DNA from: a virus
Length of the DNA: 38,283 bases
Virus record (IMG/VR): IMGVR_UViG_3300032288_000572
Coordinates: 1-38,283 of that record
Strand: one strand, 5' to 3'
Shown: piece by piece, positions 1-38,283 of the stretch
Numbering within the stretch: the stretch's first letter is position 1
Layout: each line of letters begins with the position of its first letter
Program-made: the position numbers and the translations under genes
Notes under the pieces: model-generated
What the model was told of the DNA's origin: nothing
The model's database searches: none
Seen by the model: the letters and a program-made list of their open reading frames with translations, nothing else

Positions 1-34
1 TACGCCAAGCCATTGCAGAGTTGGAAAGCCAAGA
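1..34. repeat. Terminal direct repeat, left copy
   Basis: These 34 bases are identical to the last 34 bases of the window. The repeat lies inside one open reading frame that continues in frame from the right end to the left end, so it most likely reflects a circular or circularly permuted molecule that the assembler opened here. It is too short to be a typical long terminal repeat of a T7-type phage, and nothing marks it as a packaging site. Confidence 0.95.
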
Positions 35-347
35 GCCTGTGGCTCACTCTGTCATAAGTGGCGCATTGTTTGACTTTATGGGCTGGCTTACATCACGCAA
101 AGAACGCATTGTTTTGTCCTCTGCTGATAACGCATCACCCGCAGTAGAAGCCATCACAGAGTTTGCAAGGATGCGTAACTTGTCGCTAGATGATGCCAAG
201 GTACAGGATTGGCACACCCACCCACCACAGCGCAAGCCGCTGACGGATGAAGATGTTTGGAAAGCGCTTGACGATACTGATTGCACAAGACCAATGCTGA
301 TAGCCAGAGCAATAGAAGCCGCCCACGGTATTAAGGAGGAATCATGA
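1..347 (+). CDS. Hypothetical early protein, 3' part of gene spanning the contig join
   Basis: This is the distal part of a gene that starts with ATG at 38168 at the other end of the window. Joining the ends after removing the 34-bp repeat gives one frame of 142 codons. An internal ATG at 21 is not needed as a start. The N-terminal half (IEVLKYLKPG...) looks helical and acidic-basic mixed; the C-terminal half contains WHTHPP followed by a helical tail. I do not recognise a catalytic domain. It ends in ATGA-type overlap with the next gene and belongs to the rightward early operon. Confidence 0.85.
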   Translation, partial: RQAIAELESQEPVAHSVISGALFDFMGWLTSRKERIVLSSADNASPAVEAITEFARMRNLSLDDAKVQDWHTHPPQRKPLTDEDVWKALDDTDCTRPMLIARAIEAAHGIKEES

Positions 348-592
348 GCATGGAAGATTACAACTTTGCCAAGGCCCGTGAAGCATGGGCAACGCCTGTG
401 AAGATTGTTCAATACAACTGCCTTTGCGGCAGGTCAATGAAGTTTGAATCAGAGCATGGTGTTATTGCGCCACAGCGCACATGGCAGGGGCTGACGGATG
501 AGGAAAGAGAAGAAGCTACTGGATGGTCAGTAGAACACATCGAAGCCAAACTCAAGGAGAAGAACGGCTTTGCCGAGGAGAAAAACACATGA
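344..592 (+). CDS. Hypothetical early protein (82 aa)
   Basis: The ATG at 344 overlaps the preceding stop by four bases, implying translational coupling. The protein has one CLCG motif near residue 27 (a single Cys-x-Cys pair), an acidic central helix and a lysine/glutamate-rich end. No known domain is evident. It is part of the rightward chain of small, closely packed genes; a role in host takeover is only a guess from position. Confidence 0.75.
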   Translation: MSMEDYNFAKAREAWATPVKIVQYNCLCGRSMKFESEHGVIAPQRTWQGLTDEEREEATGWSVEHIEAKLKEKNGFAEEKNT

Positions 593-720
593 ACAAAGAA
601 GGTTACTACTGTGTGGTTTGCGGCAGATTTCTGCCAGCAGACGAATATGGTGTCATCGTCCATGATGATATTGAACACCCACAAGAAATGGATTTTGGAG
701 ATGAGGAGAACCCACAATGA
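589..720 (+). CDS. Small Cys-pair protein (43 aa)
   Basis: The start at 589 is chosen because its ATG overlaps the upstream stop (ATGA); an earlier in-frame ATG at 523 would overlap the previous gene by 70 bases. The product begins MNKEGYYCVVCG, a CxxC knuckle typical of half a zinc ribbon, then an acidic tail (HDDIEHPQ, DFGDEE). Only one Cys pair is present, with histidines at two later positions that could complete a metal site. Function unknown. Confidence 0.65.
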   Translation: MNKEGYYCVVCGRFLPADEYGVIVHDDIEHPQEMDFGDEENPQ

Positions 721-905
721 CCTGTGAAAAATGCCCCTACTTAGAAATCCACGATGCTGTGAATAGCGACTCGGATGAAATTTATCAATTACTGCGTGAA
801 GCAGAAAACGAAATGCGTTATGCGGGCTGGGGGACATATACCAACGACAACCCTGCAAGGTTTGAACTGTTCAAAAGAATTCAAATAAAACTGGAGAAAA
901 AATGA
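717..905 (+). CDS. Hypothetical small protein with N-terminal CxxC (62 aa)
   Basis: The ATG overlaps the preceding TGA by four bases. The protein starts MTCEKCPYLE, giving a CxxC pair, and continues as an acidic helix (DSDEIYQLLREAENEMRYAG) ending in a basic segment. No recognised domain. It lies in the middle of the tightly coupled early operon. Confidence 0.7.
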   Translation: MTCEKCPYLEIHDAVNSDSDEIYQLLREAENEMRYAGWGTYTNDNPARFELFKRIQIKLEKK

Positions 906-1168
906 TTCTGAAATCTCAATCAATGTGGTTTGTCATGGAAGCCATGATGGACACGGCAAAGACATGGACAAGGGACAAGATTGATGGCAACGATACCAGC
1001 ATGAACATTGACCCATCCAAGCCCTTAATCGTACAAGTCGGCGACTACGGCTATGAAGTGCAGTCATGTGGCGGTGATGGTGACATAGAAGGCTTTGTCA
1101 TCATGTGCAAGGAACAACCTGTGTGCAAGTGGGAAGGCATGGAGTGCATCAAGTTGGAGAACTCATGA
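902..1168 (+). CDS. Hypothetical early protein (88 aa)
   Basis: The ATG at 902 overlaps the upstream stop. The N-terminal half has a Met-rich helix with the run KTWTRDKI; the C-terminal half looks like a small beta domain (LIVQVGDYGYEVQ) with Cys residues in SCGGDG, MCKEQPVCKW and MECIK. No family recognised. Operon position suggests early expression. Confidence 0.7.
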   Translation: MILKSQSMWFVMEAMMDTAKTWTRDKIDGNDTSMNIDPSKPLIVQVGDYGYEVQSCGGDGDIEGFVIMCKEQPVCKWEGMECIKLENS

Positions 1169-1329
1169 CATCACCTTGGGACTACAAAGGCCAGCCATCG
1201 ATCTGGACGCGTGACGCTGAATTGAAGATGATCACCTTGGGCAAGAAAATTGGCATGAAACGCCGCGAACAAATCAGGCAGCAAGAAACCCACATTGAGT
1301 ATCAATGCAAACCGAGGAAGAAGAAATGA
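1165..1329 (+). CDS. YKG-x-SIWTRD family small protein, copy 1 (54 aa)
   Basis: The start at 1165 gives the ATGA overlap used throughout this operon; an upstream ATG at 1105 would overlap the previous gene by 64 bases. The protein starts MTSPWDYKGQPSIWTRDAEL and continues as a basic helix ending in KPRKKK. It is a clear paralogue of the product at 1568-1732: both carry DYKG, SIWTRD and a following leucine-rich basic helix. Function unknown; the basic tail could bind nucleic acid. Confidence 0.7.
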   Translation: MTSPWDYKGQPSIWTRDAELKMITLGKKIGMKRREQIRQQETHIEYQCKPRKKK

Positions 1330-1571
1330 CACAAGATGAAATTATTGAGATGGCTCAAGACTGTGGTTTTACACGGACACACACGGGTGATGTAAAACTT
1401 TGGTTATGCAACAAAAACAACCTTGAAATTTTTGCAAAACTGGTAGCCGCTAAAGAGCGTGAAGAATGTGCATTGATATGTGAACGTATATTTAAAAGAA
1501 TGTGTCCAGAGGCACAAGAAAATGAAGTTGGAATAGAGGCTGAAATCATCAGAGCCAGAGGAAACGCATGA
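1326..1571 (+). CDS. Hypothetical early protein (81 aa)
   Basis: The ATG at 1326 overlaps the stop of the previous gene (ATGA), which is preferred over the in-frame ATG at 1305. The protein starts MTQDEIIEMAQDCG, then a central segment with LWLCNKNNLEIFAKLVAAKEREEC, and ends in an acidic-basic helix. The form (short N-terminal helix, small strand pair, then a helix containing EREECA) is one I have seen in many phage hypothetical proteins, but no function is known to me. Confidence 0.7.
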   Translation: MTQDEIIEMAQDCGFTRTHTGDVKLWLCNKNNLEIFAKLVAAKEREECALICERIFKRMCPEAQENEVGIEAEIIRARGNA

Positions 1572-1732
1572 AATCAGCATTCGACTACAAAGGTCCATCG
1601 ATCTGGACGCGCGATCAGCAACTCAAACGCTTTAAGCAGGGCGAGGAATTTGCCAAGCGCAAACAGGATAATGAGGACATCAACGAAAAGAAACAAGTTT
1701 TTGCATATTCCAGAGCATTGAGCAAAAAATGA
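1568..1732 (+). CDS. YKG-x-SIWTRD family small protein, copy 2 (54 aa)
   Basis: The ATG overlaps the preceding TGA, and the frame stays open for 54 codons to TGA at 1730-1732. It begins MKSAFDYKGPSIWTRDQQL, matching the protein at 1165-1329 over DYKG and SIWTRD with one residue deleted, followed by a basic helix (KRFKQGEEFAKRKQD). The DNA around 1177-1220 and 1580-1625 is nearly identical, so one gene is a recent duplicate of the other. Function unknown. Confidence 0.7.
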   Translation: MKSAFDYKGPSIWTRDQQLKRFKQGEEFAKRKQDNEDINEKKQVFAYSRALSKK

Positions 1733-1914
1733 TTGAAACAATCCGCACCATGTCTGGCAAGCAACACGGCCTGCGAGGTGAGAGACAGACCATTGTGACG
1801 GTGGGGAAAATCTACCGTTGCAGCATCTGCGGCAAGATGTTTACTGACAGGGAAGAGGCAGACAGACACGACAGGCGCGAGCATGAAATCCGCAAGACTT
1901 CCCAAGGTAATTGA
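1729..1914 (+). CDS. Single C2H2-like zinc-finger protein (61 aa)
   Basis: The ATG overlaps the upstream TGA by four bases. Residues about 31-52 fit the classical finger spacing: Cys-x2-Cys-x12-His-x4-His, with a phenylalanine between (CSICGKMF ... RHDRREH). One finger with short basic flanks would be expected to bind zinc and perhaps DNA or a partner protein. Its 3' end overlaps the winged-helix gene at 1883 by 32 bases, so the two are probably co-translated. Confidence 0.75.
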   Translation: MIETIRTMSGKQHGLRGERQTIVTVGKIYRCSICGKMFTDREEADRHDRREHEIRKTSQGN

Positions 1915-2251
1915 TTTGCTGCAACGCACAGCCTGCACAGCGCCAGAGTTGGCCACCAAGGTCTACTGCACCGAGCGCAGCGCACAACAAATGATCAACA
2001 AACTGCGACTCAAAGGCACTGTCCACATTCAAGAGTGGCGCAGATCAGGCAATGTGCTGGTGGCGGTGTACCGTTATGGCATCGGCACTGATGCTGTCAA
2101 ACCGCCACCGCTGACACCTGTGGAGAGACTGCGCCGATTCAGAGCGCGTGAGTCATTGGACGATAAGGCTTTCCGCTTGGCGCGTGAGAGAGGTAAGAGG
2201 TTAAAGCCACGGCGCGATCCGCTGGTGGCTGCACTGTTTGGAGAGAGATGA
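1883..2251 (+). CDS. Winged-helix DNA-binding protein (122 aa)
   Basis: Residues 5-70 read as a winged helix: helix (KVIDLLQRTACT), helix (APELATKVY), recognition helix (ERSAQQMINKLRLKG), then a beta wing (VHIQEWRR...VLVAVYRYG). The C-terminal third is basic and proline/arginine-rich (RLRRFRARE, KRLKPRRDP). This suggests a small transcription regulator or replication accessory protein acting on phage DNA. It overlaps the zinc-finger gene upstream and the next gene by ATGATG. Family inferred from predicted secondary structure, not from a search. Confidence 0.75.
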   Translation: MKSARLPKVIDLLQRTACTAPELATKVYCTERSAQQMINKLRLKGTVHIQEWRRSGNVLVAVYRYGIGTDAVKPPPLTPVERLRRFRARESLDDKAFRLARERGKRLKPRRDPLVAALFGER

Positions 2252-2457
2252 TGAAATTGTCACCATATGTGAATGTTGAAGTGAAGATGTCAAAAGATAT
2301 TCTTGAGGCATTGACGGCGCATGAGTTTTATTGCATTGGATCAAAGATCAAAGAAGTCACGCCAGAGTCGGTCAAAGATTTTTTGACAACCCGATATAGT
2401 CAGAAACTGGCGAGTAAGTTCAAGCCAGAATATTTGTTCAATACCCTAAAGACTTGA
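2248..2457 (+). CDS. Hypothetical small protein (69 aa), last gene of rightward operon
   Basis: ATG at 2248 overlaps the previous stop; a second ATG follows directly at 2251. The protein is lysine-rich with a helical middle (DILEALTAHEFY) and ends FKPEYLFNTLKT. No domain recognised. Its 3' end overlaps the 3' end of the convergent leftward gene by 20 bases (2438-2457), and I see no terminator hairpin between the two transcription units. Confidence 0.65.
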   Translation: MMKLSPYVNVEVKMSKDILEALTAHEFYCIGSKIKEVTPESVKDFLTTRYSQKLASKFKPEYLFNTLKT

Positions 2458-3817
2458 GTAGAGATTCATCAAGCAAACCAGCATAAGGCTTCATTTCTAG
2501 AGTGCGAATATCTTTTCTACTGGGGTTTGATGGATCAATAATTCCACGGTTTAGTCGATGCATCACAAGCAAATCAAAAATATTTCTACTTTCTGGCACT
2601 GCGCCTAAACCCTGACCAGGTACTCCCAATGGATATGCACTATGTCCTGATTGCATGATCAATGGCTGATCTGGGAATACTTGACCGACATTCAAAATAC
2701 TTGCGTCAGGTAGATTAAGTTGGTTTGGATCAGCAATTGCAAGTCTAGCCTCACCAATACTCAAACCACCTTCATTTCTGAATTCTTTGTCAAGCAAAGT
2801 CTTTTTCATGGACTTGCGTTTGCGGTCCGATAAATTTTTAAATTGATCAATGCTTGCTGGATCGTCCAAGCCTTTCCAATCAGGAATAAACCTATTTTTT
2901 ATTTGACGATCAAGCGCTTTTTTGGTGTCCCTGCCCATAACAGTTTGCGCGTATGAAAGCATTGTTTCACCAGTCATATTTGCAAAGTCACTGCCTGATG
3001 GAGACATCACCCAAGGTATGTACAAAGGGTCTTTTCCTGTTGTCTGTTTGAGAATTCCAGCCATTTTGTAAATGTCACTGGCTGGCTTTGTACCTGATGC
3101 CCAAACCTGACCAGGGTTTTCGTACATATAAGGCTGGCCACCCTGTAAGTACACTGGACGATTCAAAGATACGCCATCAATATCAGTCAATAAGCCAGTT
3201 CGAGTGCGATCCGACATACTGGTGATGAATGGGTAATCCTGATAATCCGCAAGATTAATTTTTGGTATGGAGTAGTCGTAGATCGGAACAACAGTTGTCT
3301 GCAAATTTCTGAGTCGCTCTTGCTCTAGTTTCCTTGCGTCAAATCGAGGATCAAAAACATTGTTGCCTTGCAACATAAATTTCGGCTGCGGTGTCACAGC
3401 ACCAAGCAGACCACCACGCTCACCCATCATGGCGGCATCAATCTCTTTGAGATAAGCCTTACCAAGAGCTTTGCCACCCTTGCCAACAGCCTTCGCAACA
3501 GGCTTCACAGCAGCCATTGGCGCAGGCGACATGAATGCACCAGCAGTCTCCAGCAAGCCTGCCTGTGGCGTGGGTTGCGTCATGCGCGGTGTCGTTGCCA
3601 GCACCTGCTCAGATGATGGGACAACACGCTTTCGTTGCGGCATACGCGGGTCAACATCACCCTTGAGCATTCCTTCGATCATGTAAGGCAGATCAAGCAA
3701 CCCAGCCACCGATCCGCGCCCAAGAGACTCCAGATTGCTCAGAGACAGCAGACTCGGCATCCCTTGAGCCGAGTAGTCTGGTGCGCCTAGTGGGTCTTGG
3801 TAGTAGTTGTCTGCCAT
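2438..3817 (-). CDS. Probable virion-associated (ejected) protein, 459 aa
   Basis: This is the last gene of the leftward late region. Residues 1-110 are a low-complexity head with LGAPDYSAQGMPSLL, GRGSVAGLLDLPYM and a proline-rich stretch; residues about 105-125 are Gly/Ala/Lys-rich. The remainder appears globular, with IPWVMSPSGSDFANMTGE and LSIGEARLAIADP. The N-terminal signature resembles parts of large phage proteins that carry enzymes into the cell with the DNA. The position after two ejection-like genes fits such a cargo role, but no catalytic domain is recognised. Its stop overlaps the convergent early gene. Confidence 0.7.
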   Translation of the reverse strand: MADNYYQDPLGAPDYSAQGMPSLLSLSNLESLGRGSVAGLLDLPYMIEGMLKGDVDPRMPQRKRVVPSSEQVLATTPRMTQPTPQAGLLETAGAFMSPAPMAAVKPVAKAVGKGGKALGKAYLKEIDAAMMGERGGLLGAVTPQPKFMLQGNNVFDPRFDARKLEQERLRNLQTTVVPIYDYSIPKINLADYQDYPFITSMSDRTRTGLLTDIDGVSLNRPVYLQGGQPYMYENPGQVWASGTKPASDIYKMAGILKQTTGKDPLYIPWVMSPSGSDFANMTGETMLSYAQTVMGRDTKKALDRQIKNRFIPDWKGLDDPASIDQFKNLSDRKRKSMKKTLLDKEFRNEGGLSIGEARLAIADPNQLNLPDASILNVGQVFPDQPLIMQSGHSAYPLGVPGQGLGAVPESRNIFDLLVMHRLNRGIIDPSNPSRKDIRTLEMKPYAGLLDESLLKSLGY

Positions 3818-3820
3818 GAT

Positions 3821-5842
3821 TTATTGTCCTTGGAACGCACTTGGCACTCTGCCTGCTGTGATGCCTGTCAAACTGTAAGGCACAGTCTTGCCAGCAAAAC
3901 GCGCAAAGTCATTCAGTTTCTTTTGTACCAACGCAAAGGCACTTTCATCAACCAAAGCGCGGCGCACAAGATCAGGGTCTTCAGAGACAAGTATCTTTGC
4001 AACAGCATCGCGTTGTGCCTCTGTCATATTCTTATTTTGTTTGGTTGCAACTTTTTTCACAATGCTTACTGCTGATGATGCCATCGTCAAAGGATTTGCC
4101 GACATCACATTTGCAATCTCTTCAGCAGAGATATTCATTCCAGTGCGAGCCGCCTGCAACAATGTTGGAGCAGTTGTAGAACCACCAAGAATATAGCTCT
4201 TGGCGGCTTGAGACTGAGCAGCGGTGTTGATGCGTTGCAAGATGCCAGGTAATTCATCGCCAGGATAGATCGTCCGCAAAATCAAACCCTCTTTAGAGTT
4301 TGCATTTGCAAGATTCGCCATCATTGATGTGCGTGTTCCAGTTGTCATTTTGTTGCGAATGGCATCCATAGTGCCTGCGCGGAATGCGGACAATGCGCCA
4401 GGTTTTTGCGACAACTCCTCCACCAGAATAGCAACCTCATCTGCACTTTTGCCAAACACCTTACGGCCATCATCGAATGCATCCCTTGCGGTGCGTCTTA
4501 CAGCAGCCTGCAAACGCGCATCAGCGAGCTTCTTCGATGATGTGTCTATTGCATCACGCAATGCTTGTTCAACCTCTTTGAGAGCGCCACCAACACCGCC
4601 ACGGCCTGATTGATAGGCTTGATCTACTGATGTCTGAATGCCACGGCGAATGACCTCGGCATCTTCCAGTGTGGGTGTACGGTTGAAGTTGATGTTGCCA
4701 TTCTTGTCAAATGAGAAAAATGGTTTTTTGCCAGTCTGTGCAATATAGATATCGTTGATGTCTTTTACTGCTGATGGTGAACGCTTCAAGGCATCAGTCA
4801 CACTTTGCAGCAATGTTGAATCAATAACTCCACCAGTTCCAAAAGCATCTTTGTATGCCTCTGTTTCAAGTTCTTTGAGTTGCTTGTCATTCAATTTGAA
4901 TTGCTTCAAGACATTACCCTCTTGACCTGCCAATGTCTTTTGCATATCTGTCAGCACTGAGGTGCGTAACTCTTCAGGTCTGCGCGTTAGAGACGACATC
5001 AATGTGGTTGATGGCTTCCCACCTTGAGCGTACAGACCGCGCACAGCAGCCAGCAATGTGGCGTTCTCAGCCATGATCTCACCGCGAGCAATGCGGTCAA
5101 TGATCTCATCTGTGGTGAGTCCAGTGTCTCCAGCCAAACGCTGTAATTCAGTTTCAACTATTTTTGCGCCACGGCCACCAGCAAGACGGCGTGCAAAGTC
5201 TGTGAGCTTGTCAACAAGCATTCCGCCGCCAGTAATCAATGTCTTGACGGTAGGGGCAACGGTTGCGCCAACTGCTGTACCGCCAGGCACATTTGCCAAA
5301 CGACTAAAGACATCACCCTCACCTGACAAGAATCCCGTTGTGCCACCGTACAAACCGCCAAGCGCAGATGTTCCAACCAAACCTCTGACGACATCTGCGG
5401 TTGTTTTTGCCGCCATAGGTAATGTTGCTGGCGCGGCTGTACCACCAGTTCCTAATGTGACGGCAGCCGCAGGCAATAGACCGCCAAAAGCCTCGTATCC
5501 AAGAGACTCAAATGGTCTGTCCTTTTGATAGGCTTTTGTCTTTGACCTGATGTCAGCCAACGCTGTTTGATAGTCTTCACCAGCCATGGATCGCAAATAT
5601 GCTTCTGCCTCATCAGCACCTGTCAATGTTGCGCCTTGTGCAATTGCACGCAAACGCTGTGTAGGCGCTGGCGGCGCAACTGTCACAGGTATTGGCGCAA
5701 CTTGCGCTGGTGCTTGCTGAGTAGGCAACCCACCCACAACCTCCTTTAAGGCTTCCAATTTCTCCGTTGACAGTTTTGAAAAGTCACCCTTTTGGATGGC
5801 CTCTAATTCGTCATAGCTAAACTGACTTAGTCCATCACTCAT
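3821..5842 (-). CDS. Probable ejection/internal virion protein, 673 aa
   Basis: A long protein with an acidic N-terminus, proline/alanine linker (about 40-60) and Gly/Ala-rich apolar stretches at about residues 115-215 (LLPAAAVTLGTGG, GTSALGGLYGGTTGF), followed by a long helical C-terminal half. Apolar glycine-rich segments in a large helical protein are typical of podovirus proteins that leave the head and help DNA cross the envelope. By order it occupies the place of P22 gp16. Its ATG overlaps the upstream stop (ATGA). Sequence family not identified with certainty. Confidence 0.7.
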   Translation of the reverse strand: MSDGLSQFSYDELEAIQKGDFSKLSTEKLEALKEVVGGLPTQQAPAQVAPIPVTVAPPAPTQRLRAIAQGATLTGADEAEAYLRSMAGEDYQTALADIRSKTKAYQKDRPFESLGYEAFGGLLPAAAVTLGTGGTAAPATLPMAAKTTADVVRGLVGTSALGGLYGGTTGFLSGEGDVFSRLANVPGGTAVGATVAPTVKTLITGGGMLVDKLTDFARRLAGGRGAKIVETELQRLAGDTGLTTDEIIDRIARGEIMAENATLLAAVRGLYAQGGKPSTTLMSSLTRRPEELRTSVLTDMQKTLAGQEGNVLKQFKLNDKQLKELETEAYKDAFGTGGVIDSTLLQSVTDALKRSPSAVKDINDIYIAQTGKKPFFSFDKNGNINFNRTPTLEDAEVIRRGIQTSVDQAYQSGRGGVGGALKEVEQALRDAIDTSSKKLADARLQAAVRRTARDAFDDGRKVFGKSADEVAILVEELSQKPGALSAFRAGTMDAIRNKMTTGTRTSMMANLANANSKEGLILRTIYPGDELPGILQRINTAAQSQAAKSYILGGSTTAPTLLQAARTGMNISAEEIANVMSANPLTMASSAVSIVKKVATKQNKNMTEAQRDAVAKILVSEDPDLVRRALVDESAFALVQKKLNDFARFAGKTVPYSLTGITAGRVPSAFQGQ

Positions 5843-7416
5843 CGTTTTCCTCCAGAGGCTTTGCGTCTGTCAATTTCTTGCTGAATTGCATTTTGCAATG
5901 GATTTGGAGGCTGTGCGCCATAGACTGGTACTTCATACATTGGCGCAATCTGCGCCAACGATGGAATTGTTCTAACCGCTGTACTTAACAACTGTCCATG
6001 TGACTCAGCTCTTGCTCTTGCTGATCTTTGTGCAGCCAACAAGCCGACACGCAACTCGCCTGCCGTCAGACTCACATCGCCGCCAGCAGCTCTACGCAAA
6101 ATTGCTCTCTCTGCATCAGTCAATGCACCTTGTCCACGCATTTGTTCTGCTGCTGCAAGTTCTTGCTGTGCAAGTCCTTGCACAACAGTGGCGGTGTTTC
6201 TAAGCACTTGATCTGCATCAGCGCCAGCAACATTTAATTGTTTGCCAACACGCAATAGTGTTGTTCTAAAGTCAGCCGCAGGACCAGTAATTGCCGTATC
6301 AAGCGCAGGCAAAATTCTGTCAATGTTTGCAAGTGTTGTATTAGCAGACCGCGCCATATCTCTTGATACGCCAAGGTCTTTGACTGCTAGCTCATACCCC
6401 AGCTCTAAACCTTTTTTCTCTGCATTTTGACGAACATCAACTCTAGTAGCAGATGATTGCCTGAGAGCCATGATGTTTTCCATGGTGACAGGCATCTTTG
6501 CCGCTTCTAATAATTTCACTTCGGCTGGTGATGCTTCTGGTTTTTCGTAAGGCATTACATTTGTAACGACTCTTCTATCGCCTTTTTTGTTGTACTGAAC
6601 CATTTGGGTTTGACCGCCAACCACTTCAGGAACAGCAGCACCAAACTCTTCAGCCGCCAAGTCAGCAGGCGCAATGGTCGCTGGGATTGGACCTTGTTTG
6701 GTCATGTAGTAGTAATTGCCATCAGCACCCTTGAATGCTTGGCCAGTAATCTCTGGTGGCTGCGACAACTTCAAGAGTTCTGCTCTTCCCTCTTTTGGAG
6801 TCATACGCCGCAAGATGTCCATCTGCACTTGCGTCAAAGCAGGCATACCGCCAGCCACTGACACACCAGCAGGTGTTGGCATTCCAATCATGGCAGCGCG
6901 TTGCGGTGTTGGACCAACTTGTCCACCACCAACAGACAATGCTTGTACTGGTGTCATTGGTGCGCCAACAGTTGGCATTTGAGTGAACATATTTCGATAC
7001 GCTTCCTCATCAGCCACTTGACGCTTGTACTCATCCAACTTCTGCTTAGTCAGCATCTGCTCGATGGCATTCTTCTGTGCGCCTTGGTAGCCAGCAGTGC
7101 CAGCCTCATACGCGCTGCCGAGTGCTTGGCCAAGTGAAATAGGTTGTGTGGTGTAGCCACTGTTTTTCAGCAACGACATGGCGGCACTCATCAGTGCCTG
7201 AGACTGCATTTGCTTTTGCTGCTCCCTTGTCAGGTACTCGTTCAGTCCTGAGTCAGCACCGCCAAACAGTAAGCCGCCAAGGTTTGATGCAAACGATGAC
7301 GGTGCAACATTTGATGCTGGTACTTGGAAGTCGGAATAAGGCACTGCTGCTGGATTTGCAAGCTCTCTGATTCTTGCAGTTTCAGCAAACATCTTTTGCA
7401 ATTCTTCATTGGTCAT
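5839..7416 (-). CDS. Probable ejection/internal virion protein, 525 aa
   Basis: Rich in Ala, Gln and Met, with a helical N-terminus, a proline/glycine-rich central section (about 150-200, QMPTVGAPMTPVQALSVGGG) and a long helical C-terminal domain (about 330-480, RQNAEKKGLELGYELAVKDLG ...). By position it matches P22 gp20 among ejection proteins. No enzyme motif is visible. It is coupled by ATGA to the next gene downstream (3821-5842). Inference rests mainly on synteny and composition. Confidence 0.7.
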   Translation of the reverse strand: MTNEELQKMFAETARIRELANPAAVPYSDFQVPASNVAPSSFASNLGGLLFGGADSGLNEYLTREQQKQMQSQALMSAAMSLLKNSGYTTQPISLGQALGSAYEAGTAGYQGAQKNAIEQMLTKQKLDEYKRQVADEEAYRNMFTQMPTVGAPMTPVQALSVGGGQVGPTPQRAAMIGMPTPAGVSVAGGMPALTQVQMDILRRMTPKEGRAELLKLSQPPEITGQAFKGADGNYYYMTKQGPIPATIAPADLAAEEFGAAVPEVVGGQTQMVQYNKKGDRRVVTNVMPYEKPEASPAEVKLLEAAKMPVTMENIMALRQSSATRVDVRQNAEKKGLELGYELAVKDLGVSRDMARSANTTLANIDRILPALDTAITGPAADFRTTLLRVGKQLNVAGADADQVLRNTATVVQGLAQQELAAAEQMRGQGALTDAERAILRRAAGGDVSLTAGELRVGLLAAQRSARARAESHGQLLSTAVRTIPSLAQIAPMYEVPVYGAQPPNPLQNAIQQEIDRRKASGGKR

Positions 7417-7424
7417 ATATCACC

Positions 7425-7805
7425 TCATCCAAGTAAGCCGCCAGTACGCACACCATACATCTTCATCAAATCTTCATAGCTCTGATTGCTGCCCATGGGT
7501 AATTGAGGCATTTGCATTTGCGGCATCGGCGCTTGTTGCTCTGGCTCCCCCATAAGCCCACCCAAGGCTTGCATTGCGCCAAGTGCAGTTTGCATATTCA
7601 TGCCGCCAGCAGGCATCTGCCCAAACGATGATGGTGGCATCATGCCTGTGCCAGTATCAGCACTGGCGTAGGTATTTCTTGGCATCGTCATACCAAGATT
7701 TGAGCTTGGTTGACTGCTATACAAGTCCATGCCTTGACCCTTTACAGGCATACGCATACCGCCAGCGGCATTGCCGCTACCAAATAAGTTCGTTAAGTAG
7801 TTCAT
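7425..7805 (-). CDS. Small Met/Gln/Pro-rich virion protein (126 aa)
   Basis: The start at 7805 (MNYLTNLFGSGN) is chosen because its ATG overlaps the upstream TGA (ATGA); a longer frame to 7844 would overlap more. The protein is low in complexity: glycine/methionine in the first half and QMQMPQLPM runs near the end. Such composition is common for minor structural or DNA-transfer proteins. It lies between two probable ejection genes. Confidence 0.65.
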   Translation of the reverse strand: MNYLTNLFGSGNAAGGMRMPVKGQGMDLYSSQPSSNLGMTMPRNTYASADTGTGMMPPSSFGQMPAGGMNMQTALGAMQALGGLMGEPEQQAPMPQMQMPQLPMGSNQSYEDLMKMYGVRTGGLLG

Positions 7806-8554
7806 GCAAATGCTCCAAGCAAACCGCCAGCCGCTGCACCCCATGGTCCAAACTGTGCGCCAGCCGCAGCACCGCCAAGTGCGCCAGCTAGCACATTCTT
7901 ACTTGTCGGCTGACTTGTCGTGCCTGTCATTGTTGATCCAAGATTGGCGGGTTGCGCACCCATAGCAGCCTGCTCAATCGCAAGACGCTGCAAAGGCAGA
8001 TTGCGCTGTGCATCAAGCTGCAACTGTGCAAACTGTTGGCGAGTCAATCCAAGATTCATGGCGTTTTGGAAGCCACGCATATTCATCTCACGCGCTTCTT
8101 GAGCCAGTCGTGCAGCTTGGCCAAAGCCAGCGGAACGCAACTGCCCTGCGGTGCGTGCGGATTCTTGCAATGCGGCTTCATTTGTCAAAGCTGACTGCAC
8201 GCCATAGCGTGAGCCACCAAAGGCTTTGGCGGCAGTTGCCTTGTTTGCATCTTGCAAAGCCTGCATCTGGCGTGAACGCTCAATGTCTTGCAATGATTGC
8301 TGAACGACTTGCTCTTCGTATGGATTCTGAAACGCCGCAATATCCGCAGCGCCAAAGGGTTTCATGCTGGCCTCGTAAAGCGCAGCCTCGCCAGCCTCAT
8401 AGCGTGGATCAAAACCAGCGAATTGTTGTGGTCCAAGACCCGCAGCCGTAGAACGCGCTAAATCCAAATTCTGCCGATACGCCTGCATCGCATATGGATT
8501 TATCTCAGTAGTTTGCGTTTGCGTTGATGTTTGTGGTTTTCCACCCTTAGACAT
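7802..8554 (-). CDS. Probable DNA-transfer/ejection protein, 250 aa
   Basis: Starts MSKGGKPQTSTQTQTTEINP and continues as a long Ala/Gln-rich helical region (residues 20-200) with FDPRYEAGEAALYEA and NPYEEQVVQQSLQDIERSR. It ends in a glycine-rich apolar tail (about 215-250, VLAGALGGAAAGAQFGPWGAAAGG) that could insert in membrane. This architecture fits the smallest of three podoviral ejection proteins (P22 gp7 by position). No catalytic motif is seen. Confidence 0.75.
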   Translation of the reverse strand: MSKGGKPQTSTQTQTTEINPYAMQAYRQNLDLARSTAAGLGPQQFAGFDPRYEAGEAALYEASMKPFGAADIAAFQNPYEEQVVQQSLQDIERSRQMQALQDANKATAAKAFGGSRYGVQSALTNEAALQESARTAGQLRSAGFGQAARLAQEAREMNMRGFQNAMNLGLTRQQFAQLQLDAQRNLPLQRLAIEQAAMGAQPANLGSTMTGTTSQPTSKNVLAGALGGAAAGAQFGPWGAAAGGLLGAFA

Positions 8555-8562
8555 AAGTCACC

Positions 8563-8931
8563 TCACAAGTCTTTGCACATGACGAACCACTTTGGCTCGT
8601 ATCCCTTGTCCCTTAAAAATGTCCTCTCCCAGCCCTTACGGCCAGCGAGAGACACACGGCTGCAACCTTCACTCTTCCCCCACGATTCGATCAAAGGTTG
8701 CATCAATCGGAGTTCATCTAGGTCGCCGCCAGCAAGGAAGAAGTGCAAATCCTTTAACTGCGGGTAGACAATGATCTCAGTGACTATCACTGAATTTGCA
8801 CCTGGCCAGAGCTGAAAATGCCCCTTCCTGATGCCTTCAGCAATATCCTCAACTGCGTGACTGCCTCCTGAGTATTCTAGTGCCGCAGCCACATGATGGC
8901 GCAGTCTCTCAAACTCTGCCTCGTCAATCAA
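8563..8931 (-). CDS. GNAT-fold-like virion morphogenesis protein (122 aa)
   Basis: The sequence reads like a truncated GNAT fold: VTEIIVYPQLKDLHFFLAGGDLDEL followed by helix LMQPLIESWGKSEGCSRVSLAG and then GWERTFLRDKGYEPKWFVMCKDL, where the last strand after a glycine turn is typical of acetyltransferases. Related small proteins occur near tail genes of podoviruses, where they serve in head or tail assembly rather than as known enzymes. It is coupled to the gp10-like gene by ATGA. The acetyl-CoA loop is not obvious, so an enzymatic role is doubtful. Confidence 0.65.
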   Translation of the reverse strand: MIDEAEFERLRHHVAAALEYSGGSHAVEDIAEGIRKGHFQLWPGANSVIVTEIIVYPQLKDLHFFLAGGDLDELRLMQPLIESWGKSEGCSRVSLAGRKGWERTFLRDKGYEPKWFVMCKDL

Positions 8932-10412
8932 CGCTTACCTGCCGCAACAGCGTCAACTCGGGTTACGCCAACGCGCCAATCGTCCAGCACAGCCCCTGTA
9001 TACCGAATCTTGACCTGACGGCCAGAGAACCGCACATCTGTGGGCTGTGACGCTGAATACGGGCCGTGCGTAGTCTCGGTCATCGTTGGGTAGTCGCGGG
9101 TTTTGAATGACACGACAACCTCGCCAAGCGTTTGCTCATCTGGTATTACTTTGCGTACAGACATGATGTTGTCGCCATTGCCAAGCTCATACGGCCCAGA
9201 CTCAGCAAAAACAGAACCTGCGTCATAGGCATACCCCACCTCATGCTCGTAGATGTAGCCATCAGTAGACACCATCAATGGATTCTTGAATACGCCTTTA
9301 TCAGTGCCTGCTGTACGCGCCAACAGTCCTATATTCCAGTGCTGCTCTCGATAATTGAAAACCACATAGCTGTCAATCTCGTTGCTTGAGCTTGATGGGT
9401 AGAACCACCATACTTCGCCGTACTTGCTGTTGTGCACAGCGTAAATCTTTGAGGCTTGGTTGTAGTTGATGTTTGTGAAAACATAATCGGACACATCGCA
9501 AGGCACTGGCTTGACATATCCATCAAACAACCAGAATCCTGATTGACTCATCCACATGGCGGCAGAGTCAATGGCAGCCACAGACTGCGCGGAGATCACG
9601 CCACAGCCTGAACCAGCACGCTCAAAAGAATAGACATAGGGCAGGCCCACATAGGTGGCGGTGTGGACATCAACATCAGTGAATAGCAGATTGATGCCTC
9701 TGACGCGCTTTCCGCACTTCAGTGAGCCGCTGGTGCTTAACTCAAAGTCACCCGCCTGATTGGTGGCTGATGCTGTCCAGACAGTGTTGTTCTCTTGATC
9801 GCACCACTTGACTAGACGCGGATTGAGAGATGCACCCAAGGCAAACAAGAATCTCTCAGCGGTAGACAGTACAGCCGCACAGTTGACTGGCGCGTTGGTG
9901 ATGGCCACCGCCAAGGTTGGCGTTGTGAAGCCCAACTGCCACTCGTAGAGCTTGCCGTCATAGTTTGAGCAACCTACTAAATATTCACCCCATGTGTCCA
10001 AACTCCAAGTGGTTGCTGGTGACAGTGAGTCAGACGCTGGACGCTGAATACCGTACGCAAATGTTCCATAGGTGTTATAGCCATAGCCAGTGATGCTGGT
10101 TGAATCGGCAATGCCTGCTGAAAAGCCAGTTGGCGTAATATCTTTCAAAACAAAAGTCGTGCCATTCATCGCATAAAGTTTTGAATTTGTGCCAAGAGCA
10201 GCCCAAGCAGTTCCAGTATTGTCTCGCCATGTCAACAAACCACGGCATGATCCACTCATCTGAGTTTGTGTTTTCTTGCGCCAACCACCAATCGGTCTGA
10301 GCGTATTCTCAAACCATCTGACAAGGTTTGCGTCATACCAGCGGCCAGCAGACTGATACTCTGTGCCGTTTCGGTACACGCCTGGAGGAATTTTGATAGG
10401 TATGAATGCCAT
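8928..10412 (-). CDS. P22 gp10-like tail hub / packaged-DNA stabilisation protein (494 aa)
   Basis: Starts MAFIPIKIPPGVYRNGTEYQS, typical of the conserved N-terminus of podoviral stabilisation proteins, followed by WYDANLVRWF, PIGGWRK and repeated beta blades rich in aromatics (LLTWRDNTGTAW, TYGTFAYGIQRP, VVFNYREQHWNIG). Length is close to P22 gp10 (about 470 aa). The predicted role is closing the portal channel and seating the tail needle. It lies immediately downstream of a C1q-like fibre gene and upstream of the ejection block, as in the P22 order. Confidence 0.8.
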   Translation of the reverse strand: MAFIPIKIPPGVYRNGTEYQSAGRWYDANLVRWFENTLRPIGGWRKKTQTQMSGSCRGLLTWRDNTGTAWAALGTNSKLYAMNGTTFVLKDITPTGFSAGIADSTSITGYGYNTYGTFAYGIQRPASDSLSPATTWSLDTWGEYLVGCSNYDGKLYEWQLGFTTPTLAVAITNAPVNCAAVLSTAERFLFALGASLNPRLVKWCDQENNTVWTASATNQAGDFELSTSGSLKCGKRVRGINLLFTDVDVHTATYVGLPYVYSFERAGSGCGVISAQSVAAIDSAAMWMSQSGFWLFDGYVKPVPCDVSDYVFTNINYNQASKIYAVHNSKYGEVWWFYPSSSSNEIDSYVVFNYREQHWNIGLLARTAGTDKGVFKNPLMVSTDGYIYEHEVGYAYDAGSVFAESGPYELGNGDNIMSVRKVIPDEQTLGEVVVSFKTRDYPTMTETTHGPYSASQPTDVRFSGRQVKIRYTGAVLDDWRVGVTRVDAVAAGKR

Positions 10413-10419
10413 GGCTGAA

Positions 10420-11085
10420 TTATGCGGTTTCTACTGACAAATTGGACACGAATGTGAGAGTGGCAATGGCTGACGGTACGGCTGGTCGGTCAGGCGTACT
10501 ACTGGCGGCAAAGTGCTCAAGACTGACACCAATATCTGTTGGCCGCCACATGATCTCCACATAGTCATTTGCCGCCAAACTGACAAAGAAATTCATTGCG
10601 GCAATCAAGTGAGATGGGTCGCCAGAAGATTTTCTTGCTGAGATGTGAAACCTGCTGTTTGAATTGGCAATGTTTGTGCCGTTCTTCTTAAACCACACAT
10701 CCACATCTTGGCCATCATTGGTGGTGTTCTTGAATTGGATGCTGAATTGAATGTCGTAGATGCCAGCCTGCGCCACATTGAGCCTTGATGAATTTGACAA
10801 GGTAACGCCATTGCTGAAGTCTGTGGTGTCAAATGTGACGGCATAGGCTGTGGTGGTGTTGGCCGCAGTCTGATCTGTGGTGTCCTCAAACGCGCCATAA
10901 GGCGAGTTGATCCACTTGCCACCACGCCTACCAAACAACGCTGAAAACAAGGCTGTGAGCTTGCTGAAGTACACATTCAGGCCGCCAAAGGATTGCGTGA
11001 AGAAACCCTGATCGTAGACAACATTAGCCGTGCCAAGGTTGGGTGGCGTGGGTGGTGTGATCTGCTGATCGAGGTTGAGTGCCAT
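10420..11085 (-). CDS. Tail protein with C1q/TNF-like jelly-roll domain (221 aa)
   Basis: The N-terminal 60 residues include a helical anchor (FGGLNVYFSKLTALFSALFGRR). Residues about 60-220 form a C1q-like beta sandwich: GAFEDTTDQT, AYAVTFDTTDF, RLNVAQAGIYDIQFSIQFKNT, VDVWFKKNGTNIANS, FFVSLAANDYVEIMW. Such domains trimerise in phage tail and head decoration proteins and may bind receptors. It is between the endolysin and the gp10-like gene in the late leftward unit. Confidence 0.75.
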   Translation of the reverse strand: MALNLDQQITPPTPPNLGTANVVYDQGFFTQSFGGLNVYFSKLTALFSALFGRRGGKWINSPYGAFEDTTDQTAANTTTAYAVTFDTTDFSNGVTLSNSSRLNVAQAGIYDIQFSIQFKNTTNDGQDVDVWFKKNGTNIANSNSRFHISARKSSGDPSHLIAAMNFFVSLAANDYVEIMWRPTDIGVSLEHFAASSTPDRPAVPSAIATLTFVSNLSVETA

Positions 11086-11088
11086 GGT

Positions 11089-11553
11089 TTATGCCACCAA
11101 GCCAGGCAAATAGGTGGTCTTACCCGCAACCTTGGTGGCGGTGAGTGACTGACCTTTAAGATTTGATGGGGAGTATGAGCAATGCACCCAGCCCGAATTT
11201 GGCTCGCCTGGTGTGTAAAACTCCAGAATCAATTGGGTGTACTCAAGGTTACTTTCGATCCAAGCTGCCAGCTCTGGATTGGGTATGCCATCAATCTCAA
11301 AATCGCAGGCTTGGCCACGGCAATGGTCTGAGTTTGCAGAGCCTCCTGCCGCCTGATTCAAAGCAGAACACCTGAACCCAGATGAAATCTTCACAGGCTT
11401 GCCAAAGTGATCCCGCACTGGCTGCAAGATGTTTTCGCAGAGCAGGCGCAATGATTCGATCTGCTCTTCATTTGGCGTGTTGTCAATGTCTAAGCGTGCT
11501 GCTGTCTCAGACTTGGTGAGTTCTTTCAGAGTGAAATTGGCTGATAGATTCAT
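11089..11553 (-). CDS. Endolysin, M15-family peptidase (154 aa)
   Basis: A single peptidase domain of the D-Ala-D-Ala carboxypeptidase/L-alanyl-D-glutamate peptidase type. Visible motifs are SSGFRC (57-62), SDH (75-77), ACDFEID (82-88) and GWVHCSY (121-127), giving zinc ligands His77, Asp84 and His124. No signal peptide or membrane segment is present, so it needs a holin to reach the peptidoglycan. The ATG overlaps the stop of the Rz gene upstream, which places it in the lysis cassette. Confidence 0.88.
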   Translation of the reverse strand: MNLSANFTLKELTKSETAARLDIDNTPNEEQIESLRLLCENILQPVRDHFGKPVKISSGFRCSALNQAAGGSANSDHCRGQACDFEIDGIPNPELAAWIESNLEYTQLILEFYTPGEPNSGWVHCSYSPSNLKGQSLTATKVAGKTTYLPGLVA

Positions 11554-12026
11554 TTGGTGTTCCTCATGGTTTCGTAGGCTTCAAGACAAGTGTTCAGTTT
11601 CCTGATGGCGGCATCTCCTTCGGCGGCGATGGCGATAAGAGCATCAGCAGCCTGTCGGTCAAGTTCGGCTGATGCTGTTCCGCTGTCACTTCCGCTGGCA
11701 ACGGTGGCGGTTTCGGGCACTGAAAGGCTTGGGCAGGTGGGCGCTTTGACAGGAATCCGCAGCTTGAGAGCACCAGAGTTGAGATCAGCACGCAACTGAT
11801 TTTCTTTAGCCTTTGCAACATTGTTCGCCTTTCGTAATTGCTCACCATAAGTCTGCGCTACCTTTGCCATCGTTTGCTCAGTCTCCCGCGCCTTGGCGTT
11901 GAGTACGGCAATCTCAAGCTGTTGGCGCTGGTACTCAGCGTCTTTACCCTTGTAGTAGCCACCGCTGAAAGCAGTGCCCATGGCCAGCACAAAGCCAAGA
12001 ATCACCCAAGGGCTGAATATCGTCAT
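11550..12026 (-). CDS. Rz: Rz-like inner-membrane spanin (158 aa)
   Basis: An N-terminal membrane anchor (residues 5-24, PWVILGFVLAMGTAFSGGYY) is followed by a long coiled-coil periplasmic domain rich in Gln, Lys and Glu (about 28-95) and a Cys-containing second half. This is the usual form of i-spanins that bridge to an outer-membrane lipoprotein. A second gene for that partner is embedded in another frame at 11594-11821. Placed directly before the endolysin in transcription order. Confidence 0.85.
   Translation of the reverse strand: MTIFSPWVILGFVLAMGTAFSGGYYKGKDAEYQRQQLEIAVLNAKARETEQTMAKVAQTYGEQLRKANNVAKAKENQLRADLNSGALKLRIPVKAPTCPSLSVPETATVASGSDSGTASAELDRQAADALIAIAAEGDAAIRKLNTCLEAYETMRNTK
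11594..11821 (-). CDS. Rz1: Rz1-like outer-membrane spanin lipoprotein, embedded in Rz (75 aa)
   Basis: Lies wholly inside the Rz gene in a different frame. From ATG 11821 the protein has a basic start (MLQRLKKISC), an apolar segment and lipobox LSSC with lipidated Cys21, then a proline-rich mature part (KRPPAQAFQCPKPPPLP). An AAAGG sequence six bases upstream of 11821 supports this start over the in-frame codon at 11848. Nested Rz1 genes are classical in lambda-like lysis cassettes. Confidence 0.85.
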   Translation of the reverse strand: MLQRLKKISCVLISTLVLSSCGFLSKRPPAQAFQCPKPPPLPAEVTAEQHQPNLTDRLLMLLSPSPPKEMPPSGN

Positions 12027-12349
12027 GACTCAGCCTTGCCCCTGACATACGCTTGTGCCGCCATGAATGCCACCACAATCGTTCCCATGGCGGCGCAGTA
12101 GGTGGTGGCCAAGCCATTCAATGCATTGACCTTCTCCAGCGTCACCAACTCAGAAGCCATATAAGCAATGATGGCAGGAGGAAACACCAAAGCAGCCCAC
12201 GCCATGATGCGTTGCTGGTCAGCCATCTTGTCCATGTTCTCGATGGTGATCATGCGCTCGGACCGTGCCAGTTCAGCATCAGTCACTACACCATCATGGT
12301 CGGTATCAAATTTGTTGAATTCGGAATTCTTTTCCAGTTGCTTACTCAT
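12023..12349 (-). CDS. Holin-like protein with EF-hand calcium-binding loop (108 aa)
   Basis: Residues 15-26 (DTDHDGVVTDAE) match the canonical EF-hand loop with Asp at 1, 3 and 5, Gly at 6, an aliphatic at 8 and Glu at 12. Two apolar segments follow (about 49-67, AWAALVFPPAIIAYMASEL, and about 83-100, TYCAAMGTIVVAFMAAQAY). Two membrane spans next to Rz/Rz1 and the endolysin suggest a holin or membrane regulator. AAAGGGA four bases before the ATG supports the start. The EF loop is unusual for a lysis protein; calcium binding is inference. Confidence 0.78.
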   Translation of the reverse strand: MSKQLEKNSEFNKFDTDHDGVVTDAELARSERMITIENMDKMADQQRIMAWAALVFPPAIIAYMASELVTLEKVNALNGLATTYCAAMGTIVVAFMAAQAYVRGKAES

Positions 12350-12509
12350 TTTTGTCCCTTTCCTTTTGCTCGATCTCGCGTCTTAACCGTTCAACCTTAA
12401 CAATCTCTTGCTTAACTTCGTTCTTTGTTTCCAAGATGTCCAGATACAGCATTGCGCCCAAGGGCAGCAAGAGGGCTATCAACACACAGCAGGCTATCCA
12501 GGCAATCAT
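12342..12509 (-). CDS. Small membrane protein with coiled-coil tail (55 aa)
   Basis: Start 12509 is chosen because the ATG overlaps the upstream stop (ATGA); the longer frame to 12629 lies inside the previous gene. Residues 2-24 are apolar (IAWIACCVLIALLLPLGAML), then a charged heptad-like helix (ETKNEVKQEIVKVERLRREIEQKERD). Its stop overlaps the EF-hand gene by eight bases. It may be a lysis accessory or antiholin-like protein; this rests on location and topology only. Confidence 0.65.
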   Translation of the reverse strand: MIAWIACCVLIALLLPLGAMLYLDILETKNEVKQEIVKVERLRREIEQKERDKNE

Positions 12510-13168
12510 TTCTTCCCCCAGTGACTTACGAACCACAGCCACAGCCACAGGTAAAGGAGGAAGATAAAAGTCGCCACCACTGCTGCCAGCTTTGCTTGCA
12601 GGTTTCTTTCCTCTTGCCTGAGTTGCCATGCCGCTTCTCGCTTCTTCGCTTCCTCCTTGAGTCTAGCTTTTTCCTGCTCCTCTGAGATGACCTCGCGCAT
12701 CTTGAAGACCTCGGAGTACAGTGCGCCCATCTCTGGCGGTGACTGATACACCATAGTCTCTCGGATTTGAATCACCAGCCTGTCCATCTCTTGCTGCGCC
12801 ATCACACGCTTCAAAGCAGCTTCCATGAGGTTTTGATCAGGGTCATAGACAGTTTGGCTTTTCTCTTCTTCCTCCCTGATGTGTGCGGCCAGTTGTTCTT
12901 GTAGCTTGAAAAACTCGGTCAGGTTTCTGACAATGTCGATCTTGACCTGAGTCTCGTCAACAGCAACATAGGCTTGCTTCTTTTTCGCCAAAGGCTTTGC
13001 ACTGGCGGCTGGCTTTGGTTTGCTGCCAAAGAACGCAAGTAGCTGATTCCAAAAACCATGAACCTCCTTGCCAATTGCGATGACTTCATCAGCAGTGGCT
13101 TTGATCTCAACAAAGGATTCCTTGGCCTGCTTGTATAGGTCACATCCAGCCTGGATGTTCTTGACCAA
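12506..13168 (-). CDS. Helical protein with C-terminal membrane anchor (220 aa or longer)
   Basis: A charged helical protein (heptad-like segments 75-190) ending in one membrane span (about 195-213, VVATFIFLLYLWLWLWFV). With standard start codons it begins at TTG 13168. The frame remains open upstream to an ATT codon at 13204, which would add an apolar N-terminus reading IDPISICLLAAGLV, right after the previous stop and downstream of AGG. That extension looks like genuine coding sequence, so the true start may be at 13204. The role is unknown; it lies in the lysis cassette. Confidence 0.7.
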   Translation of the reverse strand: MVKNIQAGCDLYKQAKESFVEIKATADEVIAIGKEVHGFWNQLLAFFGSKPKPAASAKPLAKKKQAYVAVDETQVKIDIVRNLTEFFKLQEQLAAHIREEEEKSQTVYDPDQNLMEAALKRVMAQQEMDRLVIQIRETMVYQSPPEMGALYSEVFKMREVISEEQEKARLKEEAKKREAAWQLRQEERNLQAKLAAVVATFIFLLYLWLWLWFVSHWGKK

Positions 13169-13205
13169 TCCAGCCGCAAGGAGGCAGATGCTGATCGGAT
13201 CAATT

Positions 13206-13400
13206 TCACCCGCCTATGAGTTTGTTGATTACCGTGCCAACAAAGCCAGGACCTAGTAGCACAGCACCAATGACAATGTATAGCAGGTACTCGATGCGCG
13301 TCATGCGTCTGTCACCCTCCACAAAGGCTTTCTCAATGGCGGCGTACCTTTCAGCACAAACAGCCTCATGCACAGCAAATTCTTTTTCTACTTCGTTCAT
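13206..13400 (-). CDS. Small holin-like membrane protein (64 aa)
   Basis: The ATG at 13400 overlaps the stop of the collar/fibre gene (ATGA). A charged amphipathic helix ([20 protein letters not shown]...) precedes one membrane span ([21 protein letters not shown]). The helix-then-single-span form recalls XhlA-type haemolysin/holin accessory proteins. As the first gene of the lysis cassette it is a candidate holin, competing with the EF-hand protein. Confidence 0.7.
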
Positions 13401-14026
13401 GCTGTGCGCTTCCAAATTGCCACAGTGATGTACGGTTGGTAGTTAGCATTTGTGCCACTTGAACCTTCCGTACTGATTGATGTTGTTGTAGCAACAGTAA
13501 TACCAGTTGTATTTGTACTTGTAACAGAAGCATTGTCATTATCAACCGAACCAACACCTTGACTACTACCACCGCTAAATCTAGCGGCAGTGTGATTGTG
13601 TCCGGGGTCAGTAACTGTTGAAGTCGATGTTGCTGTGTGAGTGTGGCTAACATTAATGGCATCTGCACTACCACCAGTTTCTTCAAGCGCATCAAATAGC
13701 GTGTTGCTTGCGTTATAGCCAACAGGTACTCGTCCAGCGCCAAATGCAGTCCATGTGCCAAAGCCAAGCAGTGTTGCAGGGTTTGTTGTCACAGATGAGT
13801 TGTAATACAAAGAGCCAACTGGATACAGCAACTTGCCAATCTCAATCGCAAGATTTGCCATTGTTCCAACGCCTGTACCGCCTTTGGAAACCTTTAGATA
13901 TGCGCCAGTATCAAACAACGCATCAATGGTGTCCATGTCGTTATTGATCTTGGTCCCCCAAGTATCTGAAGAGGCTCCTACCTCTGGCTTAACAAGCCCT
14001 AAATTTGTCGTTGTTGTATCAGCCAT
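13397..14026 (-). CDS. Tail fibre protein with collar-like C-terminal domain (209 aa)
   Basis: Begins [19 protein letters not shown] and [12 protein letters not shown], a head found in many phage fibre proteins. Then comes [30 protein letters not shown] and a His/Thr-rich [12 protein letters not shown] ... PGHNHTAA stretch, resembling the collar domain where histidine rows bind metal along a trimer axis. It ends in [14 protein letters not shown], the usual end of this family. Predicted to be a trimeric receptor-binding fibre piece. Confidence 0.85.
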
Positions 14027-14034
14027 GTTTCACC

Positions 14035-14565
14035 TCAATGTAAAGTTTGTGTCCAAGTTTCAGATGTGTCAGCCACGGCAGTCCAAGTCTCTGATGTGTC
14101 ATTCTGAACAGTCCAATTCTCATTGGTGTCTGCTACCTGAGTCCATGTTTCAGCAGTGTCGTTCTGACTTGTCCAGACCTCTGCGACATCAGGCTGATTA
14201 TTCCATTTATATATGGCATTTGCGAACAGTTCGGAATTCGCAGTTATTGTAAAAGCGCCAATCCCATAGCGCACGGCATTGGCGCTCAATGCCGAAACGC
14301 CATCAATGCTTGATGCTGCGTAATATATTCTGTTGGCAGATGAAGTTATGTCAGAAACAGCATTGATTTGAGCAGCGCCAAATGCGTACCTAACGCCGCT
14401 GGCAGATACCGTACTCACCCCAACAATAGTGGCCCCGCCAAATGCATATCTGATGGCGTAGCAAGATGCCGCGCTGGTGGATGCAATGGTGGCCGCACCG
14501 TCATAGACAACACCTCCAGCCAAGCTGGATATGGGCGCTGCTGAAAATGCTGAAAAGCCAAACAC
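14035..14565 (-). CDS. Repeat-built tail/fibre protein (176 aa)
   Basis: The protein is made of two repeat arrays. Residues about 20-118 hold five units of roughly 20 residues starting near a Tyr and Gly (RYAFGGATIVGVSTVSASGV, RYAFGAAQINAVSDI..., RYGIGAFTITANSEL). Residues 131-176 hold four full and one partial ten-residue units of the form WT-x-x-x-DT-x-E-x. Repeats of this kind suggest an elongated beta structure such as a fibre shaft or tip. Position between fibre genes supports this; no function is known to me. Confidence 0.75.
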   Translation of the reverse strand: MFGFSAFSAAPISSLAGGVVYDGAATIASTSAASCYAIRYAFGGATIVGVSTVSASGVRYAFGAAQINAVSDITSSANRIYYAASSIDGVSALSANAVRYGIGAFTITANSELFANAIYKWNNQPDVAEVWTSQNDTAETWTQVADTNENWTVQNDTSETWTAVADTSETWTQTLH

Positions 14566-14596
14566 TTTTTATCTTTCTATCGTTGTAACTCTGGGG

Positions 14597-14821
14597 TCAT
14601 GGCATAGCCGCTTTGATCTCGTCAACCGTGGATGCTGAATCAATGGCAGTCTGCATAGCCGCATACTTGTCACGCACAGCTTGCCTTGCCGCTTCTGCCG
14701 CTGTTGCTTCAGATGGAATCGTTGCCTTGATGTCTAGTGGCGCAAACTCAGCAGATCGTGCTTCTCTGCGCTTGTCGTGAGCAATCGTCTTGGCTTTGTC
14801 AATGTTGATGGTAATGCTCAT
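14597..14821 (-). CDS. Tail-fibre accessory/chaperone-like small protein (74 aa)
   Basis: Start at 14821 (MSITINIDKAK) overlaps the endonuclease stop (ATGA). The sequence (DKAKTIAHDKRREARSAEFAPLD then AARQAVRDKYAAMQTAIDSA) is a helical pattern seen in small proteins that accompany phage tail-fibre genes and in C-terminal parts of tail-fibre assembly proteins. It probably once followed directly on the gene at 15405-15596; a homing-endonuclease gene now lies between them. Confidence 0.7.
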   Translation of the reverse strand: MSITINIDKAKTIAHDKRREARSAEFAPLDIKATIPSEATAAEAARQAVRDKYAAMQTAIDSASTVDEIKAAMP

Positions 14822-15417
14822 AATTGTCTCCATGTAGTTCCTTGGGCAATATGCCCAATATTGCTTCGAGATACAGAAAATTGACTTGCAATCTTGTTTT
14901 GACTAACTCCAGTTTTAAGTAATATTTTAATTTGCACAACTTTATCCTCATTAAGTTTTGTTGCGCGTCTGTTTCTTGCTTGCTCTGTTACCGTTGCCCA
15001 TTTGCAGTTTTCTTTTGAGTATCCCAAATCGTTGTTTATTCTTTCAATACTTAGGCCTTCAGGCTGAAAACCCATATCTTCAATAAACCCTTCAAAATTT
15101 TTCCACTTATCGCATACAGTTATTCCACGAGCGCCGTAATCCTTAAACGCATGATGAGATGGACTATGGCATCTGCGAATCATTGAATCCCATACGCGAT
15201 ATTGTTTTGATCTAGCCATGCCATGCTTTGTCCAAGAACACCCACATGAATGTGTTTTCCCAGTTGACAAGTGTGTATGTTTTACTTCTTTTTTTGTGCC
15301 GCACTTACAGACGCAAAAATACATACGCTCCCCCCTTGTAGCATGGCTAAATGATTCTCCAACAGACCATTTGCCTATTGTTTGGCCTGTTAAAGATAAC
15401 ACTTTTATTCTTGCCAT
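14818..15417 (-). CDS. HNH-like homing endonuclease with zinc ribbon and C-terminal helix-turn-helix (199 aa)
   Basis: The N-terminal part has a Cys cluster (FCVCKCG at 34-40, SCGC at 57-60) that fits a zinc ribbon. The middle carries the signature of a common phage HNH-like family: YRVWDSMIRRCHSP, YGARGITVCDKW, GFQPEGLSIERINNDLGYS, NCKWAT (73-142). The C-terminal 45 residues form a helix-turn-helix (GVSQNKIASQFSVSRSNIGHI) that could read the target site. The gene is AT-rich relative to its surroundings, consistent with transfer. The in-frame codon at 15423 is an alternative start. Confidence 0.82.
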   Translation of the reverse strand: MARIKVLSLTGQTIGKWSVGESFSHATRGERMYFCVCKCGTKKEVKHTHLSTGKTHSCGCSWTKHGMARSKQYRVWDSMIRRCHSPSHHAFKDYGARGITVCDKWKNFEGFIEDMGFQPEGLSIERINNDLGYSKENCKWATVTEQARNRRATKLNEDKVVQIKILLKTGVSQNKIASQFSVSRSNIGHIAQGTTWRQL

Positions 15418-15596
15418 GACCACGCATTTCTAAAAACTCGGTCTGTTGGAATGTCTGCCACATCCACAATCTTGTAAGGCTTGCCAGCAGGAACATCCTT
15501 TGCGGCAATTTCCTCAATGGTTAAACCGCATTCAGGTGCAGGAACAATGATGGCTACACCGCCTTCATCGTTTGGAAAAATTATTCTTTGGTTCAT
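15405..15596 (-). CDS. Tail-fibre-associated small protein (63 aa)
   Basis: Begins MNQRIIFPNDEGGVAIIVPAP and contains GLTIEEIAAKDVPAGKPYKIV, then DIPTDRVFRNAW. I know this pattern from small proteins that sit beside phage tail-fibre genes and are often paired with a DKAK-type protein like the one at 14597-14821. The 3' end overlaps the homing endonuclease start by 13 bases. Possible fibre-assembly helper; evidence is contextual. Confidence 0.7.
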   Translation of the reverse strand: MNQRIIFPNDEGGVAIIVPAPECGLTIEEIAAKDVPAGKPYKIVDVADIPTDRVFRNAWSWQE

Positions 15597-15608
15597 GGTT
15601 ACTCCTGA

Positions 15609-16094
15609 TTAGCGGAATAATGCAATAGAAACATATTCGGTATCTGTTGCCGCAAATGTCGCATTGTTGCATCGGATTTGAAAAGCGCTTGTAGTTGGTG
15701 CTGAAAACCAACCTGTTGCAACACGATTTGTTGATGAGCCAGCACCAATTAAACCACTCACCCCATAATTTGCGTCTGTCATTGCTGTTGTAAAGTTCAC
15801 TGTGTAATCGCCAGTACCATTATCAGTAATGCTTGTCACATTCCCACTCGCACGAATAGCCACAGTGCCTGTGCCGTTGAAGTTAACCCATGCTCTGCAC
15901 ATATAAATTGGTGCAGTGCCAGATACAGTAGGAATCTGTGCTGAATCAATGTTTGGAGTGGTCAGCGTTGGGCTTGTCAGTGTCTTGTTTGTCAGCGTCT
16001 GTGTGTCAGATGTACCAACAACAGCCCCTGCTGGATTGCCTACACCCCCTGCTGGGAATGTAACTCCTGCCGTTCCGCTTATTAAGGTAGTCAT
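15609..16094 (-). CDS. Tail fibre protein with TLTNKTL motif (161 aa)
   Basis: The N-terminus is glycine-rich, followed by DTQTLTNKTLTSPTLTTPNID, a frequent phage-fibre linker. The C-terminal half (CRAWVNFNGTGTVAIRASGNVTSITDNGTGDYTVNF) is a beta domain found at the ends of fibre proteins. It is predicted to be surface exposed and to contribute to host recognition. The ATG overlaps the preceding stop by four bases. Confidence 0.8.
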   Translation of the reverse strand: MTTLISGTAGVTFPAGGVGNPAGAVVGTSDTQTLTNKTLTSPTLTTPNIDSAQIPTVSGTAPIYMCRAWVNFNGTGTVAIRASGNVTSITDNGTGDYTVNFTTAMTDANYGVSGLIGAGSSTNRVATGWFSAPTTSAFQIRCNNATFAATDTEYVSIALFR

Positions 16095-16285
16095 GTCTGC
16101 TCCTCATCTGCTGGGACTTCCTCATCTGCGCCATAGACCTTACCGCCTTCAGCTTGGTACTTTAAAAAGGCTTGGTAGTCGGTATTGGCGGGGTCGAGTG
16201 GAATAGACATTCCAGAACCATCTTCATTTGTTTTTGTTACAGATGTAACTTGATTTGTCCATCTGTCTTTGTGTAATTTATACAT
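16091..16285 (-). CDS. Small tail-fibre-associated protein (64 aa)
   Basis: Contains SIPLDPANTDYQAFLKYQAEGG, a motif common in small proteins next to phage fibre genes, followed by an acidic end (GADEEVPADEEQT). It abuts the upstream fibre gene (stop at 16286) and overlaps the next by ATGA. Role in fibre folding or attachment is a guess. Confidence 0.7.
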   Translation of the reverse strand: MYKLHKDRWTNQVTSVTKTNEDGSGMSIPLDPANTDYQAFLKYQAEGGKVYGADEEVPADEEQT

Positions 16286-17374
16286 TTATAACTCCGAAGA
16301 AAAGTTAATGTAAGCAGATGTTGAATTGCCAATAATAAACCTTGCTGCTCTACCAACATTTAATCCTGATGAGGTAACAGTAATACCCGTAGTTTGTAAT
16401 CCCGCTTGGTTAATTGCGACTGCCGTAGTAGATGGTTGTCCAGCCGCATCATTTACATTAAAAGCACTAGCAGAACTATATCCAACACTAGGGGCGGCTC
16501 TCATTGCAACAGGCATTAAAGTTATGCAATTTACTTGCGTAGTAGCATCAACTAAACCCATAGCAATTTGTTCGTATGCCGCAGTGCCACCTATTTTCCA
16601 AAAATACCTCTGACACAAAGCCAACTCAGTCCCATAAGGTCTGTAATCAAAGCTCGTTGCTGTTGAGCCTTTTTCTAGCTGTACGCCTGTGATGTAGAAG
16701 GTAGCACCGTTTGTTCCGACTACTGATGTTGCGCCTGTTGCTGAATTGTAGTTTGCTCCCGCCCATGCTCCAGCAGTTCCTGAAGTGGTTGACCCTACTC
16801 CAAGTCCAAAACTAAGAATCAATCCGCTTGTATTGTCAGTAGGCCATGTTCCAGTAGTATCACCAGCAATAATTACTGTTTTTTGCTCCCATGTATCTGC
16901 AACTGATATTGTGTAAGTAAAAGGATAAGAACGAGTAGAGCCTCCATTTTTAACAGAACCACCAAAAGTTCCTGTTAATGAAGAACGCACCCAAAATGAA
17001 ACTGTAATAGTTGCCGCAGATGCTGTACCCCATCCTAAATCAGCTATGTTAAACCCTTCAATTTGCTGACGATAAGTAACAACATCACCAGCCGCAACTG
17101 AATAAGCAGATAACGAGGTTACTAACATTGAATTTGTAAAACCAGTGGGTGCAGTTGTAGTTTGGTCAAAACTTGCTTTTGATGCCACATTTACAGTGGC
17201 TTGCCAACGATCAACTGAATATACTGTTGCTGTAGGCGTAATGGATGCCCCCGCATTCCTCTGGTCAATCACCATCCCGCCATTCAGAATTCTATTCTTG
17301 AAGCCCATTGATGACGCAGAATTAAACTGCCCATCAAGGGTGATGCCAGTTGTTCCTGATATTGCTATGGTCAT
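16286..17374 (-). CDS. Tail fibre / receptor-binding protein (362 aa)
   Basis: Residues 20-45 contain FKNRILNGGMVIDQRNAGAS, a hallmark of many phage fibre proteins. Residues about 100-230 read as a carbohydrate-binding-like jelly roll (VTYRQQIEGFNIADLGWG, ITVSFWVRSSLTGTFGGSVKNGG, FYITGVQLEKGSTATSFDYRPYG). The C-terminal 120 residues are a separate beta domain. Predicted to bind host surface glycans. The gene and its neighbours have lower GC than the head genes. Confidence 0.82.
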   Translation of the reverse strand: MTIAISGTTGITLDGQFNSASSMGFKNRILNGGMVIDQRNAGASITPTATVYSVDRWQATVNVASKASFDQTTTAPTGFTNSMLVTSLSAYSVAAGDVVTYRQQIEGFNIADLGWGTASAATITVSFWVRSSLTGTFGGSVKNGGSTRSYPFTYTISVADTWEQKTVIIAGDTTGTWPTDNTSGLILSFGLGVGSTTSGTAGAWAGANYNSATGATSVVGTNGATFYITGVQLEKGSTATSFDYRPYGTELALCQRYFWKIGGTAAYEQIAMGLVDATTQVNCITLMPVAMRAAPSVGYSSASAFNVNDAAGQPSTTAVAINQAGLQTTGITVTSSGLNVGRAARFIIGNSTSAYINFSSEL

Positions 17375-17646
17375 GTAGTCACCTTGGGATATTTAGCTTT
17401 GACTGCCAAGCAATCAGCAATGTATTTGTCAATCTGAGCTTGATCGCCTTTGACTACACCATCAAGGTAGTCTGTGATTGGGGGGTATTCTGATGCTCGT
17501 TTTTCAATATATGCGGTTGCATCAATGTAGGCCTGAACTACAGTTTCATCATAAACAACAGGATTGTTATTTTCATCAAAAGCATTACCACCACAAAGTG
17601 TAGTAACTTGCGGGTATAGTTTTTTAAGTGCCTGAAATTTATTCAT
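17371..17646 (-). CDS. Small fibre-region protein (91 aa)
   Basis: Helical protein with EYPPITDYLDGVVKGDQAQIDKYIADC, a motif recurring in small phage tail proteins and in XkdW-type families. It overlaps both neighbours by ATGA, so it is translationally coupled with two fibre genes and may act as their chaperone. Family assignment is tentative. Confidence 0.7.
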   Translation of the reverse strand: MNKFQALKKLYPQVTTLCGGNAFDENNNPVVYDETVVQAYIDATAYIEKRASEYPPITDYLDGVVKGDQAQIDKYIADCLAVKAKYPKVTT

Positions 17647-18197
17647 GCCGCAATTTCCATCAAAATAATTGAAGACATAGAACTGTTAGTCTGCACTTGT
17701 ACATTTGCGCCAGCGTCACCATTTGCAAATTGAGTTTTATATGTTGTGGACGATGTGGTTGCTGGAGAATCTAGGTACGCAAAACTTGCGCTAGAACGAA
17801 CTTCAAGTGCCGTAGCAGTATAGTTTAGACCCTGACCAAATAAAGAAATGACAGTAGCATCACGCAATAATCTTAAAAATACACGGTTATTTGCACTGCC
17901 AGAAGACTTCGTAATTGTTCCGTGGTTTACAAAAACAAGAACCTTACTCGATGCAGAAGTCGGTGTAATTGAAGCCGTAAGTGTTGTATCTACATAAGAG
18001 GCGATAGAGTTGCTAGTCGTTGTTTCTGTTGAGGTAGTTGCTTGTACAACTTGCAACACAGTTCCTGCGCTTTTTGTTGATATCAAAGTGCCTGTGTTTG
18101 TCGGCAAAGTCAGCGTGTAATTGCTGTTTGTATTAGGTGCGGCAATGGTCAGAGTTCCTGTACCACTTGCATTTCCTGATATGGCTACTTGTGACAT
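17643..18197 (-). CDS. Tail fibre protein (184 aa)
   Basis: Begins with Gly/Thr-rich beta segments (ISGNASGTGTLTIAAPNTNSNYTLTLPTNTGTL) typical of fibre shafts, then a C1q-like or similar beta domain (SYVDTTLTASITPTSASSKVLVFVNHGTI, NRVFLRLLRDATVISL). Low charge and high Ser/Thr content suit an exposed trimer. Predicted host-recognition role. Confidence 0.78.
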   Translation of the reverse strand: MSQVAISGNASGTGTLTIAAPNTNSNYTLTLPTNTGTLISTKSAGTVLQVVQATTSTETTTSNSIASYVDTTLTASITPTSASSKVLVFVNHGTITKSSGSANNRVFLRLLRDATVISLFGQGLNYTATALEVRSSASFAYLDSPATTSSTTYKTQFANGDAGANVQVQTNSSMSSIILMEIAA

Positions 18198-18206
18198 TTC
18201 TTTCCT

Positions 18207-18665
18207 TTACACCACAGTCCACACTGAACCAGTTGGAACGGTAACCGTAATACCTGAAGCCACAGATACTGGTCCTGCACTCATGGCGTTTCTGCCTGTG
18301 TTGATGGTTGAGCTGACATTGATTTCAATATCGTTTTCGGTATAACCCTCTCCACCAACCACAGATCGGCCTGCGGGATAAGTGACAAACACTTCCTTTG
18401 TCCCAGCAGAAAAATTGACAGCAGAGCCAGAATTGCTTGATGCCAGTACGGTTGTTCTGGCCAGCGTTGTGCCTGACAATGTGTATGTGCCAATACCAAC
18501 CTCCCACTCAGAACCGCCTTGCAAGGCGATTGTGTAGTAGGTTGTGTTGCCATCTCCAATAGATGAAAACGACTGGAAGCCAGTAGATGCACCCAGCAGG
18601 GTGAATGTACCTGTACCTGTTGTTGTTGAGGTTTCTTTGACCCTATCTTTAAGCACCAAGGCCAT
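18207..18665 (-). CDS. Fibre/tail-hub attachment protein (152 aa)
   Basis: Begins MALVLKDRVKETSTTTGTGT and contains GFQSFSSIGDGNTTYYTI, WEVGIGTYT and KEVFVTYPAGR, the conserved pattern of a widespread phage protein domain that often forms the N-terminus of fibres. Here it stands alone as the first of the fibre set. It probably anchors fibres to the tail. Confidence 0.8.
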   Translation of the reverse strand: MALVLKDRVKETSTTTGTGTFTLLGASTGFQSFSSIGDGNTTYYTIALQGGSEWEVGIGTYTLSGTTLARTTVLASSNSGSAVNFSAGTKEVFVTYPAGRSVVGGEGYTENDIEINVSSTINTGRNAMSAGPVSVASGITVTVPTGSVWTVV

Positions 18666-18676
18666 AGTAAAACCTC

Positions 18677-19075
18677 TTAAGTCAGTGTGATGTCTAAGTC
18701 GCCAGCAGGAATACGCAAGATGTCACCATCATTGATGGTGCGGCTGGTGGTCAATGCAGCCCATCCAAGCATTGTTCCTGATGTGATGGCCGTCATGATG
18801 GCAATGTGTGTGATCGTTCCCCAATTGCCACCAGAGGCAGCCGCAAACTCGATGGCAGCATCATTGGTGCAGTTTGTTGGTGAAGTGCCAGAGACAGACA
18901 GTGTGCCTGTAGCCACACGCGCATAGCCATTGCCTGACACCTCAGTGCCGCCACCAGCGTCAGATGGCGCGGCAGTGAACAATCCAATATACCAAGCTGT
19001 TGGGCGTGTTACAGAATTGGCGGTGAACAAATAATTCAGCACCAAATTCTCTGTGTAGTCGGTAAATGATGACAT
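18677..19075 (-). CDS. Phage tail fibre-type protein (132 aa)
   Basis: Contains FTDYTENLVLNYLF, TAWYIGLFTAAPSDAGGGTEVSGNGYARVA and WGTITHIAIMTA, the signature of a small conserved phage protein with a beta fold. These are found near tail genes and usually thought to be virion components. A further clue is its place between the adaptor and the fibre block. Confidence 0.78.
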   Translation of the reverse strand: MSSFTDYTENLVLNYLFTANSVTRPTAWYIGLFTAAPSDAGGGTEVSGNGYARVATGTLSVSGTSPTNCTNDAAIEFAAASGGNWGTITHIAIMTAITSGTMLGWAALTTSRTINDGDILRIPAGDLDITLT

Positions 19076-19084
19076 CTCTTTCCC

Positions 19085-19708
19085 TTATCCAAAAGACCTG
19101 GCACGCGCTTGCAAAGACCCACCAGAGGTTGAGCCACGGTCATCAGAGACTTGCAACTGGTCTAAGCCAGCCAAATACAGCGATGACCACACTGAGATTC
19201 TCGCATCGTCTTGTAGGTAAGGAGCAGCCTGCAACAATGCACCATACAAATACACATCAGGCGCTTGTGTCAGCAGCCAGTTGGTTGCAACACTTGCTGA
19301 CAACTTTGTCAATTTGGCGTAATAGACCAACTCTGCGGTATATGAGCCATCAGGTATGGGAAGCACCCTGATCTGTCCTCCAACAATAGTGAAGTACAAC
19401 GGTTTGCCGCTGGACAAGTAGGTAGTGTTGGAGAGCGAATCCATGGCATCAATGGTCTGGAATGTCAGCGATGTCACTGGATTTGTGTTGAGTTTGAGCG
19501 ACTTGGTTTCTAAAAAGTCACCAGGCACAGCGCCATACTCTGTGTCAATGGTGGCAGTGGCACGCACAATCATCTGCCGTGTGCGGAGTTGTCTCTCCAT
19601 CTGCGCCTCGGCCAGACTGATGAAGTCAGGAATCACTGAGGTCAGATCAGACCGATTAAGCCAATCGGCCAGAGATGATTTGAGTTCGGTATAAGTTGTG
19701 AGTGCCAT
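19085..19708 (-). CDS. Head-to-tail adaptor / connector protein (207 aa)
   Basis: Start 19708 (MALTTYTELKSSLADWL) overlaps the upstream stop as TGATG; a longer frame to 19747 runs into the glycosyltransferase. Motifs DLTSVIPDFISLAEAQMERQLR, VPGDFLETKSL, YLSSGKPLYFTIVG and LVYYAKLTKLS are typical of podoviral adaptor proteins like P22 gp4 that form a ring under the portal. Position after the capsid gene agrees. Confidence 0.8.
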   Translation of the reverse strand: MALTTYTELKSSLADWLNRSDLTSVIPDFISLAEAQMERQLRTRQMIVRATATIDTEYGAVPGDFLETKSLKLNTNPVTSLTFQTIDAMDSLSNTTYLSSGKPLYFTIVGGQIRVLPIPDGSYTAELVYYAKLTKLSASVATNWLLTQAPDVYLYGALLQAAPYLQDDARISVWSSLYLAGLDQLQVSDDRGSTSGGSLQARARSFG

Positions 19709-20361
19709 CAGACTGCCTCTTTTTCCATCTGTTCTTTGACAATCCAAGTGTGTTCATGTCGGAATTCAAAAGTGCCAATGTGTCCGATTTCCTTGGATAC
19801 ATCATGGTCAATATACACCTTGAACCCAAGTTCTTGAGCCTTCTTGCAAAAGAACACATCCTCGCCCATGTAGCCTCGGTTGTCGTACTGCCATGGCATA
19901 TCAAACCATGGCTCAGTCATCCCCTGAAACACTTCGCGCTTGATTAGCATCACGCCAGTGCCAACAGAGCCGACTTCCTCCAAACCAGTGGATTCAGGCA
20001 GCGAAAACACTGGTTTGCGCTTGCCGTTTTCATCGTAATTCTGTGCGGTTGGACCTGTGGGCATTCTGCGTCTGGCGCAGTTGGCAGCCACGATGTCCAC
20101 ATCATGCGCCAGCAACCGGCCAATCATGTCCTGCGGGAAAGTCATGTCCGAGTCAATGAACAGGATATGGCTGCAACCCTCGCGCATCGCGTCCAGACAC
20201 AAATCAGCACGCTGATTCTGGATCAGTGTGCCTTGCAAAATCTTGAGACTGACGGCATCAGTGGTGTTGAGCGTGTGGTACGCAATCATGTTCACCATAC
20301 AGTATGTGTAATTGGTGTGAACCATGTCACGCGCGGGAGTGCAGACGGCGATGTATTTCAT
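19708..20361 (-). CDS. GT-A-fold glycosyltransferase (217 aa)
   Basis: Residues 66-75 contain ILFIDSDM with the DxD metal/nucleotide-sugar motif at 70-72. Other elements include QRADLCLDAMREGCSHI before it and EEVGSVGTGVMLIKREVF, GEDVFFCKKAQELGFKVYIDHDV after it, where the ED pair is the likely acidic catalytic region. The likely role is transferring a sugar from a nucleotide donor, with target unknown (capsid, DNA or host glycan). It is inserted between two morphogenesis genes, overlapping both by a few bases. Confidence 0.8.
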   Translation of the reverse strand: MKYIAVCTPARDMVHTNYTYCMVNMIAYHTLNTTDAVSLKILQGTLIQNQRADLCLDAMREGCSHILFIDSDMTFPQDMIGRLLAHDVDIVAANCARRRMPTGPTAQNYDENGKRKPVFSLPESTGLEEVGSVGTGVMLIKREVFQGMTEPWFDMPWQYDNRGYMGEDVFFCKKAQELGFKVYIDHDVSKEIGHIGTFEFRHEHTWIVKEQMEKEAV

Positions 20362-20672
20362 ACCTGACCTGGCCTCACTCTGAAGAACCGATTATCAAAG
20401 TCATTGAGCCATTTCTTCATGTAAACCGGATCATCAATCTTTCCCTCAGCCTTCAATTGAAAGTAAACCGATTCGGGAATACTGGCCACATGATGCCATT
20501 CACCCCTCCAGTTTGCTTTGTTGTCGATGGCGGCAAAGTCGCGTTTGTTGGCCTCAATGACAGCAGTCAAATCCTGAGTTGTCTGAATCGTTGCCTCATC
20601 AGTGTCCTCGTTGTAGTGCCAAGTGCGCGTGATCCCTTTTTCGGGGTTTGCATCAAAAAATCGTTTTTCCAT
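20358..20672 (-). CDS. Hypothetical protein adjacent to major capsid gene (104 aa)
   Basis: Start 20672 (MEKRFFDANPEKG) is preferred; the in-frame ATG at 20702 would start inside a hairpin and has a Shine-Dalgarno-like run only about two bases away. The protein has aromatic-rich strands (RTWHYNEDTDEATIQ), a helix and RGEWHHVASIPESVYFQLKAEGKI. I know similar sequences beside capsid genes but no function. It overlaps the glycosyltransferase gene by ATGA. Confidence 0.65.
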   Translation of the reverse strand: MEKRFFDANPEKGITRTWHYNEDTDEATIQTTQDLTAVIEANKRDFAAIDNKANWRGEWHHVASIPESVYFQLKAEGKIDDPVYMKKWLNDFDNRFFRVRPGQV

Positions 20673-20679
20673 GTAAGTA

Positions 20680-20699
20680 GGGGAGGATTTCTCCTCCCC
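20680..20699 (-). other. Perfect hairpin with GAAA tetraloop just downstream of the capsid gene
   Basis: Eight-base arms (GGGGAGGA and TCCTCCCC) enclose a four-base loop. In the transcribed leftward strand the loop is GAAA, a stable GNRA tetraloop. It lies 16 bases after the capsid stop and before the next ATG at 20672. There is no adjacent U-tract, so it looks more like an mRNA 3'-end stabiliser, processing site or partial terminator than a standard Rho-independent terminator. The 5' arm also contains a Shine-Dalgarno-like GGAGGA. Confidence 0.7.
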
Positions 20700-20715
20700 C
20701 ATTCCTCTCAGTCAA

Positions 20716-21678
20716 TTAAGAAGTGATCAAGTCTGCTGCCAGACCGTGAGCGTTTTCAGCCAACACTTTGTGACCGAATTCGATCAACAACATACGCTTC
20801 TCAGCGTCACCTGTCTTGGCCAACTCGAGTTGCTGGTAAGGACGCAACACAACCATCTTTGCGTACTCAGGATCAATGACCCAAGCATCGCGCTCGCGCT
20901 GGAAGCGGTTTGCGATGACAGAGACTTGACCGAAATCGCTGACATAGATGTCAACCGCACCGATCAAAGTGGCAGGCTTGTCGCCACCATTGATGTTGTA
21001 GCGGCTTGATGCAATGCCAGAGAAACCAGACACGCGCTGCTTGTTGACGGGACCAACCATCAAAATCTTAGGTGTGCCGCCAGCAGACCATACTTTCTGA
21101 ATCACATTCTTGAGAATGGTTTCGGTGAAAGTACGCACATTACCGTCAGTGCGAGCACTGTTTGGTAAGGTGGTGTAGCTGGGGTCAACGCCGTTGGTTT
21201 GCTTGTCGGTGTTGGTCTTGACAAATGCGCCCAAAGAGGCAGTGGCGCGAGCAGTTGTGGTGTTACCGGCGGCGGCAACTGCACCATTCAAGAATGTGTA
21301 TTCTTGGTCACGCTTTAACTCAGCACCGCGCTTGGCGATCTGGTAAGCCAATTCAGAACGGCGGCCAGCCTTGTTGACCACTTCTTCAGTGTTCGACAAG
21401 ATGATGGTTTTGCGTGCAATCTGAGCGTAGTTGGTCAAACGAACAGTCGCGGTGACTGCATCGAAAGACGCAACATCATCACCTTCCAACTGAGCGTTAG
21501 CGCCAGCATCTGCCAAAGCATCTGTCTGCCACTCGAACAGAGTGTTGGTGATTGTTTCGCGGCCAATGTTTGATTGGTACGGTGTTTCTTCGGGAGAAAT
21601 GTTGGTGATGACATTGCTCAGGTCTTCACGGATACCCTTTGCGGAGTATGTGGTGAAGGTATTAGTTACGATGGACAT
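20716..21678 (-). CDS. Major capsid protein, SU10/DUF5309-like (320 aa)
   Basis: The N-terminus reads TFTTYSAKGIREDLSNVITNISPEETPYQSNIG followed within a few residues by EWQTDALADAG, the conserved start of SU10-type major capsid proteins (HK97 fold). Later segments include NYAQIARKTIILSNTEEVV, AYQIAKRGAELKRDQE, and a C-terminal PEYAKMVVLRPYQQLELAKTGDAEKRMLLIEF. Expected to form the icosahedral shell. It follows the scaffold gene and precedes a strong hairpin. Confidence 0.88.
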   Translation of the reverse strand: MSIVTNTFTTYSAKGIREDLSNVITNISPEETPYQSNIGRETITNTLFEWQTDALADAGANAQLEGDDVASFDAVTATVRLTNYAQIARKTIILSNTEEVVNKAGRRSELAYQIAKRGAELKRDQEYTFLNGAVAAAGNTTTARATASLGAFVKTNTDKQTNGVDPSYTTLPNSARTDGNVRTFTETILKNVIQKVWSAGGTPKILMVGPVNKQRVSGFSGIASSRYNINGGDKPATLIGAVDIYVSDFGQVSVIANRFQRERDAWVIDPEYAKMVVLRPYQQLELAKTGDAEKRMLLIEFGHKVLAENAHGLAADLITS

Positions 21679-21687
21679 GATGTTTCC

Positions 21688-22680
21688 TTATTTCAAGAGT
21701 TTGAAGATTGCATCAGCCGCGTCATCGACACGGCCAGTTTTCGCAAGACGCTGTTGTGCTCGCAATGCCTCTGTATTGTTGGAAACTCTACCCGCTGCGC
21801 CAGGCTTGGCAGGCTTAGGACCGTTGTTTGTCACTGGCTTGATCTGTCCACGCTTGGAGATCATTTGGTCATACAACGCCGCTTTTCGCAACAGTACAAC
21901 CGCCCTGTGGTCAACAACATTCTTCAATTCATCAGGAGAGAATCCAACCTTCTGGCCGAATTGAACAAGCATGGCCTTCTCAGCCGCCGCCTTTTTGGAG
22001 TCTTTCCACTCAGGGATCGCCGCCATCAAAGCCTCTTGTTCCTGCTGCAACAACTGTTGTTGCTGTTGCATCTGCTCTTGCTGTGACAACTGAGAGAGTC
22101 GCTGCTTTTCACTTTGAATCGCCGCTTGTTTCTCTTGTCTGTCACGCATCAACTCGCGCTGCCTTACCCATTCGATGGGGTCTTCTTGGTAGAGACGATC
22201 CCAATCAATGTTTGGCTGCGCGGCCTGCTGAACCTGTTCCTCTAGAGCACTCAACAATTGAGCGTATTGCTCACGCTCGGCACGCACTGACTGCAACTCA
22301 GCTTCGGCTTGTTTCCGCACCTCTGCAATTTGTTGCGTTTTGCGTGTGTAATCCTGTGTCCTTGAGTAACCTTTTTGGAGTTCGTCCAGCGTCACCTCGA
22401 CTTCTTTACCGTCAACCTTGACGGTGAAGACTTGTGGCTGTTCTTCCTCTTCAGATTCCTCATTTTCTTCGGATTGTTCGGTATCAGTTTCATCGCCATC
22501 CGCGTCTGCGTCAGAAAGCAATTCCTCATCTACCGCCGCGCCCTCATCGGGCAACTGCGCCTCGCTGTTTTCCTCTTGTCCCTCATCGGGGAGTATTCCA
22601 GCAAGTGCATCGGCTGCTTCAGCCATATTCATCGGACCTTGTACAACACTCGCCTGCGGCGTTGGTGCTACTGTTTGCAT
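21688..22680 (-). CDS. Scaffolding protein (330 aa)
   Basis: Highly acidic at residues 30-80 (runs of Glu, Asp and Ser, e.g. SEENEESEEEE), then VFTVKVDGKEVEVTLDELQKGYSRTQDYTRKTQQ, a motif common in phage scaffolds, followed by a glutamine-rich coiled coil (about 115-225) and a basic C-terminus that could bind the coat protein. Position directly upstream of the capsid gene is standard. No protease motif is evident. Confidence 0.82.
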   Translation of the reverse strand: MQTVAPTPQASVVQGPMNMAEAADALAGILPDEGQEENSEAQLPDEGAAVDEELLSDADADGDETDTEQSEENEESEEEEQPQVFTVKVDGKEVEVTLDELQKGYSRTQDYTRKTQQIAEVRKQAEAELQSVRAEREQYAQLLSALEEQVQQAAQPNIDWDRLYQEDPIEWVRQRELMRDRQEKQAAIQSEKQRLSQLSQQEQMQQQQQLLQQEQEALMAAIPEWKDSKKAAAEKAMLVQFGQKVGFSPDELKNVVDHRAVVLLRKAALYDQMISKRGQIKPVTNNGPKPAKPGAAGRVSNNTEALRAQQRLAKTGRVDDAADAIFKLLK

Positions 22681-22696
22681 TGGTCTATTTCCTTAA

Positions 22697-22957
22697 TTAA
22701 ACAAGATTTTTCTGTGCGCGTTCGATGGCACGCTGTGCCACCTTGCCGTTGTCGATCATTTTGACCAGCTCATTCTTGAAGTTCTCGATGGCACGCAACT
22801 GCGCCCAGACAATTTCACGCTTGGCCGCCTCTTCTGGCTTGCTGCTCTCAAACTCCCACAGCAAATCTCCGCGCATCTTCTCCATGGCCGCTGCAAATAC
22901 CTCGTCCTGCATAAACTGCTCGGACTTGCGGCCTTTTCTTACCTGTTCTTCGTTCAT
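22697..22957 (-). CDS. Hypothetical small helical protein between portal and scaffold (86 aa)
   Basis: Charged, helical, with QVRKGRKSEQFMQDEVF and DLLWEFESSKPEEAAKREIVWAQLRAIENFKNEL. The last part (FKNELVKMIDNGKVAQRAIER) is amphipathic. Proteins of this type are regularly found between the portal and scaffold genes of podoviruses. The ATG overlaps the portal stop (ATGA). No function known to me. Confidence 0.7.
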   Translation of the reverse strand: MNEEQVRKGRKSEQFMQDEVFAAAMEKMRGDLLWEFESSKPEEAAKREIVWAQLRAIENFKNELVKMIDNGKVAQRAIERAQKNLV

Positions 22958-25140
22958 TGAGCCATTCCATTAAGGTTGATGGGTGGAGGCACATTCGCCG
23001 CTGTCTGCACAGCCTGTTGGATGATTGCAGACTCTTGCGCCATGGCCTCCCGATCCATAGCCTGCCGCGCATCGATCTCGGCAGTGCTAATCTGTGCGCC
23101 GTACTTTAACTCAAGTTCGTATTTTTTGAGCATTAAGTCTTGCGCCAGTTGATCTCTTCGATAATCGTCATCGCGGATCATCTGCTCGCGCTTCAATTCC
23201 AACTCGGCAGCCTTCTTCTGGATGTCTGCTTGAATTGACTGAGCCTGCACCTGCGCCAACACTTCCTCTGGTGTCGGTTTCGGTGCTTCGGCCTGCGGTA
23301 TTTGGAAGTCGGCAGGCAACGCCTGAAAGTAGCTGGATGCGTCTTTTACGCCAGACATCTCGACAATCTTCTGGATTGTGCGGATGTACATGGATGGCGT
23401 GACCACAGGATTGTCCAAGCCAAACTGCTGCATGATCTGCTCTTGTTTGCCGGCAATCATGGTCAAAGCCTGAATGCGCTCGTTGGAGTCACCGTTGCCC
23501 AAGCCAATATTGACGGTCACATCCATGTTGGCATTCCAAACGCGCGGGTCGATCTCTACCCACTCATTGCGTAAACGCACCATGCGCGGCTTGTCTTGGT
23601 GGGTGGTCATCAGATACAAAATGCCCTTAAAGAGCTTTTTCATGCCCTCGGCCAAGATTCGGGCTTGCAATTCCAAGCGGCCTTGGCTTGCGCCAATGGT
23701 GGCGGCCACCGCCGCTTTGGTGCTCGACTGCAACGCATCAGCGTCCAAACCCATCGCGGCTTTGCTCATGCCGGTGCGGTCTTCGCGCATCTGGTCCATG
23801 TAATCCATCATGGCAAACGCGGGTTGGCCAACAAATGGGCTGGAGAACGGCTGCACCATGCCTGGCGCTCTCATGCGGATGATTGCGCCTGTCTCGTTGT
23901 TAAGCACATCGTCAATGTTGACCTGTCCTTCAACCACGGCGGTGCGCGGATGGATGGACTGCGCCAAGGAATCCAAGGTATTTCGCAACACTTCGGACTT
24001 GATTTCCTGAATATCGTGCGTCAGGTCAAACACCGACATCGCCTCCAGCGGCGAGGTGTGTGGCTCTGGATCGCATGGGAAGTCAACGAAAGGAATGTAG
24101 CTGGCAGGGAGATTACGCACCATGGTGTAGCCTGAACCCATGCAACAAATCTTGCGTAATTCGGCAATGCCATCGCCGTCATAGTCCACGCGCATATATG
24201 CCTCGATGTAGAGGACGCGCCGCTGGCCAGGATTCAAACTGTCGCCTGACCCCATGGTGGTGGACAACGGCTGACGCGCCAAATACTCGTCATTGCTGTC
24301 CAAGTCGGTGCTGGAGATGTTCTCCTCAATCTCGTCCAACTCATAGCCCATGGCCAGCAAATCGTCCACGGTTGCCATTTGGCGGTGGGCAATGATGCCT
24401 GCATCCTCAAATGACCGCGCTCTGCGATCCAGCACCAACTCTTCAGGTGGCACGGCCATGATGCGGATGCGGCCATCCTTGGTGGTGCGCTTGATCTGCA
24501 CATCGTGCAACATGGGTTGCTGCATCGGTAATGGCAAGCCGGTGGCCGGATCAACTTGTGGCTGCATCATGTCCATGGGCATAGATGGATCAGGATAACT
24601 GACCACAATCTTGACCTCTGCACCCTCTTGCATCAGCAATTGCACGGTCTGGTCATCGAGTCCAGAATAATCCTGAATCTGTACCTCTTCAACCTCATCC
24701 CACCAGTATTTGGCAATGCCACACTTACGCACCAGCGAGTCTTTGAACAACGCATAGGTGATCATGAAACCATTGTTGTCGTTGGTGAAGATGTAATTGG
24801 CGTAATCAGTCGCCTGCTGGGTGCTGGCCACATCTTCAGGACCGCGCGGTACATACTCAACGACATTCTCAGTGCTGAAAAACACACGCATCAGGCTTGG
24901 CATCATGGCTGACACCGTGTCTCGCACCTCCATCGCCACTACTTGGCTGCGCCCATCTTCCTCATTGCCAAAGGGGTCGCCACGGTAATACTCAGTTCCC
25001 TTGGCGCGGATAGGCGAGATGTCGGCATCAATGTATGAAACCGCGTCCTTCAACTCACCGGCAACAATGCCCTGTAACTCGGTGTCATCCATCGGATTGG
25101 TGGCCGCCATGTCGGTGGTCATTTGCAAATCGTTGATCAT
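22954..25140 (-). CDS. Portal protein, P22-like (728 aa)
   Basis: Similar in length to P22 gp1 (725 aa). Motifs include YYRGDPFGNEEDGRSQVV, VEVRDTVSAMMPSLMRVFF, RRVLYIEAYMRVDYDGDGIAEL, ASYIPFVDFPCDPEPHTSPLEAMSVFDL and VLRNTLDSLAQSIHPRTAV. A long C-terminal helix from about 640 to 728 (KKAAELELKREQM...) suits the internal barrel of P22-like portals. It forms the twelve-subunit ring through which the terminase pumps DNA. ATGA-coupled to both neighbours. Confidence 0.9.
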   Translation of the reverse strand: MINDLQMTTDMAATNPMDDTELQGIVAGELKDAVSYIDADISPIRAKGTEYYRGDPFGNEEDGRSQVVAMEVRDTVSAMMPSLMRVFFSTENVVEYVPRGPEDVASTQQATDYANYIFTNDNNGFMITYALFKDSLVRKCGIAKYWWDEVEEVQIQDYSGLDDQTVQLLMQEGAEVKIVVSYPDPSMPMDMMQPQVDPATGLPLPMQQPMLHDVQIKRTTKDGRIRIMAVPPEELVLDRRARSFEDAGIIAHRQMATVDDLLAMGYELDEIEENISSTDLDSNDEYLARQPLSTTMGSGDSLNPGQRRVLYIEAYMRVDYDGDGIAELRKICCMGSGYTMVRNLPASYIPFVDFPCDPEPHTSPLEAMSVFDLTHDIQEIKSEVLRNTLDSLAQSIHPRTAVVEGQVNIDDVLNNETGAIIRMRAPGMVQPFSSPFVGQPAFAMMDYMDQMREDRTGMSKAAMGLDADALQSSTKAAVAATIGASQGRLELQARILAEGMKKLFKGILYLMTTHQDKPRMVRLRNEWVEIDPRVWNANMDVTVNIGLGNGDSNERIQALTMIAGKQEQIMQQFGLDNPVVTPSMYIRTIQKIVEMSGVKDASSYFQALPADFQIPQAEAPKPTPEEVLAQVQAQSIQADIQKKAAELELKREQMIRDDDYRRDQLAQDLMLKKYELELKYGAQISTAEIDARQAMDREAMAQESAIIQQAVQTAANVPPPINLNGMAQ

Positions 25141-25427
25141 TTCTTGTTCCTTGCAGATATTGCTTTGGCCTTCGCCCTTGCATCAGCCTTGCTCGATGCG
25201 CCCCATGCCTTCAAACTCAGCAGCAAGCGCGTTGGCTCGCCGTCTTTCATCTCTGGACCTGGCATATTCCCCATTCTCGCAAGGAATGATGCCCTGCGCG
25301 GGTTGTCGCCACTCTTGACAGGCGCTTTCAAGTTCATGCCCTCGGCCTTCGCGCTGGCGCGTCCCTTGGCATTCAGGCCGCCTTTGGGATTTTTCCCCTC
25401 ACTACGCTGCCACGCTGGTGTCTTCAT
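25137..25427 (-). CDS. Small basic conserved protein, DUF6321-like (96 aa)
   Basis: Reads KTPAWQRSEGKNPKGGLNAKGRASAKAEGMNLKAP, then RRASFLARMGNMPGPEMKDG, PTRLLLSLKAWG and a basic Ala/Lys tail. This matches my memory of the DUF6321 family of phage proteins of unknown role. The strong positive charge would let it bind DNA or acidic partners. It overlaps the methyltransferase gene upstream by 26 bases and the portal by four. Confidence 0.75.
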   Translation of the reverse strand: MKTPAWQRSEGKNPKGGLNAKGRASAKAEGMNLKAPVKSGDNPRRASFLARMGNMPGPEMKDGEPTRLLLSLKAWGASSKADARAKAKAISARNKK

Positions 25428-25920
25428 AAGGCACTTTCTTCAAAATCACATACATGGAGTCAACTGCTCGCGGCAGTCGCAGTATTTCTTCTTGCGGTAA
25501 TTCTAGGCTTGCACCGTAATTGCTGAGACTCATTTGCAAATGTTCCATCTCAAACCGACTGCCCTTCCAGCCCAAGTACCACGCCCACTCGCAGTAATAA
25601 ACCCATGACTTTTCGTTGAATGCACGCACATGAGTCGGGTCTTGCCACGCGCCAAGGCTTAGGTCATAGGGGACATGAATGTGCATCTCGCCACCCATCT
25701 CCAGCAAATCGCGGCAGTTGGTCATCGCCTGCTGCAAATCAGGTATGTGCTCGAGTACATCAAAGGCAATGATCTTGGAAAACTGACGGTCAATCTGCAT
25801 TGGCGCACCAATGTCAACAACCCAATCAGCGCCAACATCTGCGCGAATGTCAGCATTCACGCAATCGGGCTTGTAATCCTTGCCAGAGCCGAGATTAAGT
25901 GTCAAACCACTGTTTTGCAT
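25402..25920 (-). CDS. SAM-dependent methyltransferase, type-11-like (172 aa)
   Basis: Motif I is LNLGSGKDY (8-16), an acidic residue follows strand 2 (NADI, Asp24) and motif IV/post is FDVLEHIPD (53-61). These fit class I small-molecule or sugar O-methyltransferases. There is no DNA-methyltransferase NPPY or PC motif. With a glycosyltransferase on each side of the head block it may modify a sugar or glycoprotein. It overlaps the upstream glycosyltransferase by 26 bases. Confidence 0.78.
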   Translation of the reverse strand: MQNSGLTLNLGSGKDYKPDCVNADIRADVGADWVVDIGAPMQIDRQFSKIIAFDVLEHIPDLQQAMTNCRDLLEMGGEMHIHVPYDLSLGAWQDPTHVRAFNEKSWVYYCEWAWYLGWKGSRFEMEHLQMSLSNYGASLELPQEEILRLPRAVDSMYVILKKVPYEDTSVAA

Positions 25921-26593
25921 ACTCTGGCCTGTATTTTCTAAGCCATGGCATGGCCTGTTGAATCAATCTCTCGCCGTCCATGCCAATCGTCTGGCTGCCC
26001 ACATGATGCACATAAGACCGGCTCAGGTAATGGTGAAAGCCTGCGGCACGCAAATCCTCGCAATGCACATCATCGGAATACCAGTTCAGCGGAGGAAATA
26101 CTGCCGCCTCCCACGCATCAGCGCCAATCCATGCAAAGATAGGGGATGGGCATTCCAGCGGCACAATTGCGTCCTCATACGGGTACTTGAAGTAGTGCAA
26201 CTCTTGGCCAAAGGGGTTAGAGCGCACATTTTGCACAGGCCGCGCCGCATCGCACCGCGCAGAAACCCAACCCACAGGCTGTCCAGTTTCCTCTTTCAAC
26301 TGCTTGACATCCTCCATCAGCAGCCGGTAGCTGGTGGGGGTCAGCACAATGTCATCATTGGCGCAGATCACTGACTCAAACCCATCGGCAAAGGCTTTGT
26401 TGATGATCTCGTTGTAATCAAAGCCGAAATTGTGCGGCGCACCAAATAGCTTGAAGTCAGCGTCAAAGCCGCCAATAGTGGACTCTGGACCGCGCAAATA
26501 CACAGGCACTTCGGGACAATACTCGGCGATGCTTGTGAGCATCACCCGCAAACCTTTGCCATGTACTGTGCTGATGCATATTGGCGAGATCAC
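25895..26593 (-). CDS. GT-A-like glycosyltransferase (232 aa)
   Basis: Starts with GTG at 26593, overlapping the preceding TGA (GTGA). Residues 72-85 read FESVICANDDIVLT, matching the DxD-like acidic motif before strand 4 of GT2 enzymes, with N-terminal SPICISTVHGKGLRVMLTSI and later SPIFAWIGADAWEAAVF, SDDVHCEDLRAAGF and HHVGS. The likely role is transfer of a sugar to an unknown acceptor. It precedes the methyltransferase, and the two are probably one pathway. Confidence 0.72.
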   Translation of the reverse strand: MISPICISTVHGKGLRVMLTSIAEYCPEVPVYLRGPESTIGGFDADFKLFGAPHNFGFDYNEIINKAFADGFESVICANDDIVLTPTSYRLLMEDVKQLKEETGQPVGWVSARCDAARPVQNVRSNPFGQELHYFKYPYEDAIVPLECPSPIFAWIGADAWEAAVFPPLNWYSDDVHCEDLRAAGFHHYLSRSYVHHVGSQTIGMDGERLIQQAMPWLRKYRPEYAKQWFDT

Positions 26594-26751
26594 TTCTTTG
26601 GCTTCTTTTTGGCGGTCTTGGCCGCCAGCTTAAAGTCAGCGGCAGACGGTGCTGCCTTAGAGCCAACCTTGTTCATCTTCTCGCCTGAGCCAGCCGCGAT
26701 TCTGGCTCTCTTGGCATTGATGTTGGCGTACAAACCTGGCTTACTCTTCAT
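26590..26751 (-). CDS. Small basic SKPGLYANINAKR protein (53 aa)
   Basis: From ATG 26751 the frame runs to TGA 26590-26592: MKSKPGLYANINAKRARIA, then GSGEKMNKVGSKAAPSAADF, and a Lys/Ala-rich end. I know this motif from small phage proteins that lie near portal and terminase genes. Very basic with no acidic compensation, so nucleic-acid binding is plausible. It overlaps the upstream gene by 11 bases and gives a GTGA overlap to the glycosyltransferase. Confidence 0.75.
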   Translation of the reverse strand: MKSKPGLYANINAKRARIAAGSGEKMNKVGSKAAPSAADFKLAAKTAKKKPKK

Positions 26752-27232
26752 CTTTGACCCCAATCTTGATTGTCAGCAATGACTCAGGCTCTTCGCTCTC
26801 GCCCTCATCCTCGCCATCTTCCTCCACCACCCAAGCCGAACAAGTACGGCTGGACGCGCATTTGAAGTCAAAAATACTACAAAATCCAAGATCGGCCAAC
26901 TTGATTGTTCCCCAAGGGTCAGCGTCATTGCCAATGCCATCAGCAATGCACTGCTTCATCTTGTCCGACACATTGAAGGCCGCGCAGTTTCCACAACGAG
27001 ATTTCTTTGCATCCTCAATGGATACATCCCACTCGTCAGCCATGCGCGTCCAATAGTTGTCGTTCGGCAAATTCGGATTCTCAGGACCGTAGGCCGCGCT
27101 CGTAATCGCTTTGGCGCGATTCTTTAGGTTGAGCGTGATGTCTTGTGTGGGCGCAGGGCATGATGCGCCTTGGTCTTGGTAGCCAGCCTCTTTGTCCATG
27201 GCCTGATCCATGGTGCGTTGTAGCGTGGCCAT
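26741..27232 (-). CDS. Conserved Cys-rich phage protein (163 aa)
   Basis: Seven cysteines, six of them in the central domain: CGNC (80-83), Cys95, FCSIFDFKC (118-125) and Cys131. The surrounding text (SRCGNCAAFNVSDKMKQCI, LADLGFCSIFDFKCASSRTCSAW) resembles small high-potential iron-sulfur-like folds that occur in phage hypothetical proteins. The C-terminus is acidic. I cannot say whether it binds iron-sulfur, zinc or forms disulfides. TAATG overlap with the upstream basic gene. Confidence 0.7.
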   Translation of the reverse strand: MATLQRTMDQAMDKEAGYQDQGASCPAPTQDITLNLKNRAKAITSAAYGPENPNLPNDNYWTRMADEWDVSIEDAKKSRCGNCAAFNVSDKMKQCIADGIGNDADPWGTIKLADLGFCSIFDFKCASSRTCSAWVVEEDGEDEGESEEPESLLTIKIGVKDEE

Positions 27233-27396
27233 TATTTCATCGCCTTCTTAGGCTTAATCTTGGCTTCGGACAGCGCAATGGCGATGGCCTGCTTGGGATT
27301 CTTGACGACTTTGCCGCCCTTGCCAGAGTGCAGAGTTCCCTCTTTGTACTCGCCCATCACCTTGCCAACTTTCTTTTGTGCCTTGGTCATCTTCAT
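27232..27396 (-). CDS. Small basic DUF6496-like protein (54 aa)
   Basis: From ATG 27396 the frame gives MKMTKAQKKVGKVMGEYKEG, TLHSGKGGKVVKNPKQAIAI and ALSEAKIKPKKAMK. An AAGGAG Shine-Dalgarno eight bases upstream strongly supports the start. The pattern (KVMGEYKEGTLHSGKGGKVVKNPKQAIAIALSEA split across the text) is that of DUF6496, a short phage/bacterial family of unknown role. It is basic and may bind DNA. Confidence 0.8.
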   Translation of the reverse strand: MKMTKAQKKVGKVMGEYKEGTLHSGKGGKVVKNPKQAIAIALSEAKIKPKKAMK

Positions 27397-27510
27397 CGCG
27401 GTTACTCCTTAAGAATATGGGTTGGTGGTCTTCATAAGGCAGGATTTGGGCGCAATCCAACAACGAAAAACTCCCGCGATGCCGACACGCTTATCCACCA
27501 ACAATGTCAA
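27397..27510. other. Intergenic gap between large terminase and DUF6496-like gene
   Basis: These 114 bp carry the Shine-Dalgarno AAGGAG for the downstream gene, a TTGACA hexamer on the leftward strand near 27509, and a single near-match to the DnaA box (TTATCCACC at 27491-27499, one mismatch). The -10 that would complete a promoter with the TTGACA is poor, so I do not call a promoter. No hairpin terminator was seen. Confidence 0.5.
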
Positions 27511-28983
27511 TTATGCAACTCTTGACAGGTTTCTTTTCAAGGGTTGCCCCCAACTCGATCCCGCCTTCGATCCCATCATGCCGATCACCGCATCAGACGC
27601 AAAGGTCAAGCAAAACGCATCAGCCTTGTCAGGACTGGCCAAACCACGCTTCTTGATGTCTTCTTTGCTCTCAATCTGAATCTTGCCGTTGCTTGTAAAC
27701 ATATACCTGACAGTCGCCAACTCAGCAATCAGCAACTCATCTTTAGGCAACCGACAATCCCTTTGCTCAAGCCACGCCTTGGCCTTGTACCAAAGTTCGG
27801 CCTTCAGATTCCGATAAGTACCGCCCATGGCCGGTGACTCGGCCACATTGATGCCTCTGGCCGGTAACTTCAACTCTCGCAGCCGGTCAACCACGCCAGC
27901 ACCAAGTCCAATGCTGTCCACCAGTATCTCGGTTGGCCGGTCGCTTGGCATCAATGCCTCGTACTCGGCCACCACCGCACCAGTCAACTGCATCAGGTCT
28001 AAGTTCTTCCAAGTCTTGATCGGCTCAGTCACGGCGTTGCCACGGCGTTTGCACAGTGCCGAGCGATCCGATCCAAAGCGTGCCACATCCAAGCCCCACA
28101 CCAGTGGCGCATAAGGACTCGCCTCCACATCCCGATTCATCGCCAAGTCCAGCAACTCCATCGGTATCACCGTGTCTTCGTCCGACTTCGGAAACTCACC
28201 CAAGACGCGAATACGGTAGGCGTTTGACTCCTCACCGTAACGCGCCTTCATCTCCTCGATGTACGCCTCACTCACGCGCGGCGAGTCGGCGCATGACACC
28301 TTCATCGTCACCCAGTCCCCACCAAGACGGTTGTGCGTGTCGTAGAAAAAGCCGCTTGAGCGCACCGGATTGCCCATCAGTAAGGTCACAGCGTTGTGGC
28401 CAGACATTGAGCCAGATGCCGCCTCGAACACCTTCTCAGGCACGCCACTTGCTTCATCAGCCACCAGCATCACATTGTCAGAGTGAACCCCTTGCAAGGC
28501 CTCGGGTTGCTCGGCGCGTGAAGTCCTAGCAGAGATGAACGCCTCCTCGTTGGCGTCTTTCACCTCAATGCGGTCCTGTTTCACCTCCAACTGGTCAAAC
28601 AACATCGGTGGCAGCACCTTCACCCACCGCTTAACCTCGGCAAACAAGGCATCGTAAAGTTGGCTGCTGGTGGGGGCTGTGACCACCACCTTGACAGGAA
28701 ACCTCAAAAACAGATACCAAATCATCGCCCAGCTTGCGCCAGTAGATTTACCAACACCGTGGCCGCTTCTCACGCTGATTCGCCTATTGCCTGCCGCGAT
28801 GTGATTCAAGAATTCCACTTGCCATGGGTCAGGCTCAGTGTTGAGCACCTCGCGGACAAACAGCACCGGATCATTCTTGTATCGTTTGACGAATTCGATA
28901 AAAGGGTTATTCGTCAGCAAGTCCTCAGAATTTTTTTTCGGGACGCGCTTTTTCGCAGGGGTGGGGGTAGGGGGGTGGGTCAT
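27511..28983 (-). CDS. terL: Terminase large subunit (490 aa)
   Basis: ATPase domain: Walker A RSGHGVGKST (72-81) and Walker B VMLVADEAS (171-179), with the DE pair. Nuclease domain: WGLDVARFGSD (Asp299), EILVDSIGLGAGVVDRL (Asp356) and DKADAFCLTFA (Asp452, Asp455). This is the DNA-packaging motor that cleaves concatemers. The ATG at 28983 lacks an obvious Shine-Dalgarno sequence and sits in a very C-rich coding stretch, so the start is less certain than the domains. It is downstream of the origin-like gap and terS. Confidence 0.92.
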   Translation of the reverse strand: MTHPPTPTPAKKRVPKKNSEDLLTNNPFIEFVKRYKNDPVLFVREVLNTEPDPWQVEFLNHIAAGNRRISVRSGHGVGKSTGASWAMIWYLFLRFPVKVVVTAPTSSQLYDALFAEVKRWVKVLPPMLFDQLEVKQDRIEVKDANEEAFISARTSRAEQPEALQGVHSDNVMLVADEASGVPEKVFEAASGSMSGHNAVTLLMGNPVRSSGFFYDTHNRLGGDWVTMKVSCADSPRVSEAYIEEMKARYGEESNAYRIRVLGEFPKSDEDTVIPMELLDLAMNRDVEASPYAPLVWGLDVARFGSDRSALCKRRGNAVTEPIKTWKNLDLMQLTGAVVAEYEALMPSDRPTEILVDSIGLGAGVVDRLRELKLPARGINVAESPAMGGTYRNLKAELWYKAKAWLEQRDCRLPKDELLIAELATVRYMFTSNGKIQIESKEDIKKRGLASPDKADAFCLTFASDAVIGMMGSKAGSSWGQPLKRNLSRVA

Positions 28984-28987
28984 GGGG
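28958..28987 (+). other. Runs of guanine capable of forming a G-quadruplex over the terL start
   Basis: On the plus strand, G-runs of 4, 5, 6 and 3 bases at 28958-28961, 28963-28967, 28970-28975 and 28977-28979 are separated by one or two bases, followed by a fifth run at 28984-28987. This satisfies the usual G4 pattern. The plus strand is the template for terL. A further run of seven G is at 29040-29046. Partly explained by proline codons (MTHPPTPTP), so function is not certain. Confidence 0.65.
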
Positions 28988-29100
28988 ATCGGTGGGTGTT
29001 TAGGTGCGACATCAGATCACCCCCGCCAAAATCCGCGAAGGGGGGGTCGCGCGGCCAGCGGCCAGCAGGCAGTCGGTGCGGCCACTTGACAGCGAAAAAG

Positions 29101-29294
29101 TTATCCACAGTCTGATGCGTTTGCAAGTCATTGATTCATATACTTTCTTGCATGAAACTTACAAAATCGATTTAACACGATGTCCATTATGTTAAGTCAA
29201 ATGTGGATAACTGGCTCTGATTTGCTCAATCAGCAAGCAGATTTGCATTATCCACAGGGCAATGTGCTCAACCATTGCGATTTTCTGTGGATAA
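29101..29294. other. Candidate replication origin: four perfect DnaA boxes in an AT-rich gap
   Basis: The consensus TTATCCACA occurs at 29101-29109 and 29248-29256 on the plus strand and at 29202-29210 and 29286-29294 on the minus strand. All four are perfect matches. The stretch between about 29125 and 29205 is AT-rich and could be an unwinding element; it also contains an inverted repeat TTAACA (29172-29177) / TGTTAA (29190-29195). The whole gap from 28984 to 29267 has no gene. Host DnaA binding is inferred from the consensus; replication has not been shown. Confidence 0.7.
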
Positions 29295-29702
29295 CTCATC
29301 GACAACCTCGACATGGCGCAAAGCCGCCATGCGTAGGTCTTGGATGTTTATGTTGACCGATGCCGCTTTTTGTAGGCCGTAAGTTTTCTGATCCCACCTT
29401 TCGGCCAGCCATTGCCGAGTGCGGATGCGCTGGACATCGCGCTGCGCGTGGTCGATGTCCATGCTGTCGGCGATCTTGATCGTCTCACAGGCCATCAGAT
29501 CGGCGGCACGCGTGCGCGCGCGCGTAATCATAGCACCGTAGTCGTTTTCCTCAATCCATTCGTCTAGCGCACGCTTACTGATGCCCAGATCGATGCAGAT
29601 GTCGGCGATGCTTTTGCCTGCCTCAAACATCGAGAAGATCATGTCCTCTGGCAGTTTGTTGAGCATTGCGACATCGGAACGGCGCTTTGGGTTGCCTGGC
29701 AT
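29268..29702 (-). CDS. terS: Terminase small subunit, Sf6-type (144 aa)
   Basis: An N-terminal helix-turn-helix (about 25-55, MFEAGKSIADICIDLGISKRALDEWI) precedes a helical domain with ARTRAADLMACETIKIADS and VQRIRTRQWLAERWDQKTYG, the pattern of Sf6 gp1-like small terminases. It recognises the packaging site and hands DNA to TerL. Its last codons overlap a DnaA box at 29286-29294. No clear Shine-Dalgarno precedes the ATG; it is close behind a 29-codon frame with a good one. Confidence 0.82.
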   Translation of the reverse strand: MPGNPKRRSDVAMLNKLPEDMIFSMFEAGKSIADICIDLGISKRALDEWIEENDYGAMITRARTRAADLMACETIKIADSMDIDHAQRDVQRIRTRQWLAERWDQKTYGLQKAASVNINIQDLRMAALRHVEVVDELSTENRNG

Positions 29703-29706
29703 CGCT

Positions 29707-29796
29707 TTAAACCCGCTTTAAAGCCGTTTTAATGCGCTGGACAGCATCCAGTACCTTTTCTTTGATCAAAGCCGCTAAACGCTTAATTTGTTCCAT
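29707..29796 (-). CDS. Candidate 29-aa amphipathic peptide upstream of terS
   Basis: ATG 29796 follows GGGAG eight bases upstream, a better ribosome site than that of terS. The frame encodes MEQIKRLAALIKEKVLDAVQ followed by RIKTALKRV and ends at TAA 29707-29709, four bases before the terS start. The sequence is a cationic amphipathic helix (apolar every three to four residues). It could be a leader that couples translation into terS or a real peptide; evidence is the start site and composition. Confidence 0.5.
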   Translation of the reverse strand: MEQIKRLAALIKEKVLDAVQRIKTALKRV

Positions 29797-30448
29797 TTTT
29801 CAATCTCCCTGCAAATTTCGTATCGAATTTCTTTTCGGCTGGCTCGCCTTCCAAGACATGGAGATCGTCTTCCATGTCATCGAACCCTGATTCTCCACCC
29901 AATTTGAATGTTTTGACCTGTGCGGTTGGATCAAACGCCTTGACTGCAATGATTTGCTGAACCAGCGGATCGTTGAAGATGACTTCGAGTTCCTCCATTG
30001 ACCAGATGAATTTGTTGTCCAGTTCCTGCCTCTCGCGTTGAATGGCCAGTGTTTCGTTGACCGTTCTCACAATCACCATGACCTGACCTGACTGCAACTG
30101 CCATTCGATTCTGGGTATCTGATCGCTGGCTGGACTGATGCCTTGATCGTCAGCCCACTGATCCAACACCGAGTACGCCCTGATCATTCCCGCCAAACTG
30201 GAATCAAACTTTGCCCGATCCTTTGCGTCAATCGCTTGGTGCAATCTGCCATTCTGAATCCAAAATTTCTCTCTGAGTCCACTGTCAACTAAAGTAATCA
30301 GTCGATTTTCTCCCCATTTTCGATCGCTGACCTCTTTGGCGGCCTCCAACTCCACCAATCTTGACTGCACATAAATCGTCCACGAATCTGCTTGTGGACT
30401 TGGACTCACCGCCACTGGATGCTGTCTTGCGCTTTTTTTCGTTGCCAT
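29783..30448 (-). CDS. Hypothetical protein before terminase genes (221 aa)
   Basis: Start 30448 (MATKKSARQHPVAV) has AGGA six bases upstream; the frame can extend to 30496 but would enter the repeat region. The protein is helical and charged, with WTIYVQSRLVELEAAKEVSD, ENRLITLVDSGLREKFWIQNG, WQLQSGQVMVIVRTVNETLAIQRERQE and an acidic segment near the end (DDMEDDLHVLEGEP). No family recognised. Location suggests a packaging or DNA-metabolism role. It overlaps the 29-aa frame by 14 bases. Confidence 0.7.
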   Translation of the reverse strand: MATKKSARQHPVAVSPSPQADSWTIYVQSRLVELEAAKEVSDRKWGENRLITLVDSGLREKFWIQNGRLHQAIDAKDRAKFDSSLAGMIRAYSVLDQWADDQGISPASDQIPRIEWQLQSGQVMVIVRTVNETLAIQRERQELDNKFIWSMEELEVIFNDPLVQQIIAVKAFDPTAQVKTFKLGGESGFDDMEDDLHVLEGEPAEKKFDTKFAGRLKNGTN

Positions 30449-30481
30449 CTCGTTTCCTCGTTTTGTTGTCAATTGGGAACA

Positions 30482-30585
30482 CACAGGGGGTAACAAACCA
30501 CCGAGTCTTTAGACTCTCGGTTTGTTCCTGTTACCCTGTGCGGAACAAACAAGTAACATTTGTACCTTGTTTGTTACCTGTTACC
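30482..30585. promoter_or_regulatory. GGTAACA repeat cluster with nested inverted repeats
   Basis: The heptamer GGTAACA (or its complement TGTTACC) occurs at 30489-30495, 30529-30535, 30572-30578 and 30579-30585, with a variant AGTAACA at 30552-30558. Long arms CACAGGG-GG-TAACA and TGTTACCCTGTG (30482-30540) enclose an inner GAGTCT-TT-AGACTC hairpin flanked by AAACC/GGTTT. A perfect 9-bp inverted repeat GTTTGTTCC/GGAACAAAC lies at 30520-30528 and 30542-30550. The 154-bp gap separates the primase-helicase gene from the packaging genes, so an operator array, iteron-type origin or structured mRNA leader is likely. Confidence 0.7.
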
Positions 30586-30602
30586 TGTTTATTCATACAG
30601 TA

Positions 30603-32660
30603 TCAGAATGCCTCGCCAGAATTGCTTTTGACGGTCAACCAGACAAATCCATCGCTGATTTGGCCGTGTCCATACTTCGTCAAGTCCTTCCTGATGCGTC
30701 CCCAAGCCACCTTAAAGCTGTCTTTGTCCTCATCAGTGCAGCCCATTTTCGACCACAATTCGGCCTTCCAATGCGTCAAATCGACAACCATGCGCTGAGA
30801 ACCTTCGATTAACTTCAGGAATCCATTCTTCTTAATCGCTGATTCCAGACATTGGAGTGACAAGACCTGATTCTTGCCGTGTCCGGCATTGCTTTTGCTG
30901 TCCTTTTTCATGCCATCGAACGATCCGAGTTCGCTGGCCTGCACCGCCAAACTCGTCACTGGATCGCCAATTTGCAGTGAGCTTGGCGACTCCAGTTCAA
31001 TGCTGACCATCTCAAAGCCGATGCGCTTGTTGTCCTCGCCATCCTTTTGCTTGCTGATGGTGATGACACCTTTCATCTGTTCTTCAAATCTGAGGAGTTC
31101 GAGTTCAGTGTCCACCGCGCCGAGTAAGCTGGAATGTCCGCGCAGCCCTTTTGTCGCGTCCTTTCCACTGTGGTGCAGGATCATCAAAGCGCAGTCCTGA
31201 ACGATCTGCTGAATGCGTCCGCAGGCCGTGATGAATGCGCCCATGTCTGCTGAGTCGTTCTCGTTGCCGCCGCCAAAGGCTCTGGCTAAGGTGTCCACGA
31301 TGATCATTTTGAAGTTGATGCCGAGTTCCGAGACAAGGTTCTCGATGGCAATCATCAGCGCATTGAAGTCCTCCACGCTGGCTCTGAGGTTCAACTGATG
31401 CCTGATCACATAGATTGGCGCACCATCCTGAGTCTGGTGGTGTTGCTTACACGCCTTAATCCTTGCCCCCACACCGCCAAATCCCTCGCCACAGATGTAC
31501 AAGACCGCGCCCTTCTCTGTCACGCCGTGACCCATCCATGTCCTGCCCGTGGCTATCGCTTCGGCAATGTCTAGCGCAATGAACGACTTGAAACTCCCAG
31601 GTGGTCCATAGAGCGCCGTAAACGCACCCACAGGTATCACTCCCTCAATCAGCCACTTGACTGGCTCGTCTTGGATCGAATCCCAGTGCTCGATGGCTAT
31701 TTGCTTGGTTGGTTTTGGTGGTGGTAAATCCTTTGGCTCTGACTCGAATTCCTTGGCAATGTCTTCGGTTGGCGCTGTGACTTGCTGCACCGCACTCGCA
31801 ATCGAATTGAGCACAGGATTCAATCTTTCGGGCATCGTTAGCTGATCCACACTGGTGATGATTGATGCCGCCTTGACCAGCGCCACCAACTTGTCCCTGC
31901 TGCCGCCCTCCTCAATGAATTCATAGGCATCGTCCCCCTGCCCCTGAAGTCCGAGGTCAACTACCTTCAGGCTTTTGACGATGGGCAGGATTGCCTCTGC
32001 TGCTTTGTATGCGTACTGCCAGCCTGGTACATCGTTGTCAGGCACGATGATGACTTGTGCGCCAGCAAAGTATTCGGTGATGGCGGCTGGCCATGATCCG
32101 GCGCCAGTGTGCGCAGTGGTGGCAATCATGCCAATCGACTTGATCGCGTCTGCCGCCTTCTCGCCTTCCACCAAAAAGATGTTGCGTCCCGCTGTCTTTG
32201 CGTCCAGCAGCGCGGGTAGGTTGTAGGGGACGATGCGTGCATCGCTGAGTGAGCTTTGCTTTCTGCCGTTCTCGTCAATCTTGTAGAGCCTATAAGTCTT
32301 GCCTGTGTCGCCTACCTTAAGACGCTGCTTAACGAATACCGGCTGACGGTCTTCATCGGTGTATATCCACTCTTGCTGGAATTCCACCTTTGGGATTGGC
32401 TTGATGTTGGCCAGCGGGTCAGGCCTCTCTGTCAGTTCGGGCAACAAGTTTCTATCCTTGATGGTGTTAAAGACTTCCTCTTGGCTGCACCCACCATGAC
32501 AGTGGAACAGCGGTTTACCGTCATCGCCAATGTGGATGCTGAGACTCGGATTCTTGTCACCGTTGCCTTTGCCGTGTGACGGTACAGGGCAACTCGCCAC
32601 CCATTGACCATTTGCTTTCTTCGCGTTGCCGAGCGTCTTGGCTATTTGTTCTGCTTGCAT
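30603..32660 (-). CDS. Bifunctional primase-helicase (685 aa)
   Basis: From ATG 32660: a zinc-finger region with CPVPSH (24-29), KNPSLSIH and FHCHGGC (52-58); a Toprim domain with LVEGEKAADA (163-172) and VIIVPDNDVPG (203-213, acidic Asp208 and Asp210); then a RecA-like helicase with Walker A GPPGSFKS (352-359) and MIIVDTLAR (452-460), plus LILHHSGK further on. It would prime and unwind DNA at the phage fork, feeding host polymerase. The domain order matches phage primase-helicases of the RepA/DnaG-Toprim type. The upstream start at 32696 lies in the methyltransferase gene. Confidence 0.88.
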   Translation of the reverse strand: MQAEQIAKTLGNAKKANGQWVASCPVPSHGKGNGDKNPSLSIHIGDDGKPLFHCHGGCSQEEVFNTIKDRNLLPELTERPDPLANIKPIPKVEFQQEWIYTDEDRQPVFVKQRLKVGDTGKTYRLYKIDENGRKQSSLSDARIVPYNLPALLDAKTAGRNIFLVEGEKAADAIKSIGMIATTAHTGAGSWPAAITEYFAGAQVIIVPDNDVPGWQYAYKAAEAILPIVKSLKVVDLGLQGQGDDAYEFIEEGGSRDKLVALVKAASIITSVDQLTMPERLNPVLNSIASAVQQVTAPTEDIAKEFESEPKDLPPPKPTKQIAIEHWDSIQDEPVKWLIEGVIPVGAFTALYGPPGSFKSFIALDIAEAIATGRTWMGHGVTEKGAVLYICGEGFGGVGARIKACKQHHQTQDGAPIYVIRHQLNLRASVEDFNALMIAIENLVSELGINFKMIIVDTLARAFGGGNENDSADMGAFITACGRIQQIVQDCALMILHHSGKDATKGLRGHSSLLGAVDTELELLRFEEQMKGVITISKQKDGEDNKRIGFEMVSIELESPSSLQIGDPVTSLAVQASELGSFDGMKKDSKSNAGHGKNQVLSLQCLESAIKKNGFLKLIEGSQRMVVDLTHWKAELWSKMGCTDEDKDSFKVAWGRIRKDLTKYGHGQISDGFVWLTVKSNSGEAF

Positions 32661-33766
32661 ATTGCCTCTACTTGTTCGATGCGTTGTCCGATCCACGCCA
32701 TCACAGGCACTGCCATGCTGTTGCCCAAGGCTTTGTACCTTGGACCGTCTGGCGTTGGCTTGCCTTTAGCTTGGATGTCGGTGTAGTTGTCGGGAAAGCC
32801 TTGCAGTCTCTCGCATTCCTTTGGCGTGAGTCGGCGCACGGCCATGGATTGCACCATGACATTCTCGCCACCATTGTTTCTGCCTTGAGCAAATGCAATG
32901 TCAGACACACAAGGGTCTTGTGTGCCATGGACGATTGTGGGTTGCGCCACATTCGTACCAATGCCTGCCTTTGTCAGTGTGCTTGTGACATCTGTCTCGC
33001 TGACATATAAGCCGCCATTTGGTCTATCTGATCGCGTCCCATTGGCATCGCAGAATGTGATGTTGTATGCAATGGGTTGCGCTATAAATGTTTCACTTCC
33101 TCCACCAAGGACACCTCCACTTGCTTTAGCTGTTCCTCCGATGCTGTCTTCGCGATATTGTCCAAAGCTGCTTTCAACATAGCCGGCAACACCTTCCCTC
33201 TTTTCTCTGCTCGGCGCAGGATGCCCTGACAAGCTGTGGCGCTCAAAAAGTACCGCTGCGGCAGGTCGCCAATCTCCAAGGTATCCGACAACGAACACAC
33301 GGCGGCGGCGCTGTGCCACTCCAAAGTATTGAGCGTCAAGAATCCGGTAGGCGAACCCATACCCGAGTTCGCCCAACGCCCCGAGGAAGACTCCAAAATC
33401 TTGTCCTCCGTTAGATGACAGGACTCCAGGGACATTCTCCCAGACCAACCATCGGGGGCGATATTTGTCAGCAATGGCAAGATAGGTAAGCATGAGGTTG
33501 CCACGCGGGTCATCCAATCCTTTTCTGAGTCCTGCGACTGAGAATGATTGGCAGGGTGTTCCTCCGACAAGAAGATCGACATTTGATTCAATTGACCACT
33601 CCTTAAATTTTGTCATGTCGCCAAGGTTTGGCGTTTGTGGATAGTGGTGCGCCAGCACCTGAGATGGAAACTTTTCGATCTCCGAATACGCTACTGCCTC
33701 CCAGCCAAGGGGATGCCATGCTACTGTTGCCGCCTCAATACCACTGCAAAGTGAGAGATATTTCAT
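32642..33766 (-). CDS. C5-cytosine DNA methyltransferase (374 aa)
   Basis: Motif I LSLCSGIEAAT (4-14); catalytic motif IV GGTPCQSFS (68-76, Cys72); motif VI WENVPG (109-114); motif VIII QRRRRVF (152-158); motifs IX-X RRLTPKECERLQGFPDNY and YKALGNSMAVPV near the end. The variable region between about 170 and 310 sets the target. No restriction enzyme gene is next to it, so it is an orphan that probably protects phage DNA from host restriction. Start ATG 33766 has no clear Shine-Dalgarno and follows a strong terminator by 18 bases. Confidence 0.92.
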   Translation of the reverse strand: MKYLSLCSGIEAATVAWHPLGWEAVAYSEIEKFPSQVLAHHYPQTPNLGDMTKFKEWSIESNVDLLVGGTPCQSFSVAGLRKGLDDPRGNLMLTYLAIADKYRPRWLVWENVPGVLSSNGGQDFGVFLGALGELGYGFAYRILDAQYFGVAQRRRRVFVVGYLGDWRPAAAVLFERHSLSGHPAPSREKREGVAGYVESSFGQYREDSIGGTAKASGGVLGGGSETFIAQPIAYNITFCDANGTRSDRPNGGLYVSETDVTSTLTKAGIGTNVAQPTIVHGTQDPCVSDIAFAQGRNNGGENVMVQSMAVRRLTPKECERLQGFPDNYTDIQAKGKPTPDGPRYKALGNSMAVPVMAWIGQRIEQVEAICKQNK

Positions 33767-33784
33767 GTTGTATTTTTTTAGAGG

Positions 33785-33813
33785 AAAAAAAACCGCTGGT
33801 GCTACCCAGCGGT
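33785..33813 (-). terminator. Rho-independent terminator before the methyltransferase gene
   Basis: On the leftward strand an 8-bp perfect stem (ACCGCTGG / CCAGCGGT, arms 33792-33799 and 33806-33813, six-base loop) is followed by seven T at 33791-33785. It lies after the small gene at 33830-34036 and ends only 18 bases before the methyltransferase ATG, so read-through or antitermination would be required unless a promoter overlaps it. Confidence 0.88.
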
Positions 33814-33829
33814 GCTTAAAGCCGATCAG

Positions 33830-34036
33830 TTAGTAATCCATTGCCTGACGAATGTCGCGGATACGCATTTTCAGCAAAGGCGCGAGGTCTTCTTTGGATT
33901 GCTTGAGTCGAGCAATTTCAGATTCGAAATAACGAATCTTTTCTTCAATGTTGTCACCAACAGTTGGATTGTGGTCATTGCGTTGAGCGCTAAGCATAGT
34001 TCTTGGTGTTTCTGGCACTGGGTAACTTTCAATCAT
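33830..34036 (-). CDS. Small coiled-coil protein (68 aa)
   Basis: The Shine-Dalgarno AAGGAG (34050-34045) is eight bases before ATG 34036 and only two before ATG 34042, so 34036 is preferred. The protein starts MIESYPVPETPRTM and ends in a helical basic-acidic segment (NIEEKIRYFESEIARLKQSKED) resembling a short coiled coil. No function known. It is the last gene before the terminator. Confidence 0.68.
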   Translation of the reverse strand: MIESYPVPETPRTMLSAQRNDHNPTVGDNIEEKIRYFESEIARLKQSKEDLAPLLKMRIRDIRQAMDY

Positions 34037-34048
34037 TTTCATTTCTCC

Positions 34049-34630
34049 TTAGAACATTTCATCGTCAGCCACTGCTGCGGCCATCGCTGACTTCTGCGGT
34101 GCTGGCGGTGCAACTGGTGCAGGCGCATTGAATGGCGCTGAATGGTCAGCACCTTCCGAGTCCATGCCAGCGGGACGATCAATCCATGACACGATATTGA
34201 ACGCGGGAATGCGTGTTGTGCCTTTGCCAATCTTCTCCAGCTTGCTGCCGGTGTACTCCAGCACAGGCAACTTACCAGCATTGGCGGCTTGCTGTGCCGC
34301 GCACGCTGTGTAGAGTTGTTCGAGTCCCATGTTCGGACCCACGCCATTCGATGACCACTCAACAAGTCCGATTTCCTTGTTGTAAAACTTGATGATGAAT
34401 CCGCGTTTGTGATCGGGCGATGGTTGAGGTCCTTTCTTACCAAGTGCGGCATCGGGTTGCCAATCGCGCAGTCCAACACCAAGTGCGAGCCATCCTGTTT
34501 GCACATCATTGATGTCGAATACAACTTTCTTGAGTTGGATTTCTTCACCGAGATTGTTTGTCCAAGCATTTGCTTGTGGAGAAAAGCGGATGTAGTTTCC
34601 AGAGCCGCCAGCAGAAGAGAGATTAAGCAT
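34049..34630 (-). CDS. Single-stranded-DNA-binding-like protein (193 aa)
   Basis: Start ATG 34630 (MLNLSSAGGSGNYIRF); a TTG 18 bases upstream is less likely. An OB-fold-like core (KKVVFDINDVQTGWLALG ... GFIIKFYNKEIGLVEWSS) precedes a proline/alanine linker and the acidic tail VADDEMF, resembling the SSB C-terminal tip that recruits partners. The neighbouring exonuclease and primase-helicase genes fit a replication/recombination role. OB-fold assignment is inferred. Confidence 0.72.
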   Translation of the reverse strand: MLNLSSAGGSGNYIRFSPQANAWTNNLGEEIQLKKVVFDINDVQTGWLALGVGLRDWQPDAALGKKGPQPSPDHKRGFIIKFYNKEIGLVEWSSNGVGPNMGLEQLYTACAAQQAANAGKLPVLEYTGSKLEKIGKGTTRIPAFNIVSWIDRPAGMDSEGADHSAPFNAPAPVAPPAPQKSAMAAAVADDEMF

Positions 34631-34663
34631 TTTGCGTTTCGCTTTCAAAGTTTCGGGGTTGCA

Positions 34664-35782
34664 TTATTGACTCAAACTGCGATCTCTCGCAAGCGTGAGT
34701 CCACTTGATACCTTGACCGATAACTCGTCCAAGATAACTCTTTGTTCCTTTGGTAACAGTTTCTCTGCTACCGCTGGAGTAATTAGGTTTGTTTCAAATA
34801 TCTGTGTTCGGGTAAGTCCCAACTCGGCCAGCTTATCCGCTGCCTTGTCACCGTCAACCCATTTGCGTGTTGGGCGTTTCGGCGCCAACTGCCATCCTTG
34901 CAGCACCATGCCATCCTTTTCCATAGCTTGCATCGCGTGCTCTTCCACGGCCTTGATAAATTTCTCCACCATAGGTGCTTTATCTAATATTGCGCTGATC
35001 TGATCCGGCGTGAGTGTCTTCATCACCTCCGCAATCTCTTCTTTGTTCATCGTGGTGATGTCTGTTTGCGCGGCCACGACATCGAATTGCTGCTTCTGTT
35101 TCGGGCATATCGTCTTCGCGTCACACCACTGGCAAGCTGACTCAGACATATAGAGTGGCGGGTCATCGAGTTGGGTTGCGATCATCGCGGGACGCAACAC
35201 CTTCTCTTCCCACTCCCACAGTTCGGCTGCTGGCATCACCAAAGTGCGCGGCTCGCCTGTATGCGGCTGCACGATGGTCAGATGGAATTCTTTGATCCAA
35301 TCGCGACTCATACCCTGCGTGTACGCGAGCGCATAAATCTTGAGCTGTGTTGAATCCTCTGACACATAGCCCTTGCCAGTCTTGAGATCAGTAACATATA
35401 CCTTGCCTGTTTGCATGGAGTAACCCACGACATCAGCAGTGCCACCGACTTGAATGTATTCCGCAGATTGGTACTTGACGGGGTACTCGACATTCATGCG
35501 CTCGCAAATACCCTCAATGTGCCAAATCTCGTTCAAGTAGTTGAGTGCCATCTGACAATCATCAGCAGTCAGTATCACGCCTTCGATCTCTTCGCCAACA
35601 AACTTCATGGGGTCGGAGTCGAGCTGATAGCAGGTCTCTGCCAGCGCGTGAATGGCAGTGCCAAGCTGCGCGGCTTCACCTGATGGTCGTTGCGGTACTT
35701 GAGCGCAGAGCTTCACAGAGCCAGGACACGCTATCCACCGTGATGATGCTGATGGTCTCAGTCTGCGTTGTTTTGTTGCCAT
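34664..35782 (-). CDS. RecB/Cas4-like exonuclease, DUF2800-type (372 aa)
   Basis: PD-(D/E)xK nuclease motifs: GGTADVVG (113-120, Asp117) and VTDLKTGKG (130-138, Asp132, Lys134). Cys20 together with Cys217, Cys220 and Cys226 (SACQWCDAKTICP) matches the four-cysteine iron-sulfur arrangement of Cas4/AddB nucleases. Such phage nucleases process DNA ends for recombination, usually with a ssDNA-binding partner, which is encoded next to it. Overlap with the upstream gene by 25 bases. Confidence 0.82.
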   Translation of the reverse strand: MATKQRRLRPSASSRWIACPGSVKLCAQVPQRPSGEAAQLGTAIHALAETCYQLDSDPMKFVGEEIEGVILTADDCQMALNYLNEIWHIEGICERMNVEYPVKYQSAEYIQVGGTADVVGYSMQTGKVYVTDLKTGKGYVSEDSTQLKIYALAYTQGMSRDWIKEFHLTIVQPHTGEPRTLVMPAAELWEWEEKVLRPAMIATQLDDPPLYMSESACQWCDAKTICPKQKQQFDVVAAQTDITTMNKEEIAEVMKTLTPDQISAILDKAPMVEKFIKAVEEHAMQAMEKDGMVLQGWQLAPKRPTRKWVDGDKAADKLAELGLTRTQIFETNLITPAVAEKLLPKEQRVILDELSVKVSSGLTLARDRSLSQ

Positions 35783-35988
35783 GTGTCTCTTTCCAAGTGG
35801 TGGTCATTGATGATGATTTGATACGCGAGCTGCCGTACCTCATGACTGACTGCGTGTCCCAAATCTTCGGGGTCTAGGATGCGCTTTAGGAGCACCACCT
35901 TGTCCTGATTGGCTTTGCGTTGCGCCTCGAGCTGAGTGCCCAGCCAGATGATGTGCTCGCGCATGACTTGTCTCTCTTTATCTTGCAT
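35758..35988 (-). CDS. Hypothetical helical protein (76 aa)
   Basis: Starts MQDKERQVMREHIIWLGTQL and is helical and charged throughout (VVLLKRILDPEDLGHAVSHE, LAYQIIINDHHLERD). No domain recognised. It overlaps the resolvase gene upstream by 11 bases and the exonuclease gene downstream by 25, which suggests coexpression in recombination. Confidence 0.65.
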   Translation of the reverse strand: MQDKERQVMREHIIWLGTQLEAQRKANQDKVVLLKRILDPEDLGHAVSHEVRQLAYQIIINDHHLERDTWQQNNAD

Positions 35989-36451
35989 TGCGAATCCCCC
36001 ACATTGCGATCAGCGTTGCCTCGGCTCGGCCATCGTCTTTGACGCGCTTGAAGTATTCCGACATGGCGGGGAATAACTCAATGGCACGCTGTCTGGATGC
36101 GTCTTTGCCTGCGGCCTTGCCCATGGCCTTAGTCCATGTGGCTGGTGCAACATAGGTCACTGGCACACTGAGTCCGGCCAGCACACCTTCAACGACACCA
36201 AGGCTGCGGCCAAAGCCAAACATGGCTGTCACGCCTTGACCTGGCCGTGCCGCTGGCCGTTCCACGATGGCGCAGTCTGGCTTAATAGACTCAATCAAAA
36301 GAGCCAGCAAATTCGGTGAAACCTGTCGTTTGGTCTTTTTGTTGATGTCCACTGTCAGCGTTGGCATATCGTGTACCGATAGCAACTGGCCGTCTACCAA
36401 CACCGCTATCGCGCCATTCAAGCCGCAGTCAATTCCTATGGTGACTCTCAT
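35978..36451 (-). CDS. RuvC-like Holliday junction resolvase (157 aa)
   Basis: RNase H-fold nuclease motifs: TIGIDCGLNGA (4-14, Asp8), AIVERPAARPGQG (61-73, Glu64), and KDDGRAEATLIA (138-149, Asp139/Asp140). Length matches RuvC-type resolvases. It would resolve branched DNA before packaging. Coupled by ATGA to the regulator upstream. Confidence 0.85.
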   Translation of the reverse strand: MRVTIGIDCGLNGAIAVLVDGQLLSVHDMPTLTVDINKKTKRQVSPNLLALLIESIKPDCAIVERPAARPGQGVTAMFGFGRSLGVVEGVLAGLSVPVTYVAPATWTKAMGKAAGKDASRQRAIELFPAMSEYFKRVKDDGRAEATLIAMWGIRNAR

Positions 36452-36684
36452 TTGACAGCCTCATCCATGGCCTTGTTGAGCATCGTCATGCGAGCCGATA
36501 CCAGCGCATTGGCGGCCTCGTCCAAGCGCACCACGGTGCTGTAAAGTGGCTCGGTGATGCCGTTTTGCCAGCGGCTGATCTGTGCCTGATTGATCTCGGC
36601 CACGCGGGACAGATCGGACATCTTGAATCCAGCGGCCTCCACCTTGTGCTTGATGTCTAGAATTGCTTGCTGTGCGATTTTCAT
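36448..36684 (-). CDS. XRE/Cro-C1-type transcription regulator (78 aa)
   Basis: Residues about 21-42 form a helix-turn-helix (MSDLSRVAEINQAQISRWQNG). The start at ATG 36684 is preferred over 36702 since a -10 element (36692-36697) overlaps the longer reading frame start. First gene of the leftward unit, transcribed divergently from the early operon, and so a candidate repressor of one or both promoters. Without an integrase, whether it controls lysogeny or just timing is unclear. Confidence 0.8.
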   Translation of the reverse strand: MKIAQQAILDIKHKVEAAGFKMSDLSRVAEINQAQISRWQNGITEPLYSTVVRLDEAANALVSARMTMLNKAMDEAVK

Positions 36685-36691
36685 GCGTAGA

Positions 36692-36721
36692 ATGTTAACC
36701 ATGTTTTGTGGAGATGGTCAA
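36692..36721 (-). promoter_or_regulatory. Leftward sigma70-like promoter for the regulator and replication genes
   Basis: A -35 element TTGACC (36716-36721) and -10 TAACAT (36692-36697) are separated by 18 bases on the minus strand. Only seven bases lie between the -10 and the ATG at 36684, so transcription would start at or next to the start codon, giving a leaderless mRNA. A CATGG site (ACATGGTTAA, 36695-36704) lies within the spacer. Confidence 0.6.
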
Positions 36722-36730
36722 GTTTAAGGC

Positions 36731-36759
36731 AAAAAAAGGGGATCAGCGAACCGATCCCC
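36731..36759 (-). terminator. Rho-independent terminator between divergent promoters
   Basis: Seven-base perfect stem (GGGGATC / GATCCCC) with an eight-base loop and a T7 tract on the minus strand. It shields the leftward promoter from antisense transcription coming from the right or ends the candidate small RNA. Confidence 0.8.
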
Positions 36760-36802
36760 AAAGGCAACTGCCGGAAAGCATGACACCGGCAGAGGGATTG
36801 TA
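36731..36802 (-). ncRNA. Candidate two-hairpin small RNA ending in a terminator
   Basis: On the minus strand a -10-like TACAAT (36797-36802) is followed by hairpin 1 (CTGCCGG/CCGGCAG, arms 36786-36792 and 36768-36774, 11-base loop) and hairpin 2 (GGGGATC/GATCCCC, arms 36753-36759 and 36738-36744, 8-base loop). The second is followed by seven T (36737-36731), a classic Rho-independent end. No gene lies upstream on this strand, so the terminator would serve only a short transcript of about 60 nt. The -35 is weak (TTTAGT); expression is unproven. Confidence 0.5.
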
Positions 36803-36804
36803 AG

Positions 36805-36836
36805 GCATGGAATACCTGACTAAATCGCATGGTATT
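36805..36836. promoter_or_regulatory. Candidate operator: repeated GCATGG sites at the rightward promoter
   Basis: GCATGGAATA at 36805-36814 and GCATGGTATT at 36827-36836 are direct repeats 22 bp apart (two helical turns). They also contain an inverted pair AATACC (36811-36816) / GGTATT (36831-36836). The right copy touches the -35 TTGACA (36836-36841). A third relative, ACATGGTTAA, lies in the leftward promoter (36695-36704, minus strand). The XRE regulator next door is the obvious candidate binder. Confidence 0.5.
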
Positions 36837-36863
36837 TGACAGATTTGGAAATATTGATATGAT
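36836..36863 (+). promoter_or_regulatory. Strong rightward sigma70-like early promoter
   Basis: A perfect -35 TTGACA (36836-36841) and near-perfect -10 TATGAT (36858-36863) with a 16-base spacer. Predicted transcription begins near 36870, followed by AAAGG five bases before ATG 36892. It drives the chain of small early genes. Confidence 0.8.
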
Positions 36864-36891
36864 TACTTCGTCAACAACCTGAAAGGCTTTT

Positions 36892-37032
36892 ATGAACCAC
36901 ACACAACACGCATTCACCGTAGAGGCGCACCGCCGCCTCTCTAAACGCGCAGAGGCAGCCTTTGACTACTTGCTGTGCCTCGCCATCGGCGTTGGCTTGG
37001 CTGCACTGCTTGTCGCATGGTGGTCGGCATGA
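36892..37032 (+). CDS. Small membrane protein, first early gene (46 aa)
   Basis: ATG 36892 follows AAAGG with five-base spacing. The protein has a basic helix (HTQHAFTVEAHRRLSKRAEAA) and one membrane span (FDYLLCLAIGVGLAALLVAWW). It ends at TGA in ATGA overlap with the next gene. It is the first product of the strong early promoter; function unknown, perhaps membrane-directed takeover or exclusion. Confidence 0.75.
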   Translation: MNHTQHAFTVEAHRRLSKRAEAAFDYLLCLAIGVGLAALLVAWWSA

Positions 37033-37268
37033 ACGAAATCCCAACCGCATTCCCTTGGACGCATGACGATATGACTTGCAAAGGCATGAGTTTGCGCGAT
37101 TACTTTGCGGCCAAATCGTTGCAAGGATATATCTCAGCAAGGGGATGGCATCCTGATTTCACCTACCCAGCCGATTTCAATTTTGAGGCTGGAAAGCGTG
37201 CCGCAGATGCAGTAGCTGTTGCGTCTTACCAGTACGCAGACGCAATGATGAAAGCGAGGGAAGCATGA
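37029..37268 (+). CDS. Hypothetical early protein (79 aa)
   Basis: ATG 37029 overlaps the previous TGA; a longer frame from 36975 overlaps the membrane peptide. It contains GMSLRDYFAAKSLQGYISA and a C-terminal helix (AADAVAVASYQYADAMMKAREA). This combination is common in small phage and prophage proteins of unknown role. Member of the early operon. Confidence 0.75.
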   Translation: MNEIPTAFPWTHDDMTCKGMSLRDYFAAKSLQGYISARGWHPDFTYPADFNFEAGKRAADAVAVASYQYADAMMKAREA

Positions 37269-37471
37269 GTTCAGTCCATGCGGTTACACAAGACATTGTT
37301 TTTAAGGCACGAGTTGCATCGTTTTATCAAATGACAGGCATACAGCGTCAAAAACTATGTCAAGAATTTGGAGATTGGTTAAAAGAAAAAGGATCTCAGA
37401 ATGATTTTCTTGTTTGGCGTGTTGAAATAATTATCCAAGGAGAACCTAATGTCACAAACAATGCAAATTGA
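37265..37471 (+). CDS. Hypothetical early protein (68 aa)
   Basis: ATGA overlap with the preceding gene. The first half reads FKARVASFYQMTGIQRQKLCQEFGDWLKEKG, helical and possibly a small DNA- or protein-binding bundle. No family recognised. It overlaps the next gene by 23 bases. Confidence 0.68.
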   Translation: MSSVHAVTQDIVFKARVASFYQMTGIQRQKLCQEFGDWLKEKGSQNDFLVWRVEIIIQGEPNVTNNAN

Positions 37472-37718
37472 AATAGACCGCGCTGTCGGAAAGTTCACGC
37501 CACCCATGGAAGTGGGCGGTGGATTCCTCAGCCGCGATGACTTTGCCAAGTTTGCACGACAAGCCGTGACGCAGGGAACGATGATCGGCTGGGCGCACGC
37601 TGAGAACATGACCCGCGAGCGTATGCAACGCAAGATCACCGAGCTTGAACATGAGGTCAGCATCTTGCGTGACCGTGTCAAGGATGTCGAAATGGAATTA
37701 CTGGCCACACAAAAATGA
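37449..37718 (+). CDS. Helical early protein with C-terminal coiled coil (89 aa)
   Basis: AAGGAG six bases before ATG 37449 gives one of the best ribosome sites of the operon. The product has GGFLSRDDFAKFARQAVTQG and a C-terminal heptad pattern (MQRKITELEHEVSILRDRVKDVEMELL). Likely oligomeric. Function unknown. Confidence 0.72.
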   Translation: MSQTMQIEIDRAVGKFTPPMEVGGGFLSRDDFAKFARQAVTQGTMIGWAHAENMTRERMQRKITELEHEVSILRDRVKDVEMELLATQK

Positions 37719-37921
37719 AACGCAAACTCAACTGGACACCTCCACACGGCACAAAGATTACATGGCCAACTGTTCATGTCTTTGATGCCGCATTCACCCC
37801 CACACGCGGCGCTGATGTGCAAGCCATTTGGCGCAAGTACGGCTGGCAACCCACATTTGGCAATGCGCCAGCAGTGGAAGAGCAACCCATCAAATCAAAG
37901 GTGCTGAAATGGAAACAATGA
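37715..37921 (+). CDS. Hypothetical basic early protein (68 aa)
   Basis: ATGA overlap with the preceding gene. Contains ITWPTVHVFDAAFTPTRGADVQAIWRKYGWQP, and a basic end. The FTPTRGADVQAIWRKYGW portion is something I have seen in small phage proteins; no function is known to me. Confidence 0.68.
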   Translation: MKRKLNWTPPHGTKITWPTVHVFDAAFTPTRGADVQAIWRKYGWQPTFGNAPAVEEQPIKSKVLKWKQ

Positions 37922-38019
37922 TTGCATTTGTACTTGGCGGCTTGATCGGCATTGCGGTGCTGATACTGGTCATCGGCATCGCCATCAAGGTGCTGCTTGA
38001 CGATACCGAGGTGAAGTGA
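37918..38019 (+). CDS. Single-span membrane peptide (33 aa)
   Basis: ATG 37918 overlaps the upstream TGA (ATGA); another ATG nine bases earlier is possible. The peptide is almost entirely one membrane helix (MIAFVLGGLIGIAVLILVIG then IAIKVLLDD) with an acidic end. It joins the other early membrane peptide at 36892. Overlap with the next gene is TGATG. Confidence 0.65.
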   Translation: MIAFVLGGLIGIAVLILVIGIAIKVLLDDTEVK

Positions 38020-38171
38020 TGCCTCGGCCAAAATCGGAATTAACCACCACGCAAAAGCGCATTGGCGCAAGACTGACGCAGTGGCAGTATCAGGAATGGG
38101 TATTACTTGGCGGCACAAAGTGGCTCAAGCAAATGCTGGCAGAGGCCAGAAAAGAGAGGTTGCAAGCATGA
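38019..38171 (+). CDS. Small basic protein, possible ribbon-helix-helix (50 aa)
   Basis: Starts at ATG 38019 within TGATG and ends at TGA 38169-38171. It reads MPRPKSELTTTQKRIGARLT, then QWQYQEWVLLGGTKWLKQML and a basic end. The RIGARLT strand followed by two helices is suggestive of an RHH (Arc/CopG-like) fold, so DNA binding is plausible. Overlaps the gene that crosses the join by ATGA. Confidence 0.68.
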   Translation: MPRPKSELTTTQKRIGARLTQWQYQEWVLLGGTKWLKQMLAEARKERLQA

Positions 38172-38283
38172 TTGAAGTATTGAAGTATCTGAAACCTGGT
38201 GCAATTGTTCCTATTGACATTCAAACTACCAAAGCATTGGTGGATGCCTTACGCCAAGCCATTGCAGAGTTGGAAAGCCAAGA
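38168..38283 (+). CDS. Hypothetical early protein, 5' part of gene spanning the contig join
   Basis: ATG 38168 overlaps the previous TGA. The frame encodes MIEVLKYLKPGAIVPIDIQT and continues past the window end; after removing the 34-bp repeat it joins the frame at 3-347 with no break for a 142-residue product. See the entry at the other end. Confidence 0.85.
   Translation, partial: MIEVLKYLKPGAIVPIDIQTTKALVDALRQAIAELESQ
38250..38283. repeat. Terminal direct repeat, right copy
   Basis: Identical to bases 1-34. It marks where the circular or permuted molecule was opened; the unique length is therefore 38,249 bp. Confidence 0.95.

Follow-up and report, generated by a model that had tools for sequence, protein, structure and literature searches.

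The gap of 284 bp between the terminase genes terS and terL probably holds a portable cis-element of ~190 bp in which, to judge from its sequence and its relatives, a DnaA/IHF replication origin would be joined to a phage-type Xer dimer-resolution site, both of them served by proteins of the host, presumably a Comamonadaceae bacterium. The DNA in which the gap lies (38,283 bp, the whole of the stretch analysed and hereafter the window) is a complete-looking circular contig from a freshwater phage, with ends that are identical over 34 bp. Profile matches identified terL (27511-28983, minus strand; phrog_2 and phrog_5902) as the gene for the terminase large subunit and terS (29268-29702, minus strand; PF20901 and phrog_1482) as that for a small subunit of the Sf6 type. 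A C7...G5 inverted repeat at 29018-29048, directly before terL, is conserved across family A, and an HNH endonuclease gene (14818-15423, minus strand) is set among the tail-region genes.

DnaA Boxes between the Terminase Genes

An earlier note on this DNA had drawn attention to four perfect DnaA boxes within 194 bp, two in each orientation, and on both counts it was right: the exact TTATCCACA occurs at 29101-29109 and 29248-29256 on the plus strand and at 29202-29210 and 29286-29294 on the minus strand, and nowhere else in the window. Reckoned along the terL strand from the start of the XerD arm described below, the box at 29286 lies 99 bp upstream, that at 29248, in the opposite orientation, at -61, that at 29202 at -15, and that at 29101, beyond the IHF site towards terL, at +86. 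The first of these does fall, as had been claimed, in the last codons of terS, where it spells Leu-Ser-Thr.

By means of two IMG/VR scans, 77 distinct terS-terL gaps of relatives were gathered, and the recurrence of the boxes, which the note had proposed as a check, was found in every one of them (three to five DnaA-type boxes in 77/77, mostly at identical positions, of which -24, +14, +60 and +161, counted from the end of terS, are the commonest). In 100 dinucleotide shuffles, TTATCCACA occurred on average 0.26 times per window and at most three times; with this shuffle expectation and the retention of boxes in all 77 relatives, a chance cluster was rejected. The relatives' boxes are of the type TT[A/G/T]TNCACA and mostly TTATCCACA itself, the departures being for the most part TTGTCCACA and TTATGCACA; at the place of 29248, for instance, TTATCCACA, TTGTCCACA or TTATGCACA is seen, while the box at 29101 is either retained or swapped for one a few bases away, and where an outer box is absent there is often another a few bases off (161- versus 157+ or 170+). 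The terS-internal box is exact in 75 of the 77, and its codons, TTA TCC ACA, are nearly fixed, even though elsewhere in terS they make up only 14%, 5% and 12% of the Leu, Ser and Thr codons, respectively, which argues that this box is selected as DNA. Long relatives have one to four exact boxes each, nearly all of them within the cassette, and the exact TTATCCACA was present in all seven of the host-family dnaA regions examined. The annotated phages that are nearest by TerL (Manatee Spring, 54-68%) had no boxes in their terL regions examined.

An Xer Site and an IHF Site within the Array

The earlier account of the gap was correct as to the boxes and the AT-rich stretch with a TTAACA/TGTTAA repeat (29110-29201, which is 33% G+C and holds TTTAACACGATGTCCATTATGTTAA), but it overlooked a dif-type Xer site and an IHF site. 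The AT-rich stretch ranks with the 80-bp segments of lowest stability in the genome and is a candidate unwinding region. Within it, at 29170-29197 on the plus strand, is a dif-type XerC/XerD site of the 11-6-11 layout, composed of an XerC arm, ATTTAACACGA (29170-29180), a centre, TGTCCA (29181-29186), and an XerD arm, TTATGTTAAGT (29187-29197), whose core is invariant in relatives; nowhere else in the gap is conservation as strong as in this palindrome. Rhodoferax ferrireducens has a published dif, ACTTGATACGA-TGTATA-TTATGTTAAGT (PMC2731167), with which the phage site, the best match in the window, agrees at 23 of 28 positions and in all 11 of the XerD arm, while the best of 60 shuffled genomes gave at most 20/28; the Xer site of another locus (L518) matched a host dif at 25/28. 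The pattern ACGA-N6-TTATGTTAA was found in 91 of 301 Rhodoferax-family genomes, usually once in each and mostly as ACGATGTATATTATGTTAA, whereas its reversed control produced almost no matches in the same 301, and therefore the XerC half of the phage site is of the host type and no mere mirror image of the XerD half. The phage centres recorded (TGTCCA, TGACTA, TCACTA and TGTTCA) were not seen in the host dif sites of these genomes.

The IHF consensus AATCAATGACTTG (29124-29136, minus strand) lies 59 bp from the XerD arm. It is strict in 54 of the 77 relatives and, in relaxed form at the fixed spacing, present in 74, in which the distance to the XerD arm is 59-60 bp though the intervening sequence drifts. 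Likewise, the box at 29202 keeps its 15 bp to the XerD arm in 60/77, and the alternative spacings that were encountered lie about one helical turn apart (-99/-110 for a box; 59/60 versus 69-71 for IHF). With the DnaA, Xer and IHF sites so rigidly spaced, all of the proteins may act in one complex, or DnaA may act as an Xer accessory factor only.

According to the latter alternative, which we think unlikely, the gap would be mainly an Xer recombination site with DnaA and IHF as its accessory proteins, and the origin would be elsewhere. Known accessory proteins are ArgR and PepA for cer, and ArcA and PepA for psi. The rigid spacing from the Xer arms would suit this reading, as would the use by plasmid Xer sites of accessory sequences of ~200 bp (PMC11724359), but those of cer and psi are on the XerC side, whereas here the IHF site and one DnaA box are on the XerC side and most of the boxes on the XerD side.

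The same sites could also be read as a datA- or DARS-like element, by which host DnaA would be titrated or its ATP/ADP state shifted during infection. datA depends on a pair of boxes that enclose an IHF site at a set spacing (PMC4585315), and in the cassette, too, boxes flank the IHF site on both sides; DARS2 shares with both the combination of DnaA boxes and an IHF site at set spacing. The cassette, however, is on a phage, contains an Xer site that this explanation does not account for, and tracks a replication module, and its mutual exclusivity with an O-like initiator gene (see below) is equally unaccounted for, so that we consider such a function improbable.

Resolution Versus Integration at dif

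The resemblance of the Xer arms to host dif, the want of an integrase gene (none in the 17 phage records searched) and the fact that the first three bases of the centre, TGT, are those of most host dif sites raised the question of an attachment site for XerCD integration at the host dif, in a tailed phage of the IMEX type. The IMEX phages, i.e., filamentous phages of the CTX type, the microvirus Ebor and tailless vibriophages, also have a dif-like site and no integrase gene, but the phages here are tailed with double-stranded DNA, their Xer site is joined to a DnaA/IHF array, and no integrated copies were seen in 401 family genomes or in a GTDB scan. Contigs ran intact through the site in 109/109 cases from terS and 103/104 from terL; no close TerL was found in the 401 genomes or the GTDB scan, for which the patterns were weak; the 401 were free of a DnaA-box/XerD-arm junction except at one host dif; and the phage centres never occurred in host dif. 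A genome-wide pattern scan had matches, but none with a terminase homologue. Together, the intact contigs, the lack of a close TerL in those genomes and of an integrase in the phage records, and the phage-specific centres favour multimer resolution over integration at dif, for which we see little chance.

In Rhodoferax sp. U2-2l (L361, G001:C14 ~70.97 kb), an exact DnaA box begins 13 bp from a host dif-type site that adjoins a phage-type gene, which we take to be DUF3653-like; this locus is possibly a dif-integrated element.

One Cassette with Several Terminases

To the earlier note, the oddity was the placement of an origin between terS and terL, a view that did not survive comparison, as the movement of the element is not tied to the terminase genes. 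In G405 and its relatives (group B), TerL is only ~31% identical to that of family A and the cassette is inverted beside a terS gene, and in L462 it is upstream of terS. A and B are ~80% similar, and in most pairs the likeness extends no further than -118..+80 around the XerD arm; the unit of ~190 bp is, on this comparison, portable. Scanning for nothing but the Xer palindrome added 52 loci outside family A, ~40 of them with boxes and many with an IHF site at 69-71 bp. Several other lineages share with the window its helicase (44-52%), the gene at 29783 (39-47%) and usually the exonuclease and RuvC, and have kept the cassette without a TerL match in the locus, which indicates that the cassette is linked less closely to the terminase than to the replication module.

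These findings bear on whether the gap is a region for packaging (pac or TerS binding) or for control of late transcription, the boxes being incidental or regulatory. The position beside terS in families A and B is what such a role would favour, but with the cassette inverted in group B, upstream of terS in L462 and found also with unrelated TerL, and with no excess of promoters or terminators, it appears to us very improbable; on the same inversion and displacement, a terminase-linked function was rejected, as was, on the lack of excess, a promoter or terminator. A structured RNA or attenuator was likewise rejected, since hairpin-forming box changes are uncompensated, the folding z is -1.7 and there was no Rfam match.

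Replication Genes and the Initiator-Gene Contrast

The replication protein of the phage is a RepA-like helicase-primase (AAA_25; 30603-32696, minus strand), homologues of which accompany the cassette in other lineages. The gene at 29783-30496 (minus strand) has homologues (29-98%) in the cassette-bearing contigs of several lineages but had no Pfam or PHROGs match; its predicted structure has a confident helical core (residues 21-170), for which a structure search returned no informative PDB match and only uncharacterised phage proteins. It is a candidate helicase loader or cassette-binding protein. A P1-like phage-plasmid would bring a Rep initiator of its own, partition genes and a dimer resolvase; among the scanned phage proteins, which were part of the gene set, no partition or initiator gene was recognised. 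In the recombination module, a frameshifted gene may account for the overlapping odd ORFs at 34039-34648 (minus strand), which adjoin the exonuclease gene.

The Xer palindrome also occurs without boxes, at ten distinct loci, and in eight of these a gene of a single family lies 24-36 bp away, three tested members of which matched O-like/DnaD-like replication initiators (HTH_36; phrog_391, 270, 428 and 186). The helicase-primase was found at none of the ten, whereas it accompanied 108 of 142 box-bearing sites in the stretch examined, and an O-like initiator gene accompanied none of the 142. The contrast between boxes and initiator gene has a Fisher p of ~1e-11, a value that overstates the independent evidence in that related phages occur within groups, the lineages are not independent, the evolutionary events are few and two of the three locus-gathering scans required a box or an IHF site. 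Boxes that stand in for the phage initiator would be expected to give exclusivity of this sort. It also counts against DnaA as an Xer accessory factor only, as the phages that have this Xer site but lack boxes carry an initiator gene adjoining it and an origin function is the better fit.

Proposed Mechanism

DnaA and IHF are known to open oriC and several plasmid origins (PMC4980987), and XerCD, aided by accessory proteins, acts on dif-like sites to resolve plasmid dimers (PMC11724359). What the sequences show of the cassette are its boxes, IHF consensus and Xer site, their geometry and conservation, its portability and the exclusivity with an initiator gene; binding of DnaA, IHF and XerCD, melting, initiation and resolution are inferred. 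Host DnaA would bind the three to five fixed boxes and IHF would put a bend into the stretch that separates the outer box from the Xer site, whereupon the AT-rich middle, opened by the two proteins, would melt, the phage RepA-like helicase-primase would be loaded and theta replication would start. Multimers of the phage circle would be resolved to monomers by host XerC/XerD at the dif-type site, which would have other phage copies, but not the chromosome, as its partners in recombination, because none of the chromosomal dif sites seen shares its centre (TGTCCA and variants). Resolving concatemers would, on the face of it, be at odds with headful packaging. Going further, and tentatively, as a possibility rather than an expectation, DnaA, IHF and XerC/XerD might form a single nucleoprotein complex on a mobile module of ~190 bp. 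Such a module would link initiation with the resolution of multimers, would pass between tailed phages of freshwater Betaproteobacteria that are otherwise unrelated, and would replace the phage initiator gene.

Strand Composition

The earlier note had expected a minimum of cumulative GC skew at the gap, and as stated this prediction failed, for the minimum is at 36.5 kb; cumulative skew follows gene orientation, and 36.5 kb is the point of transcription divergence. The skew was also computed in corrected form from fourfold-degenerate sites of co-oriented genes, with several measures tried. In six family-A genomes, the strongest A-to-T switch then lay within ~750 bp of the gap and in the direction of a bidirectional origin, while two group-B genomes had no A/T switch near the cassette but a C/G switch that peaked within ~225 bp of it. 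The corrected switch is suggestive of an origin only. The note's claim of a DnaA-dependent origin was strongly supported by conservation of the boxes, though not by raw skew, and is the best supported reading.

Relation to Known Origins and Xer Sites

Many tailed phages bring their own initiator. By comparison, phages that are widespread in fresh water seem to initiate replication at an oriC-like array, which is read by host DnaA and IHF and has an XerC/XerD site built in. If true, their replication would be tied to the host cell cycle, the monomeric circular genomes of integrase-less phages would be explained and the cassette would supply a small portable origin; in the exclusivity with the O-like initiator gene, there is a direct handle on the function of the boxes.

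Like the cassette, the origins of P1 (oriR), pSC101 and R6K have DnaA boxes and an IHF site beside an AT-rich stretch (PMC4980987), and pSC101 also bears, on the same plasmid, a 28-bp Xer site, psi (PMC11724359). Unlike them, the cassette phage has no recognised iterons or Rep initiator, the Xer site is inside the DnaA/IHF array at fixed spacing, and the whole is on small tailed phages beside the terminase genes. Bacterial oriC, with its strong DnaA boxes, IHF site, AT-rich element and host DnaA as presumed initiator, is similar in kind, but the three to five boxes of the cassette are widely spaced over ~190 bp and accompanied by an Xer site, and the phage has its own helicase-primase. With dif and psi the phage site shares the 11-6-11 layout, an XerD arm that is that of host dif and an XerC arm of host type; it differs in its phage-specific centre (TGTCCA/TGACTA/TCACTA) and, from the plasmid Xer sites with their ArgR or ArcA and PepA sequences, in having DnaA and IHF sites on its flanks. 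Origins of the DnaA/IHF kind are already known, as are Xer sites; their union within one small, portable tailed-phage module appears to be new. Searches of the annotated phage and plasmid collections did not turn up the cassette, and in the literature searched no tailed phage was described as combining dif and DnaA boxes. Nor was the alternation of such a module with an initiator-gene arrangement found in these papers or collections.

Outside any such cassette, related phage contigs (L188 and L230) have several DnaA-like boxes beside long AT runs. In two AT-rich phage contigs (L431 and L456), two DnaA boxes lie 11-12 bp apart and an IHF-like site is ~60 bp from a chance-like XerD arm, an arrangement that is perhaps another kind of DnaA origin.
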